Part shown: one piece after another, positions 1 to 39,453 of the stretch | Layout of the letters: the number at the start of each line of letters is the position of its first letter | Numbering within the stretch: the stretch's first letter is position 1 | Source: Eubacteriales bacterium | GTDB lineage: Bacteria > Bacillota > Clostridia > Christensenellales > Aristaeellaceae | Direction: 5' to 3' | Assembly (NCBI GenBank): GCA_028701335.1 | Contig: JAQVQY010000009.1 | Span: forward strand, 1 to 39,453 | DNA length: 39,453 nucleotides | Notes under the pieces: generated by a model | Told to the model about the DNA's origin: nothing | Database searches by the model: none | Seen by the model: the letters and a program-made list of their open reading frames with translations, nothing else | Position numbers and translations under genes: made by a program

Positions 1-1291
1 CGCTCGGATTGTAGGGCATGAGGATCTTGATCGGGAAGGTTGCGCCCGCTTCCGTGAGTTCCTTTACGGCAGCTTCCTTATAGGAAAGGGCGGTTTCCTC
101 GTTGAAGGTATCCGTGCCCAGCGCGGTGATCTCCGCCAGGGCGCCCATCTGCGTGTAGTCCAGGCCATCGATGGACACGAACTCCGGGGGCGTGATCGTG
201 TTGAAGATGATCGATTCCGGCTGATCCGGTTCAATGCACATCATGGCCTTGACGCGGTCCAGGCCATAGTAAATCGACTGACGGAAGTTCTCGTTGTTCA
301 CAGCGATCTTCCAGTTCTCCGGCTCATAGGCTGCGTCAAACTCCGGCTTGAAGTTCAGCGCGTAGAAGTAGGAGTAGAAGCCACTCTGGCGCACAGGCCG
401 TATAAGATCGGCCGTCTCAGGATTGGAGAGCCACTCATTGGCAATTGCGCTGTCAATGGAAGCTTCGTCAATTTCGCCGCGCTGGTAAAGCTCAGGCGAT
501 AGCGTGGTCGCTTCCTTGTTGTAGAGCTGCTCGATGGTTTCAATCAGCACATTGCCCGCATCCCAGTTGGCGGCGTTCTTGGTGTAAATGCGCTTTTCCT
601 GGGGCTTGAACTCAGAGAGGACATACGCGCCGTTATAGAGGATCGTGTCGTTGCCGGTGGCCAGGCCAAAGCCCGCGCCTTTCTCCTCCAGGAACTGGCG
701 GTTGACCGGCATAAAGCAGACGTAGGTGGTCATGGAAAGGAAATAGGGGATAGGCGAGTTCAGGCGATATTCCAGGGTATAGTCATCCAATGCTTTGATG
801 CCCACAGTCTCCCAGGGCATCACCGGAGCCGGTTCCTCCCCTTCCTCGGGGGCGGCGGTACCCTGATAGTAAGCTTCGGCGCCTTCCACCACACTGTAAA
901 TGATGTCCGCGGTGGAAGAAGCGTTGGCGGCATTGAGGATATATTCAGCGGCCGCCACAAAGTCATCTGCCTTTACTTCGGCGTAAGGCTCTCCCGCGCC
1001 GTTCACCCACTGGGCGCCCCTGCGCAGGTGAAAAGTCCAGGTTAGGCCGTCTTCGCTGACCTCCCAGCTTTCAGCCAATGAGGGCTGCACCTGGCCTAGC
1101 CTGTCATATTCCACCAGGGTATCAATGACATTGGCGGCAACAGCGAACTCGTTGGTGGTGGCTGTGGTGAGGTAGTTGAGGGTGGTTACCTCACCGGAGT
1201 ACAGGGTGGTGTAGGTCGCGTCCTGTGCCTGGGCGGATGCCAGGGACAGGATCAAGAGCAGGGCGAGGAGCAAGGCGAGTGTGCGTTTCAT
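1..1291 (-). CDS. ABC transporter substrate-binding protein, peptide/nickel family 5 (partial, C-terminus outside window)
   Basis: Reading the minus strand from the ATG at 1291 gives about 430 codons open to the window edge; the ORF track omits it because no stop is present. The start has an excellent ribosome site (AAAGGAGGT, about 6 bases upstream). Residues 1-21 are a signal peptide (MKRTLALLLALLLILSLASA). The segment LAESWEVSEDGLTWTFHLR near residue 70 is the hallmark of family 5 extracellular solute-binding proteins (OppA/DppA/NikA type), which capture oligopeptides, metals or other solutes for an ABC importer. No lipobox cysteine follows the signal peptide, which is unusual for a Gram-positive binding protein, so membrane anchoring is unclear. 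The transporter's permease and ATPase genes are not in the window and may lie beyond its left end. Substrate cannot be told. The family call is firm. Confidence 0.9.
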   Translation of the reverse strand, partial: MKRTLALLLALLLILSLASAQAQDATYTTLYSGEVTTLNYLTTATTNEFAVAANVIDTLVEYDRLGQVQPSLAESWEVSEDGLTWTFHLRRGAQWVNGAGEPYAEVKADDFVAAAEYILNAANASSTADIIYSVVEGAEAYYQGTAAPEEGEEPAPVMPWETVGIKALDDYTLEYRLNSPIPYFLSMTTYVCFMPVNRQFLEEKGAGFGLATGNDTILYNGAYVLSEFKPQEKRIYTKNAANWDAGNVLIETIEQLYNKEATTLSPELYQRGEIDEASIDSAIANEWLSNPETADLIRPVRQSGFYSYFYALNFKPEFDAAYEPENWKIAVNNENFRQSIYYGLDRVKAMMCIEPDQPESIIFNTITPPEFVSIDGLDYTQMGALAEITALGTDTFNEETALSYKEAAVKELTEAGATFPIKILMPYNPS

Positions 1292-1359
1292 AGGCTACCT
1301 CCTTTGTTTTCTCAGTCCCAAATGAATACCATGGATAATAGGCGTAAATAAGATGCTTA

Positions 1360-1388
1360 ATGATACCATCTATTGGAATAGTATGCAA
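1360..1388 (-). promoter_or_regulatory. Sigma-70-type promoter for the substrate-binding protein gene
   Basis: On the minus strand TTGCAT (1388-1383) and TATCAT (1365-1360) are separated by exactly 17 bases. They lie about 70 bases upstream of the start at 1291, in the divergent intergenic region. Inferred from consensus match and position only. Confidence 0.6.
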
Positions 1389-1420
1389 TTGTGGGTTTTT
1401 CAGGGGGCCTTCGTGAAGGC

Positions 1421-1448
1421 TTGAGGGGACTGGAAAATCTGCTATACT
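1421..1448 (+). promoter_or_regulatory. Putative promoter for the amidohydrolase gene
   Basis: TTGAGG (1421-1426) and TATACT (1443-1448) with a 16-base spacer point into the amidohydrolase gene. Transcription would begin near 1455, the position of the TTG at which the ORF track opens the gene. This argues that the true translation start is further downstream, or that the mRNA is leaderless. Confidence 0.45.
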
Positions 1449-1454
1449 TATGAC

Positions 1455-3107
1455 TTGCAGCAACTTGCGGGTGAGGGAGGGATATCGACAGACCTCATTA
1501 TACATAGCGGCAGTGTTCTGACAATGGAAGCGGGCACCCCAAAGGCGGAGGCTGTCGCAGTCAGGGATAAGAAAATCGCGGCGGTGGGCGTCAACGCGGG
1601 GATTTTAGCGCTGCGAAAAAGGCACACCCAGGTCATTGACGCCGGAGGCAGATCAATCCTCCCTGGCTTTAACGACAGCCATCTTCATCTCTATGGCTAT
1701 GCCCTGAACAAGGGGACGGTGGATTTGGATGATCTGACAAGCATTGGCGGCCTTCAGGAAAAGCTGATTGCGCATATCAAGGTCATTCACCCGCTTAATG
1801 GGACCTGGATCACAGGCCGTGGCTGGGATCAGACCGGGTTTCGGGAAGGCCGGATGCCTGATCGCCATGATTTGGATCGGGTTTCCGCTGACTATCCCAT
1901 CGCGCTCAAGCGTAAATGTGGGCATATCAGCGTCCTGAACACACGCGCTTTTCGGGAAGCCGGGATTTTTGAACATCCTCCGAAAGTCCCGGGCGGGATG
2001 ATTGAATTGGGCGGGGATGGAAAGCCAACAGGAATTTTGAAGGAAAACGCCATGGATTTGGCGCGGCCGCCCGCTGGTGATTTAACATCAAGCGGGGCCA
2101 AACGGCTCATCTCCCTGGCTGCAAGTGACTTCGTGAAAGCGGGGCTTACCTCGGTCCAGACGGACGACCTGGGGGCCTTTGGCGGGGAAGCGGAGGGGCT
2201 GTTCAAGGCCTATAGGGAGTTGGCTGATAAGGGAAAACTGCCTCTGCGGGTCAACGAGCAGATGCTGGTCACATCACCGGAAAAATTGAGAAGCCTCATC
2301 GCCATGGGATATACAACCGGCTTTGGTGATGACCGCTTTCGGATAGGCCCTCTTAAGATATTGGCTGACGGATCCCTGGGCGGCCGTTCCGCCTGGCTCA
2401 GGGCCCCATATGCGGATGACCCCGGTAACCGGGGTATTGCCCTGCATGCCAGAGAGCAATTACAGGAGTTGGTTGTCGCCGCCCATCAGGCGGGGATGCA
2501 GGTGGCCGCCCACGCCATTGGGGATAGGGCGATTGATGCCGTGCTGGAGGTATTCCGGGAAGCGCAGGCGGCGTATCCGGATGCCGACCCGCGTTTCCGC
2601 ATCATCCACGCCTCCCTGTCCACGCCGGACTTGCTGGATCGGATGAAGTCCCAGGGAGTATCGGCTGATGTTCAGCCGGGTTTTATTCCCTCCGACCTGC
2701 CGTTTATTGAAGGCCGGCTTGGTACCCAAAGGGCGAGCCTGGCCTATTGCTTCAAGGATTTTCTGCGCCGGGGAATTCACATAGCCGGAAGCTCGGACTG
2801 CCCGGTGGAGGACTATCGGCCCCTCATGGGCATCTATCATGCAGTCACCCGACGGGGGCATGATGGGCAGCCGCTGGATGGGTGGCTTCCCGGCCAGAAG
2901 CTGTCGCTGCATGAGGCCATTTACGCCTATACCATGGGCTCCGCCTATAACGCTTTTGAGGAGGGAATCAAGGGGTCCATCCGTACAGGCAAGCTGGCGG
3001 ACCTGGTGATTCTTTCTGAGGACATTGAGGAGATACCTGCCGATGAAATCAGGAAGCTGAAGGTTGAGAGGACCATCATGGGCGGAGAGACGGTGTACGC
3101 CTCATAA
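1455..3107 (+). CDS. YtcJ-like metal-dependent amidohydrolase (amidohydrolase family 3)
   Basis: The product belongs to the amidohydrolase superfamily subgroup that includes Bacillus YtcJ; these proteins bind divalent metal and hydrolyse amide-type bonds, mostly of unknown substrate. Visible signatures are the metal-binding HxH in DSHLHLYG (about residues 73-80), KILADGSLGGRSAWL in the middle, the histidine motifs AAHAIGDRAID and IIHASLS, and the metal aspartate region SSDCPVEDYRPLMG near the C-terminus. At about 550 residues it is full length for the family, and with no signal peptide it is probably cytoplasmic. The start is uncertain. The TTG at 1455 has no ribosome site, while a good one (GAGGGAGGG, 1473-1481) lies inside the track ORF with no ATG/GTG/TTG in frame at a sensible distance behind it. 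It is followed by gnd after 54 bases. Family firm, substrate unknown. Confidence 0.85.
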   Translation: MQQLAGEGGISTDLIIHSGSVLTMEAGTPKAEAVAVRDKKIAAVGVNAGILALRKRHTQVIDAGGRSILPGFNDSHLHLYGYALNKGTVDLDDLTSIGGLQEKLIAHIKVIHPLNGTWITGRGWDQTGFREGRMPDRHDLDRVSADYPIALKRKCGHISVLNTRAFREAGIFEHPPKVPGGMIELGGDGKPTGILKENAMDLARPPAGDLTSSGAKRLISLAASDFVKAGLTSVQTDDLGAFGGEAEGLFKAYRELADKGKLPLRVNEQMLVTSPEKLRSLIAMGYTTGFGDDRFRIGPLKILADGSLGGRSAWLRAPYADDPGNRGIALHAREQLQELVVAAHQAGMQVAAHAIGDRAIDAVLEVFREAQAAYPDADPRFRIIHASLSTPDLLDRMKSQGVSADVQPGFIPSDLPFIEGRLGTQRASLAYCFKDFLRRGIHIAGSSDCPVEDYRPLMGIYHAVTRRGHDGQPLDGWLPGQKLSLHEAIYAYTMGSAYNAFEEGIKGSIRTGKLADLVILSEDIEEIPADEIRKLKVERTIMGGETVYAS

Positions 3108-3161
3108 ATCGCGCGCTGTCGCTGGGTACAATGATGATAACGCAACGGGAAGGAGAACAGC

Positions 3162-4610
3162 ATGATTAAAGCGGACATTGGGCTGGTGGGGCTGGCGGTG
3201 ATGGGCGAAAACCTGGTGATGAACATGGAGAGCAAAGGCTTTTCCGTGGCGGTATTTAACCGCACCACCAGCAAGGTGAAGGAGTTTGTGGAGGGCAGGG
3301 GCAGGGGCAGGAACATCATCGGCGTTTCCTGCCTCAAAGAGCTGGTGGATGCCCTGGAAAAGCCCCGCAAGGTGATGCTGATGGTGAAGGCGGGGAAGCC
3401 AGTGGATGATTTCATTGCGCAGCTGGTGCCCCTTCTTGAGGCGGGGGACATCATTCTGGACGGGGGGAACAGCCACTTTACAGACACCGCCCGAAGGCTT
3501 GAATATGTGGAAAGCCATGGCCTGCACTATATTGGCGTTGGGGTTTCCGGGGGCGAGGAAGGCGCGTTGACAGGGCCCAGCCTGATGCCGGGCGGATCTC
3601 CGGCCGCCTGGCCGGTGGTTAAGCCTATCCTGCAGGCTATCGCCGCCCAGGTGGACGGGCAGCCCTGCTGCGACTGGGTAGGTGAGGGCGGGGCGGGGCA
3701 TTTTGTCAAAATGGTGCACAATGGTATTGAGTATGGCGACATGCAGCTGATTGCGGAGGCATACCTGCTTTTACGTGACCTGCTTGGCATGGCGCCTGAT
3801 AAGATGGCTGGAGTGTTCGCGGAGTGGAATAAGGGAGAGCTGGACAGCTATCTGATCGAGATTACCTCCGATATCCTGGCCATGAAGGATGAGGACGGCC
3901 GTCCCCTGATTGACAAAATCCTCGACACGGCTGGTCAGAAGGGCACCGGCAAGTGGACGGCCGCTACGGCGCTGGATGAGGGAGTTCCCCTCACATTGAT
4001 TGCAGAAGCCGTATTCGCCCGCTACCTCTCCGCAGACAAGGAAAGCCGGATGCGGGCAGCCGTGGTGCTGGCCGGGCAAAAACCAAGTTTTACAGGCGAC
4101 AAGAAAGCCTTCGCTGGACGCATCCGCCAGGCGCTGTACGCCAGTAAAATCGTATCATACACCCAGGGCTATTTGCTGATGGCGGAGGCCGCCAAGACCT
4201 ATGGATGGCACCTGAACTTTGGCGGTATCGCCATGATGTGGCGCGGAGGCTGCATTATCCGCAGCGCCTTCCTGGGAAAAATCAAGGAAGCCTATGAGGA
4301 TGATCCAGCCCTTGGCAACCTGTTGCTGGCGCCCTACTTCACCAAGGCCACAGCCGGCGCATTGCCCGCCTGGCGCGAGGTGGCGGCCACCGCTCTACAG
4401 GAAGGCATCCCGCTGCCGGCGATGACCAGCGCTCTTAGTTACTATGACGGGCTGCGCTCGGGGCGCGGCGGGGCCAATCTGCTCCAGGCCCAGCGTGATT
4501 ATTTCGGTGCCCACACCTATGAGCGGGTGGATAGGGAACGCGGGCATTTCTTCCACACCAACTGGACGGGAAAGGGTGGGGATACAGCCGCCGGAACCTA
4601 TAACGCCTGA
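3162..4610 (+). CDS. gnd: 6-phosphogluconate dehydrogenase, decarboxylating (oxidative pentose phosphate pathway)
   Basis: Oxidises and decarboxylates 6-phosphogluconate to ribulose 5-phosphate with NADP+ (or NAD+) in the cytoplasm. The N-terminal Rossmann motif GLVGLAVMGENL (residues 8-19) is followed by VFNRTTSK, which lies where cofactor phosphate is recognised. Substrate and catalytic segments are present: GGNSHF (about 101-106), GVSGGEEGA (about 128-135) and HFVKMVHNGIEYGDMQ, with the likely catalytic Lys183 and Glu190. The C-terminal all-helical dimer domain ends in the usual HFFHTNWTG tail. Its 482 residues equal the long-chain dimeric form. The ATG follows AAGGAGA. A strong terminator lies 14 bases after the stop. 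The role in bulk pentose-phosphate metabolism is well established for the family. Confidence 0.97.
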   Translation: MIKADIGLVGLAVMGENLVMNMESKGFSVAVFNRTTSKVKEFVEGRGRGRNIIGVSCLKELVDALEKPRKVMLMVKAGKPVDDFIAQLVPLLEAGDIILDGGNSHFTDTARRLEYVESHGLHYIGVGVSGGEEGALTGPSLMPGGSPAAWPVVKPILQAIAAQVDGQPCCDWVGEGGAGHFVKMVHNGIEYGDMQLIAEAYLLLRDLLGMAPDKMAGVFAEWNKGELDSYLIEITSDILAMKDEDGRPLIDKILDTAGQKGTGKWTAATALDEGVPLTLIAEAVFARYLSADKESRMRAAVVLAGQKPSFTGDKKAFAGRIRQALYASKIVSYTQGYLLMAEAAKTYGWHLNFGGIAMMWRGGCIIRSAFLGKIKEAYEDDPALGNLLLAPYFTKATAGALPAWREVAATALQEGIPLPAMTSALSYYDGLRSGRGGANLLQAQRDYFGAHTYERVDRERGHFFHTNWTGKGGDTAAGTYNA

Positions 4611-4624
4611 ACGTCTTTCTCCAG

Positions 4625-4662
4625 AAAAAGCCTCCCCGGGACTTGGCACGGGGAGGCTTTTT
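4625..4662. terminator. Bidirectional intrinsic terminator between gnd and the convergent secreted-protein gene
   Basis: A 14-base perfect inverted repeat (AAAAAGCCTCCCCG at 4625-4638 with CGGGGAGGCTTTTT at 4649-4662) has a 10-base loop. The A-run and T-run at its edges make it work on both strands, ending gnd from the left and the 4682-6789 unit from the right. Confidence 0.92.
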
Positions 4663-4681
4663 ATTGGACTTGGGCCAGCTG

Positions 4682-5641
4682 TCAGATGAAAGGTGATGCT
4701 GCTGCCAATAGCGTTTCAGGGGAAGCGTCTGTGACCACCGCGACAGCGTGGTTGACGCCCGCCTGGTGGTCAAACCAGGTGATCAGGCCCTCTCCGCCGG
4801 GTTCGTAGCTAAGGATTGTTTCGAAGGGTCCAAGCGCGGCGATCTCCCACTTGGGCCATGGATGGTAGACCTCTGATATATCGAAGGCTTCATCGCCTTC
4901 ACGTGCCCAAAAGACCTGCTGCCTTCCCTCCAGTTCATAGCGGACTGCGGCGAGGGGATCGTCACCGTTGGTGCGGTAGAGGTAATACCTTGGGTTTTCA
5001 GCGCCCTGCGGTTCTTCAAGGGCGAAACCAAGGGCCTTGGCCAGAGCAACGGAATCGGTTTTCTCAGCCCAGGCCAGGCCGGGGAGCACGATGCCCTCCA
5101 GCCCCTCGCCGGGGATTTCCGGAGGTTCCTCATACTGATATTCCGCCATGCTGTTGGCCAGCGTCATCAGCTTTTCAAGCGTCGCGCCTTCATCAATAGA
5201 AACGGAGTAGGTCGAGCTCTGCAGGACATCGTACCACTGGGCAACGCCTGGCCCGCCGTCCACAAACATCACGCGCCCATGGAAAACGCCGATGCGCATC
5301 CCCCGGTCAAAGGTCCATTCGTGGTACATGCCGGAGAAATCCTCAAGCTCGTCCGTAAGGGCCCCGCGGAGCAAACAGCGCGTCCCCTGGTAATCGAACA
5401 TCGCCTGGGCGATGACCCTGCCTTTAGGATCGCCCTGAAGGGCGTCGATGTAGCTGTAATCGGCTTCTTCCACACCGTCAGGCAGCGGGGGCAGGGAGAA
5501 GAATTCGCCTGCGGCCTCCTCAGCTTCTCTCCGGGTGGCCTCATGGATGGGGTTGGGCAGGCCGGTCATCTCCGCCAGGGCGCCGGGCGCCTGCAGCGAC
5601 ACCATCAAGGCCAGGATAAGCAGAATGCGCAGGATTTTCAT
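4682..5641 (-). CDS. Secreted protein of unknown function with two tandem copies of a repeated domain
   Basis: I do not recognise a named function. A signal peptide (residues 1-23, ending GALA) indicates export. The first half carries LPNPIHEATRREAEEAAG, then DYSYID, then a block around DFSGMYHEW. The second half (from about residue 190) repeats the pattern: a VALAKALGFALEEP-type helix, a YYLYR strand and DISEVYHPW. The single-domain protein at 17395-17889 has the same order (LPNPVREVTREEV, VDYSLIE, DISGMYQDW), so the three segments are homologous by eye. The gene lies 35 bases behind the SH3b gene on the same strand with its own ribosome site (GGAGGT) and probably shares its transcript, ending at the 4625-4662 terminator. 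Likely an extracytoplasmic or wall-associated protein; no catalytic motif is apparent. Confidence 0.7.
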   Translation of the reverse strand: MKILRILLILALMVSLQAPGALAEMTGLPNPIHEATRREAEEAAGEFFSLPPLPDGVEEADYSYIDALQGDPKGRVIAQAMFDYQGTRCLLRGALTDELEDFSGMYHEWTFDRGMRIGVFHGRVMFVDGGPGVAQWYDVLQSSTYSVSIDEGATLEKLMTLANSMAEYQYEEPPEIPGEGLEGIVLPGLAWAEKTDSVALAKALGFALEEPQGAENPRYYLYRTNGDDPLAAVRYELEGRQQVFWAREGDEAFDISEVYHPWPKWEIAALGPFETILSYEPGGEGLITWFDHQAGVNHAVAVVTDASPETLLAAASPFI

Positions 5642-5676
5642 AGGATTACCTCCATATTTGGCGAACGCGCGCCGAA

Positions 5677-6789
5677 TCAGTTCATTTCAAAGGCAACCAT
5701 GCCGGCGACGATGTAAGCTGTTTTGCCGTTCTGCAGCTGAATTTCATACCAGCTTGTCTTTGGGATAGAAACCACATTATAGACTTCACCCGGATTGACC
5801 TTGCCCACGATGGCGGCGTCCATGGAGGGCTGCGCCCGCAGGTTAGCCTGCCGCTTATGGGTGACGGTCACCTTGCCCAGGAATTGATGGAAGGAGTTAT
5901 AAAGCCGGTAAACCGCCTGGATGGCTTCCGCGCGAGTGAAGGGATTGTTGGGGAGGAACTCATGGTCCGCGTCAAGGGTCATGACCGGCTTTCCGGAGAC
6001 AGCGTCCACGTTGTCAATGATGGTCAGCACCATATCAAGCATCGGCAGCGCGCGCCAGTCGCCCACCAGATTGCTGGATATCCCCGCGTGTTCCTGGCAG
6101 AGCGCAATGGTGGCGCTGTCAGCGACAAAGGGGTCGTTGGAGTGATTGAAGGAGGGGTCGCTCTCACCCATGTCAATCAGCGCGCCATACATCTCAGCGG
6201 CTGCCACGCCGCGCAGGACGATGTTGAAATCAAAGCCGGCATTTGCCGCCTGGTATTCGGCAAGTGACAGGTATACATGGCCGCGGGTTGCCGAGGGATT
6301 CTTGTTCTTCAGTCGGATGGCGTTGGTGAGCAGCTGGTCCAGCTCCTGCCATGTGATGTTGCCCTCAGAGATCATTCCCTTGGGCACCAGGCCCAGGGCT
6401 TTGGCCGCGGCGATTTCCATGGCAGTCTGTTCTTCAGGGGAGGGCGCTTTGGTTGGGGTGGGCTTGACCGTGGGCTTGGGTGTGGGGGTGACATGGGGCT
6501 TTGGCTTTTTGTCACTCAGGAATTCGGTTTTCACATAACCGTTGTACATGCCGTACTGCACATGGTACCAAACCATGCCGAGGAAGTCAGAATACACCTG
6601 CACTTCGGCGGCGTAGGGAATTTTGGCGATGACCTTTGCGTTGGCATCGGGTTGCTCACGCAGGTTCAGCGTCTTTCCGTTGGCGGTTTTGACATACATG
6701 GTGGAGGAAGGGACATTGATGGAAGCGGTGGCAGGCAGAAGGGAAGCCAACAGGATCAGGACAGTCAGGAGGCTGAGGATTTTTTTCAT
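5677..6789 (-). CDS. Secreted SH3b-domain protein, copy 1 (SH3b - Pro/Thr/Lys linker - SLH-like helical region - SH3b)
   Basis: A signal peptide (residues 1-22, ATA) precedes an N-terminal bacterial SH3 domain (about 28-92, with TLNLREQPDANAKVIAKIP and YNGYVKTEFL). A Pro/Thr/Lys-rich linker (about 95-120) follows, then a helical region with S-layer-homology-like stretches (ALGLVPKGMISEGNITWQEL; FTRAEAIQAVYRLYNS). A second SH3b closes the protein (about 305-370, QANLRAQPSMDAAIVGKV). SH3b domains usually bind peptidoglycan or other wall polymers, so an extracellular wall-associated role is inferred. No hydrolase domain is present. The paralogue at 13158-14288 matches it in length and architecture, with well over half of residues identical by eye. 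The start has AAGGAAGA upstream and a near-consensus promoter; the tandem-domain gene follows in the same unit. Confidence 0.78.
   Translation of the reverse strand: MKKILSLLTVLILLASLLPATASINVPSSTMYVKTANGKTLNLREQPDANAKVIAKIPYAAEVQVYSDFLGMVWYHVQYGMYNGYVKTEFLSDKKPKPHVTPTPKPTVKPTPTKAPSPEEQTAMEIAAAKALGLVPKGMISEGNITWQELDQLLTNAIRLKNKNPSATRGHVYLSLAEYQAANAGFDFNIVLRGVAAAEMYGALIDMGESDPSFNHSNDPFVADSATIALCQEHAGISSNLVGDWRALPMLDMVLTIIDNVDAVSGKPVMTLDADHEFLPNNPFTRAEAIQAVYRLYNSFHQFLGKVTVTHKRQANLRAQPSMDAAIVGKVNPGEVYNVVSIPKTSWYEIQLQNGKTAYIVAGMVAFEMN
6472..6498 (+). repeat. G-run repeat with quadruplex potential in the linker-coding region of SH3b copy 1
   Basis: Four runs of at least three G (6472-74, 6478-80, 6484-88, 6495-98) with loops of 3, 3 and 6 bases fit the standard G-quadruplex pattern on the plus strand. 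The plus strand is the template strand of the SH3b gene. The runs come from codons for the PTPKP linker repeats. Confidence 0.5.
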
Positions 6790-6872
6790 GGTTCACTCTT
6801 CCTTTCACATTTTGCGCGTATCACTCTTTGGTACGCGGCGGGTATCGGATTTTTAGGCCGTAAATTGCTTAT

Positions 6873-6901
6873 GTTATAGACTAAATTCGCCCCGGTGTCA
6901 A
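6873..6901 (-). promoter_or_regulatory. Sigma-70 promoter for the SH3b copy 1 unit
   Basis: On the minus strand TTGACA (6901-6896) and TATAAC (6878-6873) have a 17-base spacer, nearly perfect consensus, about 85 bases upstream of the start at 6789. The -35 box sits in the loop of the 6888-6912 inverted repeat. Confidence 0.8.
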
Positions 6902-6912
6902 TTGCCGGGGCG
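6888..6912 (-). terminator. GC-rich inverted repeat overlapping the -35 box: weak terminator or operator
   Basis: CGCCCCGG (6888-6895) and CCGGGGCG (6905-6912) are perfect 8-base arms around a 9-base loop, about 40 bases behind the stop of the dehydrogenase gene. On the minus strand it is followed only by AATTTAGT, so the U-tract is poor. It may end the 6950-11664 operon, act as an operator for the promoter it overlaps, or both. Confidence 0.45.
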
Positions 6913-6949
6913 AGCTTTCGCAAGGCCTTCAAAAAAATACAACTGAGCC

Positions 6950-7807
6950 CTAAATGGTCAGCTTCCCGCCGCGGCGTACGCGCGCGACGTTAATGAAGTA
7001 ATCGTCCAACCCCTCTTCCATTGATGGGTCAAAGCAATGCGGGGCACCTTCTTCGTCCCCCTTGTCGCCCAGAATCAGCCGCTGGTTCTTCGCCACGCCT
7101 TTTAATATCTTGCGGGCGGACTCCTGGGCGGTCTGGGCGCCCTCAGGCGGGCCTACCTCTCCCCATATCGCCGTGAGGGTTGTGCCGGGTGTGGCGGAGT
7201 TGAACTTGATGTTCTCGTCCCAGTACTCATATCGCAGGGTCAGCGTCAGCATATTCAGCGCCGCCTTGGTGGCTGCGTACATGGTTTGATAGGCCATGGG
7301 AGACCAGGCGATGCCGGAGATGATGTTGACCACCTGCCCGCCGCCCTGGGGTGTCATCACCTTGATGGCGGCGCGGCTGCCGTAGAGAGCGCCATAGAAA
7401 TTGATGGCGAAAGCTTTTTCCCAGTCGTCATTGGTCTGCACCCGCAGTTTCAGTTTTTCCGAGAGGTTTTTGTCTGATGCTATTGGCGTGAACATACCGG
7501 AGAGGCCCAGGCCGGCATTGTTGACCAGCAGGTCAAAGCGGCCATCCAATAATGCCACCGCCTCACCGATCATGCGCCGCACCTCCGCCTCTTTGGTGAC
7601 ATCGCAGCGAATGCCCTTGACCTGGCCCGGATACTGGCGCTCCAGCCGCTTTTCGTGTGTACGCAGGTTTTCGTCGTTGATGTCAGCCAGCACCACCTTG
7701 CCCGCGCCCTGGGCCAAGAGCTCTTCGCACAGCGCCAGGCCGATGCCTGAGGCCGCGCCCGTTACCACGGCGTTTTTGCCCAGGAAGTATCCCTTGTTGT
7801 TGTCCAC
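6950..7807 (-). CDS. Short-chain dehydrogenase/reductase (SDR), last gene of the flavoenzyme operon
   Basis: A classical Rossmann NAD(P)-dependent oxidoreductase. The cofactor motif TGAASGIG is at about residues 16-23. NNAG is at about 96-99. The catalytic Ser (about 164, NIISG) and Tyr-Lys (YAATK, about 177-181) are intact, so it should be active on an alcohol/ketone pair. An acidic residue at the end of the second strand (LADIND) suggests NAD(H) preference. The track opens at ATG 7831, which overlaps the preceding stop by 8 bases but lacks a ribosome site. A perfect AGGAGG lies just inside, 8 bases before an in-frame GTG at 7807, which I prefer (285 residues). The operon context suggests a keto or hydroxy step on the same substrate as the flavoenzyme. 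Substrate unknown. Confidence 0.88.
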   Translation of the reverse strand: MDNNKGYFLGKNAVVTGAASGIGLALCEELLAQGAGKVVLADINDENLRTHEKRLERQYPGQVKGIRCDVTKEAEVRRMIGEAVALLDGRFDLLVNNAGLGLSGMFTPIASDKNLSEKLKLRVQTNDDWEKAFAINFYGALYGSRAAIKVMTPQGGGQVVNIISGIAWSPMAYQTMYAATKAALNMLTLTLRYEYWDENIKFNSATPGTTLTAIWGEVGPPEGAQTAQESARKILKGVAKNQRLILGDKGDEEGAPHCFDPSMEEGLDDYFINVARVRRGGKLTI

Positions 7808-7823
7808 CGCTTTATCCTCCTGT

Positions 7824-8669
7824 TTACTCATAATGTTGGTGATGGCGCGTCAGCGTGCATTGGTCATAACGCCCGGAGAACAAATATTGCATCGTTTGCA
7901 TCGTCTCCTCCGCGGGATACTGGTACAAGCTATGCTGTCCCCGCACAAAATTGTCGCTCACCATCCAGCCGGCGCCAAGGACCCTGGTGATAGGCACCGC
8001 TCCCCAGGGATCATCCCTGGAGGAGCAAAGCGCCACCTCCGCTTCCGCAGGCTCCCAGCTGTAGAATGTGGTGGGGCTGTCATAGAATAAGAGATGCATG
8101 TTGGTGAATCCTTCAGACGCAATTTGGTATTTGTGCAGCAGGCATCCCCCTTCGGTGGTGATGGGGTTCTCCCGCGTGCATCCTTCCTGCTCGGACGAGA
8201 AGCCCGGGTCATTGTAACGGCCCATGCGCAGGGTGACTTCCACCAGCGGCACGCCGTTGCGCTGGATCATGCAGCGGCCCCAGTTGCCCTCGCGTTCCAC
8301 TACGATACGCTCGCAGAGTTTCTTGGGAAGGCCTGAACCTTCCCGGCCAGAGAAGGCGCCCATCAAAGCGCCCGGCCCGCTTAGCTGGAGGCCCAGGAAG
8401 TAGAGTCCCGTGGTCTCCCCATGGCGCGCCATCAGGCCGACGCCGCCCTCCATGTACCAGGGAGCGAAGGTAGGCTCGCGGATGTTGACGATGTAACCGT
8501 AATAGACCGGGGCCTCAGGGTTGATCAGTTTAAGGGGCGGGGGCAGCGCCCGGGCTGCCGCCTCAGGATCAGCGATGGCGAAGAATTGGATGCCGTACTG
8601 GCTGTTCATTGAGCCGTCTTTCATGAAATTTTGAAGCTTGTCAAGGGGGGTAAAGTTGCTTGCTTGCAT
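7824..8669 (-). CDS. Acetoacetate decarboxylase (ADC) family protein
   Basis: The motif SGREGSGLPKKL (about residues 107-118) lines up with the active-site segment of clostridial acetoacetate decarboxylase, where the first lysine of PKKL forms the Schiff base and the second lowers its pKa. Both lysines (Lys116, Lys117) are kept. The RNGVPLVEVTLRMG region, the PEAPVYYGYIVNIREP region and the length of 281 residues also fit the family. The family decarboxylates beta-keto acids, and divergent members do other Schiff-base chemistry on ketones. No solvent-production gene (ctfAB, adhE) is nearby; it sits between a dienoyl-CoA-reductase-type flavoenzyme and an SDR, so a role in processing a larger enone or ketone substrate is inferred. 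The ribosome site AAAGGAGA supports the start. It lies 15 bases behind the flavoenzyme gene. Confidence 0.8.
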   Translation of the reverse strand: MQASNFTPLDKLQNFMKDGSMNSQYGIQFFAIADPEAAARALPPPLKLINPEAPVYYGYIVNIREPTFAPWYMEGGVGLMARHGETTGLYFLGLQLSGPGALMGAFSGREGSGLPKKLCERIVVEREGNWGRCMIQRNGVPLVEVTLRMGRYNDPGFSSEQEGCTRENPITTEGGCLLHKYQIASEGFTNMHLLFYDSPTTFYSWEPAEAEVALCSSRDDPWGAVPITRVLGAGWMVSDNFVRGQHSLYQYPAEETMQTMQYLFSGRYDQCTLTRHHQHYE

Positions 8670-8684
8670 GGTTTTCTTCTCCTT

Positions 8685-10616
8685 TCAATTCTGGTCCGGA
8701 TCAAACACAAACGCCTTGCCCTGGGCATCCTGCATGGCCTCCAGGATGCGCCCGGGCTTTAACGCGTCTCCAATCACCTGGACTTGTCCAAAGCGCTCCC
8801 CGCAGGCATCCGCAAGCGACCTCCTTGGTGAGACGCCTACGGCCATCACCACCCAGTCGGCAGCTATGGTTACGTTCTGGCTGTCAGCGAGCCTTTGGAG
8901 ATTCACTTCGTTATCGCCAACGCTGATGAGTTTGTGCCCCAGAAGCACCTGTGTTCCTTGAGGGAGAACGCGGCCCATGATGTCGCTGACCACCGCCGGA
9001 TAGGCGCCAACGCCCAAGGTGTCCAGCATCTCCACAATTGTTACTTCACGACCCTTAAGGGCCAGCAACTCGGCGGTCTCAAGGCCTGTCATCCCCGCGC
9101 CGATGACGGCCACGCGGCCCTTGGGATCGGTTTGGCCCAGCAGTACGCTTTCCGCGGTGACCACATGGTTTTTATTGATGCCTTCCACAGGCGGCAAGAA
9201 AGGTTCTGCCCCGCAGGCCAGGAACACCGCTTCAGGATTAATCTTATCGAGGCTTTCCACCGTTGCGCGCTCACCCAGGCGCAGCCGGACACCTGCTTTT
9301 TCCAGCTGTGTATGAAGGGATTGCGTCAGCCGGGTGATTTTCTCCTTGCCATGGCCCTTATCGGCGATATTGAGGGCGCCGCCGGTGGTGGCGTTTTCGT
9401 CAAACAACACGGGCGCAAAGCCCCGCTCCTTAAGTGTCAGGGCAGCCTGGACGCCCGCAGGGCCTCCGCCCACGACGGCAACCGTGCGCCCGGCGCCATT
9501 AACCAACGGATGCCCGTACTCCCGTTCATGCCCCGTTAGGGGGTTGACAGCGCAGTTGATGCGCTTGAGGCTGCAGATTTCGCCAAAGCAGCTCAGGCAT
9601 CCGATGCAGGTTCGTATCTCACTCTCACGCCCTGAAAAGGCCTTGCGCGGCCAGTCCGGGTCAGCCAGCAGCGCCCGGCCCAGGCCCACCAGGTCGCAGG
9701 CGCTTTCCTCAAGCAGCTTTTCAGCAGCTTCCGGTTCTTTGATATTGCACACGGACAGGACCGGGATACTTACCGATTGCTTAATGCACTGGGCCATGTG
9801 TTTTTTCCAACCCTGGGAATAGGTGCCCGGCTCAATACAACCTTCGGTATAGCAGCTGACATTGATAAGGCTGGCGCCCGCGTCTTGCAGCGCCTTGGCG
9901 ATGCGGGCGGCCTCCGGTTGGTCTATGCCGCCTGGCAGCGCCTCTTGAGCGTTGATGCGTACCGACACGGGGAAGCGCTGGCCGCAGGTCTCCTGGATTC
10001 CCTGAAGGATTTCCAGGATAAAGCGCATACGGTTTTCAAAGCTGCCGCCGTATTCATCCTCACGGTAGTTCATGGCGGGGGAAAGGAACTGGTTGATGAG
10101 GTAGCCGTGAGCCCCGTGAAGCTCAATACCGTCCGCACCAGCCATCTGGGCGATGTGGGCGGCGTTTACGAAGCGTCCTGCCATCTCTTTGCATTCAGAC
10201 AGGGAGAGCGCGCGGGGCACTTCACCACCCATAGGGCTGGCCACCGCAGAGGATGACACCGGCTGAACACCGGCCACCCAGGAAGACGCTGCCCGACCCG
10301 GATGCTGCAGCTGGACAAACAGGCGGCTGTTCCAGCGATGGATCGCGTCCACCAGACGCTGGATCTCCAGAATGTCTCCCGGGCGGTAGGCCGCCATCTG
10401 GCAGGGGTCGCTGATGCCGGCGCCGCCCTCAATGCGCGTGACTTCCGTGATTATCAGCCCCACGCCTCCCTGGGCCCGTGCCTGGTAGAATGCGATCAGG
10501 TCGTCGGTGACGCCTCCCTCCGGTTTGCCCAGGTTGATGCCCATGGCGGTCATCGCCAGGCGGTTGGGTAAGGTTAGTTTCCCGATTTTAAGCGGGCTTT
10601 TCAGGCGTTCATACAT
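8685..10616 (-). CDS. NADH:flavin oxidoreductase of the 2,4-dienoyl-CoA reductase / BaiCD-BaiH type
   Basis: A three-part flavoenzyme of 643 residues, the usual length. Residues 1-330 form the FMN TIM barrel of the old-yellow-enzyme family (VQLQHPGRAAS, ELHGAHGYLINQFLSP, YGGSFENRMRF, VSVRIN). A cysteine-rich 4Fe-4S segment follows at 337-355 (CIGCLSCFGEICSLKRINC). The C-terminal half holds FAD (VVGGGPAG, about 381-388) and NAD(P)H (VIGAGMTGLETAELL) binding folds. Relatives reduce the C=C bond of dienoyl-CoAs, enoates or 3-oxo-delta-4 steroids and bile acids. The cysteine spacing is C-x2-C-x2-C-x4-C-x6-C, while the textbook FadH pattern is C-x2-C-x3-C-x11-C. Translation is coupled to the membrane protein by an 8-base overlap, with GGAGGTGG upstream. 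It is likely the central enzyme of this operon; the substrate cannot be read from sequence. Confidence 0.9.
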   Translation of the reverse strand: MYERLKSPLKIGKLTLPNRLAMTAMGINLGKPEGGVTDDLIAFYQARAQGGVGLIITEVTRIEGGAGISDPCQMAAYRPGDILEIQRLVDAIHRWNSRLFVQLQHPGRAASSWVAGVQPVSSSAVASPMGGEVPRALSLSECKEMAGRFVNAAHIAQMAGADGIELHGAHGYLINQFLSPAMNYREDEYGGSFENRMRFILEILQGIQETCGQRFPVSVRINAQEALPGGIDQPEAARIAKALQDAGASLINVSCYTEGCIEPGTYSQGWKKHMAQCIKQSVSIPVLSVCNIKEPEAAEKLLEESACDLVGLGRALLADPDWPRKAFSGRESEIRTCIGCLSCFGEICSLKRINCAVNPLTGHEREYGHPLVNGAGRTVAVVGGGPAGVQAALTLKERGFAPVLFDENATTGGALNIADKGHGKEKITRLTQSLHTQLEKAGVRLRLGERATVESLDKINPEAVFLACGAEPFLPPVEGINKNHVVTAESVLLGQTDPKGRVAVIGAGMTGLETAELLALKGREVTIVEMLDTLGVGAYPAVVSDIMGRVLPQGTQVLLGHKLISVGDNEVNLQRLADSQNVTIAADWVVMAVGVSPRRSLADACGERFGQVQVIGDALKPGRILEAMQDAQGKAFVFDPDQN

Positions 10617-11664
10617 GCGGTTCCACCTCCAATTTCAGGGGCTTGGTTTCAGGCAGCGGCAGCTGCCGGTAACGATGGACGGCCAGCGCCTCTGCCAAGC
10701 GGCTCAACAGTTTTGTGTAAGCGGTGCGGATGATGAAGAACTGGAAGAAGTTGAGCGTCTCAAAGCCGAAGAACCGCATAACGGCCCACAAGCTTAGAGA
10801 GGAGAGCGCCATAACGGGCAGAAGCAAAACGCCCGCCAGTACCCAGGGGTTGGCGGGAAGGGCAGATAGGAATCGGTTTGGTTTGCCTGCTGGCGGAAGG
10901 TTCCCTGCCAGGGCTATCTGCTGTACAGACGCCAGGGTGGGCCTGACCATCAGCAGGCTGACAATGATGCCAAGAACCAGGCCTGTGATGACCACGCCGC
11001 TTTGGGCGACTCCCGTCAGCACCACCATATCCCCCTGGATGATGGTGCCGCCAAGGACCAGGCCCAGGAGCATGTTCATCCCGAAGTCGGTGGTCACGCT
11101 CGCGTAAAGCCTGGAAAACATTTCACGCCGCGGCAGGGGGTTGATAACGGTTTGCCGCCCCTTTTGGGGTGGGTCGGAAGGCCGCGCCAGGTCAGGCTGT
11201 ACATGCCTGAAGATGCCAAATTCAATCACTTTGGCGGCAAGAAGGATGGAGTAGCCGATCTTCCAGGCGAGAAAGCGCGGGAAGGTGTAGTCAGTCTCAG
11301 AATAAAAGGTCAAAAGCGCCCATGTGATAAGCGCCATCAGGGTGGCTGCTGCCGTGCCTGTCAGGACTGCCAGCGGAAAGTAGCTCCGTGGCATCCTTTG
11401 CACAAATGCGCCGGTGGGCACCTGAGCAGGAAGAGCTCCGTGGGCACGGCGGGAGCCCACTGCCCAGCGTGTATACGCAAGGCTGGTGAAGGCCGTCACG
11501 ACACCGCATATGGCGGCGTCAATGACAAAGTCGCGGACTGTAAGCGCCCGGCCATACTGGACTAGAAACGCGAGGGGCAGGTTGATGATACAGACAACAA
11601 GCGCCATTGGCAGGTTATTCAGATAGGGCAGATCGGTCCGGCTTTTACCCACGCTGTTTTTCAT
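10609..11664 (-). CDS. Unknown integral membrane protein with internal duplication, first structural gene of the flavoenzyme operon
   Basis: No family recognised. The 351 residues show about six to eight hydrophobic segments, for example 19-36, 44-60, 99-120, 191-208, 218-240 and 273-293. The halves look related. Each has a pair of membrane spans, a soluble Pro-rich loop (GALPAQVPTGAFVQRMPRS; NLPPAGKPNRFLSALPANP), a span (PLAVLTGTAAATLMALITWALL; PWVLAGVLLLPVMALSSLSLWAV), an aromatic-rich stretch ending in (A)KIGYSILLAAK or IIRTAYTKLLS, and a short basic tail. A two-fold repeat suggests a transporter or channel, perhaps for the operon's substrate; that is inference. The start has AAAAGGAGT. 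It lies 108 bases behind the regulator and overlaps the flavoenzyme by 8 bases. Confidence 0.65.
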   Translation of the reverse strand: MKNSVGKSRTDLPYLNNLPMALVVCIINLPLAFLVQYGRALTVRDFVIDAAICGVVTAFTSLAYTRWAVGSRRAHGALPAQVPTGAFVQRMPRSYFPLAVLTGTAAATLMALITWALLTFYSETDYTFPRFLAWKIGYSILLAAKVIEFGIFRHVQPDLARPSDPPQKGRQTVINPLPRREMFSRLYASVTTDFGMNMLLGLVLGGTIIQGDMVVLTGVAQSGVVITGLVLGIIVSLLMVRPTLASVQQIALAGNLPPAGKPNRFLSALPANPWVLAGVLLLPVMALSSLSLWAVMRFFGFETLNFFQFFIIRTAYTKLLSRLAEALAVHRYRQLPLPETKPLKLEVEPHV

Positions 11665-11738
11665 CGCGGTTTACTCCTTTTGGCATTAACACAGCGCACC
11701 CGTTCAGCCTTATGGTATTCCAGCTGAGGGATTGGGTG

Positions 11739-11760
11739 TTAGGCCAAAAAGAGGGCCTAA
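11739..11760. promoter_or_regulatory. Inverted repeat between the regulator and its operon: operator candidate
   Basis: TTAGGCC (11739-11745) and GGCCTAA (11754-11760) are perfect 7-base arms with an 8-base A-rich spacer, just behind the regulator gene and about 75 bases upstream of the membrane-protein start. No U-tract follows on the minus strand, so a terminator is less likely than a binding site for the adjacent regulator. Speculative. Confidence 0.35.
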
Positions 11761-11772
11761 ACGGCCATATTA

Positions 11773-12927
11773 TCAAAACAGGTTTTTAAGCTCCCGGCGG
11801 CAGGTGATGCCAAGTTTGTCATAGATACAGGAGAGGTCTTTTTTTACTGTCGAAAGGGAAAGAAACATCTTTTGAGCGATTTGAGGATTGTTCAGACCAT
11901 CCGCCGCATACATCGCCACCTGGTGTTCTCTCCTGGTAAGGATCTCCGGGATGCTATAGGCGGCGAACTCGTTATGCGCCCTGAGCCATTGGGGAAAAAT
12001 CCCCTTCCAGCGGCTGATTACCAGGTCATACTTCTCCGGGAAGGCCTCCATCAGGCAGCGTTCTGTCAGGCCCTGCATTATGGTGAGCGTCTCCACGAAG
12101 GGGCCGATGAAGCGGTCCGGAAGCGCCAGCCGCATCACCGTCATCATGCGGTCGCGGGCCTGGGCGGGGTTATCCTGTTTGAGGTGCCCAAGCGCCGCGT
12201 ACAAATAGACATAGATGTCGCTGAGTGAATAGTACCCCGGGTCCTGTTTGGATATCCTGGCTTCCGCCGCTGCCAGCATCACCCGGTAATCCTTGTTGAT
12301 TTGCAGATACTTGATGTAGGTATACCAAGCCAAATCCCGCATGGATGGCGGCAGGACCGAAAGGTCTCCCTTTTTGAGCCACTCGGGTGTATTGCGGGTG
12401 ATAAAAAGGCTGGCGTTTATATTGGCCTGAAAGCATTCCAAAACATAGTGTGGTTCAGGCGTGCGTGATTCATCGCCGGGAGAGTTATCAAAGAACCCGC
12501 GGGTTTGCCGATAACGCTCAAAATCGCCCAGGCAAATGGCCGCATACATCGTGAAGAGCCTGGCGGTCAAATAATTGATGTTGCTTTTGGGAATATGGTC
12601 AAAAGAGGCAAGCGACTCCGCGTATTCGCAGCGATAATATGCAAAAAGCCCGCGGGCAAGCCAACGGGCAGGGTCACACGGCAGCGACTGAAGGTAGGCG
12701 TCCGCCTGGCCGCTGGCAAACTCCAGGGATACGGTGACTGGTCGAGAAAACTGAGCCGTCTTGCCCTCTCGGCCGACGCCGGGTAACGTATCCAGATCCC
12801 TGGGGATAAGCCAATTGCTGCCCAGCTTAACGGCGCCTGGAATAATTCCGGCCTGGCAATGACGCTGAACGGTTCTCAGGTGAATATCATTTATCGCTGC
12901 ATATTGCTCTACGGACAGGTATTCCAT
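11773..12927 (-). CDS. Transcription regulator with an N-terminal excisionase/MerR-like HTH and a C-terminal LuxR-type HTH
   Basis: Residues 1-50 (LSVEQYAAINDIHLRTVQRHC, then KLGSNWLIPRDL) read as a helix-turn-helix of the excisionase/HTH_17 type. Residues about 60-310 are alpha-helical repeat-like with no Walker motif. Residues about 329-384 (LTRREHQVAMYAADGLNNPQ, then LSLSTVKKDLSCIYDKLGI) are a clear GerE/LuxR DNA-binding domain. The track opens at a TTG (12957), but ATG 12927 has AAGAGGTGGG at good spacing and starts exactly at the first domain, so I use it (384 residues). It lies directly upstream of, and co-oriented with, the membrane protein/flavoenzyme/ADC/SDR genes, so it is probably their ligand-responsive activator, with the helical middle as sensor. 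Two DNA-binding domains in one chain is unusual. Confidence 0.8.
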   Translation of the reverse strand: MEYLSVEQYAAINDIHLRTVQRHCQAGIIPGAVKLGSNWLIPRDLDTLPGVGREGKTAQFSRPVTVSLEFASGQADAYLQSLPCDPARWLARGLFAYYRCEYAESLASFDHIPKSNINYLTARLFTMYAAICLGDFERYRQTRGFFDNSPGDESRTPEPHYVLECFQANINASLFITRNTPEWLKKGDLSVLPPSMRDLAWYTYIKYLQINKDYRVMLAAAEARISKQDPGYYSLSDIYVYLYAALGHLKQDNPAQARDRMMTVMRLALPDRFIGPFVETLTIMQGLTERCLMEAFPEKYDLVISRWKGIFPQWLRAHNEFAAYSIPEILTRREHQVAMYAADGLNNPQIAQKMFLSLSTVKKDLSCIYDKLGITCRRELKNLF

Positions 12928-13062
12928 ACCCACCTCTTGTGCCGCGTTGGCACACAACTTGTCGTTTGCGCGACATTCCGGTGGGCTTAAACCCTAACCG
13001 AAGGCCGCGTCCATAGGTGAAAGATAGATTAGGCGCCTACTGCGCACTGGTTCATAATACCA

Positions 13063-13091
13063 ATGTTAGACAATATGACAGAGGCTGTCAA
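13063..13091 (-). promoter_or_regulatory. Sigma-70 promoter for the dual-HTH regulator gene
   Basis: On the minus strand a perfect TTGACA (13091-13086) and TAACAT (13068-13063) are 17 bases apart, starting about 17 bases behind the terminator of the upstream SH3b gene. The leader to 12927 is about 130 bases long. Confidence 0.65.
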
Positions 13092-13107
13092 CCTGGAAGG
13101 CAGCCGA

Positions 13108-13136
13108 AGAAAAAGGCCACCGGACTGGCCGGTGGC
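13108..13136 (-). terminator. Intrinsic terminator of SH3b copy 2
   Basis: On the minus strand GCCACCGG and CCGGTGGC (arms 13129-13136 and 13116-13123) with a 5-base loop are followed by CTTTTTCTT. The hairpin starts about 20 bases after the stop codon at 13158. Confidence 0.9.
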
Positions 13137-13157
13137 TGAATAGGGTAATCCCCGATA

Positions 13158-14288
13158 TCAGTTCATCGTGAAGGAGACCATGCCGGCCGCGATAAACACC
13201 GTGGTGCCGTTTGGCAGCATGATCTGGTACCAGCCATTGGTTGGGATGCCAACCACCTCATAGACATTGCCCGGATCGGCTTTGCCCACAATGGTTGCTT
13301 TCATGGAAGGTTCCGCCCGCAGGTTTGCCTGGCGGGTGTGGGTCACCAGGACGGTGCCAATGCCGGTGTGGAAGGAACGGTGCAGGCGATATACGCCCAG
13401 GATGGCGTCCGTGCGGGTGAGGGGATGGGTGGGGAAGAAGAGGTGCTCCGCATCGATGCTCATCACAGGATTCCCTGAAGTGGTGTCTGCATGGTCAAGC
13501 ACGGTGATCACCATGTCCAGCATGGGAAGCTGGCGCCAGTCTGAACTGTCATCGGTGGTTACCACCCCCGCGTAGCCCTGAGCCAAACCAATGTCATCTG
13601 CGTCGGCGATATAGGGGTCATGGAAATGGTCCTGCCTGGGGTTCTCATCGCCCATATCGATCAGGGCGCCATACATCTCAGCCGCCGCAACGCCGCGCAG
13701 CACAATGTTGAACTGGGCGCCGGCGCTGGCCGCCTGGTATTCCTCCAGGGTCAGGTAAACATGGCTTCTGATGGCGGCGGGATTTTTGGACTTCAGGCGA
13801 ACGGCGTTGGTGAGCAGGCCGTCCAATTCCTGCCAGGTGACATTGCCCTCAGACAGCATCCCCTGGGGCACAAGGCCCAGGCTGCGGGCTGCCTGGATCT
13901 CCCGGGCAATCAGCTCCGCCGGTGAGGGTGTGGCGGTGGGGGTGGGCTTGGGCGTGGGCTTGGCAGTGGGCTTTGGCGTGGGAGTGATGAAGGGCTTGGG
14001 CTGGCGGTCGGTAAGAAACTCGGTTTTCACATAGCCGTTGTACATCCCATACTGCACATGGTTCCAGACCATGCCCAGGATATCCGGATACACCGTGACC
14101 TCGGCGCCATAAGGGATTTTGGTGAGCACCCGGGCGTTCGGGTCAGGTTCCTCACGCATATTCAGCTGTTTACCGTCAGGGGTTTTCACATACATGGGGT
14201 AGGCGTCCGGGTCATAAATGGACGCGGCGGCGGGCAGCATGGCTGCCAGCAGAAAGAGGGCGGTCAGGAGGCTGAAAATTCTTTTCAT
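13158..14288 (-). CDS. Secreted SH3b-domain protein, copy 2
   Basis: Paralogue of the gene at 5677-6789 with the same plan. A signal peptide (residues 1-22) precedes an N-terminal SH3b (QLNMREEPDPNARVLTKIPYG, YNGYVKTEFL). The PTPKPTAKPTPKP-type linker is slightly longer than in copy 1. A helical middle (SLGLVPQGMLSEGNVTWQEL, FNIVLRGVAAAEMYGALIDMG) and a C-terminal SH3b (QANLRAEPSMKATIVGKADP) ending in VSFTMN follow. The most conserved block between copies is the middle region around RGVAAAEMYGALIDMG; the region between it and the second SH3b varies most. It is a single-gene unit with its own promoter and terminator. Wall binding by SH3b is inferred from the family. No enzymatic domain is visible. 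The function of the middle domain is unknown. Confidence 0.78.
   Translation of the reverse strand: MKRIFSLLTALFLLAAMLPAAASIYDPDAYPMYVKTPDGKQLNMREEPDPNARVLTKIPYGAEVTVYPDILGMVWNHVQYGMYNGYVKTEFLTDRQPKPFITPTPKPTAKPTPKPTPTATPSPAELIAREIQAARSLGLVPQGMLSEGNVTWQELDGLLTNAVRLKSKNPAAIRSHVYLTLEEYQAASAGAQFNIVLRGVAAAEMYGALIDMGDENPRQDHFHDPYIADADDIGLAQGYAGVVTTDDSSDWRQLPMLDMVITVLDHADTTSGNPVMSIDAEHLFFPTHPLTRTDAILGVYRLHRSFHTGIGTVLVTHTRQANLRAEPSMKATIVGKADPGNVYEVVGIPTNGWYQIMLPNGTTVFIAAGMVSFTMN
13938..13958 (+). repeat. G-run repeat with quadruplex potential in the linker-coding region of SH3b copy 2
   Basis: Four G-runs (13938-42, 13944-46, 13950-52, 13956-58) with loops of 1, 3 and 3 bases form a tight canonical quadruplex motif on the plus strand, the template strand of the gene. 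It corresponds to the PTPKP linker and lies at the same place as the 6472-6498 motif in the paralogue. Confidence 0.55.
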
Positions 14289-14358
14289 GTAGTATTCCTT
14301 CCTTTCATGTCATGAGCAACGGATTTGCGGGGGAGCTCATGGTCCCAGGCCATGGACG

Positions 14359-14388
14359 GGTATACTTAAGACCCATCGTACCCACCAA
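14359..14388 (-). promoter_or_regulatory. Putative promoter for SH3b copy 2
   Basis: On the minus strand TTGGTG (14388-14383) and TATACC (14364-14359) have an 18-base spacer, about 70 bases upstream of the start at 14288. Moderate match only. Confidence 0.45.
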
Positions 14389-14473
14389 AATATGTTAGGA
14401 ATCAGCATGAACACCATCCCATCAATAAGATGGGGCATGAAAGCCCGCCGCGCATGACCCCAAAGGGCTATAT

Positions 14474-16948
14474 TCAGGGGCATAACAGATCGGCCAGCCT
14501 GGCACGCCGGTCAATATCAAGTTTTGAGAAAACGGTCTTCAGGTGGTTCTTAACCGTCTGCTCAGAAATAAACTCACGCTCCGCAATCTCCCGGTTGCGC
14601 AGTCCCTGGGCTGCCAGAATGGCAATTTGGCGTTCCCTCTGGGTTAGCGAATCAGGGAAATCCCGCTGGCAGGCATCGGCCAAAGCAGAAAAGGAGTCCC
14701 CCGGGAACTTAGCCCTGATACTGCGAACGCACTGAATAAACGCGCCGTATTTTTCTTTTAGCGCCGGGTCATCAAAATGCATCGTCAGGATTCCCCGGTG
14801 ATGTACAAACAGGGATACCAGCCCGTCAGGGGAGCCGATGGCCATCGCTTTATCCAGCGCTTCCAGGGCCTGGGTTTGGCGTGACAGGCCCAGGCAGCAT
14901 AGGGCCAGGCCCACGTAGAGGTAGTATTCCGCTGCCTTGGTGCATACTCTTTTATCCACGCGCAGGGTGGCTTCAATGATGCCTATGGCCTTGGCGTAGT
15001 CCCCCTCCAGTATGATATCCGTGATGATAGCGTAGCGGTTCATCAGTGTGTTGACAGACGGACTTTCCTCCCCAGGTTCTGTCTGCTGCGCCCGTTTTGG
15101 ATTGTGGCAGTTTTGCTGCATCATGGCGCGGAGTGTCCTTAGGCTGGTATCAAGCATCACCTTGTTCATGGCGCTGCCCTTCATGAAGGGGAAGGCAGAG
15201 GCCTTGCTCTCAAGATAAGCGATTGCGGTCTTCAGGCCTTCCACATCCGAGTGGGAAATGGCGATTCGCCCCAAAAGCAGGGCGGCCCCAATGGACACAG
15301 TGGGCTGCTTGGCATCCTCCGATAGCTGGCCCGCCTCATATGCCAGTAAACGGGCTTCCTCATGATCCCCGCGCATGCAGGCAAGCTCCGCCCGGTAAAG
15401 AACATCAGCGCCGCCGGCATGCCCGCCTGTCAGCGTATTGTACAGGCGGACGGCATCTTCCAGCTCCCGGCCGATGCGATCTCCTTCGCCCGGGCTTGTA
15501 TAAAAAAGAAGCCACATGGACGTGCATCCAAACAAAAAAGGTTCCTCAGCCGCCACCACCTGACAGCGTCCTTTTATCAGCTTTATGGCCTCACTCAGGC
15601 GCTGGCCCATCAAATGGGCGTCCGGGAAGGCTGACAGCGCATCCATCACCAGCCACTCACCTTTGAGTGTCATGTCGCCGCTTTCTTCGGTGATTTGCCG
15701 CGCTTTTTCCATAGCAACGCCATACCCTGTGAAGTCAGCGGCGGCAAACAGGAAATAAGCCAGCCGCAACAGCGAAATAGGGTATTTGGCCAAAACCGGC
15801 ATGGGGCAGGACGCCAGGATTTCCCGGGCCACCGCCGTAAAAGGCACTTGGCCGGCCCGGGCATGGCAGAGGTTAACCAGGGGGAGCGCCAGGATCCGCT
15901 CATAGGCCTTAATGGTATGGAAGCAAGCGATGGCCTGGCAGATATTCCCCTTACCAGCATGCCACTGGCCAGCGCTCATGTATATGCTTTTTCGCTGCTC
16001 ATCCGGGGCGCTTTTCAAGCGCAGGAGCAGGAAGTCCTGCAAAAGGGCGTGGGGGTAATGAACGCCCTCCGCCGCGTCATAGCGGATCAAGGGCGTTCGG
16101 CGCACCAATTCTCTTGTTTTCGCGCTGACCGGCTCCCCTGACAGCTGGCTCATTTGACCCTCGGAAATGGCGTCAAACAGGGCAAAGGGCAGAAGCCGCG
16201 CCTGCTCCAAAGGAGATAGACGGTCATAATAGACATCCGCCAAAAGGCAGTCCGCCCGGCAGCTCTCGGACAGAACCGCGTTATCCCCGCCGCCCCGCAG
16301 AAACAATGAGACTGCCAGCGGCCAGCCTTCCGTGCGGTGATATAGAACATCAGCTTCATGGGCCTGGATGCTAATACCCGCCTGGGCAAAAAGCGCGCGG
16401 ATCTCCTGAGCGTTAAGCGTCAGATCGCTGGTGGTGATTCGGTTAAGGTGATACAGGGCCTCCGCTGTTTCGCGTGCCGCGCGGAAATATTGGGTGGAGA
16501 TGATAACATGAAGGCCGGGGCTGACTCGGTGCAACAGGGCCGCGGAGATGAGCGCCTCCATCTCCCTTGGCAGGTTTTGGAAATTGTCCAGGATCAGAAC
16601 AGTTTCTTCAGCGCAGTGCAGCTGGCATAAAGCCTGGACACACAGCTGGCGCCTGGATTGGGAAGGTGTGCCCTGGGCCAGCAAGTTGTCCGAAACCGCC
16701 GGGTCAATACCTGACAGCACCTTGCACAGGCGCTCCCATGCATCCCCGGCATCCTCCTTCAGGGCCGCGAACCAATGGACACGCGCCTGTCCCACGCACA
16801 ACTCCTCCAGGCGTTTGAGCGCGGTGGTTTTCCCGTATCCGGCGGGTGCTTCCACCACCGTAACGGGCGCCCAAAGCCCCGCCCGCAATTTGTCCAGCAG
16901 GCGATCCGGAAAATAGCACGCGGGGGGAGGGGGCATTGCAGTGTCCAT
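14474..16948 (-). CDS. Large ATP-dependent LuxR-family regulator (MalT-like, STAND NTPase)
   Basis: The N-terminus carries a Walker A motif (VEAPAGYGKTTALKRL, about residues 32-47) and a Walker B-like ETVLILDNFQNL, typical of the STAND ATPase module of MalT-type activators. A long alpha-helical TPR-like region of several hundred residues follows, the usual inducer-sensing part. It ends in a LuxR HTH (about 768-824: LTQRERQIAILAAQGLRNRE, then SEQTVKNHLKTVFSKLDI). Such proteins bind ATP and a small ligand, oligomerise and activate nearby promoters. The track start is a TTG at 16960; TTTGGAGA five bases before ATG 16948 supports the latter (824 residues). It has its own promoter and sits between the LysM cargo gene and SH3b copy 2, so either could be its target. 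Ligand and targets are unknown. Confidence 0.88.
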   Translation of the reverse strand: MDTAMPPPPACYFPDRLLDKLRAGLWAPVTVVEAPAGYGKTTALKRLEELCVGQARVHWFAALKEDAGDAWERLCKVLSGIDPAVSDNLLAQGTPSQSRRQLCVQALCQLHCAEETVLILDNFQNLPREMEALISAALLHRVSPGLHVIISTQYFRAARETAEALYHLNRITTSDLTLNAQEIRALFAQAGISIQAHEADVLYHRTEGWPLAVSLFLRGGGDNAVLSESCRADCLLADVYYDRLSPLEQARLLPFALFDAISEGQMSQLSGEPVSAKTRELVRRTPLIRYDAAEGVHYPHALLQDFLLLRLKSAPDEQRKSIYMSAGQWHAGKGNICQAIACFHTIKAYERILALPLVNLCHARAGQVPFTAVAREILASCPMPVLAKYPISLLRLAYFLFAAADFTGYGVAMEKARQITEESGDMTLKGEWLVMDALSAFPDAHLMGQRLSEAIKLIKGRCQVVAAEEPFLFGCTSMWLLFYTSPGEGDRIGRELEDAVRLYNTLTGGHAGGADVLYRAELACMRGDHEEARLLAYEAGQLSEDAKQPTVSIGAALLLGRIAISHSDVEGLKTAIAYLESKASAFPFMKGSAMNKVMLDTSLRTLRAMMQQNCHNPKRAQQTEPGEESPSVNTLMNRYAIITDIILEGDYAKAIGIIEATLRVDKRVCTKAAEYYLYVGLALCCLGLSRQTQALEALDKAMAIGSPDGLVSLFVHHRGILTMHFDDPALKEKYGAFIQCVRSIRAKFPGDSFSALADACQRDFPDSLTQRERQIAILAAQGLRNREIAEREFISEQTVKNHLKTVFSKLDIDRRARLADLLCP

Positions 16949-16993
16949 CGGCATCTCCAAAGGGTTATACCAAGCTTGTTTGACTCATTTATT

Positions 16994-17023
16994 ATTATAC
17001 GGGATATTTATTCCGCTTTTCAA
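16994..17023 (-). promoter_or_regulatory. Sigma-70 promoter for the MalT-like regulator
   Basis: On the minus strand TTGAAA (17023-17018) and a perfect TATAAT (16999-16994) are 18 bases apart, about 45 bases upstream of ATG 16948. Confidence 0.75.
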
Positions 17024-17039
17024 GGAAAGCGAACGAAAA

Positions 17040-17077
17040 ACAAGAGAGGGTCCGCGCGGCGGACGGCCGGCGGACCC
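17040..17077 (-). terminator. Terminator behind the LysM protein gene
   Basis: GGGTCCGC (17048-17055) and GCGGACCC (17070-17077) pair around a GC-rich 14-base loop that can itself fold. On the minus strand the stem is followed by TCTCTTGTTTTT, a usable but interrupted U-tract. It ends the ten-gene export operon. Confidence 0.75.
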
Positions 17078-17100
17078 AAAATGGAAACGATTTTGCTTCA

Positions 17101-17328
17101 TTACAGATAAATGCGAAGCCTCCAGCCCGTCTCGATCAAATCGGGGTTGCTGATGATATCGCGGTTCCAGTCGTAAATCCTTTCCCAGGTTACGCCGGAG
17201 TGGCCATGCTTCTGGTAATGCTTTGCGATGCTATGCAGGTTGTCTCCCTTGACCACAGTATAATAGACCATGCTGTTGGTGCCCGCGCCTCCCGATACAT
17301 TGTTCAGATCGTCATCCCTGAGTGTCAT
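17101..17328 (-). CDS. Double-glycine-leader LysM protein, probable cargo of the C39 ABC exporter
   Basis: A 75-residue protein in two parts. Residues 1-14 (MTLRDDDLNNVSGG) are a textbook double-glycine leader: Gly-Gly at -2/-1, hydrophobic residues at -4 (Val), -7 (Leu) and -12 (Leu), and acidic between. Residues 22-75 are a LysM domain (YYTVVKGDNLHSIAKHY, then IYDWNRDIISNPDLIETGWRL) of the kind with a longer central insert. LysM domains bind N-acetylglucosamine polymers such as peptidoglycan. C39-type ABC exporters cut such leaders after the glycine pair, and one is encoded 3.5 kb upstream in the same operon. The predicted mature product is a 61-residue free LysM module with no Sec signal. 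The ribosome site (AAAGGAGG, 8 bases before ATG) is the strongest in the operon. Whether it is a bacteriocin, wall decorator or signal is unknown. Confidence 0.82.
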   Translation of the reverse strand: MTLRDDDLNNVSGGAGTNSMVYYTVVKGDNLHSIAKHYQKHGHSGVTWERIYDWNRDIISNPDLIETGWRLRIYL

Positions 17329-17353
17329 GATGGTATCCTCCTTTATTTTTTCC

Positions 17354-17368
17354 GGCCGCGCCGCGGCC
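17354..17368 (-). other. Short GC hairpin just upstream of the LysM gene ribosome site
   Basis: GGCCGC (17354-17359) and GCGGCC (17363-17368) with a 3-base loop lie between the preceding stop and the strong AAAGGAGG. No U-tract follows on the minus strand, so it is not a terminator; it may mark an mRNA processing or stabilising element for the last gene. Confidence 0.4.
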
Positions 17369-17394
17369 AGGGATTGCGGAATTAAAGCGGCGTG

Positions 17395-17889
17395 TTACTC
17401 CTCGCCCAAGTCAGACAGAAGCAGATCAGACATCTCCAGCAGCGCTTCCTCCGTGGCAACATTGAACATGGCCAGGGCAAAATTATAGCCTTCCTTTTCG
17501 TAGCGCCACAGGGCGATGCCATCCCCGAATTCATGCAGGCAGACGGTACCGCTGAAGGGAGCCATTACAACATGCTTTACAGTATCCCAATCCTGGTACA
17601 TGCCGGATATATCATTGGGGTCATTGTCCAGTTGGGCCCGGAAGATGTACTCTACCTGCTGGAAGACAAAGCGCACCTGGCCCAGAGGTTCCTGATCCGG
17701 GATTTCAATGAGCGAATAATCGACCTCTGTGGCATCCTCAGGCACAAGCAGATTGGCCCCGGTGGCCTCCAGAACCTCTTCCCGGGTAACCTCACGGACC
17801 GGGTTTGGCAGCATCATCCCTTCGGCCAGCCCCAAAACGGGAAGCATCAAAGCCAGAACCAAAAGCAGTGACAGCAGTTTCTTGTTCAT
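17395..17889 (-). CDS. Small secreted protein, single-domain relative of the 4682-5641 protein
   Basis: A signal peptide (residues 1-22, LGLA) is followed by one copy of the domain seen twice in the 4682-5641 product. The shared features in order are MLPNPVREVTREEVLEATG, VDYSLIE, a strand pair (VRFVFQQVEYIFRAQL), DISGMYQDW and the terminal EEALLEMSDLL helix. The start overlaps the sigma-factor stop by four bases (ATGA), so translation is coupled. I recognise no enzyme motif. Sitting between a sigma factor and the exporter cargo, it may be an extracytoplasmic sensor or partner for the system. A domain found next to sigma factors of this type would fit a regulatory role, but that is inference. 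Confidence 0.7.
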   Translation of the reverse strand: MNKKLLSLLLVLALMLPVLGLAEGMMLPNPVREVTREEVLEATGANLLVPEDATEVDYSLIEIPDQEPLGQVRFVFQQVEYIFRAQLDNDPNDISGMYQDWDTVKHVVMAPFSGTVCLHEFGDGIALWRYEKEGYNFALAMFNVATEEALLEMSDLLLSDLGEE

Positions 17890-18398
17890 ACCTGTTCCTC
17901 CATTTTATTGTCCAGTAGTTTGCGCAGTTTTTTGAGCGCCGTTGATTGGATGAAGCCCTCGTTGCTGTAGGAGATGTTCATTTTCTGCGCGATTACTCCG
18001 GGACTTAGGCCCTCATAAAAGCGCAGAATGAGGATGTCCCGTTCCCGTTGGCTAAGGCTATCAAGGGCCTGGGCCAACTCGGCCAGCTGCTCGCGCCCAA
18101 TCACCTTGTCATCCACCGCTTCGTCGCCATCCTGCAGGTTCTCCTGTTCTTCCAGGGGAATGACGGGTTTTGCCCTTCTGTAATAATCCCGCACAGCATT
18201 GCTTGTAATGGCGTATATCCAGGTGGACAGGCTGCCTTTGGCGCTGTTGTAACTGTCAAGGGCCGTTTCCACCTTGAGGAACACATCGCTGGCCAGATCC
18301 TCAGCGTCGTGGTGGTTATTGATTCTGGAGCGGATATAGCGGCTTACCTTGCTCTGATATTCCCCGAAGATGTGGTCCATGGTGACCGGTTCACACAT
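17886..18398 (-). CDS. ECF-like sigma-70 family RNA polymerase sigma factor
   Basis: Region 2 (YQSKVSRYIRSRINNHHDAE, LSTWIYAITSNAVRDYYRR) and region 4 (LDSLSQRERDILILRFYEGL, followed by an HTH ending ALKKLRKLL) are both present in 170 residues, with no region 1 or 3. That is the ECF two-domain plan. The track start at 18443 is unlikely; ATG 18398 has GAGGGGGA six bases upstream and overlaps the preceding stop by 8 bases. No classical membrane anti-sigma (zinc-finger ZAS type) is encoded next to it. Candidates for its control are the 65-residue protein before it, the secreted protein after it, and the STAS/SpoIIE-HATPase pair further upstream. It probably directs transcription of the export operon or its targets; the promoter it reads cannot be identified here. 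Confidence 0.88.
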   Translation of the reverse strand: MCEPVTMDHIFGEYQSKVSRYIRSRINNHHDAEDLASDVFLKVETALDSYNSAKGSLSTWIYAITSNAVRDYYRRAKPVIPLEEQENLQDGDEAVDDKVIGREQLAELAQALDSLSQRERDILILRFYEGLSPGVIAQKMNISYSNEGFIQSTALKKLRKLLDNKMEEQV

Positions 18399-18588
18399 GG
18401 GTGTCCCCCTCTTCTCTGAGGATATCAGGATCGCCCGCGGCATTGAGTTCCAGGTCTTCGTCCGAAAGGGGGATGCCCTTTTTGACCCACCGCGCCAACG
18501 CCCCGTCTATCAGTCTGCCCAGGCGTTCCTCGCCCTCAAAGCGCTGAAAGTCCAAAAGCTTGCGCAGTACCTTGTCACTCATTGTCAT
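18391..18588 (-). CDS. 65-residue protein of unknown function upstream of and overlapping the sigma factor
   Basis: A small, charged, soluble protein with no signal peptide or membrane span. Its helix-rich first half (KVLRKLLDFQRFEGEERLGRL) and a segment ELNAAGDPDILRE are the only notable features. Its stop overlaps the sigma-factor start (ATGTGTGA), so the two are translationally coupled and presumably work together. AAGGAAGG lies 10 bases before the ATG. By position it could be a cytoplasmic regulator or anti-sigma partner, but no motif proves it. I do not know the family name. Confidence 0.65.
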   Translation of the reverse strand: MTMSDKVLRKLLDFQRFEGEERLGRLIDGALARWVKKGIPLSDEDLELNAAGDPDILREEGDTHV

Positions 18589-18615
18589 CGCTTAACTTCC
18601 TTCCTTCAGATGTTG

Positions 18616-20817
18616 TTACGTGTTGGATTCCATTTTCTTAGAGTCCGGTTCCACCTGCTGCCGGCTTACCAGGTCTGTGAAGATGCCGCCCCGGGCCACC
18701 AGATCCTCATAGGTTCCATCTTCGGCGATCCTGCCCTCATCCAGCACCAGGATGCGGCCGCACTGCCGGATGGTGGACAGGCGATGGGCCACGACTATCC
18801 GGGTACACTTGAGTTTTTCCAGTGATTGGGAAACCTGCCGCTGGGTGATGTTGTCAAGAGCGCTGGTGGCTTCGTCCAGCAGCAGGATGCGCGGCTTTGA
18901 AGCGATGGCCCTTGCTATCATCAGCCGTTGGCGCTGCCCACCCGACACGCCTCCCTCTCCCTCAGACAGCAGGGTGTGCATGCCCATGGGCATTTCACGG
19001 ATATCCTGGGCGATGCCGGCTGTTTCCGCCGCCTCCCAGGCCTCCTGCAGGCTCAGCCCGGGAGCTGAGATGGCGATGTTGGAGAAGACATCCCCCTGAA
19101 ACAGCTTGCTGTCCTGGGTCACCACGCCCAGGTGGCGCCGCAGGCTGCGCAGGTCAAGCGTTGCCATGTCCTGCCCATCATAGTAGACGGCGCCGCGCTG
19201 TGGCTGCTCAAAGCCCAGCAGCAGGCGGAAGATGGTGGACTTTCCGCTGCCCGTACGCCCCACGATGGCCACGTACTCTCCCGGGCGGATTTTCAGGCTC
19301 AAGTCATGAAGCACCGGGGGCATCCGCTCATGGTAGCGGAAGGAGATGTGGTTGAATTCTACCCCGCCCGAGAGGTGCCGGACGCTTTTTTTGTGCCGCG
19401 CTGTTTCAGGCGTGGCCTTCAGCAGCGGGCCAATCATCTGAAGCATCGGGCGAATCTCCGCCGCCTGGAACACCATCCCCGCCAGGGAAGCGAAGGCGCC
19501 GCTGACCATCCCAAAGGAAAGGCTGAAGGCCATGTAGCCCGCCGTGTCCACTCCGTTTCTCACCGCGGCAAAGTAGATGAGCACCGTGCCAAGCAGGGCG
19601 ATGGCCTGGGGAATGACCTGGCCAAAACGGACCAGGAAGGGCGGTTCATACTGAAGCCTGGCGCCTTTTACATAACAGTCGGCCCATTTGGCGAAGGCGC
19701 GCTTCTCAGCCCCAGCCAGCTTGATCTTTTGCACACTGCTGATCAGGGAAAACACCATGCCGCTCTCCTTGGCGCTGATTTCCATGCGCTCCTGTGTATA
19801 GCGTACCTGGGCTAAGGTGGACAGCACGGAAACGGCCAGGGTGGACAAAACGATGGCAAGCGCCGGGACCGCGAGCGACGGCGCGAAGCGCGTTACCTGT
19901 CCCAGGTAGGCAAACGACATCAGGCTTGACAGCCCGCCGGTGAGGGCGATGTTTATTATCAGGCTGCTAAGGCTTCCCACAGATCTTACCCTGCTGGTCA
20001 GCTCACCAGCGTTATAGCCCCTAAAAAAACTGGCCGGAAGCGAGAGCACCCGCATCATGGCGGCGGACTGCACCATCAGGTCAAGCCGCGTCTGTATCTG
20101 GGAGAGCAGTAGCATCCGCGCTGTGGTGATCAGCGCCATGGACACAATCACCCCCACCATGGCGCTTGCCACAGGCGCCAGCAGACTGTACGCGCCGCCA
20201 CTGAGAACGGGCCCAAACAGCAGGAGGTTCATCCGCGGCAGCAGGAGGCCCAATCCCGTTACCAGAAAGGCCACCAGGAAGACCAACGCCAGGTCCGACC
20301 AGGAGAGGGCCCTGGCAATATAGAACAGCAAATCCCGCGCGCCAAGCTTTCTCAAGGGGAAGGGGCGGTAGAAACAGAGCGCGTCCTCAGATACAGTTCC
20401 CGCTGTGCGGGCGTTCAGCTTGACCCGCTTCCCGGTATCCGGGTCCAGATAGGTGTAGCTGCCAAATGCGCCCGGCAAAAGGGCGATAGCCTTTTCTTCC
20501 CTGGTAGTGCCCAGCATAGGTCCAATAGCTTCTTTATACCAGTTACCTGACAGCCGCACCCGGCGGTGCATCAGGCCCAGGGGGGCGGTCAGCCGCGCCA
20601 GTTGCTCCGGAATTTCCTCAGCCGTCTGCGTGTCCTCAGGCGGGGGCAGCCGGTAATAGGAGATAATGTGCATAATAGCGCCCTGGGCTTGCCGGCTGTC
20701 AGCCTGGGGAAAAGGTGGATGCCCAAGCACAGCCCCAGCCATATCGGCAAAAGCCTGGGCAAAGCGCTCGTCATCCTGCTGCGTGCGCTTGCGTATCTGC
20801 TCGTCAAACCAACCCAT
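18616..20817 (-). CDS. NHLP-type peptide ABC exporter, permease/ATPase without peptidase
   Basis: The 733 residues contain an N-terminal soluble region (1 to about 160) that is not a C39 peptidase. A six-span exporter membrane domain follows (about 165-450). The ATPase has Walker A GRTGSGKSTIFRLL, signature VSGGQRQRLMIARAI and Walker B ILLLDEATSALD. The arrangement matches the peptidase-lacking partner in NHLP/NHLM bacteriocin export systems, where two ABC proteins and an HlyD-like adaptor occur together; the family assignment is from recognition, not a search. It starts 11 bases behind the C39 exporter gene and probably forms a heterodimer with it. The ATPase motifs look intact. Confidence 0.85.
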   Translation of the reverse strand: MGWFDEQIRKRTQQDDERFAQAFADMAGAVLGHPPFPQADSRQAQGAIMHIISYYRLPPPEDTQTAEEIPEQLARLTAPLGLMHRRVRLSGNWYKEAIGPMLGTTREEKAIALLPGAFGSYTYLDPDTGKRVKLNARTAGTVSEDALCFYRPFPLRKLGARDLLFYIARALSWSDLALVFLVAFLVTGLGLLLPRMNLLLFGPVLSGGAYSLLAPVASAMVGVIVSMALITTARMLLLSQIQTRLDLMVQSAAMMRVLSLPASFFRGYNAGELTSRVRSVGSLSSLIINIALTGGLSSLMSFAYLGQVTRFAPSLAVPALAIVLSTLAVSVLSTLAQVRYTQERMEISAKESGMVFSLISSVQKIKLAGAEKRAFAKWADCYVKGARLQYEPPFLVRFGQVIPQAIALLGTVLIYFAAVRNGVDTAGYMAFSLSFGMVSGAFASLAGMVFQAAEIRPMLQMIGPLLKATPETARHKKSVRHLSGGVEFNHISFRYHERMPPVLHDLSLKIRPGEYVAIVGRTGSGKSTIFRLLLGFEQPQRGAVYYDGQDMATLDLRSLRRHLGVVTQDSKLFQGDVFSNIAISAPGLSLQEAWEAAETAGIAQDIREMPMGMHTLLSEGEGGVSGGQRQRLMIARAIASKPRILLLDEATSALDNITQRQVSQSLEKLKCTRIVVAHRLSTIRQCGRILVLDEGRIAEDGTYEDLVARGGIFTDLVSRQQVEPDSKKMESNT

Positions 20818-20828
20818 TGCGCTTCCCC

Positions 20829-23009
20829 TTACTCATTGGACACCAGCCGGCGGTAGAGCCCGTCCCGGGCATAAAGTGTGTCGTGGGTGCCCCGCTCAAC
20901 GACTTTGCCGTGGTCCAGCACTACGATCTCATCACAGTCCCGGATGGTGGACAGGCGATGTGCCACCACCACCGAGGTGACGCCCCGCTGCCTGATGCCA
21001 CGCATCACCTCATACTCCGTGCGGGCGTCAAGGGCGCTGGTCGCCTCGTCCAGGACGATAATGGATGGGTCCTGGGCCAGGACACGGGCAATTTCAAGCC
21101 GTTGGCGCTGCCCGCCGGAGAGGTCCCGGCCGCCTGAGAGGATTCGGCCCTGATAACCATCCTCCCGGCGCAGGATATCATCGTGAATCTGGGCGTCCCG
21201 GGCCGCCAGGATCACCTCAAAATCCTCAATGGAAGTGTCCCACATCCTGATGTTGTCAGCGATGCTGTCCTCGAATAAAATGATGTCCTGGTCCACCACC
21301 GCCAGGGAAGCGGTGAAAATCTCCCTCGTGATATCTTCCATCAGCCGGCCGTCAAATAAAATCTCGCCCCGCCAGGGTTTATAAAGGCCTGAGATCAGCT
21401 TGGCCAGCGTGGATTTGCCGCAGCCGGAAGGCCCCACCAGCGCCACACTGGCTCCCGGTTTGAGGCTTAGGTCAAAGCCCGCAATCAGCGGTTCTCCCAG
21501 GGGGGCATAGCCAAAGGTCACTCCCCGCATTTCCATTCCGCCATGCAGCTTATCACAGTCACCCTCGAGCAGGGGGGAAGTTCGCTCAGGCACATCCGGG
21601 GGATAAGACAGCACATCCTCAATGCGCTCCATATCCCCGCGCATCTCCTGAACACCCTGTCCGGCTGAGATCAGATTGCCGGCAGGCGTGGCGAAAGCGC
21701 CCATGAAACCCTGGAAGGCCAGGATCATCCCGGCGGTAAACTGGCCCTGCAGCGCCAGCCAAACACCCAAAACCAACACTGCCGCGTCCGCCAGGGAGGA
21801 AATCAGCCCCGGAATGCTGCCCAGGCAGTGGTTCAGCCGGGTAAAGCGCACCACCTGGGTGTTGACTGACGCCTGGTAACCCGCCCACTTCTCAAAGTAC
21901 CCGTCCTCAGCACCGCAGGCCTTGATGGTTTCAATCAACTGGATGCCTGTCACCGTGGCCCCGGCCAGCCTGCCGGCGTCCCGCATCTGCACCCGGGTGA
22001 TGTTGACCCGTTTTTTTGATATAATCCTTGCCAGAATCATCTTGAGCGCCATAGCCCCGATGCCAACGGCAGTAAGCAGGACGCTGTAGCGCAGCATCAC
22101 CACCAGATAGAACACCAGCATGGCAAAATCCAGGAACAACGGGGCCAATTGCCGGACCAAGGCGTTGGCAACCCCGGCGTTGGCGCTCTGGCGGGAGGCG
22201 ATATCTCCCACCATGCGCTGGGAGAAAAAGGCGAGGGGCAGGCGCAGCACATGCCACATGAACTCCGCGTTGGCTACCACCGCGAACTTGCCCTCAATGC
22301 GCAGCGAATGGACTTCCTGAAGGAAACCTATAAGGATTTGCGCCAGGGCCAGAACAGCAAGCGCCAGGGTGAAAGGCCCGAGCCACTCCGGGTTTCGCCC
22401 CGTCAAAAGCCGGTCCATAAAAACGCGGGAGAAGGCCGGGTTGATGATGCCAATCATGGCGGTAGCCAGGCTGGTCAGGACCACAAACGCCACGGCTGCC
22501 TGGGCGCCGCGTAGGCGCGAGCGGACAAAGGCCAGCATGCTCTTTGGCTTTCCGCCTGGCTCAAAGGCATCGGTTGGAGCAAACATCAGACATACACCAG
22601 TAAAACCCCGGTCAAACTCTTCTTTGGAGAGAATAACAGTGCCCCGGGCCGGGTCGTTGATAACGGCGCGCTCCCCCTTAAAGCCGCACAGCACCACAAA
22701 GTGGTTAAAATTCCAGTGAATGATACAGGGGAAACTCCCCTCCCGTTTCAGCTGCTCCGGCTCATAGCGAAAACCCTGGGCCATTAGCCCGTAGCTGCGG
22801 GCGGCAATGAGCATATTACGGGCGTTGGAGCCGTCCCGGGACACGCCGCAATCAGCGCGCACCTTTTCAAGCGGCAGCCATTTGGCGTACCACGCCAGCA
22901 CCATCGCCAGGCATGCAGCGCCGCATTCCAGCGCTTCCAGCTGCATCACCATGGGTACTTTGGCCCATCCCGTCCTTAGGGGTTGCCTGGATGATTTATT
23001 GCGCACCAT
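20829..23009 (-). CDS. C39-peptidase-containing ABC exporter (leader-cleaving, NHLP/bacteriocin type)
   Basis: Residues 1 to about 145 are a C39 cysteine peptidase: Cys29 in QLEALECGAACLAMVL, His103 in NFNHFVVLCGF and Asp119 in VINDPARG form the expected Cys-His-Asp set. A six-span transmembrane domain (about 165-450) and an ATPase (Walker A LVGPSGCGKSTLAKLI, signature LSGGQRQRLEIARVL, Walker B IIVLDEATSALD) follow. Proteins of this class cleave double-glycine leaders while exporting the peptide. The track start is 23036, but ATG 23009 follows GGAAGGGAG and overlaps the adaptor stop by 14 bases, so I use it (726 residues). The only double-glycine-leader protein I can find in the window is the LysM protein at 17101-17328. 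Confidence 0.93.
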   Translation of the reverse strand: MVRNKSSRQPLRTGWAKVPMVMQLEALECGAACLAMVLAWYAKWLPLEKVRADCGVSRDGSNARNMLIAARSYGLMAQGFRYEPEQLKREGSFPCIIHWNFNHFVVLCGFKGERAVINDPARGTVILSKEEFDRGFTGVCLMFAPTDAFEPGGKPKSMLAFVRSRLRGAQAAVAFVVLTSLATAMIGIINPAFSRVFMDRLLTGRNPEWLGPFTLALAVLALAQILIGFLQEVHSLRIEGKFAVVANAEFMWHVLRLPLAFFSQRMVGDIASRQSANAGVANALVRQLAPLFLDFAMLVFYLVVMLRYSVLLTAVGIGAMALKMILARIISKKRVNITRVQMRDAGRLAGATVTGIQLIETIKACGAEDGYFEKWAGYQASVNTQVVRFTRLNHCLGSIPGLISSLADAAVLVLGVWLALQGQFTAGMILAFQGFMGAFATPAGNLISAGQGVQEMRGDMERIEDVLSYPPDVPERTSPLLEGDCDKLHGGMEMRGVTFGYAPLGEPLIAGFDLSLKPGASVALVGPSGCGKSTLAKLISGLYKPWRGEILFDGRLMEDITREIFTASLAVVDQDIILFEDSIADNIRMWDTSIEDFEVILAARDAQIHDDILRREDGYQGRILSGGRDLSGGQRQRLEIARVLAQDPSIIVLDEATSALDARTEYEVMRGIRQRGVTSVVVAHRLSTIRDCDEIVVLDHGKVVERGTHDTLYARDGLYRRLVSNE

Positions 23010-23493
23010 GCCCGCTCCCTTCCAGCAGGAATTCAATGGGGCGGATGGTTTCCGTGGTTATAATCACATCCCAGACTCCGTCAGGCAGCCCTGGAGCGCT
23101 TACATGCACCGGGTAATTCCAGGTCTGGGGGTTCAGCTGATATGCCAGGAAGTCCTCCGGGTGGATTTCGTTGAACTCCTCTTCAGACAGCGGCACGGGT
23201 GACACGGACACCACCGTGCCCTGGAGCTCACCGATGGCGGCGGGCATGCCGGGGGAAACGCGCTCGATTTGTGCCACATAGCATACGACCTCTCCGTTTT
23301 GGGCGATTCCCTTGGCGGAGACGGTGCTGGGAAGGGTTCCATAGAAGCCAAACCCCACAAAAGCCACGAGAAGGATGATGATGGCCGCCAGCGCCAGCCA
23401 TACACTGGGCCGCGCCACGCGCAGATAGTCGCTGAGCGCTTCGGGGGACGTGATCCTGTCCACTTGGCTTTGACGAAACAGCTTGTTATCCAT
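22996..23493 (-). CDS. Short HlyD-like secretion adaptor of the NHLP type
   Basis: The N-terminus (LFRQSQVDRITSPEALSDYL) and the single membrane span (about 32-52) match the adaptor protein of NHLP export systems, which bridges the exporter to the outside. At 165 residues it is short: after the span there is one beta-rich stretch (QGTVVSVSPVPLSEEEF, YPVHVSAPG) but no long coiled-coil hairpin as in classic HlyD. That is reasonable for a Gram-positive envelope with no outer membrane to cross. It overlaps the SpoIIE gene by 8 bases upstream and the C39 exporter by 14 bases downstream. Confidence 0.8.
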   Translation of the reverse strand: MDNKLFRQSQVDRITSPEALSDYLRVARPSVWLALAAIIILLVAFVGFGFYGTLPSTVSAKGIAQNGEVVCYVAQIERVSPGMPAAIGELQGTVVSVSPVPLSEEEFNEIHPEDFLAYQLNPQTWNYPVHVSAPGLPDGVWDVIITTETIRPIEFLLEGSGHGAQ

Positions 23494-25801
23494 GGCCGGG
23501 CTCCTTTGTGCCGCGGGATTTTGCCTTTTTTTCCGGCACGCGTGCCAGATTTATATGGATAAGCAGCCGATTTTCCCCGTCCTCGTAAGTGTAGGCAGCA
23601 TAATCGGCCAGTTTTCGGATCATCATAAGGCCCAGCCCCCCGGCTTCCCGCTGGTCGCTGGAGAGGCTGATGTCCGGCATCGGCTGGGAGAGGGGGTCAA
23701 ACGGCTCACCCCGGTCCCTGAAGCGCATTACGGCTTCCCGGCCCACCAGCTCACAACTGAATGTCACCTTGTCCCCAGGGGAGCTGGTATAGCGAACCAT
23801 GTTGGAGAAAATCTCGTCCACCACCACATAAAGCCGGTTGAGCGCGTGGGGGGACGGGTTAAGGGGCGCTGTTTCGGCTTCAGCCAACGACTGGATGGTT
23901 TTCAGCTGTTCCTCCTCAAGGGGGATGTCCACCCATGGGAGTGCCGCGGGGCTTTTCAGGATGTCCAGCGCCATCAGCGTAATGTCATCAGCCTGCTCCC
24001 GGCCGCCGGCAAACTGTCTTAGGGCCTGCATCACCTTTTCGGGTTGCTTATGCGCCGGCATGTCACGCAGGGGAGTGTGGTCAATCAAGGTTTTAAAGCC
24101 CCCGGAGGTAAGGAAAGCACCCTGGGCATTCTCCGCCTCAATAACCCCATCGGTGTAAAGCAGCAGTTTGTCACCCGCTACCAGGCGGACGCGGCACATG
24201 TGGTATTGGCTGTCTTCCATGGCCCCCAGCACCAGGCCGGCCGAGCAACGCAAAAAGGCGTACTCTTCGCCCGTCCTGGCCAGAAGGGGTGGGTTGTGCC
24301 CGGCGTTCACATAATCAAGCCAGCCATCCCCTTCAAAATCCCACAGCCCCACAAACGCGGTGACAAAGAGGCCGGCCTCATTCTCCTCACAGAGCTTCCG
24401 GTTGGCGTGGGCAACCGCTTTGGCCAGATCTCTTTCCGCCAGAATGTCGCTTTGTAGCTGCGTCTTGACGCGCATCATAAATAAAGCGCCCGGGATACCC
24501 TTGCCGGAGACATCAGCGATAACAAGCGCCAACTTTCTGCCGGAAGGCCCGGGGACGAAGAAGAAATCATAAAAATCCCCGCCCACTTCCCGCGCGGCCT
24601 CCAAAAGCGCTCCAAGGCGGAACTGGCCTTCCAGCCCCTTAAGCGCGGATGTCCGGGGGAGGTTTGCATGCTGCACCTCCCGGGCCAGTGCAAGTTCCGC
24701 ATCAACACGCGACCGGGCATCGGCAATGGCCTGTTTGAGCGCGTCAACCGTTGCGTTAATGCCGTCTGACAGGGCGCGAAACTCGGCGTTGCCGTGCTCT
24801 TGCACCCGGGTTTCCAGGTTCCCCTCTGTGATGAGGGCCAGGGAGGCGTTCACATTCCTGATACCCCGGATGACCTCCACGTCTACCATTCGGCTGACCA
24901 GGATGAACACGCCAAGGAAAAGAAGGAGGTAGGCCAGGCCCATGAACATCATGGTAATGTTTCGGCCCGCATGGATTTCGGAATAGGGGAGCATTCCGAT
25001 GATCAGGTAATCTCCCCACTCTTTTCCCAGGCCCAGCGCGCGGGAAGCTCCCAACCCGGTTGTGAAAGGCTCGCCCGAACGGGCTTCAGCCAACTCAAAA
25101 TCCAGGTCCTCCGCCCTCAGGTCCATCAGTTCACGCTTACCGGAGCTTACCACCAGCCCACGTTCAAAGACCACCACGGTGCCGTGGCTGCCAATGGCAA
25201 ATCCCGGCGCCAGGCTTTTGATATCAGCTACCTGGACGGCTTCTGCCAGGCGCTCCGGCACGTCCCCGATCTGCACCATGCCCGCCCGGCCGGGAATGCC
25301 GGCGGCTGAGAACTGCATCATCATACTCGCGTCATGCCCCGTGGGGGCCGCGGGTTGTATCAAAATAAGGTTCGGGTCTTTTAGGATGGGCAGGAAGAAG
25401 GAGGACTGCTCAGCGCTGGCAAGGTCATAGCCAAGGTAGGGCGCGTAGGTGGTGGCGGTGATGATGCCGCTGCTATCAATCACATGCAGTTGGTCTACGT
25501 CAAGCACAGGCAAAAGGGCAGCGAGCTCATCACCGCTCTGTGCCATCTCCGGGTGCCGGGACAGAATCCAGCGGAGGGTATGAAGTTTGGTTGTCAGGGA
25601 TTCGTCATTGCTCTGGCGAATTTTTTCCAGGTCTCTGTCGTGCCGGGTAATTTGTACCCGCGCGTCAGCAAGCCTTGATTTAATCAGCTCCAGCGCGTCC
25701 TCCCGGGCATGGCGGGTCTGTACCAGCCAGGTGATAAGCAGGGTAACCCCGAAGGCCGCAACCATGAGGATCAAAAGGCGCCGCTGAAAGGTTCGCCTCA
25801 T
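23486..25801 (-). CDS. Membrane sensor with SpoIIE-type phosphatase and HATPase (RsbW-like) kinase domains
   Basis: The 771 residues carry an N-terminal span (about 9-27) and an extracytoplasmic sensor region of Cache-like size (28 to about 275). A second span (about 280-303), HAMP and helical linker (about 304-385), and a PP2C/SpoIIE phosphatase (GGDFYDFF, VIADVSGKGIPGALF, ADDITLMAL; about 395-600) follow. A C-terminal HATPase_c domain has its N-box (VVDEIFSNMVRY) and G-box (GGLGLMMIRKLAD). SpoIIE/RsbU phosphatases dephosphorylate STAS antagonists, and RsbW-like domains phosphorylate them; here both activities sit in one sensor chain next to their likely substrate, the STAS protein, whose stop it overlaps by 4 bases (ATGA). 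The signal sensed outside is unknown. Confidence 0.92.
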   Translation of the reverse strand: MRRTFQRRLLILMVAAFGVTLLITWLVQTRHAREDALELIKSRLADARVQITRHDRDLEKIRQSNDESLTTKLHTLRWILSRHPEMAQSGDELAALLPVLDVDQLHVIDSSGIITATTYAPYLGYDLASAEQSSFFLPILKDPNLILIQPAAPTGHDASMMMQFSAAGIPGRAGMVQIGDVPERLAEAVQVADIKSLAPGFAIGSHGTVVVFERGLVVSSGKRELMDLRAEDLDFELAEARSGEPFTTGLGASRALGLGKEWGDYLIIGMLPYSEIHAGRNITMMFMGLAYLLLFLGVFILVSRMVDVEVIRGIRNVNASLALITEGNLETRVQEHGNAEFRALSDGINATVDALKQAIADARSRVDAELALAREVQHANLPRTSALKGLEGQFRLGALLEAAREVGGDFYDFFFVPGPSGRKLALVIADVSGKGIPGALFMMRVKTQLQSDILAERDLAKAVAHANRKLCEENEAGLFVTAFVGLWDFEGDGWLDYVNAGHNPPLLARTGEEYAFLRCSAGLVLGAMEDSQYHMCRVRLVAGDKLLLYTDGVIEAENAQGAFLTSGGFKTLIDHTPLRDMPAHKQPEKVMQALRQFAGGREQADDITLMALDILKSPAALPWVDIPLEEEQLKTIQSLAEAETAPLNPSPHALNRLYVVVDEIFSNMVRYTSSPGDKVTFSCELVGREAVMRFRDRGEPFDPLSQPMPDISLSSDQREAGGLGLMMIRKLADYAAYTYEDGENRLLIHINLARVPEKKAKSRGTKEPGHG

Positions 25802-26106
25802 GGGGTCTCGTCAAGAATGGTGAGGACATCCGTAAAGCCTGTGATCTCAAACACTTCCATGACGGCCGGGTTGGGATTTAAAATCGTGAGGCTCCCCTGC
25901 CGGTTCATCACCTTCTGCGCGGCCAGGATGACCCGAAGCCCGGCGCTGGATACATACTCCACACCCCGCATCTCAAACTCCAGTTGTGTGACGCCCTCAA
26001 CCCCCGCGCGGAGAGCCGCTTCAAGCTCCCGGGAAGTCATGCTGTCAAGCCGTCCTGTGAGCTTCAGGCGCAGGCGGCCGCCATCCCTGGTTTCTTCAAT
26101 GGTCAT
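25798..26106 (-). CDS. STAS-domain anti-sigma-factor antagonist
   Basis: A 102-residue single STAS domain (LKLTGRLDSMTSRELEAAL, FEMRGVEYVSSAGLRVILAA) with the conserved serine pair that is phosphorylated in SpoIIAA/RsbV proteins. In the family the unphosphorylated form binds and removes an anti-sigma kinase. Its natural partner here is the SpoIIE-HATPase sensor encoded immediately downstream with an ATGA overlap. A good ribosome site (GGGAAGGTGAAGG) precedes the ATG. How this switch connects to the ECF-like sigma factor downstream is open, since partner switches classically control sigma-B/F types. Confidence 0.93.
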   Translation of the reverse strand: MTIEETRDGGRLRLKLTGRLDSMTSRELEAALRAGVEGVTQLEFEMRGVEYVSSAGLRVILAAQKVMNRQGSLTILNPNPAVMEVFEITGFTDVLTILDETP

Positions 26107-26150
26107 CCTTCACCTTCCCTTATATACCAAAGACACGGAAACACATTTCT

Positions 26151-26408
26151 CTAAAGCATCGTGTCCAGGAGCTCGCGCACGGATGCCCGCAGTTCCCCAG
26201 CGGGCGTGCGCCATACGGCGAAATCCCCGTCCGAGCGCACTGTCTTAAAGACATCAGGGTCACTTAAGGCCTGGAAACGGATGCCGTCCATGCGCTGCCT
26301 CATATTGACCAGCGCGATGCTCCCGCTGCTGAGCTCCAGCTTCAGCAGGTGATCGTCAATGACGTCGATTCGCCGAATGCTATCTTCCAACGCAATCACC
26401 CCGCTCAT
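26151..26408 (-). CDS. DUF2442-like small protein, first gene of the export operon
   Basis: An 85-residue soluble protein whose pattern (an opening strand IRRIDVIDDHLLKLEL, GSIALVNMRQRM, FQALSDPDVFKTV, then WRTPAGELRASV) resembles DUF2442 proteins; the match is by eye. No function is known for that family. The start has only a weak ribosome site (GGAT), so a slightly later start cannot be excluded. It lies 44 bases before the STAS gene on the same strand and is the first gene after the decarboxylase terminator, which suggests it belongs to the export/regulation unit. I found no convincing promoter in 26409-26490. Confidence 0.6.
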   Translation of the reverse strand: MSGVIALEDSIRRIDVIDDHLLKLELSSGSIALVNMRQRMDGIRFQALSDPDVFKTVRSDGDFAVWRTPAGELRASVRELLDTML

Positions 26409-26492
26409 CTATCCGGGTATTCATTTCCATACTGAATTTACCACGGATTGGCGCAGGGCACATGGCCCTAAGGGGCTATTCCATAGAAGAAA

Positions 26493-26513
26493 GCCGCGCT
26501 CTTTGGGCGCGGC
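26493..26513 (-). terminator. Terminator of the decarboxylase beta/gamma-like unit
   Basis: GCCGCGC (26493-26499) and GCGCGGC (26507-26513) with a 7-base loop are followed on the minus strand by TTTCTTCT. It separates the 26548-27896 genes from the export operon and begins 34 bases after the small gene's stop. On the plus strand an AAAAAG follows the stem, consistent with minus-strand use. Confidence 0.72.
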
Positions 26514-26547
26514 AAAAAGGGAAGAAGCGGGAAGAAACCCGGGGAGC

Positions 26548-26676
26548 TTACTCACTGCCCTCCTGAGGCTCCAGATACTGCAGCAGTTTGATGGACACAA
26601 AGAACAGGCTTAGAACCAGGAAGACGCCGGCCAGGCCAAGGCCGGTCACAATCAGGCCGATGGTAAAATTGCTCAT
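26548..26676 (-). CDS. 42-residue single-span protein behind the decarboxylase beta subunit (gamma-subunit-like, OadG N-terminal type)
   Basis: Too short for the ORF track but well supported: ATG with AAGGAGGT five bases upstream, 42 codons, one hydrophobic span (IGLIVTGLGLAGVFLVLSLFFVSIKLL) and a short acidic C-terminus (EPQEGSE). It starts 11 bases behind the beta-subunit gene. The shape of the span and its place next to oadB suggest the membrane anchor of a sodium-pump gamma subunit reduced to its first part. A separate, more complete gamma-like protein is encoded at 28139-28417, so this may be a second or accessory small subunit. Confidence 0.7.
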   Translation of the reverse strand: MSNFTIGLIVTGLGLAGVFLVLSLFFVSIKLLQYLEPQEGSE

Positions 26677-26687
26677 TCTCAACCTCC

Positions 26688-27896
26688 TTAGCGGATAAGC
26701 AGGGAAACCAGGGTGATGACCAGGCCCCCGGCGACAATGGAACCCAGCTGGCCGGACACGTTGGCGCTGGTGGCCTGCATGAGGACAAAGTTGTAGGGAT
26801 CCTCCTCCTTGGCCATTTTCTGAATGACCCGGGCGCTCATGGGGAATGCGGAGATGCCGGCGGCGCCGATCATCGGGTTGATCTTATTTTTGCGGAATAG
26901 ATTGAGGAATTTGGCAAACAGTACCCCGCCAGCGGTATCAAAGACAAAAGCTGCCAGGCCCAGCGCCATGATAAGCGCGGTGTCCCAGCGCAGGAAGTTC
27001 TCCGCCAGCATGGTGGAGCCGATTGACAAGCCCAGGAGAATGGTGACCAGATTGGCCAGCTCGTTCTGCGCGGTCTTGGACAGGCGCTCAAGCACGCCGC
27101 ATTCCCGGACGAGGTTGCCAAACATCAGGCTGCCCACCAGGGGAGCTGACATGGGGACAATGATGCCTGCCACCAGGGTAGTGATAATCGGGAAAAGGAT
27201 CAGCGCCAGTTTGGACGCCCGCTTGCCATGGTAGTCCATGCGGATTTTGCGCTCTTCCTTGGTGGTCAGCGCCCGGATGACCGGAGGCTGGATGACCGGC
27301 ACCAGCGACATATAGCTGTAGGCGGCGACGGAAATCGGCGCCATGTAATCCTTGAGGTTGAAGTGGTTGGCCACATAGAGCGTGGTGGGCCCGTCCGCGG
27401 CGCCGATGATGCCAATGGCCGAGGCCAGGCGCAAAACAATGTTGGGCTCCGCCAGCTGCTCGGGGCTTAAAACCAGGGGCAGCAGCGCGATGGACAGCAG
27501 GAAGGTGGCAAAGATGCCGAACTGCGCCGCCGCGCCAAAGAAAATCATGGACGGGTCCTTGAGCAGCGGGGAGAAGTCAATCATCGCGCCTACGGCGATA
27601 AAGATGAGCACCGGGAACAACTCATTGGCGATACCGGCGCTAAAGAGCACCTGCAGAAAACCCGGCTCCTCCACTGTGCCGATAACCGCGGGAAACGCGG
27701 TACCCAAGACCGGCGGCAGGTTTGCCAGAATGGCGCCAAAACCAATGGGCAAGAGCAGCGCCGGCTCATAGTCCTTCTTGATGGCCAGGTAAATAAGCGT
27801 ACCAGCGATGATGAACATCACCAGGGTTTTTAACCCCGCGGCGGTGAACAAAAACGCCACGCCTGAGAACAAGTCGGCCATAATGTCTGAAAACAT
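26688..27896 (-). CDS. oadB: Na+-translocating decarboxylase beta subunit (OadB/GcdB/MmdB family)
   Basis: A polytopic membrane protein that moves Na+ outward as carboxybiotin is decarboxylated. Family segments seen: YEPALLLPIGFGAILANLP near the N-terminus, GAADGPTTLYVANHF with the membrane aspartate, GLSIGSTMLAENFL, and MIGAAGISAFPMSARVIQK near the C-terminus. The track start (28151) would add a charged stretch read through the promoter region; ATG 27896 has GGGGAGG upstream and gives 402 residues, normal for the family. It is divergent from the gamma/biotin carrier/alpha genes at 28139-30241, with which it should form the complex. Confidence 0.93.
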   Translation of the reverse strand: MFSDIMADLFSGVAFLFTAAGLKTLVMFIIAGTLIYLAIKKDYEPALLLPIGFGAILANLPPVLGTAFPAVIGTVEEPGFLQVLFSAGIANELFPVLIFIAVGAMIDFSPLLKDPSMIFFGAAAQFGIFATFLLSIALLPLVLSPEQLAEPNIVLRLASAIGIIGAADGPTTLYVANHFNLKDYMAPISVAAYSYMSLVPVIQPPVIRALTTKEERKIRMDYHGKRASKLALILFPIITTLVAGIIVPMSAPLVGSLMFGNLVRECGVLERLSKTAQNELANLVTILLGLSIGSTMLAENFLRWDTALIMALGLAAFVFDTAGGVLFAKFLNLFRKNKINPMIGAAGISAFPMSARVIQKMAKEEDPYNFVLMQATSANVSGQLGSIVAGGLVITLVSLLIR

Positions 27897-28007
27897 GCAT
27901 GCAACCTCCCCGCATATAATAGGAGTGCTTCCCAACCCCGCCAGGCAGCCATGCAAAAGCACGGCAGTCCCTCCCTGCTTTGGGGCCGGAGCGGCGCCCG
28001 CAGCCGG

Positions 28008-28049
28008 TTCGCAAATAGTGGGCTCCCTTTGCATGCTCAGATTTGCGAA
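28008..28049. promoter_or_regulatory. 9-base inverted repeat in the divergent decarboxylase promoter region
   Basis: TTCGCAAAT (28008-28016) and ATTTGCGAA (28041-28049) are perfect inverted arms 24 bases apart, just upstream of the -35 box of the plus-strand operon. The spacing places the arms about three helical turns apart. Candidate operator for coordinated control of both divergent units. Confidence 0.45.
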
Positions 28050-28057
28050 AAAAATGG

Positions 28058-28086
28058 TTGGTTCGCGGTCCAAAATGTAGTATAAT
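28058..28086 (+). promoter_or_regulatory. Sigma-70 promoter for the plus-strand decarboxylase operon
   Basis: TTGGTT (28058-28063) and a perfect TATAAT (28081-28086) are 17 bases apart, about 50 bases upstream of ATG 28139. Confidence 0.75.
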
Positions 28087-28138
28087 ATAAAATAGGCTAT
28101 TATGTCGAGTGTTAATTTTTTTGAAAGCGAGGATGCAA

Positions 28139-28417
28139 ATGCAAAACACACCGTGGTGGGCCGCTTTATTGCTGGCTCTGAATATCATTATGCTCTTTAT
28201 TGGGCTGAGGCTGCTTCGCCGGCAGCCCGCAGCGGCGCCCAGTCCCGTGAAGGCGGCTTTGCCGGTTCAGCATGCGCCTGTGTCTCAGGCGCCGGCCCAG
28301 GCAATACCAAACAGGCAGCAGCTCATCGCTGCAGTGACTGCGGCTATTGCCGAGTATGAAGGCACCGATATTTCAGCGCTTCGCGTTGTTTCATTTGATA
28401 AGAGGAGGAAGACATGA
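28139..28417 (+). CDS. Na+-pump decarboxylase gamma/delta subunit (OadG/MmdD-like)
   Basis: The start is set at ATG 28139, where GCGAGG lies six bases upstream; the track's 28109 has no such site. In the 92 residues, one membrane span (WAALLLALNIIMLFIGLRLL) is followed by a Pro/Ala-rich linker and a soluble tail (LIAAVTAAIAEYEGTDISALRVVSF), the usual end of small decarboxylase-pump subunits. In the family this subunit anchors the alpha subunit to beta. It overlaps the biotin carrier gene by four bases (ATGA). Confidence 0.82.
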   Translation: MQNTPWWAALLLALNIIMLFIGLRLLRRQPAAAPSPVKAALPVQHAPVSQAPAQAIPNRQQLIAAVTAAIAEYEGTDISALRVVSFDKRRKT

Positions 28418-28788
28418 GGAACTACAGGGTCATCGTTAACGGAGTGGAATACGACATTGCCATCGAACAGGTTGAAGCGGCCGAGGCGAAGGCTGCCGCG
28501 CAGCCGGAGCCACAGGCAGCTCCCGCGGCCAAGCCGCAACCCCAGCCCAAGCCCCCGGCGCAGGCAGTGCAGGGTGGTGAGGATGTTAAGGCGCCCATGC
28601 CCGGTTCCATATTGTCATTGAACGTCAAGCAGGGCGATCAGGTGAAAAGGGGCCAGGTCCTCCTGATTTTGGAAGCCATGAAGATGGAAAATGAGATCCT
28701 GGCGCCTAAGGACGGCGTAGTGGCAGCCTTGTCAGTCCAGGCCGGCCAGTCAGTGGAAACCGGCTCTCTGCTCTGCACCCTGGTCTAA
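28414..28788 (+). CDS. Biotin carboxyl carrier protein of the decarboxylase
   Basis: The N-terminal strand pair (YRVIVNGVEYDIAIE) leads into a Pro/Ala/Gln/Lys linker (about residues 22-55) and a C-terminal biotinyl domain with the attachment motif EAMKMEN (Lys90) and PMPGSIL. The linker gives the swinging-arm mobility needed to carry CO2 from the carboxyltransferase to the beta subunit. Here the carrier is a separate protein instead of being fused to the alpha subunit. It is co-translated with the gamma-like gene (ATGA overlap) and lies 31 bases before the carboxyltransferase gene. Confidence 0.95.
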   Translation: MRNYRVIVNGVEYDIAIEQVEAAEAKAAAQPEPQAAPAAKPQPQPKPPAQAVQGGEDVKAPMPGSILSLNVKQGDQVKRGQVLLILEAMKMENEILAPKDGVVAALSVQAGQSVETGSLLCTLV

Positions 28789-28819
28789 GCCTGCCGGATT
28801 GGCGTTCAAAGGAGATACA

Positions 28820-30241
28820 ATGGATCAAAAGCAACTGTTGATTACTGAAACCATTTTCAGGGACGCGCACCAGTCCCTGGCCGCCACCCGCATGCGTACG
28901 GATGAGATGTTGCCGGCGGCAAGCTTCCTTGACAGCATCGGCTACTGGTCGCTGGAAGTCTGGGGCGGCGCGACCTTTGATACCTGCCTGCGTTTTTTAA
29001 ATGAGGATCCCTGGGAGCGCCTGAGAACCCTTAAGAAAGCGATGCCCAGCACCAAACTGCAGATGCTTCTGCGCGGGCAGAATTTGTTGGGCTACAAGCA
29101 CTACGCTGATGACGTGGTGGAGGAGTTCGTTCGCCTGTCAATTAAAAACGGTATCGATGTGGTGCGGATTTTTGACGCCCTCAATGACCTGAGGAACATG
29201 AAGACCTCCATTGAAAGCGTTAAAAAGCACGGCGGGCTGGTGGAGGCCGCGATATCCTACACCGTCAGCCCAGTGCATGACGAGGCCTATTTCGTCTCCC
29301 TCTCCCGGGAGCTTCAGGATCTGGGGGCCGACACAATCTGCATCAAGGATATGGCAGGCTTGCTCTTGCCCAGCGCCGCCGCCAGCCTTGTCAGGGAACT
29401 GAAGAAGCATATCACCATCCCCATCCACCTGCACACCCACAACACCGCCGGTATCGGCACGGAAACTTATCTGGAGGGCGTCCGCGCGGGGGCTGATGTC
29501 GTGGACTGCGCCCTGTCTCCCCTGGGCAGCGGCACCTCCCAGCCCGCTACGGAATCCCTGGTGGCAGCCCTGCAGGGCACGCCCTATGACACAGGGCTGG
29601 ACCTCAAAAAACTGACAAAAGCCGCAGACTTCTTTAAGCCCGTGGCTGAGCGGCTGGAAAAGGAAGGCTTCCTGGTGCCCGGGCAGGTGTTAAGGCCCGA
29701 TGTGAAGGCCCTTATCTATCAGGTACCCGGCGGGATGCTGTCAAACCTGCTTTCCCAGCTTAAGAGCGCCAACGCCATGGACAAGTACGACGCCGTGCTG
29801 GCCGAAGTGCCCAATGTGCGCGCCGACTTCGGCTATCCGCCTCTGGTAACCCCCACCAGCCAGATAGTGGGGACCCAGGCTGTGCTTAACGTACTCCAGG
29901 GCGAGCGTTACCGTTCCTTCACCAAGGAGTCAAAGGCCCTGCTTCGCGGGGAATATGGCAGGCTGCCAGCCCCGGTCAACCCCGATGTGCGCCGCCAGGC
30001 GCTGGGGGACGAGGAGCCCATCACCCAGCGGCCCGCAGACCTGATTAAGCCGGAAATGGACAAACTCAGGGAAGCCAGCCGTGATTTCGCAAAAAGCGAA
30101 GAGGATGTGCTCAGTTACGCCCTCTTCCCGCAAATCGCGGAGAAATTCCTGCGGGAGCGCAACGCGCCCAAAGCCGCGGCTCCCGCCCCAGCGCCAAAGG
30201 AAAGTGCCGCGCGTGTTATTTATGTGGAGGACAGGGGCTAA
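28820..30241 (+). CDS. oadA: Oxaloacetate decarboxylase alpha subunit / pyruvate carboxylase subunit B (carboxyltransferase)
   Basis: The TIM-barrel carboxyltransferase signatures are clear: ITETIFRDAHQSLAATRMRT at the N-terminus, EVWGGATFDTCLRFL, CIKDMAGLL with the carbamylated-lysine region, and the metal site HLHTHNTAGIG. A C-terminal PYC/OADA-type domain ends in an Ala/Pro tail. There is no biotinyl domain, which is supplied by the preceding gene. With a beta subunit nearby and no biotin carboxylase, the reaction is most likely oxaloacetate to pyruvate plus CO2 with Na+ export, not pyruvate carboxylation. The start at 28820 is chosen for AAAGGAGA upstream; the track's TTG is unlikely. A terminator follows within the end of the convergent gene. 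Confidence 0.9.
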   Translation: MDQKQLLITETIFRDAHQSLAATRMRTDEMLPAASFLDSIGYWSLEVWGGATFDTCLRFLNEDPWERLRTLKKAMPSTKLQMLLRGQNLLGYKHYADDVVEEFVRLSIKNGIDVVRIFDALNDLRNMKTSIESVKKHGGLVEAAISYTVSPVHDEAYFVSLSRELQDLGADTICIKDMAGLLLPSAAASLVRELKKHITIPIHLHTHNTAGIGTETYLEGVRAGADVVDCALSPLGSGTSQPATESLVAALQGTPYDTGLDLKKLTKAADFFKPVAERLEKEGFLVPGQVLRPDVKALIYQVPGGMLSNLLSQLKSANAMDKYDAVLAEVPNVRADFGYPPLVTPTSQIVGTQAVLNVLQGERYRSFTKESKALLRGEYGRLPAPVNPDVRRQALGDEEPITQRPADLIKPEMDKLREASRDFAKSEEDVLSYALFPQIAEKFLRERNAPKAAAPAPAPKESAARVIYVEDRG

Positions 30242-30253
30242 ACCGAAAACCTG

Positions 30254-31855
30254 TCAGCCGCCCAGCGCCAGAAAATCTCTGGCGCTTTTGTATTTCAGCC
30301 GGTATCGGGCTGCTCCGCCCAGCATCAAGAGCGCCAGGGCGTATAGCGCCAAAAAAAGCGTTGGCGAGAGGGTATTGGCAAGCGCCAGGATAAATAGGGC
30401 CGCCGGCAGCGCCACCACCAAAAAGCCTATAACCATGGTGACTATGACACTGGCGCTCTGTTTCACAGCCTCGGTGGGGGTGTTCCAGTCAAACTTGGGC
30501 ATTTTCAGGTTGACGAATACGCCTATCAGCCCCATGAGTGCCGCCACAAGGGAAGGCAGGAGCACCGAAAAAAGCACATACAGCGCCGGCAACCGCAGCA
30601 CAAGCCCCAGGGCGAGGCCTGAAACCAGGACGACCGGCAGGCAGACGGCCATGTGGGCATAAGCCTTGGACAGAAGCACCTGGCCCGCGCTCACCGGCAG
30701 GGACTGGGCAATCCACAGGGACTTGCCCTCCAGGGCGATGGAAGGTGCTGAAATAAGGACGGTTGAGGCCAACAGGCACATGACGCCTGCCGCCACCAGG
30801 CCAATCAGATGGGACGGGATATCATACTGGGAAAGGATGGGCGCCAGCAGGTCGGGCTGGACGAGCAATACGATGGGCAGTGCCAACATGAAGATTAGGC
30901 CAAATCCGCTGTTGAGCATATACATGGGGTTCTGGAAAAAGAGGCGCAGTTCCTTCATGATGAGCGCACGGACAGGGCTGGAGGACTTCAGCGGCCGCTC
31001 CACATAGGCCGTCCGGACAGCGCCGCGGTTGGAGGTGGCGATGGAGATGAAAGAACGCTGCAGCACCAGCCACACAATGGCAAAGGGGGCAAGCGCGCAC
31101 AGGAGTAATATCAGAAAGCTTATCCCATTTCCTTCGGCGATGGCTTTTCCCAGATGGTAGGCCGGGAACAGCACACGCTCAAACGCGTCCGCGATCTGCC
31201 GTCCTTGCTGGACAAGCCGGGCCAGAATTACATTCATCCGGGATATGAGGGCCAGATAGCCCAGCATCAAAAGGATTGACAGCAGCGTGATTACCAGGGA
31301 CTTCCGGCGCAGCCGGACGCTGATGACGGCAAGGCCCCACCCCAGGAGGCTGGACAATGCCACTGCCATAAAGGGCAGTGCCAGGCAGACGAGGGCAAAA
31401 TACGCCCAACCGGTAAACCTCATGGGCACCCGGACGGCCCAGGCTATGGCGGCGGGCGCCAGCACCATGAGCGTAATAAGGAAATTGAAAAACAGGAGCA
31501 CCGCCATGCGGCTGAACAGAATCATCCCCGGCGGGATGGGCATAGACAGGAGCAAATCATTATCCCTTGCCTGAAACAAAAGGGGCTGGGCCATAAAAAT
31601 GCTGCTGACAAAGCACAGCGCGAACGCACTCACACCGGCCAGGGCAAAGTAAAACCAATCGAGGCCTGTCTGCGAAAAAGGCTGGACCAGGGAACTGAAA
31701 AACATTCCAAACATCACGGCCAGGGAGATTGCCGCGTAAACCATCAGCACCACAATCAGCGCCTGCATCAGCCGGCGGTTCTTGCGGCGGCCGCCGATGG
31801 TAAAGGCAGCCTGCCAGGCCATCTGCAGGCGGGTTTTGATGAGCGCCTTAAGCAT
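30254..31855 (-). CDS. ABC-2 type exporter permease
   Basis: A 533-residue integral membrane protein with about twelve hydrophobic segments arranged in two halves separated by a soluble stretch near residues 270-300. The repeated feature FFQNPMYMLNSGF and the KSLWIAQSLPVSAGQVLLSKA segment are typical of large ABC-2 permeases of bacterial exporters. It is translated with the ATPase (8-base overlap, GGAGG site) and together they form an exporter of unknown substrate, possibly a lipid, peptide or drug. No substrate-specific marker is visible. Confidence 0.82.
   Translation of the reverse strand: MLKALIKTRLQMAWQAAFTIGGRRKNRRLMQALIVVLMVYAAISLAVMFGMFFSSLVQPFSQTGLDWFYFALAGVSAFALCFVSSIFMAQPLLFQARDNDLLLSMPIPPGMILFSRMAVLLFFNFLITLMVLAPAAIAWAVRVPMRFTGWAYFALVCLALPFMAVALSSLLGWGLAVISVRLRRKSLVITLLSILLMLGYLALISRMNVILARLVQQGRQIADAFERVLFPAYHLGKAIAEGNGISFLILLLCALAPFAIVWLVLQRSFISIATSNRGAVRTAYVERPLKSSSPVRALIMKELRLFFQNPMYMLNSGFGLIFMLALPIVLLVQPDLLAPILSQYDIPSHLIGLVAAGVMCLLASTVLISAPSIALEGKSLWIAQSLPVSAGQVLLSKAYAHMAVCLPVVLVSGLALGLVLRLPALYVLFSVLLPSLVAALMGLIGVFVNLKMPKFDWNTPTEAVKQSASVIVTMVIGFLVVALPAALFILALANTLSPTLFLALYALALLMLGGAARYRLKYKSARDFLALGG
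30264..30289 (+). terminator. Intrinsic terminator of the decarboxylase operon, inside the 3' end of the convergent gene
   Basis: AGCGCCAGA (30264-30272) and TCTGGCGCT (30278-30286) with a 5-base loop are followed by TTT-G-TATTT. The sequence also encodes the last residues of the permease on the other strand. Confidence 0.85.
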
Positions 31856-32561
31856 GGTTTTCCTCCAGCTCCAGGAAGACCTCTTCCAGGGATTCGTCCC
31901 CCCTTACCGCCTCCATGGTGCCGGATTTCACTAGCTTGCCCCGGCGGATGATGGCCACCTTGTCACACAGTTTTTCCGCCACCTCCAGCACATGCGTGGA
32001 GAAGAACACAGCGCCTCCTTCATTGCAAATACTGCGCATCATCTGCTTGAGCGTAAAGGAAGCCTTGGGGTCCAGGCCGGTGAAGGGCTCGTCCATGATC
32101 AGCAGCCTTGGCTCGTGGATCAGGGCAGATATGACGGCCAGTTTTTGCTTCATCCCGTGGGAGTAGGCGGAAACCATCTGGGCCAGGTCATCCGTCAGCT
32201 CAAACATATCAGCAAAGCTGCGGATGCGTTCCTGGCGCGTTTCCCTGGGGATTTGAAAAATGTCGGCGATAAAATTAAGGTACTTGATGCCGGTCATAAA
32301 CTCATAGAGGTCGGGATTATCCGGGATATAGGCCAAAAGGCGCTTGCAGGCGAGAGGTTCCATTTTAATGCTGTGGCCGCTGATCGTGATTTCCCCGGCG
32401 TCAAACTGCAGGATGCCGCAGCAGGCCTTGATGGTGGTGGTTTTTCCGGCGCCGTTGTGGCCGATAAAGCCATAAATCTCGCCGGGCTTGATATGGATGG
32501 ACAGGCCGTCCACCGCTTTCTTATCCCCATAAGTTTTGGTCAGGTGGCTGATGTCAAGCAT
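31848..32561 (-). CDS. ABC transporter ATP-binding protein (ABC-2 exporter)
   Basis: A 237-residue ATPase with Walker A (GHNGAGKTTTIK), signature YSHGMKQKLAVISAL, Walker B LLIMDEPFTGLDP and the switch histidine STHVLEV. YSHGMKQKL in place of LSGGQ is common in the ABC-2 exporter (CcmA/DRA) group. AGGAAGGG supports the ATG. It is the first gene of a two-gene exporter unit, divergent from the Gfo/Idh gene. Confidence 0.93.
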   Translation of the reverse strand: MLDISHLTKTYGDKKAVDGLSIHIKPGEIYGFIGHNGAGKTTTIKACCGILQFDAGEITISGHSIKMEPLACKRLLAYIPDNPDLYEFMTGIKYLNFIADIFQIPRETRQERIRSFADMFELTDDLAQMVSAYSHGMKQKLAVISALIHEPRLLIMDEPFTGLDPKASFTLKQMMRSICNEGGAVFFSTHVLEVAEKLCDKVAIIRRGKLVKSGTMEAVRGDESLEEVFLELEENHA

Positions 32562-32687
32562 TGCGTGTTCCCTTCCTGCTCATTTTCAAAGGCTTCAACC
32601 ATTTTACCACATACCGGGCATTGGCGCGTGCCTTTATGCGGCAAATCGGGTATATTGAAGAAATAGCGAAGGAGATACGTTAAGCAT

Positions 32688-33644
32688 ATGGAGAGAAAAA
32701 TCAACTATGGCATCCTGGGATATGCCCGCATCGCCAGGGATAAGGTGATTCCAGGCATTCTGGAAGCCCGGAACGCCAATCTTTACGCCGTCGCTTCCAC
32801 CAATGACACGCGCCGCAAACAGGCCATGGACACCTATCCCTTTGAAAAGTCGTATGACAGCTACCAGGCGCTGTTGGATGATAACAGAGTGGACGCTGTC
32901 TATATTCCGCTGCCCAATTCCATGCACAAGGAGTGGGCCATCAAAGCCGCCAGGGCCGGGAAACACATCCTCTGTGAAAAACCCCTGGCGTTAAGCCTTG
33001 AGGATGTGGACCAAATGACCGCCGCCGCGCGGGAAAACAAGGTGCTCCTGATGGAGGCTTTCATGTACCGTTTCACCACGCGCACCCAGAAGGTGAAGGA
33101 ACTGCTGGGGGAAGGCATCATTGGGGAAATCAGGCACATCAACTCCACTTTCCGCTTTTTGCTGGAAGACCTGTCTGATATCCGCTTAAATGCCGAGCTT
33201 GGAGGCGGGAGCCTCTGGGATGTGGGCTGCTATCCGGTGAACTTTTTGGGTATGCTGATGGGAGAGGAACCAACGGATGTTTCCGCCCTGAAGGTGGCGC
33301 GCCAGGAGGTGGATGACTCCCTCAGCGCCGTGCTACGTTACCGGAATGGGGCCATCGCTACTGTCAATTCTGGCCTAAACAGCCAGTCCTGCATGTTCAC
33401 GGAAATCAACGGGACAGGCGGGACGCTCTTGATCCGGGATACCTTTGACGATACCACCACGCCGATTTTGCTGGTGAAGGATGGGAAAACCACAGAGATT
33501 GAGATCGCGCCCTCCAAGCGTTACGTCCGGGAGGCGGAGGATTTTGCGGATGCTATCCTGAACAACCGGCCCGCTGAAATCAGCCTTGAGGAAACCCGGC
33601 GGAACATCAATGTGATCCTGCGCATCCTTAAGGCGGCGCGGTAA
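32688..33644 (+). CDS. Gfo/Idh/MocA family NAD(P)-dependent oxidoreductase
   Basis: The N-terminal Rossmann fold (GILGYARIARDKVIPGI, about residues 8-24) and the family signature HILCEKPLALSLEDV (about 92-106) are followed by the C-terminal alpha/beta domain with LGGGSLWDVGCYPVNF. Members oxidise or reduce sugars, inositols and related alcohols. At 318 residues it is of normal length. The ribosome site AAGGAGA lies unusually far (12 bases) from the ATG. It is followed 15 bases later by the AlkZ-like gene. Substrate cannot be predicted. Confidence 0.92.
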   Translation: MERKINYGILGYARIARDKVIPGILEARNANLYAVASTNDTRRKQAMDTYPFEKSYDSYQALLDDNRVDAVYIPLPNSMHKEWAIKAARAGKHILCEKPLALSLEDVDQMTAAARENKVLLMEAFMYRFTTRTQKVKELLGEGIIGEIRHINSTFRFLLEDLSDIRLNAELGGGSLWDVGCYPVNFLGMLMGEEPTDVSALKVARQEVDDSLSAVLRYRNGAIATVNSGLNSQSCMFTEINGTGGTLLIRDTFDDTTTPILLVKDGKTTEIEIAPSKRYVREAEDFADAILNNRPAEISLEETRRNINVILRILKAAR

Positions 33645-33659
33645 CAGAAAGGCGCGGCC

Positions 33660-34724
33660 ATGCCCGAAACCCTGTCCATCCCACAATGGAAGCAAACGGT
33701 ACTCTATCGCCAGCACCTGACAAACCCGGCCAAACCGCTTGATGTGAGCGCCAGGCTTAACGGCCTGCAAGCCCAGTTTGCCTCCGCTCCCTATTACGCG
33801 CTGAAAGCCCGCTGTGAACCAGACGGGCTTTCAGACTGGGGGAGGGGGCTGGTGCGGTCCTACGGCGTTCGGGGTACGCTGCACACGTTCCCGGAGGCGG
33901 ATTTGCCGCTGTATGTTCACCCTGACATGGACGCCAGCCTCAGGGACATGGACAGCCTCCGGGATGATGCCCATGCCAGCGGCGCAAGGAAGGGCGTGTT
34001 TGTCCGGATCATCCTGGAGTCGCTGAAAGACGGCCCCAAAACCCGCCAGGAGCTAAAGGATCTGTGCGCACACGCCGGAATGACCGGGGCTGAAAGCCTG
34101 AGTGTTTTCAACGCCTGGGGCGGCCTCATCCGCCTGCTGGCGGTGCGGGGCCGCATATGCCAGGAGGCGGCGGGACGCGGCCGCTACCGTCTTTGCCCGC
34201 CCTTTGAGATAATGGACCGCGAGAAAGCGGCGCTTGTTTTGGCAAGGCGCTATTTCACGCATTTCGGGCCCGCGTCCCTTAGGGATGCCAGCTACTACTT
34301 CCAAAAACCCCAAGCCCGCATGAGCCGGATTATGGATCAGCTTCCGCTGCGGGAGTACAGCATGGACGGCGTTACGCGCTATGACCTGCCAGGGGAGGAT
34401 GGGGAAAGCGCGCTCCCGGACATTTCCGATATCCTTTTTCTGGCGGGCTTTGACCAACTGCTGCTGGGCTTTCAGAAGAAGGCCAACCCCTTCCTGCCGG
34501 AAAAGCACCTGCGCGGCATTTTCACCATGACCGGCATCATCCATCCTGTCCTACTTGTCTCAGGTGAGGTGGCCGGCCGTTGGAATGTCAATGCAGGAAA
34601 GCTCGCCGTCACCCTGTTTGAGCCTATGAAAAAGCGCCGGCTTGCCCAGGTGGAACGAGCGGCGCAGCGGTATTTTGGCAATGAAGATTTAAGGAAGATA
34701 AGCGTGGTGAACTCCAAGAGTTGA
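33660..34724 (+). CDS. AlkZ/YcaQ-like winged-helix DNA glycosylase
   Basis: The protein matches the winged-helix DNA-binding family that includes AlkZ and YcaQ: RQHL near the N-terminus, LNGLQAQ with a QxQ (Gln37, Gln39) where AlkZ has its catalytic QxQ, LVRSYGVRGTLHTFP, and a C-terminal VSGEVAGRWNV strand region. These glycosylases excise bulky alkylated bases or unhook interstrand crosslinks, sometimes giving self-resistance to genotoxic metabolites. No genotoxin gene cluster is visible here, so a general repair role is as likely. Its stop is only four bases from the convergent aldo/keto reductase. Confidence 0.83.
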   Translation: MPETLSIPQWKQTVLYRQHLTNPAKPLDVSARLNGLQAQFASAPYYALKARCEPDGLSDWGRGLVRSYGVRGTLHTFPEADLPLYVHPDMDASLRDMDSLRDDAHASGARKGVFVRIILESLKDGPKTRQELKDLCAHAGMTGAESLSVFNAWGGLIRLLAVRGRICQEAAGRGRYRLCPPFEIMDREKAALVLARRYFTHFGPASLRDASYYFQKPQARMSRIMDQLPLREYSMDGVTRYDLPGEDGESALPDISDILFLAGFDQLLLGFQKKANPFLPEKHLRGIFTMTGIIHPVLLVSGEVAGRWNVNAGKLAVTLFEPMKKRRLAQVERAAQRYFGNEDLRKISVVNSKS

Positions 34725-34728
34725 AGCG

Positions 34729-35571
34729 CTAAAGCGCCACGATTCTTCTTACATTCGCCGGGTCATCATGGGTGAGCCCGGCGGATTTTTTTGTATCAAG
34801 AGCTTTAAGTGCTGTCATATCCTCATCAGAAAGAGCGAAATCAAACAGGCCGATGTTCTCCCGGATGCGATGTTCATTGACAGACTTGGGGATGACCGCG
34901 ATGCCCTGCTGGATGAGGAAGCGCAGAGCCGCCTGGGCAGGGGTTTTGCCATATCGGGCGGCGATTTCCCCAAGCGCGGCATTTTTGAGCAGGTCAGTCT
35001 TCCCCTGGGAAAAAGGGCCCCAGGCCATCAGCCTGATGTCGTGCCGGGCCATCAACTCCCGGGCGTCCAGGCGCTGGTGGTAAATGTGGGTTTCCAACTG
35101 GTCTACAGCGGGGACCACATCAAAATGCAGCAACAGGTCCTGGAGTCTGTCCGGGTAAAAGTTGGAAAGGCCGATTGCGCGTGCCAGGCCTTCATGATAG
35201 AGCTGCTCCATCACCCGCCATGCGCCATATACATCCCCAAAAGGATGGTGAATCAGATAGAGGTCCACATAATCAAGCCCCAGGCGCTTTAGAGAAGCTT
35301 CAAACGCGAGGCGTGTTTTTGCGTCCCCGGCATCGGTGTGCCAGAGCTTGGTGGTGATGAAAAGTTCCTCCCGGGGGATGCCGCTCTCGTTTATGGCCTG
35401 GCCCACCGCTTCTTCATTGCCATAAAACTGTGCGGTGTCAACCAGGCGGTAGCCGGCCTCCAGCGCCGTCAGAACGGAGCTCTTACAGACTTCAGGGTCT
35501 TTGATAAGATAGGTGCCAAAGCCAACCAAGGGCATTGGCGCTCCGGTGTTGAGCGTCAGGCTGTGCTGCAT
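34729..35571 (-). CDS. Aldo/keto reductase
   Basis: A TIM-barrel NADPH-dependent carbonyl reductase of the AKR superfamily. Catalytic residues are readable: Asp and Tyr in DTAQFYGNEEAVG, Lys in TTKLW, His in LIHHPFGDVYGAW. The cofactor-binding IPKSVNEHRIRENIG region is near the end. The track start (35598) adds nine residues without a ribosome site; ATG 35571 has AAGGAGG seven bases upstream (280 residues). It is convergent with the AlkZ-like gene and divergent from the heat-shock operon. Substrate unknown, likely small aldehydes or ketones. Confidence 0.93.
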   Translation of the reverse strand: MQHSLTLNTGAPMPLVGFGTYLIKDPEVCKSSVLTALEAGYRLVDTAQFYGNEEAVGQAINESGIPREELFITTKLWHTDAGDAKTRLAFEASLKRLGLDYVDLYLIHHPFGDVYGAWRVMEQLYHEGLARAIGLSNFYPDRLQDLLLHFDVVPAVDQLETHIYHQRLDARELMARHDIRLMAWGPFSQGKTDLLKNAALGEIAARYGKTPAQAALRFLIQQGIAVIPKSVNEHRIRENIGLFDFALSDEDMTALKALDTKKSAGLTHDDPANVRRIVAL

Positions 35572-35693
35572 GTCAGGGCCTCCTTCAAATATTCGCATAC
35601 TGCTATTCTACCCTTCCTGAGCGGGTATTATCGTACTGGCGCCGGCCCGGCATACCGGAGCGCCCCAATTGCGAAACAAAGCACGAAAATGCC

Positions 35694-35723
35694 TTGACAA
35701 GATAGGGAGAAGCGTGGTACATT
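35694..35723 (+). promoter_or_regulatory. Heat-shock operon promoter
   Basis: A perfect TTGACA (35694-35699) and TACATT (35718-35723) with an 18-base spacer precede the CIRCE element by about ten bases, the usual layout of HrcA-controlled vegetative promoters. Confidence 0.8.
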
Positions 35724-35732
35724 ATCCACAGA

Positions 35733-35759
35733 TTAGCACTCGAGGGGCGAGAGTGCTAA
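35733..35759. promoter_or_regulatory. CIRCE operator (HrcA binding site)
   Basis: A perfect TTAGCACTC - 9 bases - GAGTGCTAA inverted repeat, identical to the consensus CIRCE. It lies just downstream of the -10 box and 30 bases before hrcA, so the operon is repressed by its own first product and released on heat or misfolding stress. Confidence 0.98.
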
Positions 35760-35789
35760 CAGGCCGGAGAAAGGGAGGAAGGAGGACCC

Positions 35790-36827
35790 ATGAACGAGCG
35801 CAAACGCCGCATTTTACAGGCAGTCGTGGAAGATTACATTCTAACGGCTATGCCCGTGGGCTCCCGGACCATCTCCCGCAAGTACCTCCGGGATGTCTCC
35901 AGTGCCACCATCCGCAATGAGATGAGCGACCTGGAGGAGTTGGGCTACATGATGCAGCCCCATGTTTCGGCCGGCCGGGTGCCCAGCGCCAAGGCCTACC
36001 GGCTGTATGTGGATATACTCATGGACTCAGGCCTCACTCCCATCAAGGAGGACGAGGCGGCCAAGGATTACTTCCTCCAGCGCGTCAGCCATCTGGAGGA
36101 TGTGGTGGCAAGCACCGCCCAGGTCTTATCGGACTTTACGCATTATGTCTCCCTGGTAATGATGCCGGGCCAGGCGAATTTACGCATCGCCACCCTCCAC
36201 CTTGTGCCTGTCAGCCGCGCAATGGCGCTTTTGGTGATTGTTACTGATGGTGGCATCATCCGGGATACGATGGTGCATGTGGCGGATTCGCTGGACACGG
36301 ACGCCCTGTATGCCATCAGCCGGATGCTCACGGAGCGCTTCACGGGGAAGACGCTAAAGGAAGTGCGCCAAAAGCTCCGCGAATTCGCGGCCAGCGCTCC
36401 GGCAGACCCGCAGGTGCTCCAGGGCATCGCGGAGTTGTCCGACCAGATGGACCGGGAGAATGCCACGGACACCATCACTGTGTCCGGCACCCACAATATT
36501 CTCAATTTTCCCGAGTATCAGGAGGCGGAGAAAGCCCGCCCGGTGCTCTCGGTGCTGGAGGACAGGGAGCGGCTGATGCAGTTTATCAAAGCCGTGGACA
36601 CCAGGGATGGCGCTGACGTGGCTGTCCATATCGGCCCTGAAACCGGTATCCCGGAAATGGAAGATTGTAGCGTGGCCCTGGCGGAATACACCGTAGGCCA
36701 AGGGCACCGGGGCGCAATTGGCATCATTGGCCCCACCCGCATGCCCTATGCCCGCGTGCTCAACACCCTGCGCCTGGTGGGCGACGCGTTAAGCCTCGTC
36801 CTGACCGGCGGCAAGCAGGCGGAGTAA
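35790..36827 (+). CDS. hrcA: Heat-inducible transcription repressor HrcA
   Basis: The N-terminal winged helix (RKRRILQAVVEDYILTAMPV, SSATIRNEMSDLEELGYM) and the following SAGRVPSAKAYRLYVD segment are diagnostic, and the C-terminal GAF-like dimer domain ends in GIIGPTRMPYARVLNTL. It represses the operon by binding CIRCE and needs GroEL to stay active in related bacteria. The 345 residues are the normal length. Next in the operon is grpE, 15 bases downstream of the stop. Confidence 0.98.
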   Translation: MNERKRRILQAVVEDYILTAMPVGSRTISRKYLRDVSSATIRNEMSDLEELGYMMQPHVSAGRVPSAKAYRLYVDILMDSGLTPIKEDEAAKDYFLQRVSHLEDVVASTAQVLSDFTHYVSLVMMPGQANLRIATLHLVPVSRAMALLVIVTDGGIIRDTMVHVADSLDTDALYAISRMLTERFTGKTLKEVRQKLREFAASAPADPQVLQGIAELSDQMDRENATDTITVSGTHNILNFPEYQEAEKARPVLSVLEDRERLMQFIKAVDTRDGADVAVHIGPETGIPEMEDCSVALAEYTVGQGHRGAIGIIGPTRMPYARVLNTLRLVGDALSLVLTGGKQAE

Positions 36828-36842
36828 TTTTTGGAGGAGTTC

Positions 36843-37409
36843 ATGGACCGCAAGAAGAAGAAAACCGAGCAGGATCAGGCGCCCGTATTTCCGGAAGGCG
36901 CCGGGCTGTCGCCCGAAGCCGACAACCAGGCTGAAAAGCCGCAGGAGACAGCGGATTTGCTTGAGGAACTGGAGGAGGCCCGCGCCAAATGGGAGGAATA
37001 CCTGGGGCTGGCTCAGCGCGTGCAGGCGGACTACGACAATTTCCGCAAGCGCAATCGCCAGGTGGCTGCGGAAAGCTATGATGATGGCGCCCGCGCTTTT
37101 ATCAAAACCATCCTGCCGGTGGTAGACAACCTGGAGCGCGCCCTTAGTGTGGAAAAAGACAAGGAAGACCCGCTGTTCAAGGGGGTCACGCTGGTGCAAA
37201 AGCAGTTGATGGAAGCGCTGATGACCCGGGGAGTCACGCCTATTTCCCGGCTGGGCGAGCCTTTTGACCCGAAGCTGGAAGACGCCGTAGCCCAGGGCAG
37301 CCCCGAGGAAGGGGACCCCGGCACGGTATGCGAAGTGGTCCTTACGGGCTACCAGATGGGCGAGAATGTGCTCAGGCACGCGATGGTCCGGGTAGTCCCC
37401 GACCTTTAA
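36843..37409 (+). CDS. grpE: Nucleotide exchange factor GrpE
   Basis: The acidic, disordered N-terminus is followed by the coiled-coil (ANWEEY-like segment, then RVQADYDNFRKRN) and the beta-domain (GVTPISRLGEPFDPKLEDAV, VLTGYQMGENVLRHAMVRV). The track opens at TTG 36831; ATG 36843 with GGAGGAG five bases upstream is the better start (188 residues). It exchanges ADP for ATP on DnaK, whose gene follows after 47 bases. Confidence 0.97.
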   Translation: MDRKKKKTEQDQAPVFPEGAGLSPEADNQAEKPQETADLLEELEEARAKWEEYLGLAQRVQADYDNFRKRNRQVAAESYDDGARAFIKTILPVVDNLERALSVEKDKEDPLFKGVTLVQKQLMEALMTRGVTPISRLGEPFDPKLEDAVAQGSPEEGDPGTVCEVVLTGYQMGENVLRHAMVRVVPDL

Positions 37410-37429
37410 ATAGATAATACTGAAAGTAA

Positions 37430-39280
<1,851 letters not shown>

Positions 39281-39306
39281 GAAATCAGGATGAATGGAAT
39301 CCTTTC

Positions 39307-39332
39307 GGGGGCTTTCGGAATGGAAAGCCCCC
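39307..39332 (+). other. Stable hairpin between dnaK and dnaJ
   Basis: GGGGGCTTTC (39307-39316) and GAAAGCCCCC (39323-39332) form a perfect 10-base stem with a 6-base loop, followed directly by a small GGGC/GCCC hairpin. No T-run follows. It is probably an mRNA processing or stability element, or a weak attenuator setting the dnaK:dnaJ ratio. Confidence 0.7.
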
Positions 39333-39379
39333 GGGCAAACGCCCCAAAAAGGATGCCATACGGGATTTATTGAGGAACT

Positions 39380-39453
39380 ATGGCAACAAAAAGAGACTAT
39401 TATGAGGTGCTGGGCGTCGATAAAAAGGCGAACACGGAGGACATCAAAAAGGC
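39380..39453 (+). CDS. dnaJ: Chaperone DnaJ (partial, N-terminus only)
   Basis: The first 24 codons (MATKRDYYEVLGVDKKANTED) are the start of a J-domain, cut by the window end. The HPD motif lies beyond the edge. The ATG follows TGAGGAAC. DnaJ delivers substrates to DnaK and stimulates its ATPase; it is the fourth gene of the CIRCE operon. Confidence 0.96.
   Translation, partial: MATKRDYYEVLGVDKKANTEDIKK

Follow-up and report, generated by a model that had tools for sequence, protein, structure and literature searches.

It is common to class bacterial regulators by a single DNA-binding domain and to suppose that autoregulation runs through that same domain. The closest described systems depart from this picture, or resemble parts of the regulator considered here, in different ways. 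TraN of pIP501, a transfer regulator, has two winged helix-turn-helix (wHTH) motifs in one protein and regulates its own gene (PMC10877727). The MerR-type repressor CvkR recognizes an inverted repeat situated for the most part between the -35 and -10 of a target promoter, and its binding data point away from autoregulation (PMC9938897). The small protein BldC binds direct repeats (PMC5859096).

Here we analyse a regulator gene in a 39,453-nucleotide stretch of a clostridial genome (contig JAQVQY010000009.1; hereafter the window). Profile matches and structural models show a regulator that carries two predicted HTH domains, a flexible linker and a MalT-like helical middle, with a conserved operon downstream (Table 1). 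A first-pass annotation had remarked that regulators normally have one such domain; this is fair as a general statement, but the predicted combination of HTH_17, sensor and LuxR domain is widespread in Clostridia. Our literature searches returned no relevant description of the double-HTH architecture or of its operator, which is not proof that none exists. We favour, with a probability of roughly two in three, a two-ended division of labour, in which the N-terminal HTH would act on the regulator's own operator in autorepression and the LuxR domain would act on the operon after ligand binding.

Results

Domains and predicted fold

The N-terminal end of the protein matches PF12728 HTH_17, an excisionase/MerR-like winged helix, over residues 3-44 (28.5 bits against a Pfam cut-off of 27), and the C-terminal end matches PF00196 GerE over residues 329-380 (43.5 bits against 23.5). 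The AlphaFold model of the whole protein, built from nine aligned sequences (pLDDT 83.6), places a winged HTH at residues 1-42 (E3-5 H6-13 H17-25 E33-35 E38-42), a linker whose residues 47-66 fall below pLDDT 50, a helical middle at residues 75-321, and a LuxR domain of four helices at residues 332-383 (pLDDT about 90). Modelled in isolation with 48 aligned sequences, the N-terminal domain has matching topology (E3-5 H6-13 H17-26 E33-35 E38-42); among solved structures its closest neighbours, with weak E-values and TM about 0.6, include lambda Xis-DNA, BldC-DNA and MerR regulators. For the helical middle, Foldseek listed MalT domain III (1hz4), NprR, AimR and Rap, all of them weak matches (E >0.001), and PF17874 TPR_MalT was matched in 21 of 53 relatives. 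The earlier description of an excisionase/MerR-like HTH at residues 1-50 and a LuxR HTH at about residues 329-384, bracketing a helical, sensor-like region, is borne out by these matches and models. A genome-wide search found no other HTH_17 in the 2.09-Mb genome.

Table 1. The regulator, its domains, the downstream operon and predicted control sites (window coordinates)
Feature	Position	Strand	Basis
Double-HTH regulator gene, intact ORF, 384 aa	11773-12927	-	ORF and domains; orthologues 62-78% identical, same gene order
N-terminal HTH_17 winged helix, residues 1-44	12796-12927	-	Pfam, 28.5 bits; AlphaFold; most conserved segment
Disordered, fast-evolving linker, residues 45-68	12724-12795	-	pLDDT <50 at 47-66; low orthologue identity
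Helical TPR-like middle, presumed sensor, residues 69-321	11965-12723	-	AlphaFold helices; Foldseek; PF17874 in relatives
C-terminal LuxR/GerE HTH, residues 329-380	11788-11943	-	Pfam, 43.5 bits; AlphaFold
Predicted N-terminal HTH operator, TGTCG-N6-CGACA	12960-12975		Genome-unique; arms invariant in orthologues; dyad class precedes HTH_17 genes of both kinds, fused and stand-alone
Probable regulator promoter, TTGACA-17-TAACAT	13063-13091	-	Consensus scan; equivalent hexamers in orthologues
Candidate LuxR-domain site upstream of operon, includes 11739-11760 repeat	11736-11766		Half-sites in orthologous intergenic regions
Candidate operon -10, TACCAT (orthologues TATCAT/TATAAT/TATTAT)	11712-11717	-	Aligned intergenic regions; no good -35
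First operon gene, 351-aa membrane protein without Pfam match	10609-11664	-	Adjoins regulator in L025, L024, L023, L094
OYE/BaiCD-like FMN-FAD oxidoreductase	8685-10616	-	PF00724; BaiCD 438 bits against equivalog cut-off 825
Acetoacetate-decarboxylase-family protein	7824-8669	-	PF06314, E 6e-28
Short-chain dehydrogenase (SDR)	6950-7831	-	PF00106

The downstream operon

The operon order is retained in L025, whose regulator is 74% identical, and in L024 (62%), and partly in the short contig L023; L094 keeps the order of regulator, membrane protein, OYE and decarboxylase with a regulator that is merely 27% identical. The membrane-protein gene is rare, being present in 5 of 200 genomes of the same family and, among 381 genomes of the class, in the window's own only. 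Because this synteny is conserved, the gene is probably the local regulator of the operon downstream. We rejected a single target operon common to the whole regulator family, since the neighbours of distant relatives are diverse. The OYE-family reductase resembles BaiCD, bilirubin reductase and mycofactocin OYE, and falls below every equivalog cut-off.

Two related SH3-domain proteins (5677-6789 and 13158-14288) flank the regulator-operon block; an SH3-domain gene adjoins the regulator also in L020, and the upstream SH3 gene is seemingly absent in L025. Elsewhere in the window, an ECF sigma factor (17886-18443) lies beside an NHLP-type bacteriocin export ABC transporter (18616-20817; TIGR03797, 701 bits against a cut-off of 709).

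A dyad in front of HTH_17 genes, fused or stand-alone

Alignment of the upstream regions of four orthologues revealed the dyad TGTCG-N6-CGACA, located 32 nt 5´ of the window start codon. It falls inside a region (12928-13110) that had been proposed for footprinting with no mention of the dyad. The window holds this single copy (0.02 expected), and the rest of the 2.09-Mb assembly holds no other. When the four orthologues are aligned on the dyad, all 10 arm positions are invariant, compared with 0/6 spacer and 3/72 flanking positions.

We counted all 1,088 pairings of a 3-bp arm with a spacer of 0-16 over the 200 nt preceding each of the 45 family members in which HTH_17 is fused to the rest of the regulator. 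TCG-N6-CGA ranked first, with 13 of 45 (1.1 expected; Poisson P 2e-10, a value that ignores shared ancestry and overstates independence, as the 13 matches represent about six lineages). The same arms with any other spacer occurred 0-2 times, and shared descent alone can hardly account for so sharp an apparent preference for N6. The exact dyad is missing from the 200 nt upstream of the other 32 fused members. The clade L005-L007 has TGCC-N6-GGCA in its place, and the N6 dyads of distant members include TGTTCG-N6-CGAACA (L057/L058) and AGTCG-CTCAAA-CGACT (L030), the compensated form AGCCG-N6-CGGCT (L031), and also CTCG-N6-CGAG (L008) and TGCG-N6-CGCA (L010). A covariation between the changed L005-L007 operator and a Q-to-N change at residue 21 was considered and dropped, since the N21 stand-alone proteins L119 and L128 keep TCG sites. 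Upstream of L034 and L074, two copies of the dyad are spaced by about 35-36 bp, or some 3.5 turns of the helix, which suggests cooperative binding or two operators.

Stand-alone HTH_17 proteins (53-83 aa), which have only the HTH_17 in common with the regulator, are frequent in the class. In the 300 nt upstream of their genes TCG-N6-CGA again ranked first, with 13 of 35 non-redundant genes (0.9 expected; Poisson P 1e-11, shared ancestry again being ignored). If one mismatch is tolerated, TTCG-N6-CGAA lies within 150 nt of 27 of these 35 genes; rearranged half-sites gave 0-2. The dyad typically takes up the 17 bp between the hexamers of a TTGnnn-N17-TATAAT promoter and, because of this position between -35 and -10, the stand-alone proteins look like autorepressors sharing an operator code. 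Promoter spacers with TTCG-N6-CGAA-like dyads were noted in L113, L119, L124, L129, L130, L132, L137, L143, L146, L148 and L150. There is also a third architecture (L153-L172), in which HTH_17 heads longer proteins (mostly ORFs of about 300-360 aa); here TTCG-N6-CGAA, with at most one mismatch, lies within 150 nt upstream in 7 of 19.

A second element upstream of the operon

In four orthologous regulator-operon intergenic regions, [T]AGCC...GGCCTAAC half-sites are kept about 20-21 bp apart, and in the window a fair -10 follows 24 bp downstream. Since the operon promoter has this -10 but no good -35, the element, as defined by four sequences, suits an activator that would contact the -35 region, and we tentatively assign it to the LuxR domain. 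The element includes the inverted repeat at 11739-11760, which the first-pass annotation had offered as an example of one anchor of a bridge, the other being the promoter region. As a perfect repeat it is confined to the window, the orthologues keeping the half-sites given above, and a second half-site copy at 13030-13039 (TAGGCGCCTA) was rejected because it is missing from orthologues. The suggestion that the two ends of the protein serve two sites survives in part: the sites are probably two different DNA sequences, but the proposed bridge from the repeat to the promoter region is not supported.

Bridging could still be imagined between the two conserved elements, with one molecule or dimer gripping its own operator by the N-terminal HTH while its LuxR domain holds the operon element, so that the regulator gene of roughly 1.2 kb would be looped and both promoters coordinated. 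The elements do flank the regulator gene, and the N-terminal HTH is attached to the remainder by a flexible linker. We nevertheless regard this arrangement as unlikely, given that stand-alone HTH_17 proteins, which would be unable to bridge in this way, have the same dyad class, that for most relatives no second element was found, that the two elements are without common half-sites, and that the perfect repeat is not conserved.

The probable reader of the dyad

Inverted repeats are also among the sites of LuxR domains, and GerE-type dimers often sit on short-spacer dyads. This would favour a reversed assignment, in which the LuxR domain reads TCG-N6-CGA and the N-terminal HTH has another role. 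However, stand-alone HTH_17 genes, which have no LuxR domain, show an equal enrichment of the dyad in their upstream regions, and it was absent upstream of all seven family members without HTH_17 (0/7) and all 20 LuxR-only regulators (0/20), with Fisher P 0.001 and 0.0003, making the reversed assignment very improbable. Because the dyad tracks the presence of HTH_17 and not of the LuxR domain, we strongly infer that the N-terminal HTH_17 binds TGTCG-N6-CGACA before its own gene.

Conservation, loss and exchange of the N-terminal HTH

The regulator has matches at E<=1e-10 in 18 of 200 genomes of the same family, and full-length relatives are present in many other clostridial genera. HTH_17 was matched in 45 of 53 aligned family members, a fraction inflated by a search profile that itself included the HTH; of the members aligned from single-sequence searches, 12 of 16 kept it. 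Among the 45 relatives with HTH_17, conservation is highest in the N-terminal HTH (2.60 bits per column), followed by the LuxR domain (2.47), the middle (1.94) and the linker (1.53). The linker is just 17-19% identical between orthologues with HTHs 70-83% identical; identity to two orthologues is 82% and 70% for the N-terminal HTH and 83% and 77% for the LuxR domain. In the LuxR recognition-helix region (T360-V361-K362, K371, G373), V361 is kept in 34, K362 in 36 and K371 in 43 of the 45. Loss of recognition-helix residues in homologues, which the first-pass annotation had named as the observation that would speak against its N-terminal HTH, is not what we see, because R18, V20, Q21, G31, W39 and P42 are nearly fixed among the 45 members (R18, V20, Q21, W39 and P42 in 37-45 of 45), with K/R34 conserved too. 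Its other named objection, a structure prediction in which residues 1-50 form no HTH, is likewise not borne out by the models.

The tree requires at least three losses of the N-terminal HTH (in the L013/L015/L017/L076 clade, L016 and L071), and because some relatives have lost it, the domain is evidently not essential to the regulator family. In L016 (1423-2463) a deletion runs through the domain and leaves the remainder intact, and the domain of its sister L009 is intact. L067 (1252-2574) has an XRE HTH_3 (51 bits) instead of HTH_17, with the same middle and LuxR domain, and is, judging by its profile matches, a natural exchange of DNA-binding heads.

The losses, including the L016 deletion, together with an HTH_17 score barely above the cut-off, could be read as signs that only a degenerate remnant of an HTH is left at the N-terminus, or that this domain now offers a surface for protein or ligand contact, the latter having been raised in the first-pass annotation. 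This seems very unlikely for a domain whose conservation is the highest in the protein, R18, Q21, K/R34, W39 and P42 included, whose DNA-facing residues are conserved, and whose identity to orthologues is close to that of the LuxR domain; moreover, a matching operator is predicted, and L067 fills the same slot with another DNA-binding fold.

Position of the dyad

In many relatives a dyad of this class takes up the 17 bp that separate -35 from -10, and in the clade L030/L075/L078 it likewise lies between these two elements. In the window the dyad lies instead in the 5´ UTR, and the promoter-occlusion model drawn from those relatives cannot simply be transferred to this lineage. Because the predicted -10 is about 90 nt upstream of the dyad and the start codon follows 32 nt after it, a roadblock, in which dyad-bound protein could stop elongating polymerase, seems more likely here than occlusion. 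A role at the RNA level, with the dyad folding into a hairpin close to the ribosome-binding site and not serving as a DNA operator, would fit its nearly fixed distance of 45-48 nt from the start codon in the 5´ UTRs of the window orthologues, but is very improbable with a stem of merely 5-6 bp and with dyads that, lying between -35 and -10 in stand-alone genes and in L030/L075/L078, would stay untranscribed.

Discussion

In the division of labour that we favour, the N-terminal HTH bound to the dyad would repress the regulator's own synthesis and so hold its level down; autoactivation through the same dyad may occur instead. More tentatively, the TPR-like middle could bind a ligand, most likely an operon substrate, upon which the LuxR domain might bind the element before the weak operon promoter and activate the operon. 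The flexible linker would let each DNA-binding domain act on its own site.

We also think it probable that the gene represents a widespread, apparently undescribed family of clostridial regulators built around a portable N-terminal HTH_17 autoregulation module, which also occurs as a stand-alone autorepressor. This module would read an N6 dyad of the TCG-N6-CGA class before its own gene, the LuxR domain would serve the target operon, and the N-terminal slot could be swapped, as for XRE in L067, or lost. Across many clostridial genera, control of the own gene and control of the target seem to be assigned to two unrelated domains of one chain. The analysis further offers an operator prediction, TTCG-N6-CGAA in stand-alone forms, for a common and apparently uncharacterised HTH_17 module, and the predicted sites provide a handle on the regulation of an operon for an OYE/BaiCD-like reductase.

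How does this regulator compare with known systems? Its C-terminal domain is of the LuxR/GerE type, with a GerE score above the curated cut-off and conserved recognition-helix positions, and its N-terminal domain is of the HTH_17 or excisionase/MerR-like type, with a profile score above the cut-off and helix-helix-wing topology. MalT and its relatives are alike in the C-terminal GerE HTH and in a helical middle that resembles MalT domain III. However, the protein described here has no STAND ATPase domain (384 aa, with AAA/STAND unmatched), which sets it apart from MalT/LAL regulators, and it has an N-terminal HTH_17 that MalT does not. A MalT-like regulator with AAA, TPR_MalT and GerE domains is encoded two genes upstream (14474-16942) and is 31% identical over the regulator's middle and LuxR regions.

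Small proteins of the excisionase-BldC-MerR-like kind are alike in the N-terminal fold, and the stand-alone clostridial HTH_17 proteins have the operator class in common; the regulator differs from them in carrying a sensor and LuxR domain on the same chain. The direct repeats of BldC contrast with the inverted-repeat operator predicted here and count against the inverted-repeat reading. The protein is not a classical MerR regulator, as a disordered linker after the HTH replaces the coiled-coil dimerisation helix, and its predicted operator lies in the 5´ UTR, or in 17-bp spacers in relatives, as opposed to the 19-20 bp promoter spacer of MerR. Nor is it a phage or ICE excisionase (RDF), a small protein encoded beside an integrase: the chain runs to 384 aa and includes a sensor and a LuxR domain, and the neighbouring genes scanned comprised the conserved metabolic operon and others, with no integrase among them. 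CvkR has a single HTH type, unlike the double-HTH regulator. TraN is alike in bringing two DNA-contacting winged HTHs into one polypeptide and in regulating its own gene, as is predicted here; both of its motifs are wHTHs, without a sensor plus LuxR domain, whereas in the clostridial regulator HTHs of unrelated families flank a sensor and probably address different sites.

Follow-up and report, generated by a model that had tools for sequence, protein, structure and literature searches.

A double-glycine leader on a LysM domain protein at the end of an operon with a C39 peptidase exporter

Described C39 export systems and the operon in the window

Catalogues list exporters of the C39/NHLM type as bacteriocin systems, and the rules used in genome mining seek short, toxin-like cores. 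LahT is part of a RiPP (lanthipeptide-type) system. In the leader-bound structure of LahT150 the groove holds the leader residues V-4, L-7 and L-12 (PMC6363468), and the NHLM/NHLP export cassette is described by the families TIGR03794, TIGR03796 and TIGR03797 (Haft et al. 2010, PMC2887384). Double-glycine (GG) proteins with another purpose are also on record: in Synechococcus elongatus the four EbfG proteins (EbfG1-4), with mature parts of about 6-7 kDa, are secreted via the C39 transporter PteB and needed for biofilm (PMC4997328), so that the view of the first-pass annotation that GG leaders usually precede toxins has to be softened. The exporter class considered here is already known; a search of open-access papers returned nothing specific on a cargo family of LysM proteins with a GG leader (GG-LysM).

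The GG-LysM gene is the last of a conserved operon with all genes on the minus strand of the window, i.e. the whole stretch of 39,453 nucleotides that was analysed. The operon opens with a STAS anti-sigma-factor antagonist (25798..26106, TIGR00377 over cut-off) and a SpoIIE-type phosphatase with matches to HAMP and RsbW-like HATPase domains (23486..25801), both regulators, followed by a short HlyD-like protein of 165 residues (22996..23493). Next come an exporter with C39 peptidase (PF03412), permease and ATPase parts (20829..23009; NHLM_micro_ABC1, TIGR03796, 914 bits against a cut-off of 853), whose reading frame may start instead at a TTG at 23036, and a second, NHLM_micro_ABC2-like ABC transporter without peptidase (18616..20817; TIGR03797, 701 bits against a cut-off of 709). 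Three genes lead from there to GG-LysM: p65, a small protein whose gene accompanies that of the sigma factor and which was recognised by its conservation in the operons (18391..18588), an ECF-type sigma factor (17886..18443, TIGR02937 over cut-off), and p164, whose N-terminus is Sec-like by hydropathy and which is conserved in the related operons (17395..17889). The whole operon was kept in the same gene order at two related loci, L027 and L028, the former with GG-LysM duplicated as two tandem genes. In L027 (1156-3458, DTU024) the SpoIIE gene is read as two ORFs, from a frameshift or an assembly error.

With the NHLM cassette the locus shares a C39-ABC exporter over its cut-off, a second ABC transporter just below, an HlyD-like protein and the adjacency of these genes. 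It departs from the cassette in the HlyD component, which is short and matches only the first 58 of the 421 positions of TIGR03794 (46 bits against a cut-off of 156); short versions recur at the same position beside exporters of this order. Moreover, no modification enzyme was found among the operon genes examined, the window protein had no match to the NHLP/Nif11 precursor families TIGR03793, TIGR03795 and TIGR03798, and the cargo is a LysM domain, which also sets it apart from the LahT system.

The C39 domain of the exporter, named as the partner of the leader by the first-pass annotation, proved a suitable candidate: it is 74% identical to LahT150 (6MPZ) over 133 residues and retains the catalytic Q21, C27, H101 and D117 (LahT numbering), and the window leader has the same V-4, L-7 and L-12 residues as the one bound to LahT150.

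The leader and the LysM domain

The GG-LysM precursor ORF (17101-17328, minus strand) encodes the leader MTLRDDDLNNVSGG and a 61-residue LysM domain. A ribosome-binding site, AAAGGAGG, was read 8 nt before its ATG (17337..17344, minus strand), and a terminator-like hairpin with a T-rich tail lies 3' of its stop codon (17048..17077, minus strand; fold z=-3.5); a pattern scan picked up part of this hairpin, the scan's count being not above chance. A different contig of the same genome holds a solitary second GG-LysM gene (71% identical).

The leader occupies 17287..17328 (minus strand; codons 17328 to 17287), with L at -12, L at -7, V at -4 and GG at -2/-1, and predicted C39 cleavage after G14. 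The predicted mature product (17101..17286, minus strand, including the stop codon) is a single LysM domain of 61 residues and basic, with a pI of 8.3. These residues matched the LysM family PF01476 with E=1e-10 and 41.8 bits, against a cut-off of 20.9. The AlphaFold2 model has a confident beta-alpha-alpha-beta domain, with mean pLDDT above 90 in blocks from residue 21 on, preceded by a flexible leader in which residues 5-9 form a short helix. Top PDB matches of this model in Foldseek were LysM structures, with probability 1.00 for the top ones and E-values of 0.03 and weaker, the domain being very small. The window protein is thus a LysM domain protein by the PF01476 cut-off and by predicted fold, and binding of peptidoglycan or other GlcNAc polymers is predicted for it. 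Its top PDB sequence match was the fungal Ecp6 (4b8v), which appeared with a Zymoseptoria LysM protein (6q40) among both sequence and fold matches; these fungal effectors are likewise secreted and built of LysM domains, but they are eukaryotic, have chitin ligands and leave the cell by another route, and serve as an analogy only.

No hydrophobic N-terminal stretch or signal peptide was seen in GG-LysM, whose hydropathy peaks at 0.63 over 12 residues, compared with 3.12 in the neighbouring p164. Hence the sequence reading bears out the spacing given by the first-pass annotation, with the glycine pair at -2/-1 and hydrophobic residues at -4, -7 and -12, and the hydropathy agrees with its remark that the mature LysM product has no Sec or other export signal. 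Its description of the leader as "perfect" has no weight by itself: a shuffled window is expected to give about 1.4 matches to the strict motif among its short ATG ORFs, and a second match was present on the opposite strand of the actual window. The significance of the motif on its own was accordingly rejected, and the support for the leader comes from conservation.

The alignments, of 18 homologues at first and 28 later, drew on two families of the order and several genera. All 28 have the GG pair, L or M at -7 and a hydrophobic residue at -12, while 26 have a hydrophobic residue at -4 and 26 an E or D at -8; the mature part is basic (pI above 8) in 27. A GG leader was present at 11 of 12 additional loci and missing at one that encodes a two-LysM protein. 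One of these 11, in a multicopy array (L183, G063:C44), has lost the LysM frame midway and is a probable pseudogene. As the profile contained the leader, its counts somewhat favour leader-bearing matches; the short-frame matches of a single-sequence search likewise carried the leader. Against the orthologues L027 copy A and L028 the leader had a pN of 0.00 and a pS of 0.32-0.53, and the second L027 copy had two changes in the leader.

A protein is taken as a C39 double-glycine substrate when it has GG (or GA/GS) at -2/-1 and hydrophobic residues at -4, -7 and -12. GG-LysM has the pair and the spacing, together with an intact exporter in its genome, which makes it a candidate substrate. The first-pass annotation had made its reading depend on homologues keeping the N-terminal leader and the glycine pair, and they do so in other genera and in another family; a double-glycine leader on a 61-residue LysM protein is confirmed, and the reading of this leader as one for a C39 peptidase is supported, with cleavage and export predicted. 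A purely fortuitous leader on a LysM protein that stays inside the cell, for example a Kbp-like one, is very improbable: the frequency of the motif in shuffled windows and the similarity to the Kbp LysM domain speak for it, but the recognition positions are conserved across genera, the leader occurs also on a second fold (SH3b), and it co-occurs strongly with the C39 exporter, as described below.

Distribution of the leader, the exporter and a second wall-binding fold

The exporter was detected over its cut-off in 34 of 150 related genomes. It was present in 10 of the 11 genomes with GG-LysM and in 24 of the 139 others (Fisher p=1e-6, a value that is indicative only, since the genomes are related and it overstates their independence). 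Within the genus, GG-LysM and the exporter were found in the same three of 11 genomes and were both absent from the other eight. One genome (G014, 75% complete) had GG-LysM and no exporter over the cut-off. GG-LysM copy number is high and variable, with nine matches in G063, and copies stand alone or in arrays; as many of them are unlinked to the exporter, their pairing with it would follow from co-occurrence.

In a sample of 399 genomes of the phylum, none of the matches listed outside the genome of the window covers the leader; on this basis the family seems confined to the order. Of the 39 plasmid records matched, 34 were from Clostridioides difficile, and the rows listed for them aligned from residue 11 only.

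GG leaders also occur on short SH3b proteins, encoded directly before the HlyD and C39 genes in G020 (L114) and elsewhere in G016, G026 and G069, all of them exporter-bearing. Of the 14 genomes with GG-leader LysM or SH3b proteins, 13 have the exporter. In G078 (L220 and L221), similar proteins of a single SH3b domain have a Sec-like signal in place of the GG leader, an apparent swap of the export signal as read from sequence. The presence of the leader on two unrelated wall-binding folds is the best hint that this cargo serves to bind the wall. Other exporter loci of the order encode Cys-rich, glycine-rich GG peptides and zinc-ribbon-like GG proteins (L112 1315-1979, L144, L139 and L125), and the exporters are therefore not specialised for wall binders alone.

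Predicted export route and role

We infer cleavage, export, wall binding and regulation from sequence, conservation, operon context, co-occurrence and predicted fold. The gene probably encodes a peptidoglycan-binding LysM protein of 61 residues that is cleaved and exported, one of a family of wall binders (LysM, SH3b) with GG leaders that is lineage-specific and often multicopy. The 14-residue leader would dock as a helix on the C39 domain of the exporter from the same operon, which would cut the bond after GG14; the ABC exporter would then pass out the mature, basic 61-residue LysM protein, to fold outside the cell and bind peptidoglycan. The partner-switch/sigma module in the operon probably controls expression of the family.

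Coating or modifying of the wall of the producer or its kin, rather than killing, is the role we favour, while the sequence as such fits both; the preference comes from the copies standing alone or in arrays, from the Sec-type SH3b counterpart and from the flanks of the stand-alone GG-LysM genes looked at, where no immunity-like gene was noticed, though one of a novel type could escape. The same flanks weigh against a bacteriocin, i.e. a secreted basic wall binder that injures neighbouring cells by obstructing or disturbing peptidoglycan, as do the lack of a recognisable catalytic or pore-forming part and of a match to any bacteriocin family at its cut-off. That reading draws on the NHLM bacteriocin class of the exporter, the small, basic mature parts, the high and variable copy number (nine matches in G063) and the operon of G001, from the same genus, which has Cys-rich, bacteriocin-like GG peptides at the position of GG-LysM; all in all we regard it as rather unlikely.

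A function in biofilm or as a cell-cell signal, after the manner of EbfG, is an unlikely reading as well. EbfG1-4 are likewise small GG-leader proteins that need a C39 transporter, and the phosphatase, STAS and sigma regulators in the operon would be in keeping with such a function. The EbfG proteins differ in that they come from a cyanobacterial host, have a demonstrated biofilm role and lack any recognised domain in the mature part, where a wall binder is predicted here; moreover, no receptor gene was identified.

That related Clostridia with the matching exporter encode a family of GG-tagged wall binders suggests a little-noticed delivery of such proteins to the cell surface. Tentatively, and with rather less than even confidence, the NHLM-type C39 exporters of the order could be a Sec-independent surface-coating route for LysM and SH3b proteins under a SpoIIE/STAS/sigma switch, and not toxin exporters. 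If so, some "bacteriocin" loci with GG leaders on wall-binding folds would serve surface biology, and GG-LysM is a directly testable candidate C39 substrate for which an activity, the binding of peptidoglycan, can be predicted.

STAS, SpoIIE phosphatase and RsbW-like HATPase genes also adjoin NHLM C39 exporters at other loci (L125, L127, L129, L133 and L140), a recurrence suggesting partner-switch control of export. Relatives of p65 (L034, L035, L105, L110, L112, L113 and L119) occur mostly with an ECF sigma factor or adjoining a GG-LysM gene. In several homologues the C-terminus of p65 resembles an uncleavable C39 leader, with AA replacing GG; the V/L/M spacing was clear in four of the six checked, though not in the window copy. 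A regulatory role for p65, by docking to the exporter, is possible. Near the operon, at 13158-14288 on the minus strand, lies a gene for a secreted-looking protein of 376 residues with bacterial SH3 domains, which is kept in L027.
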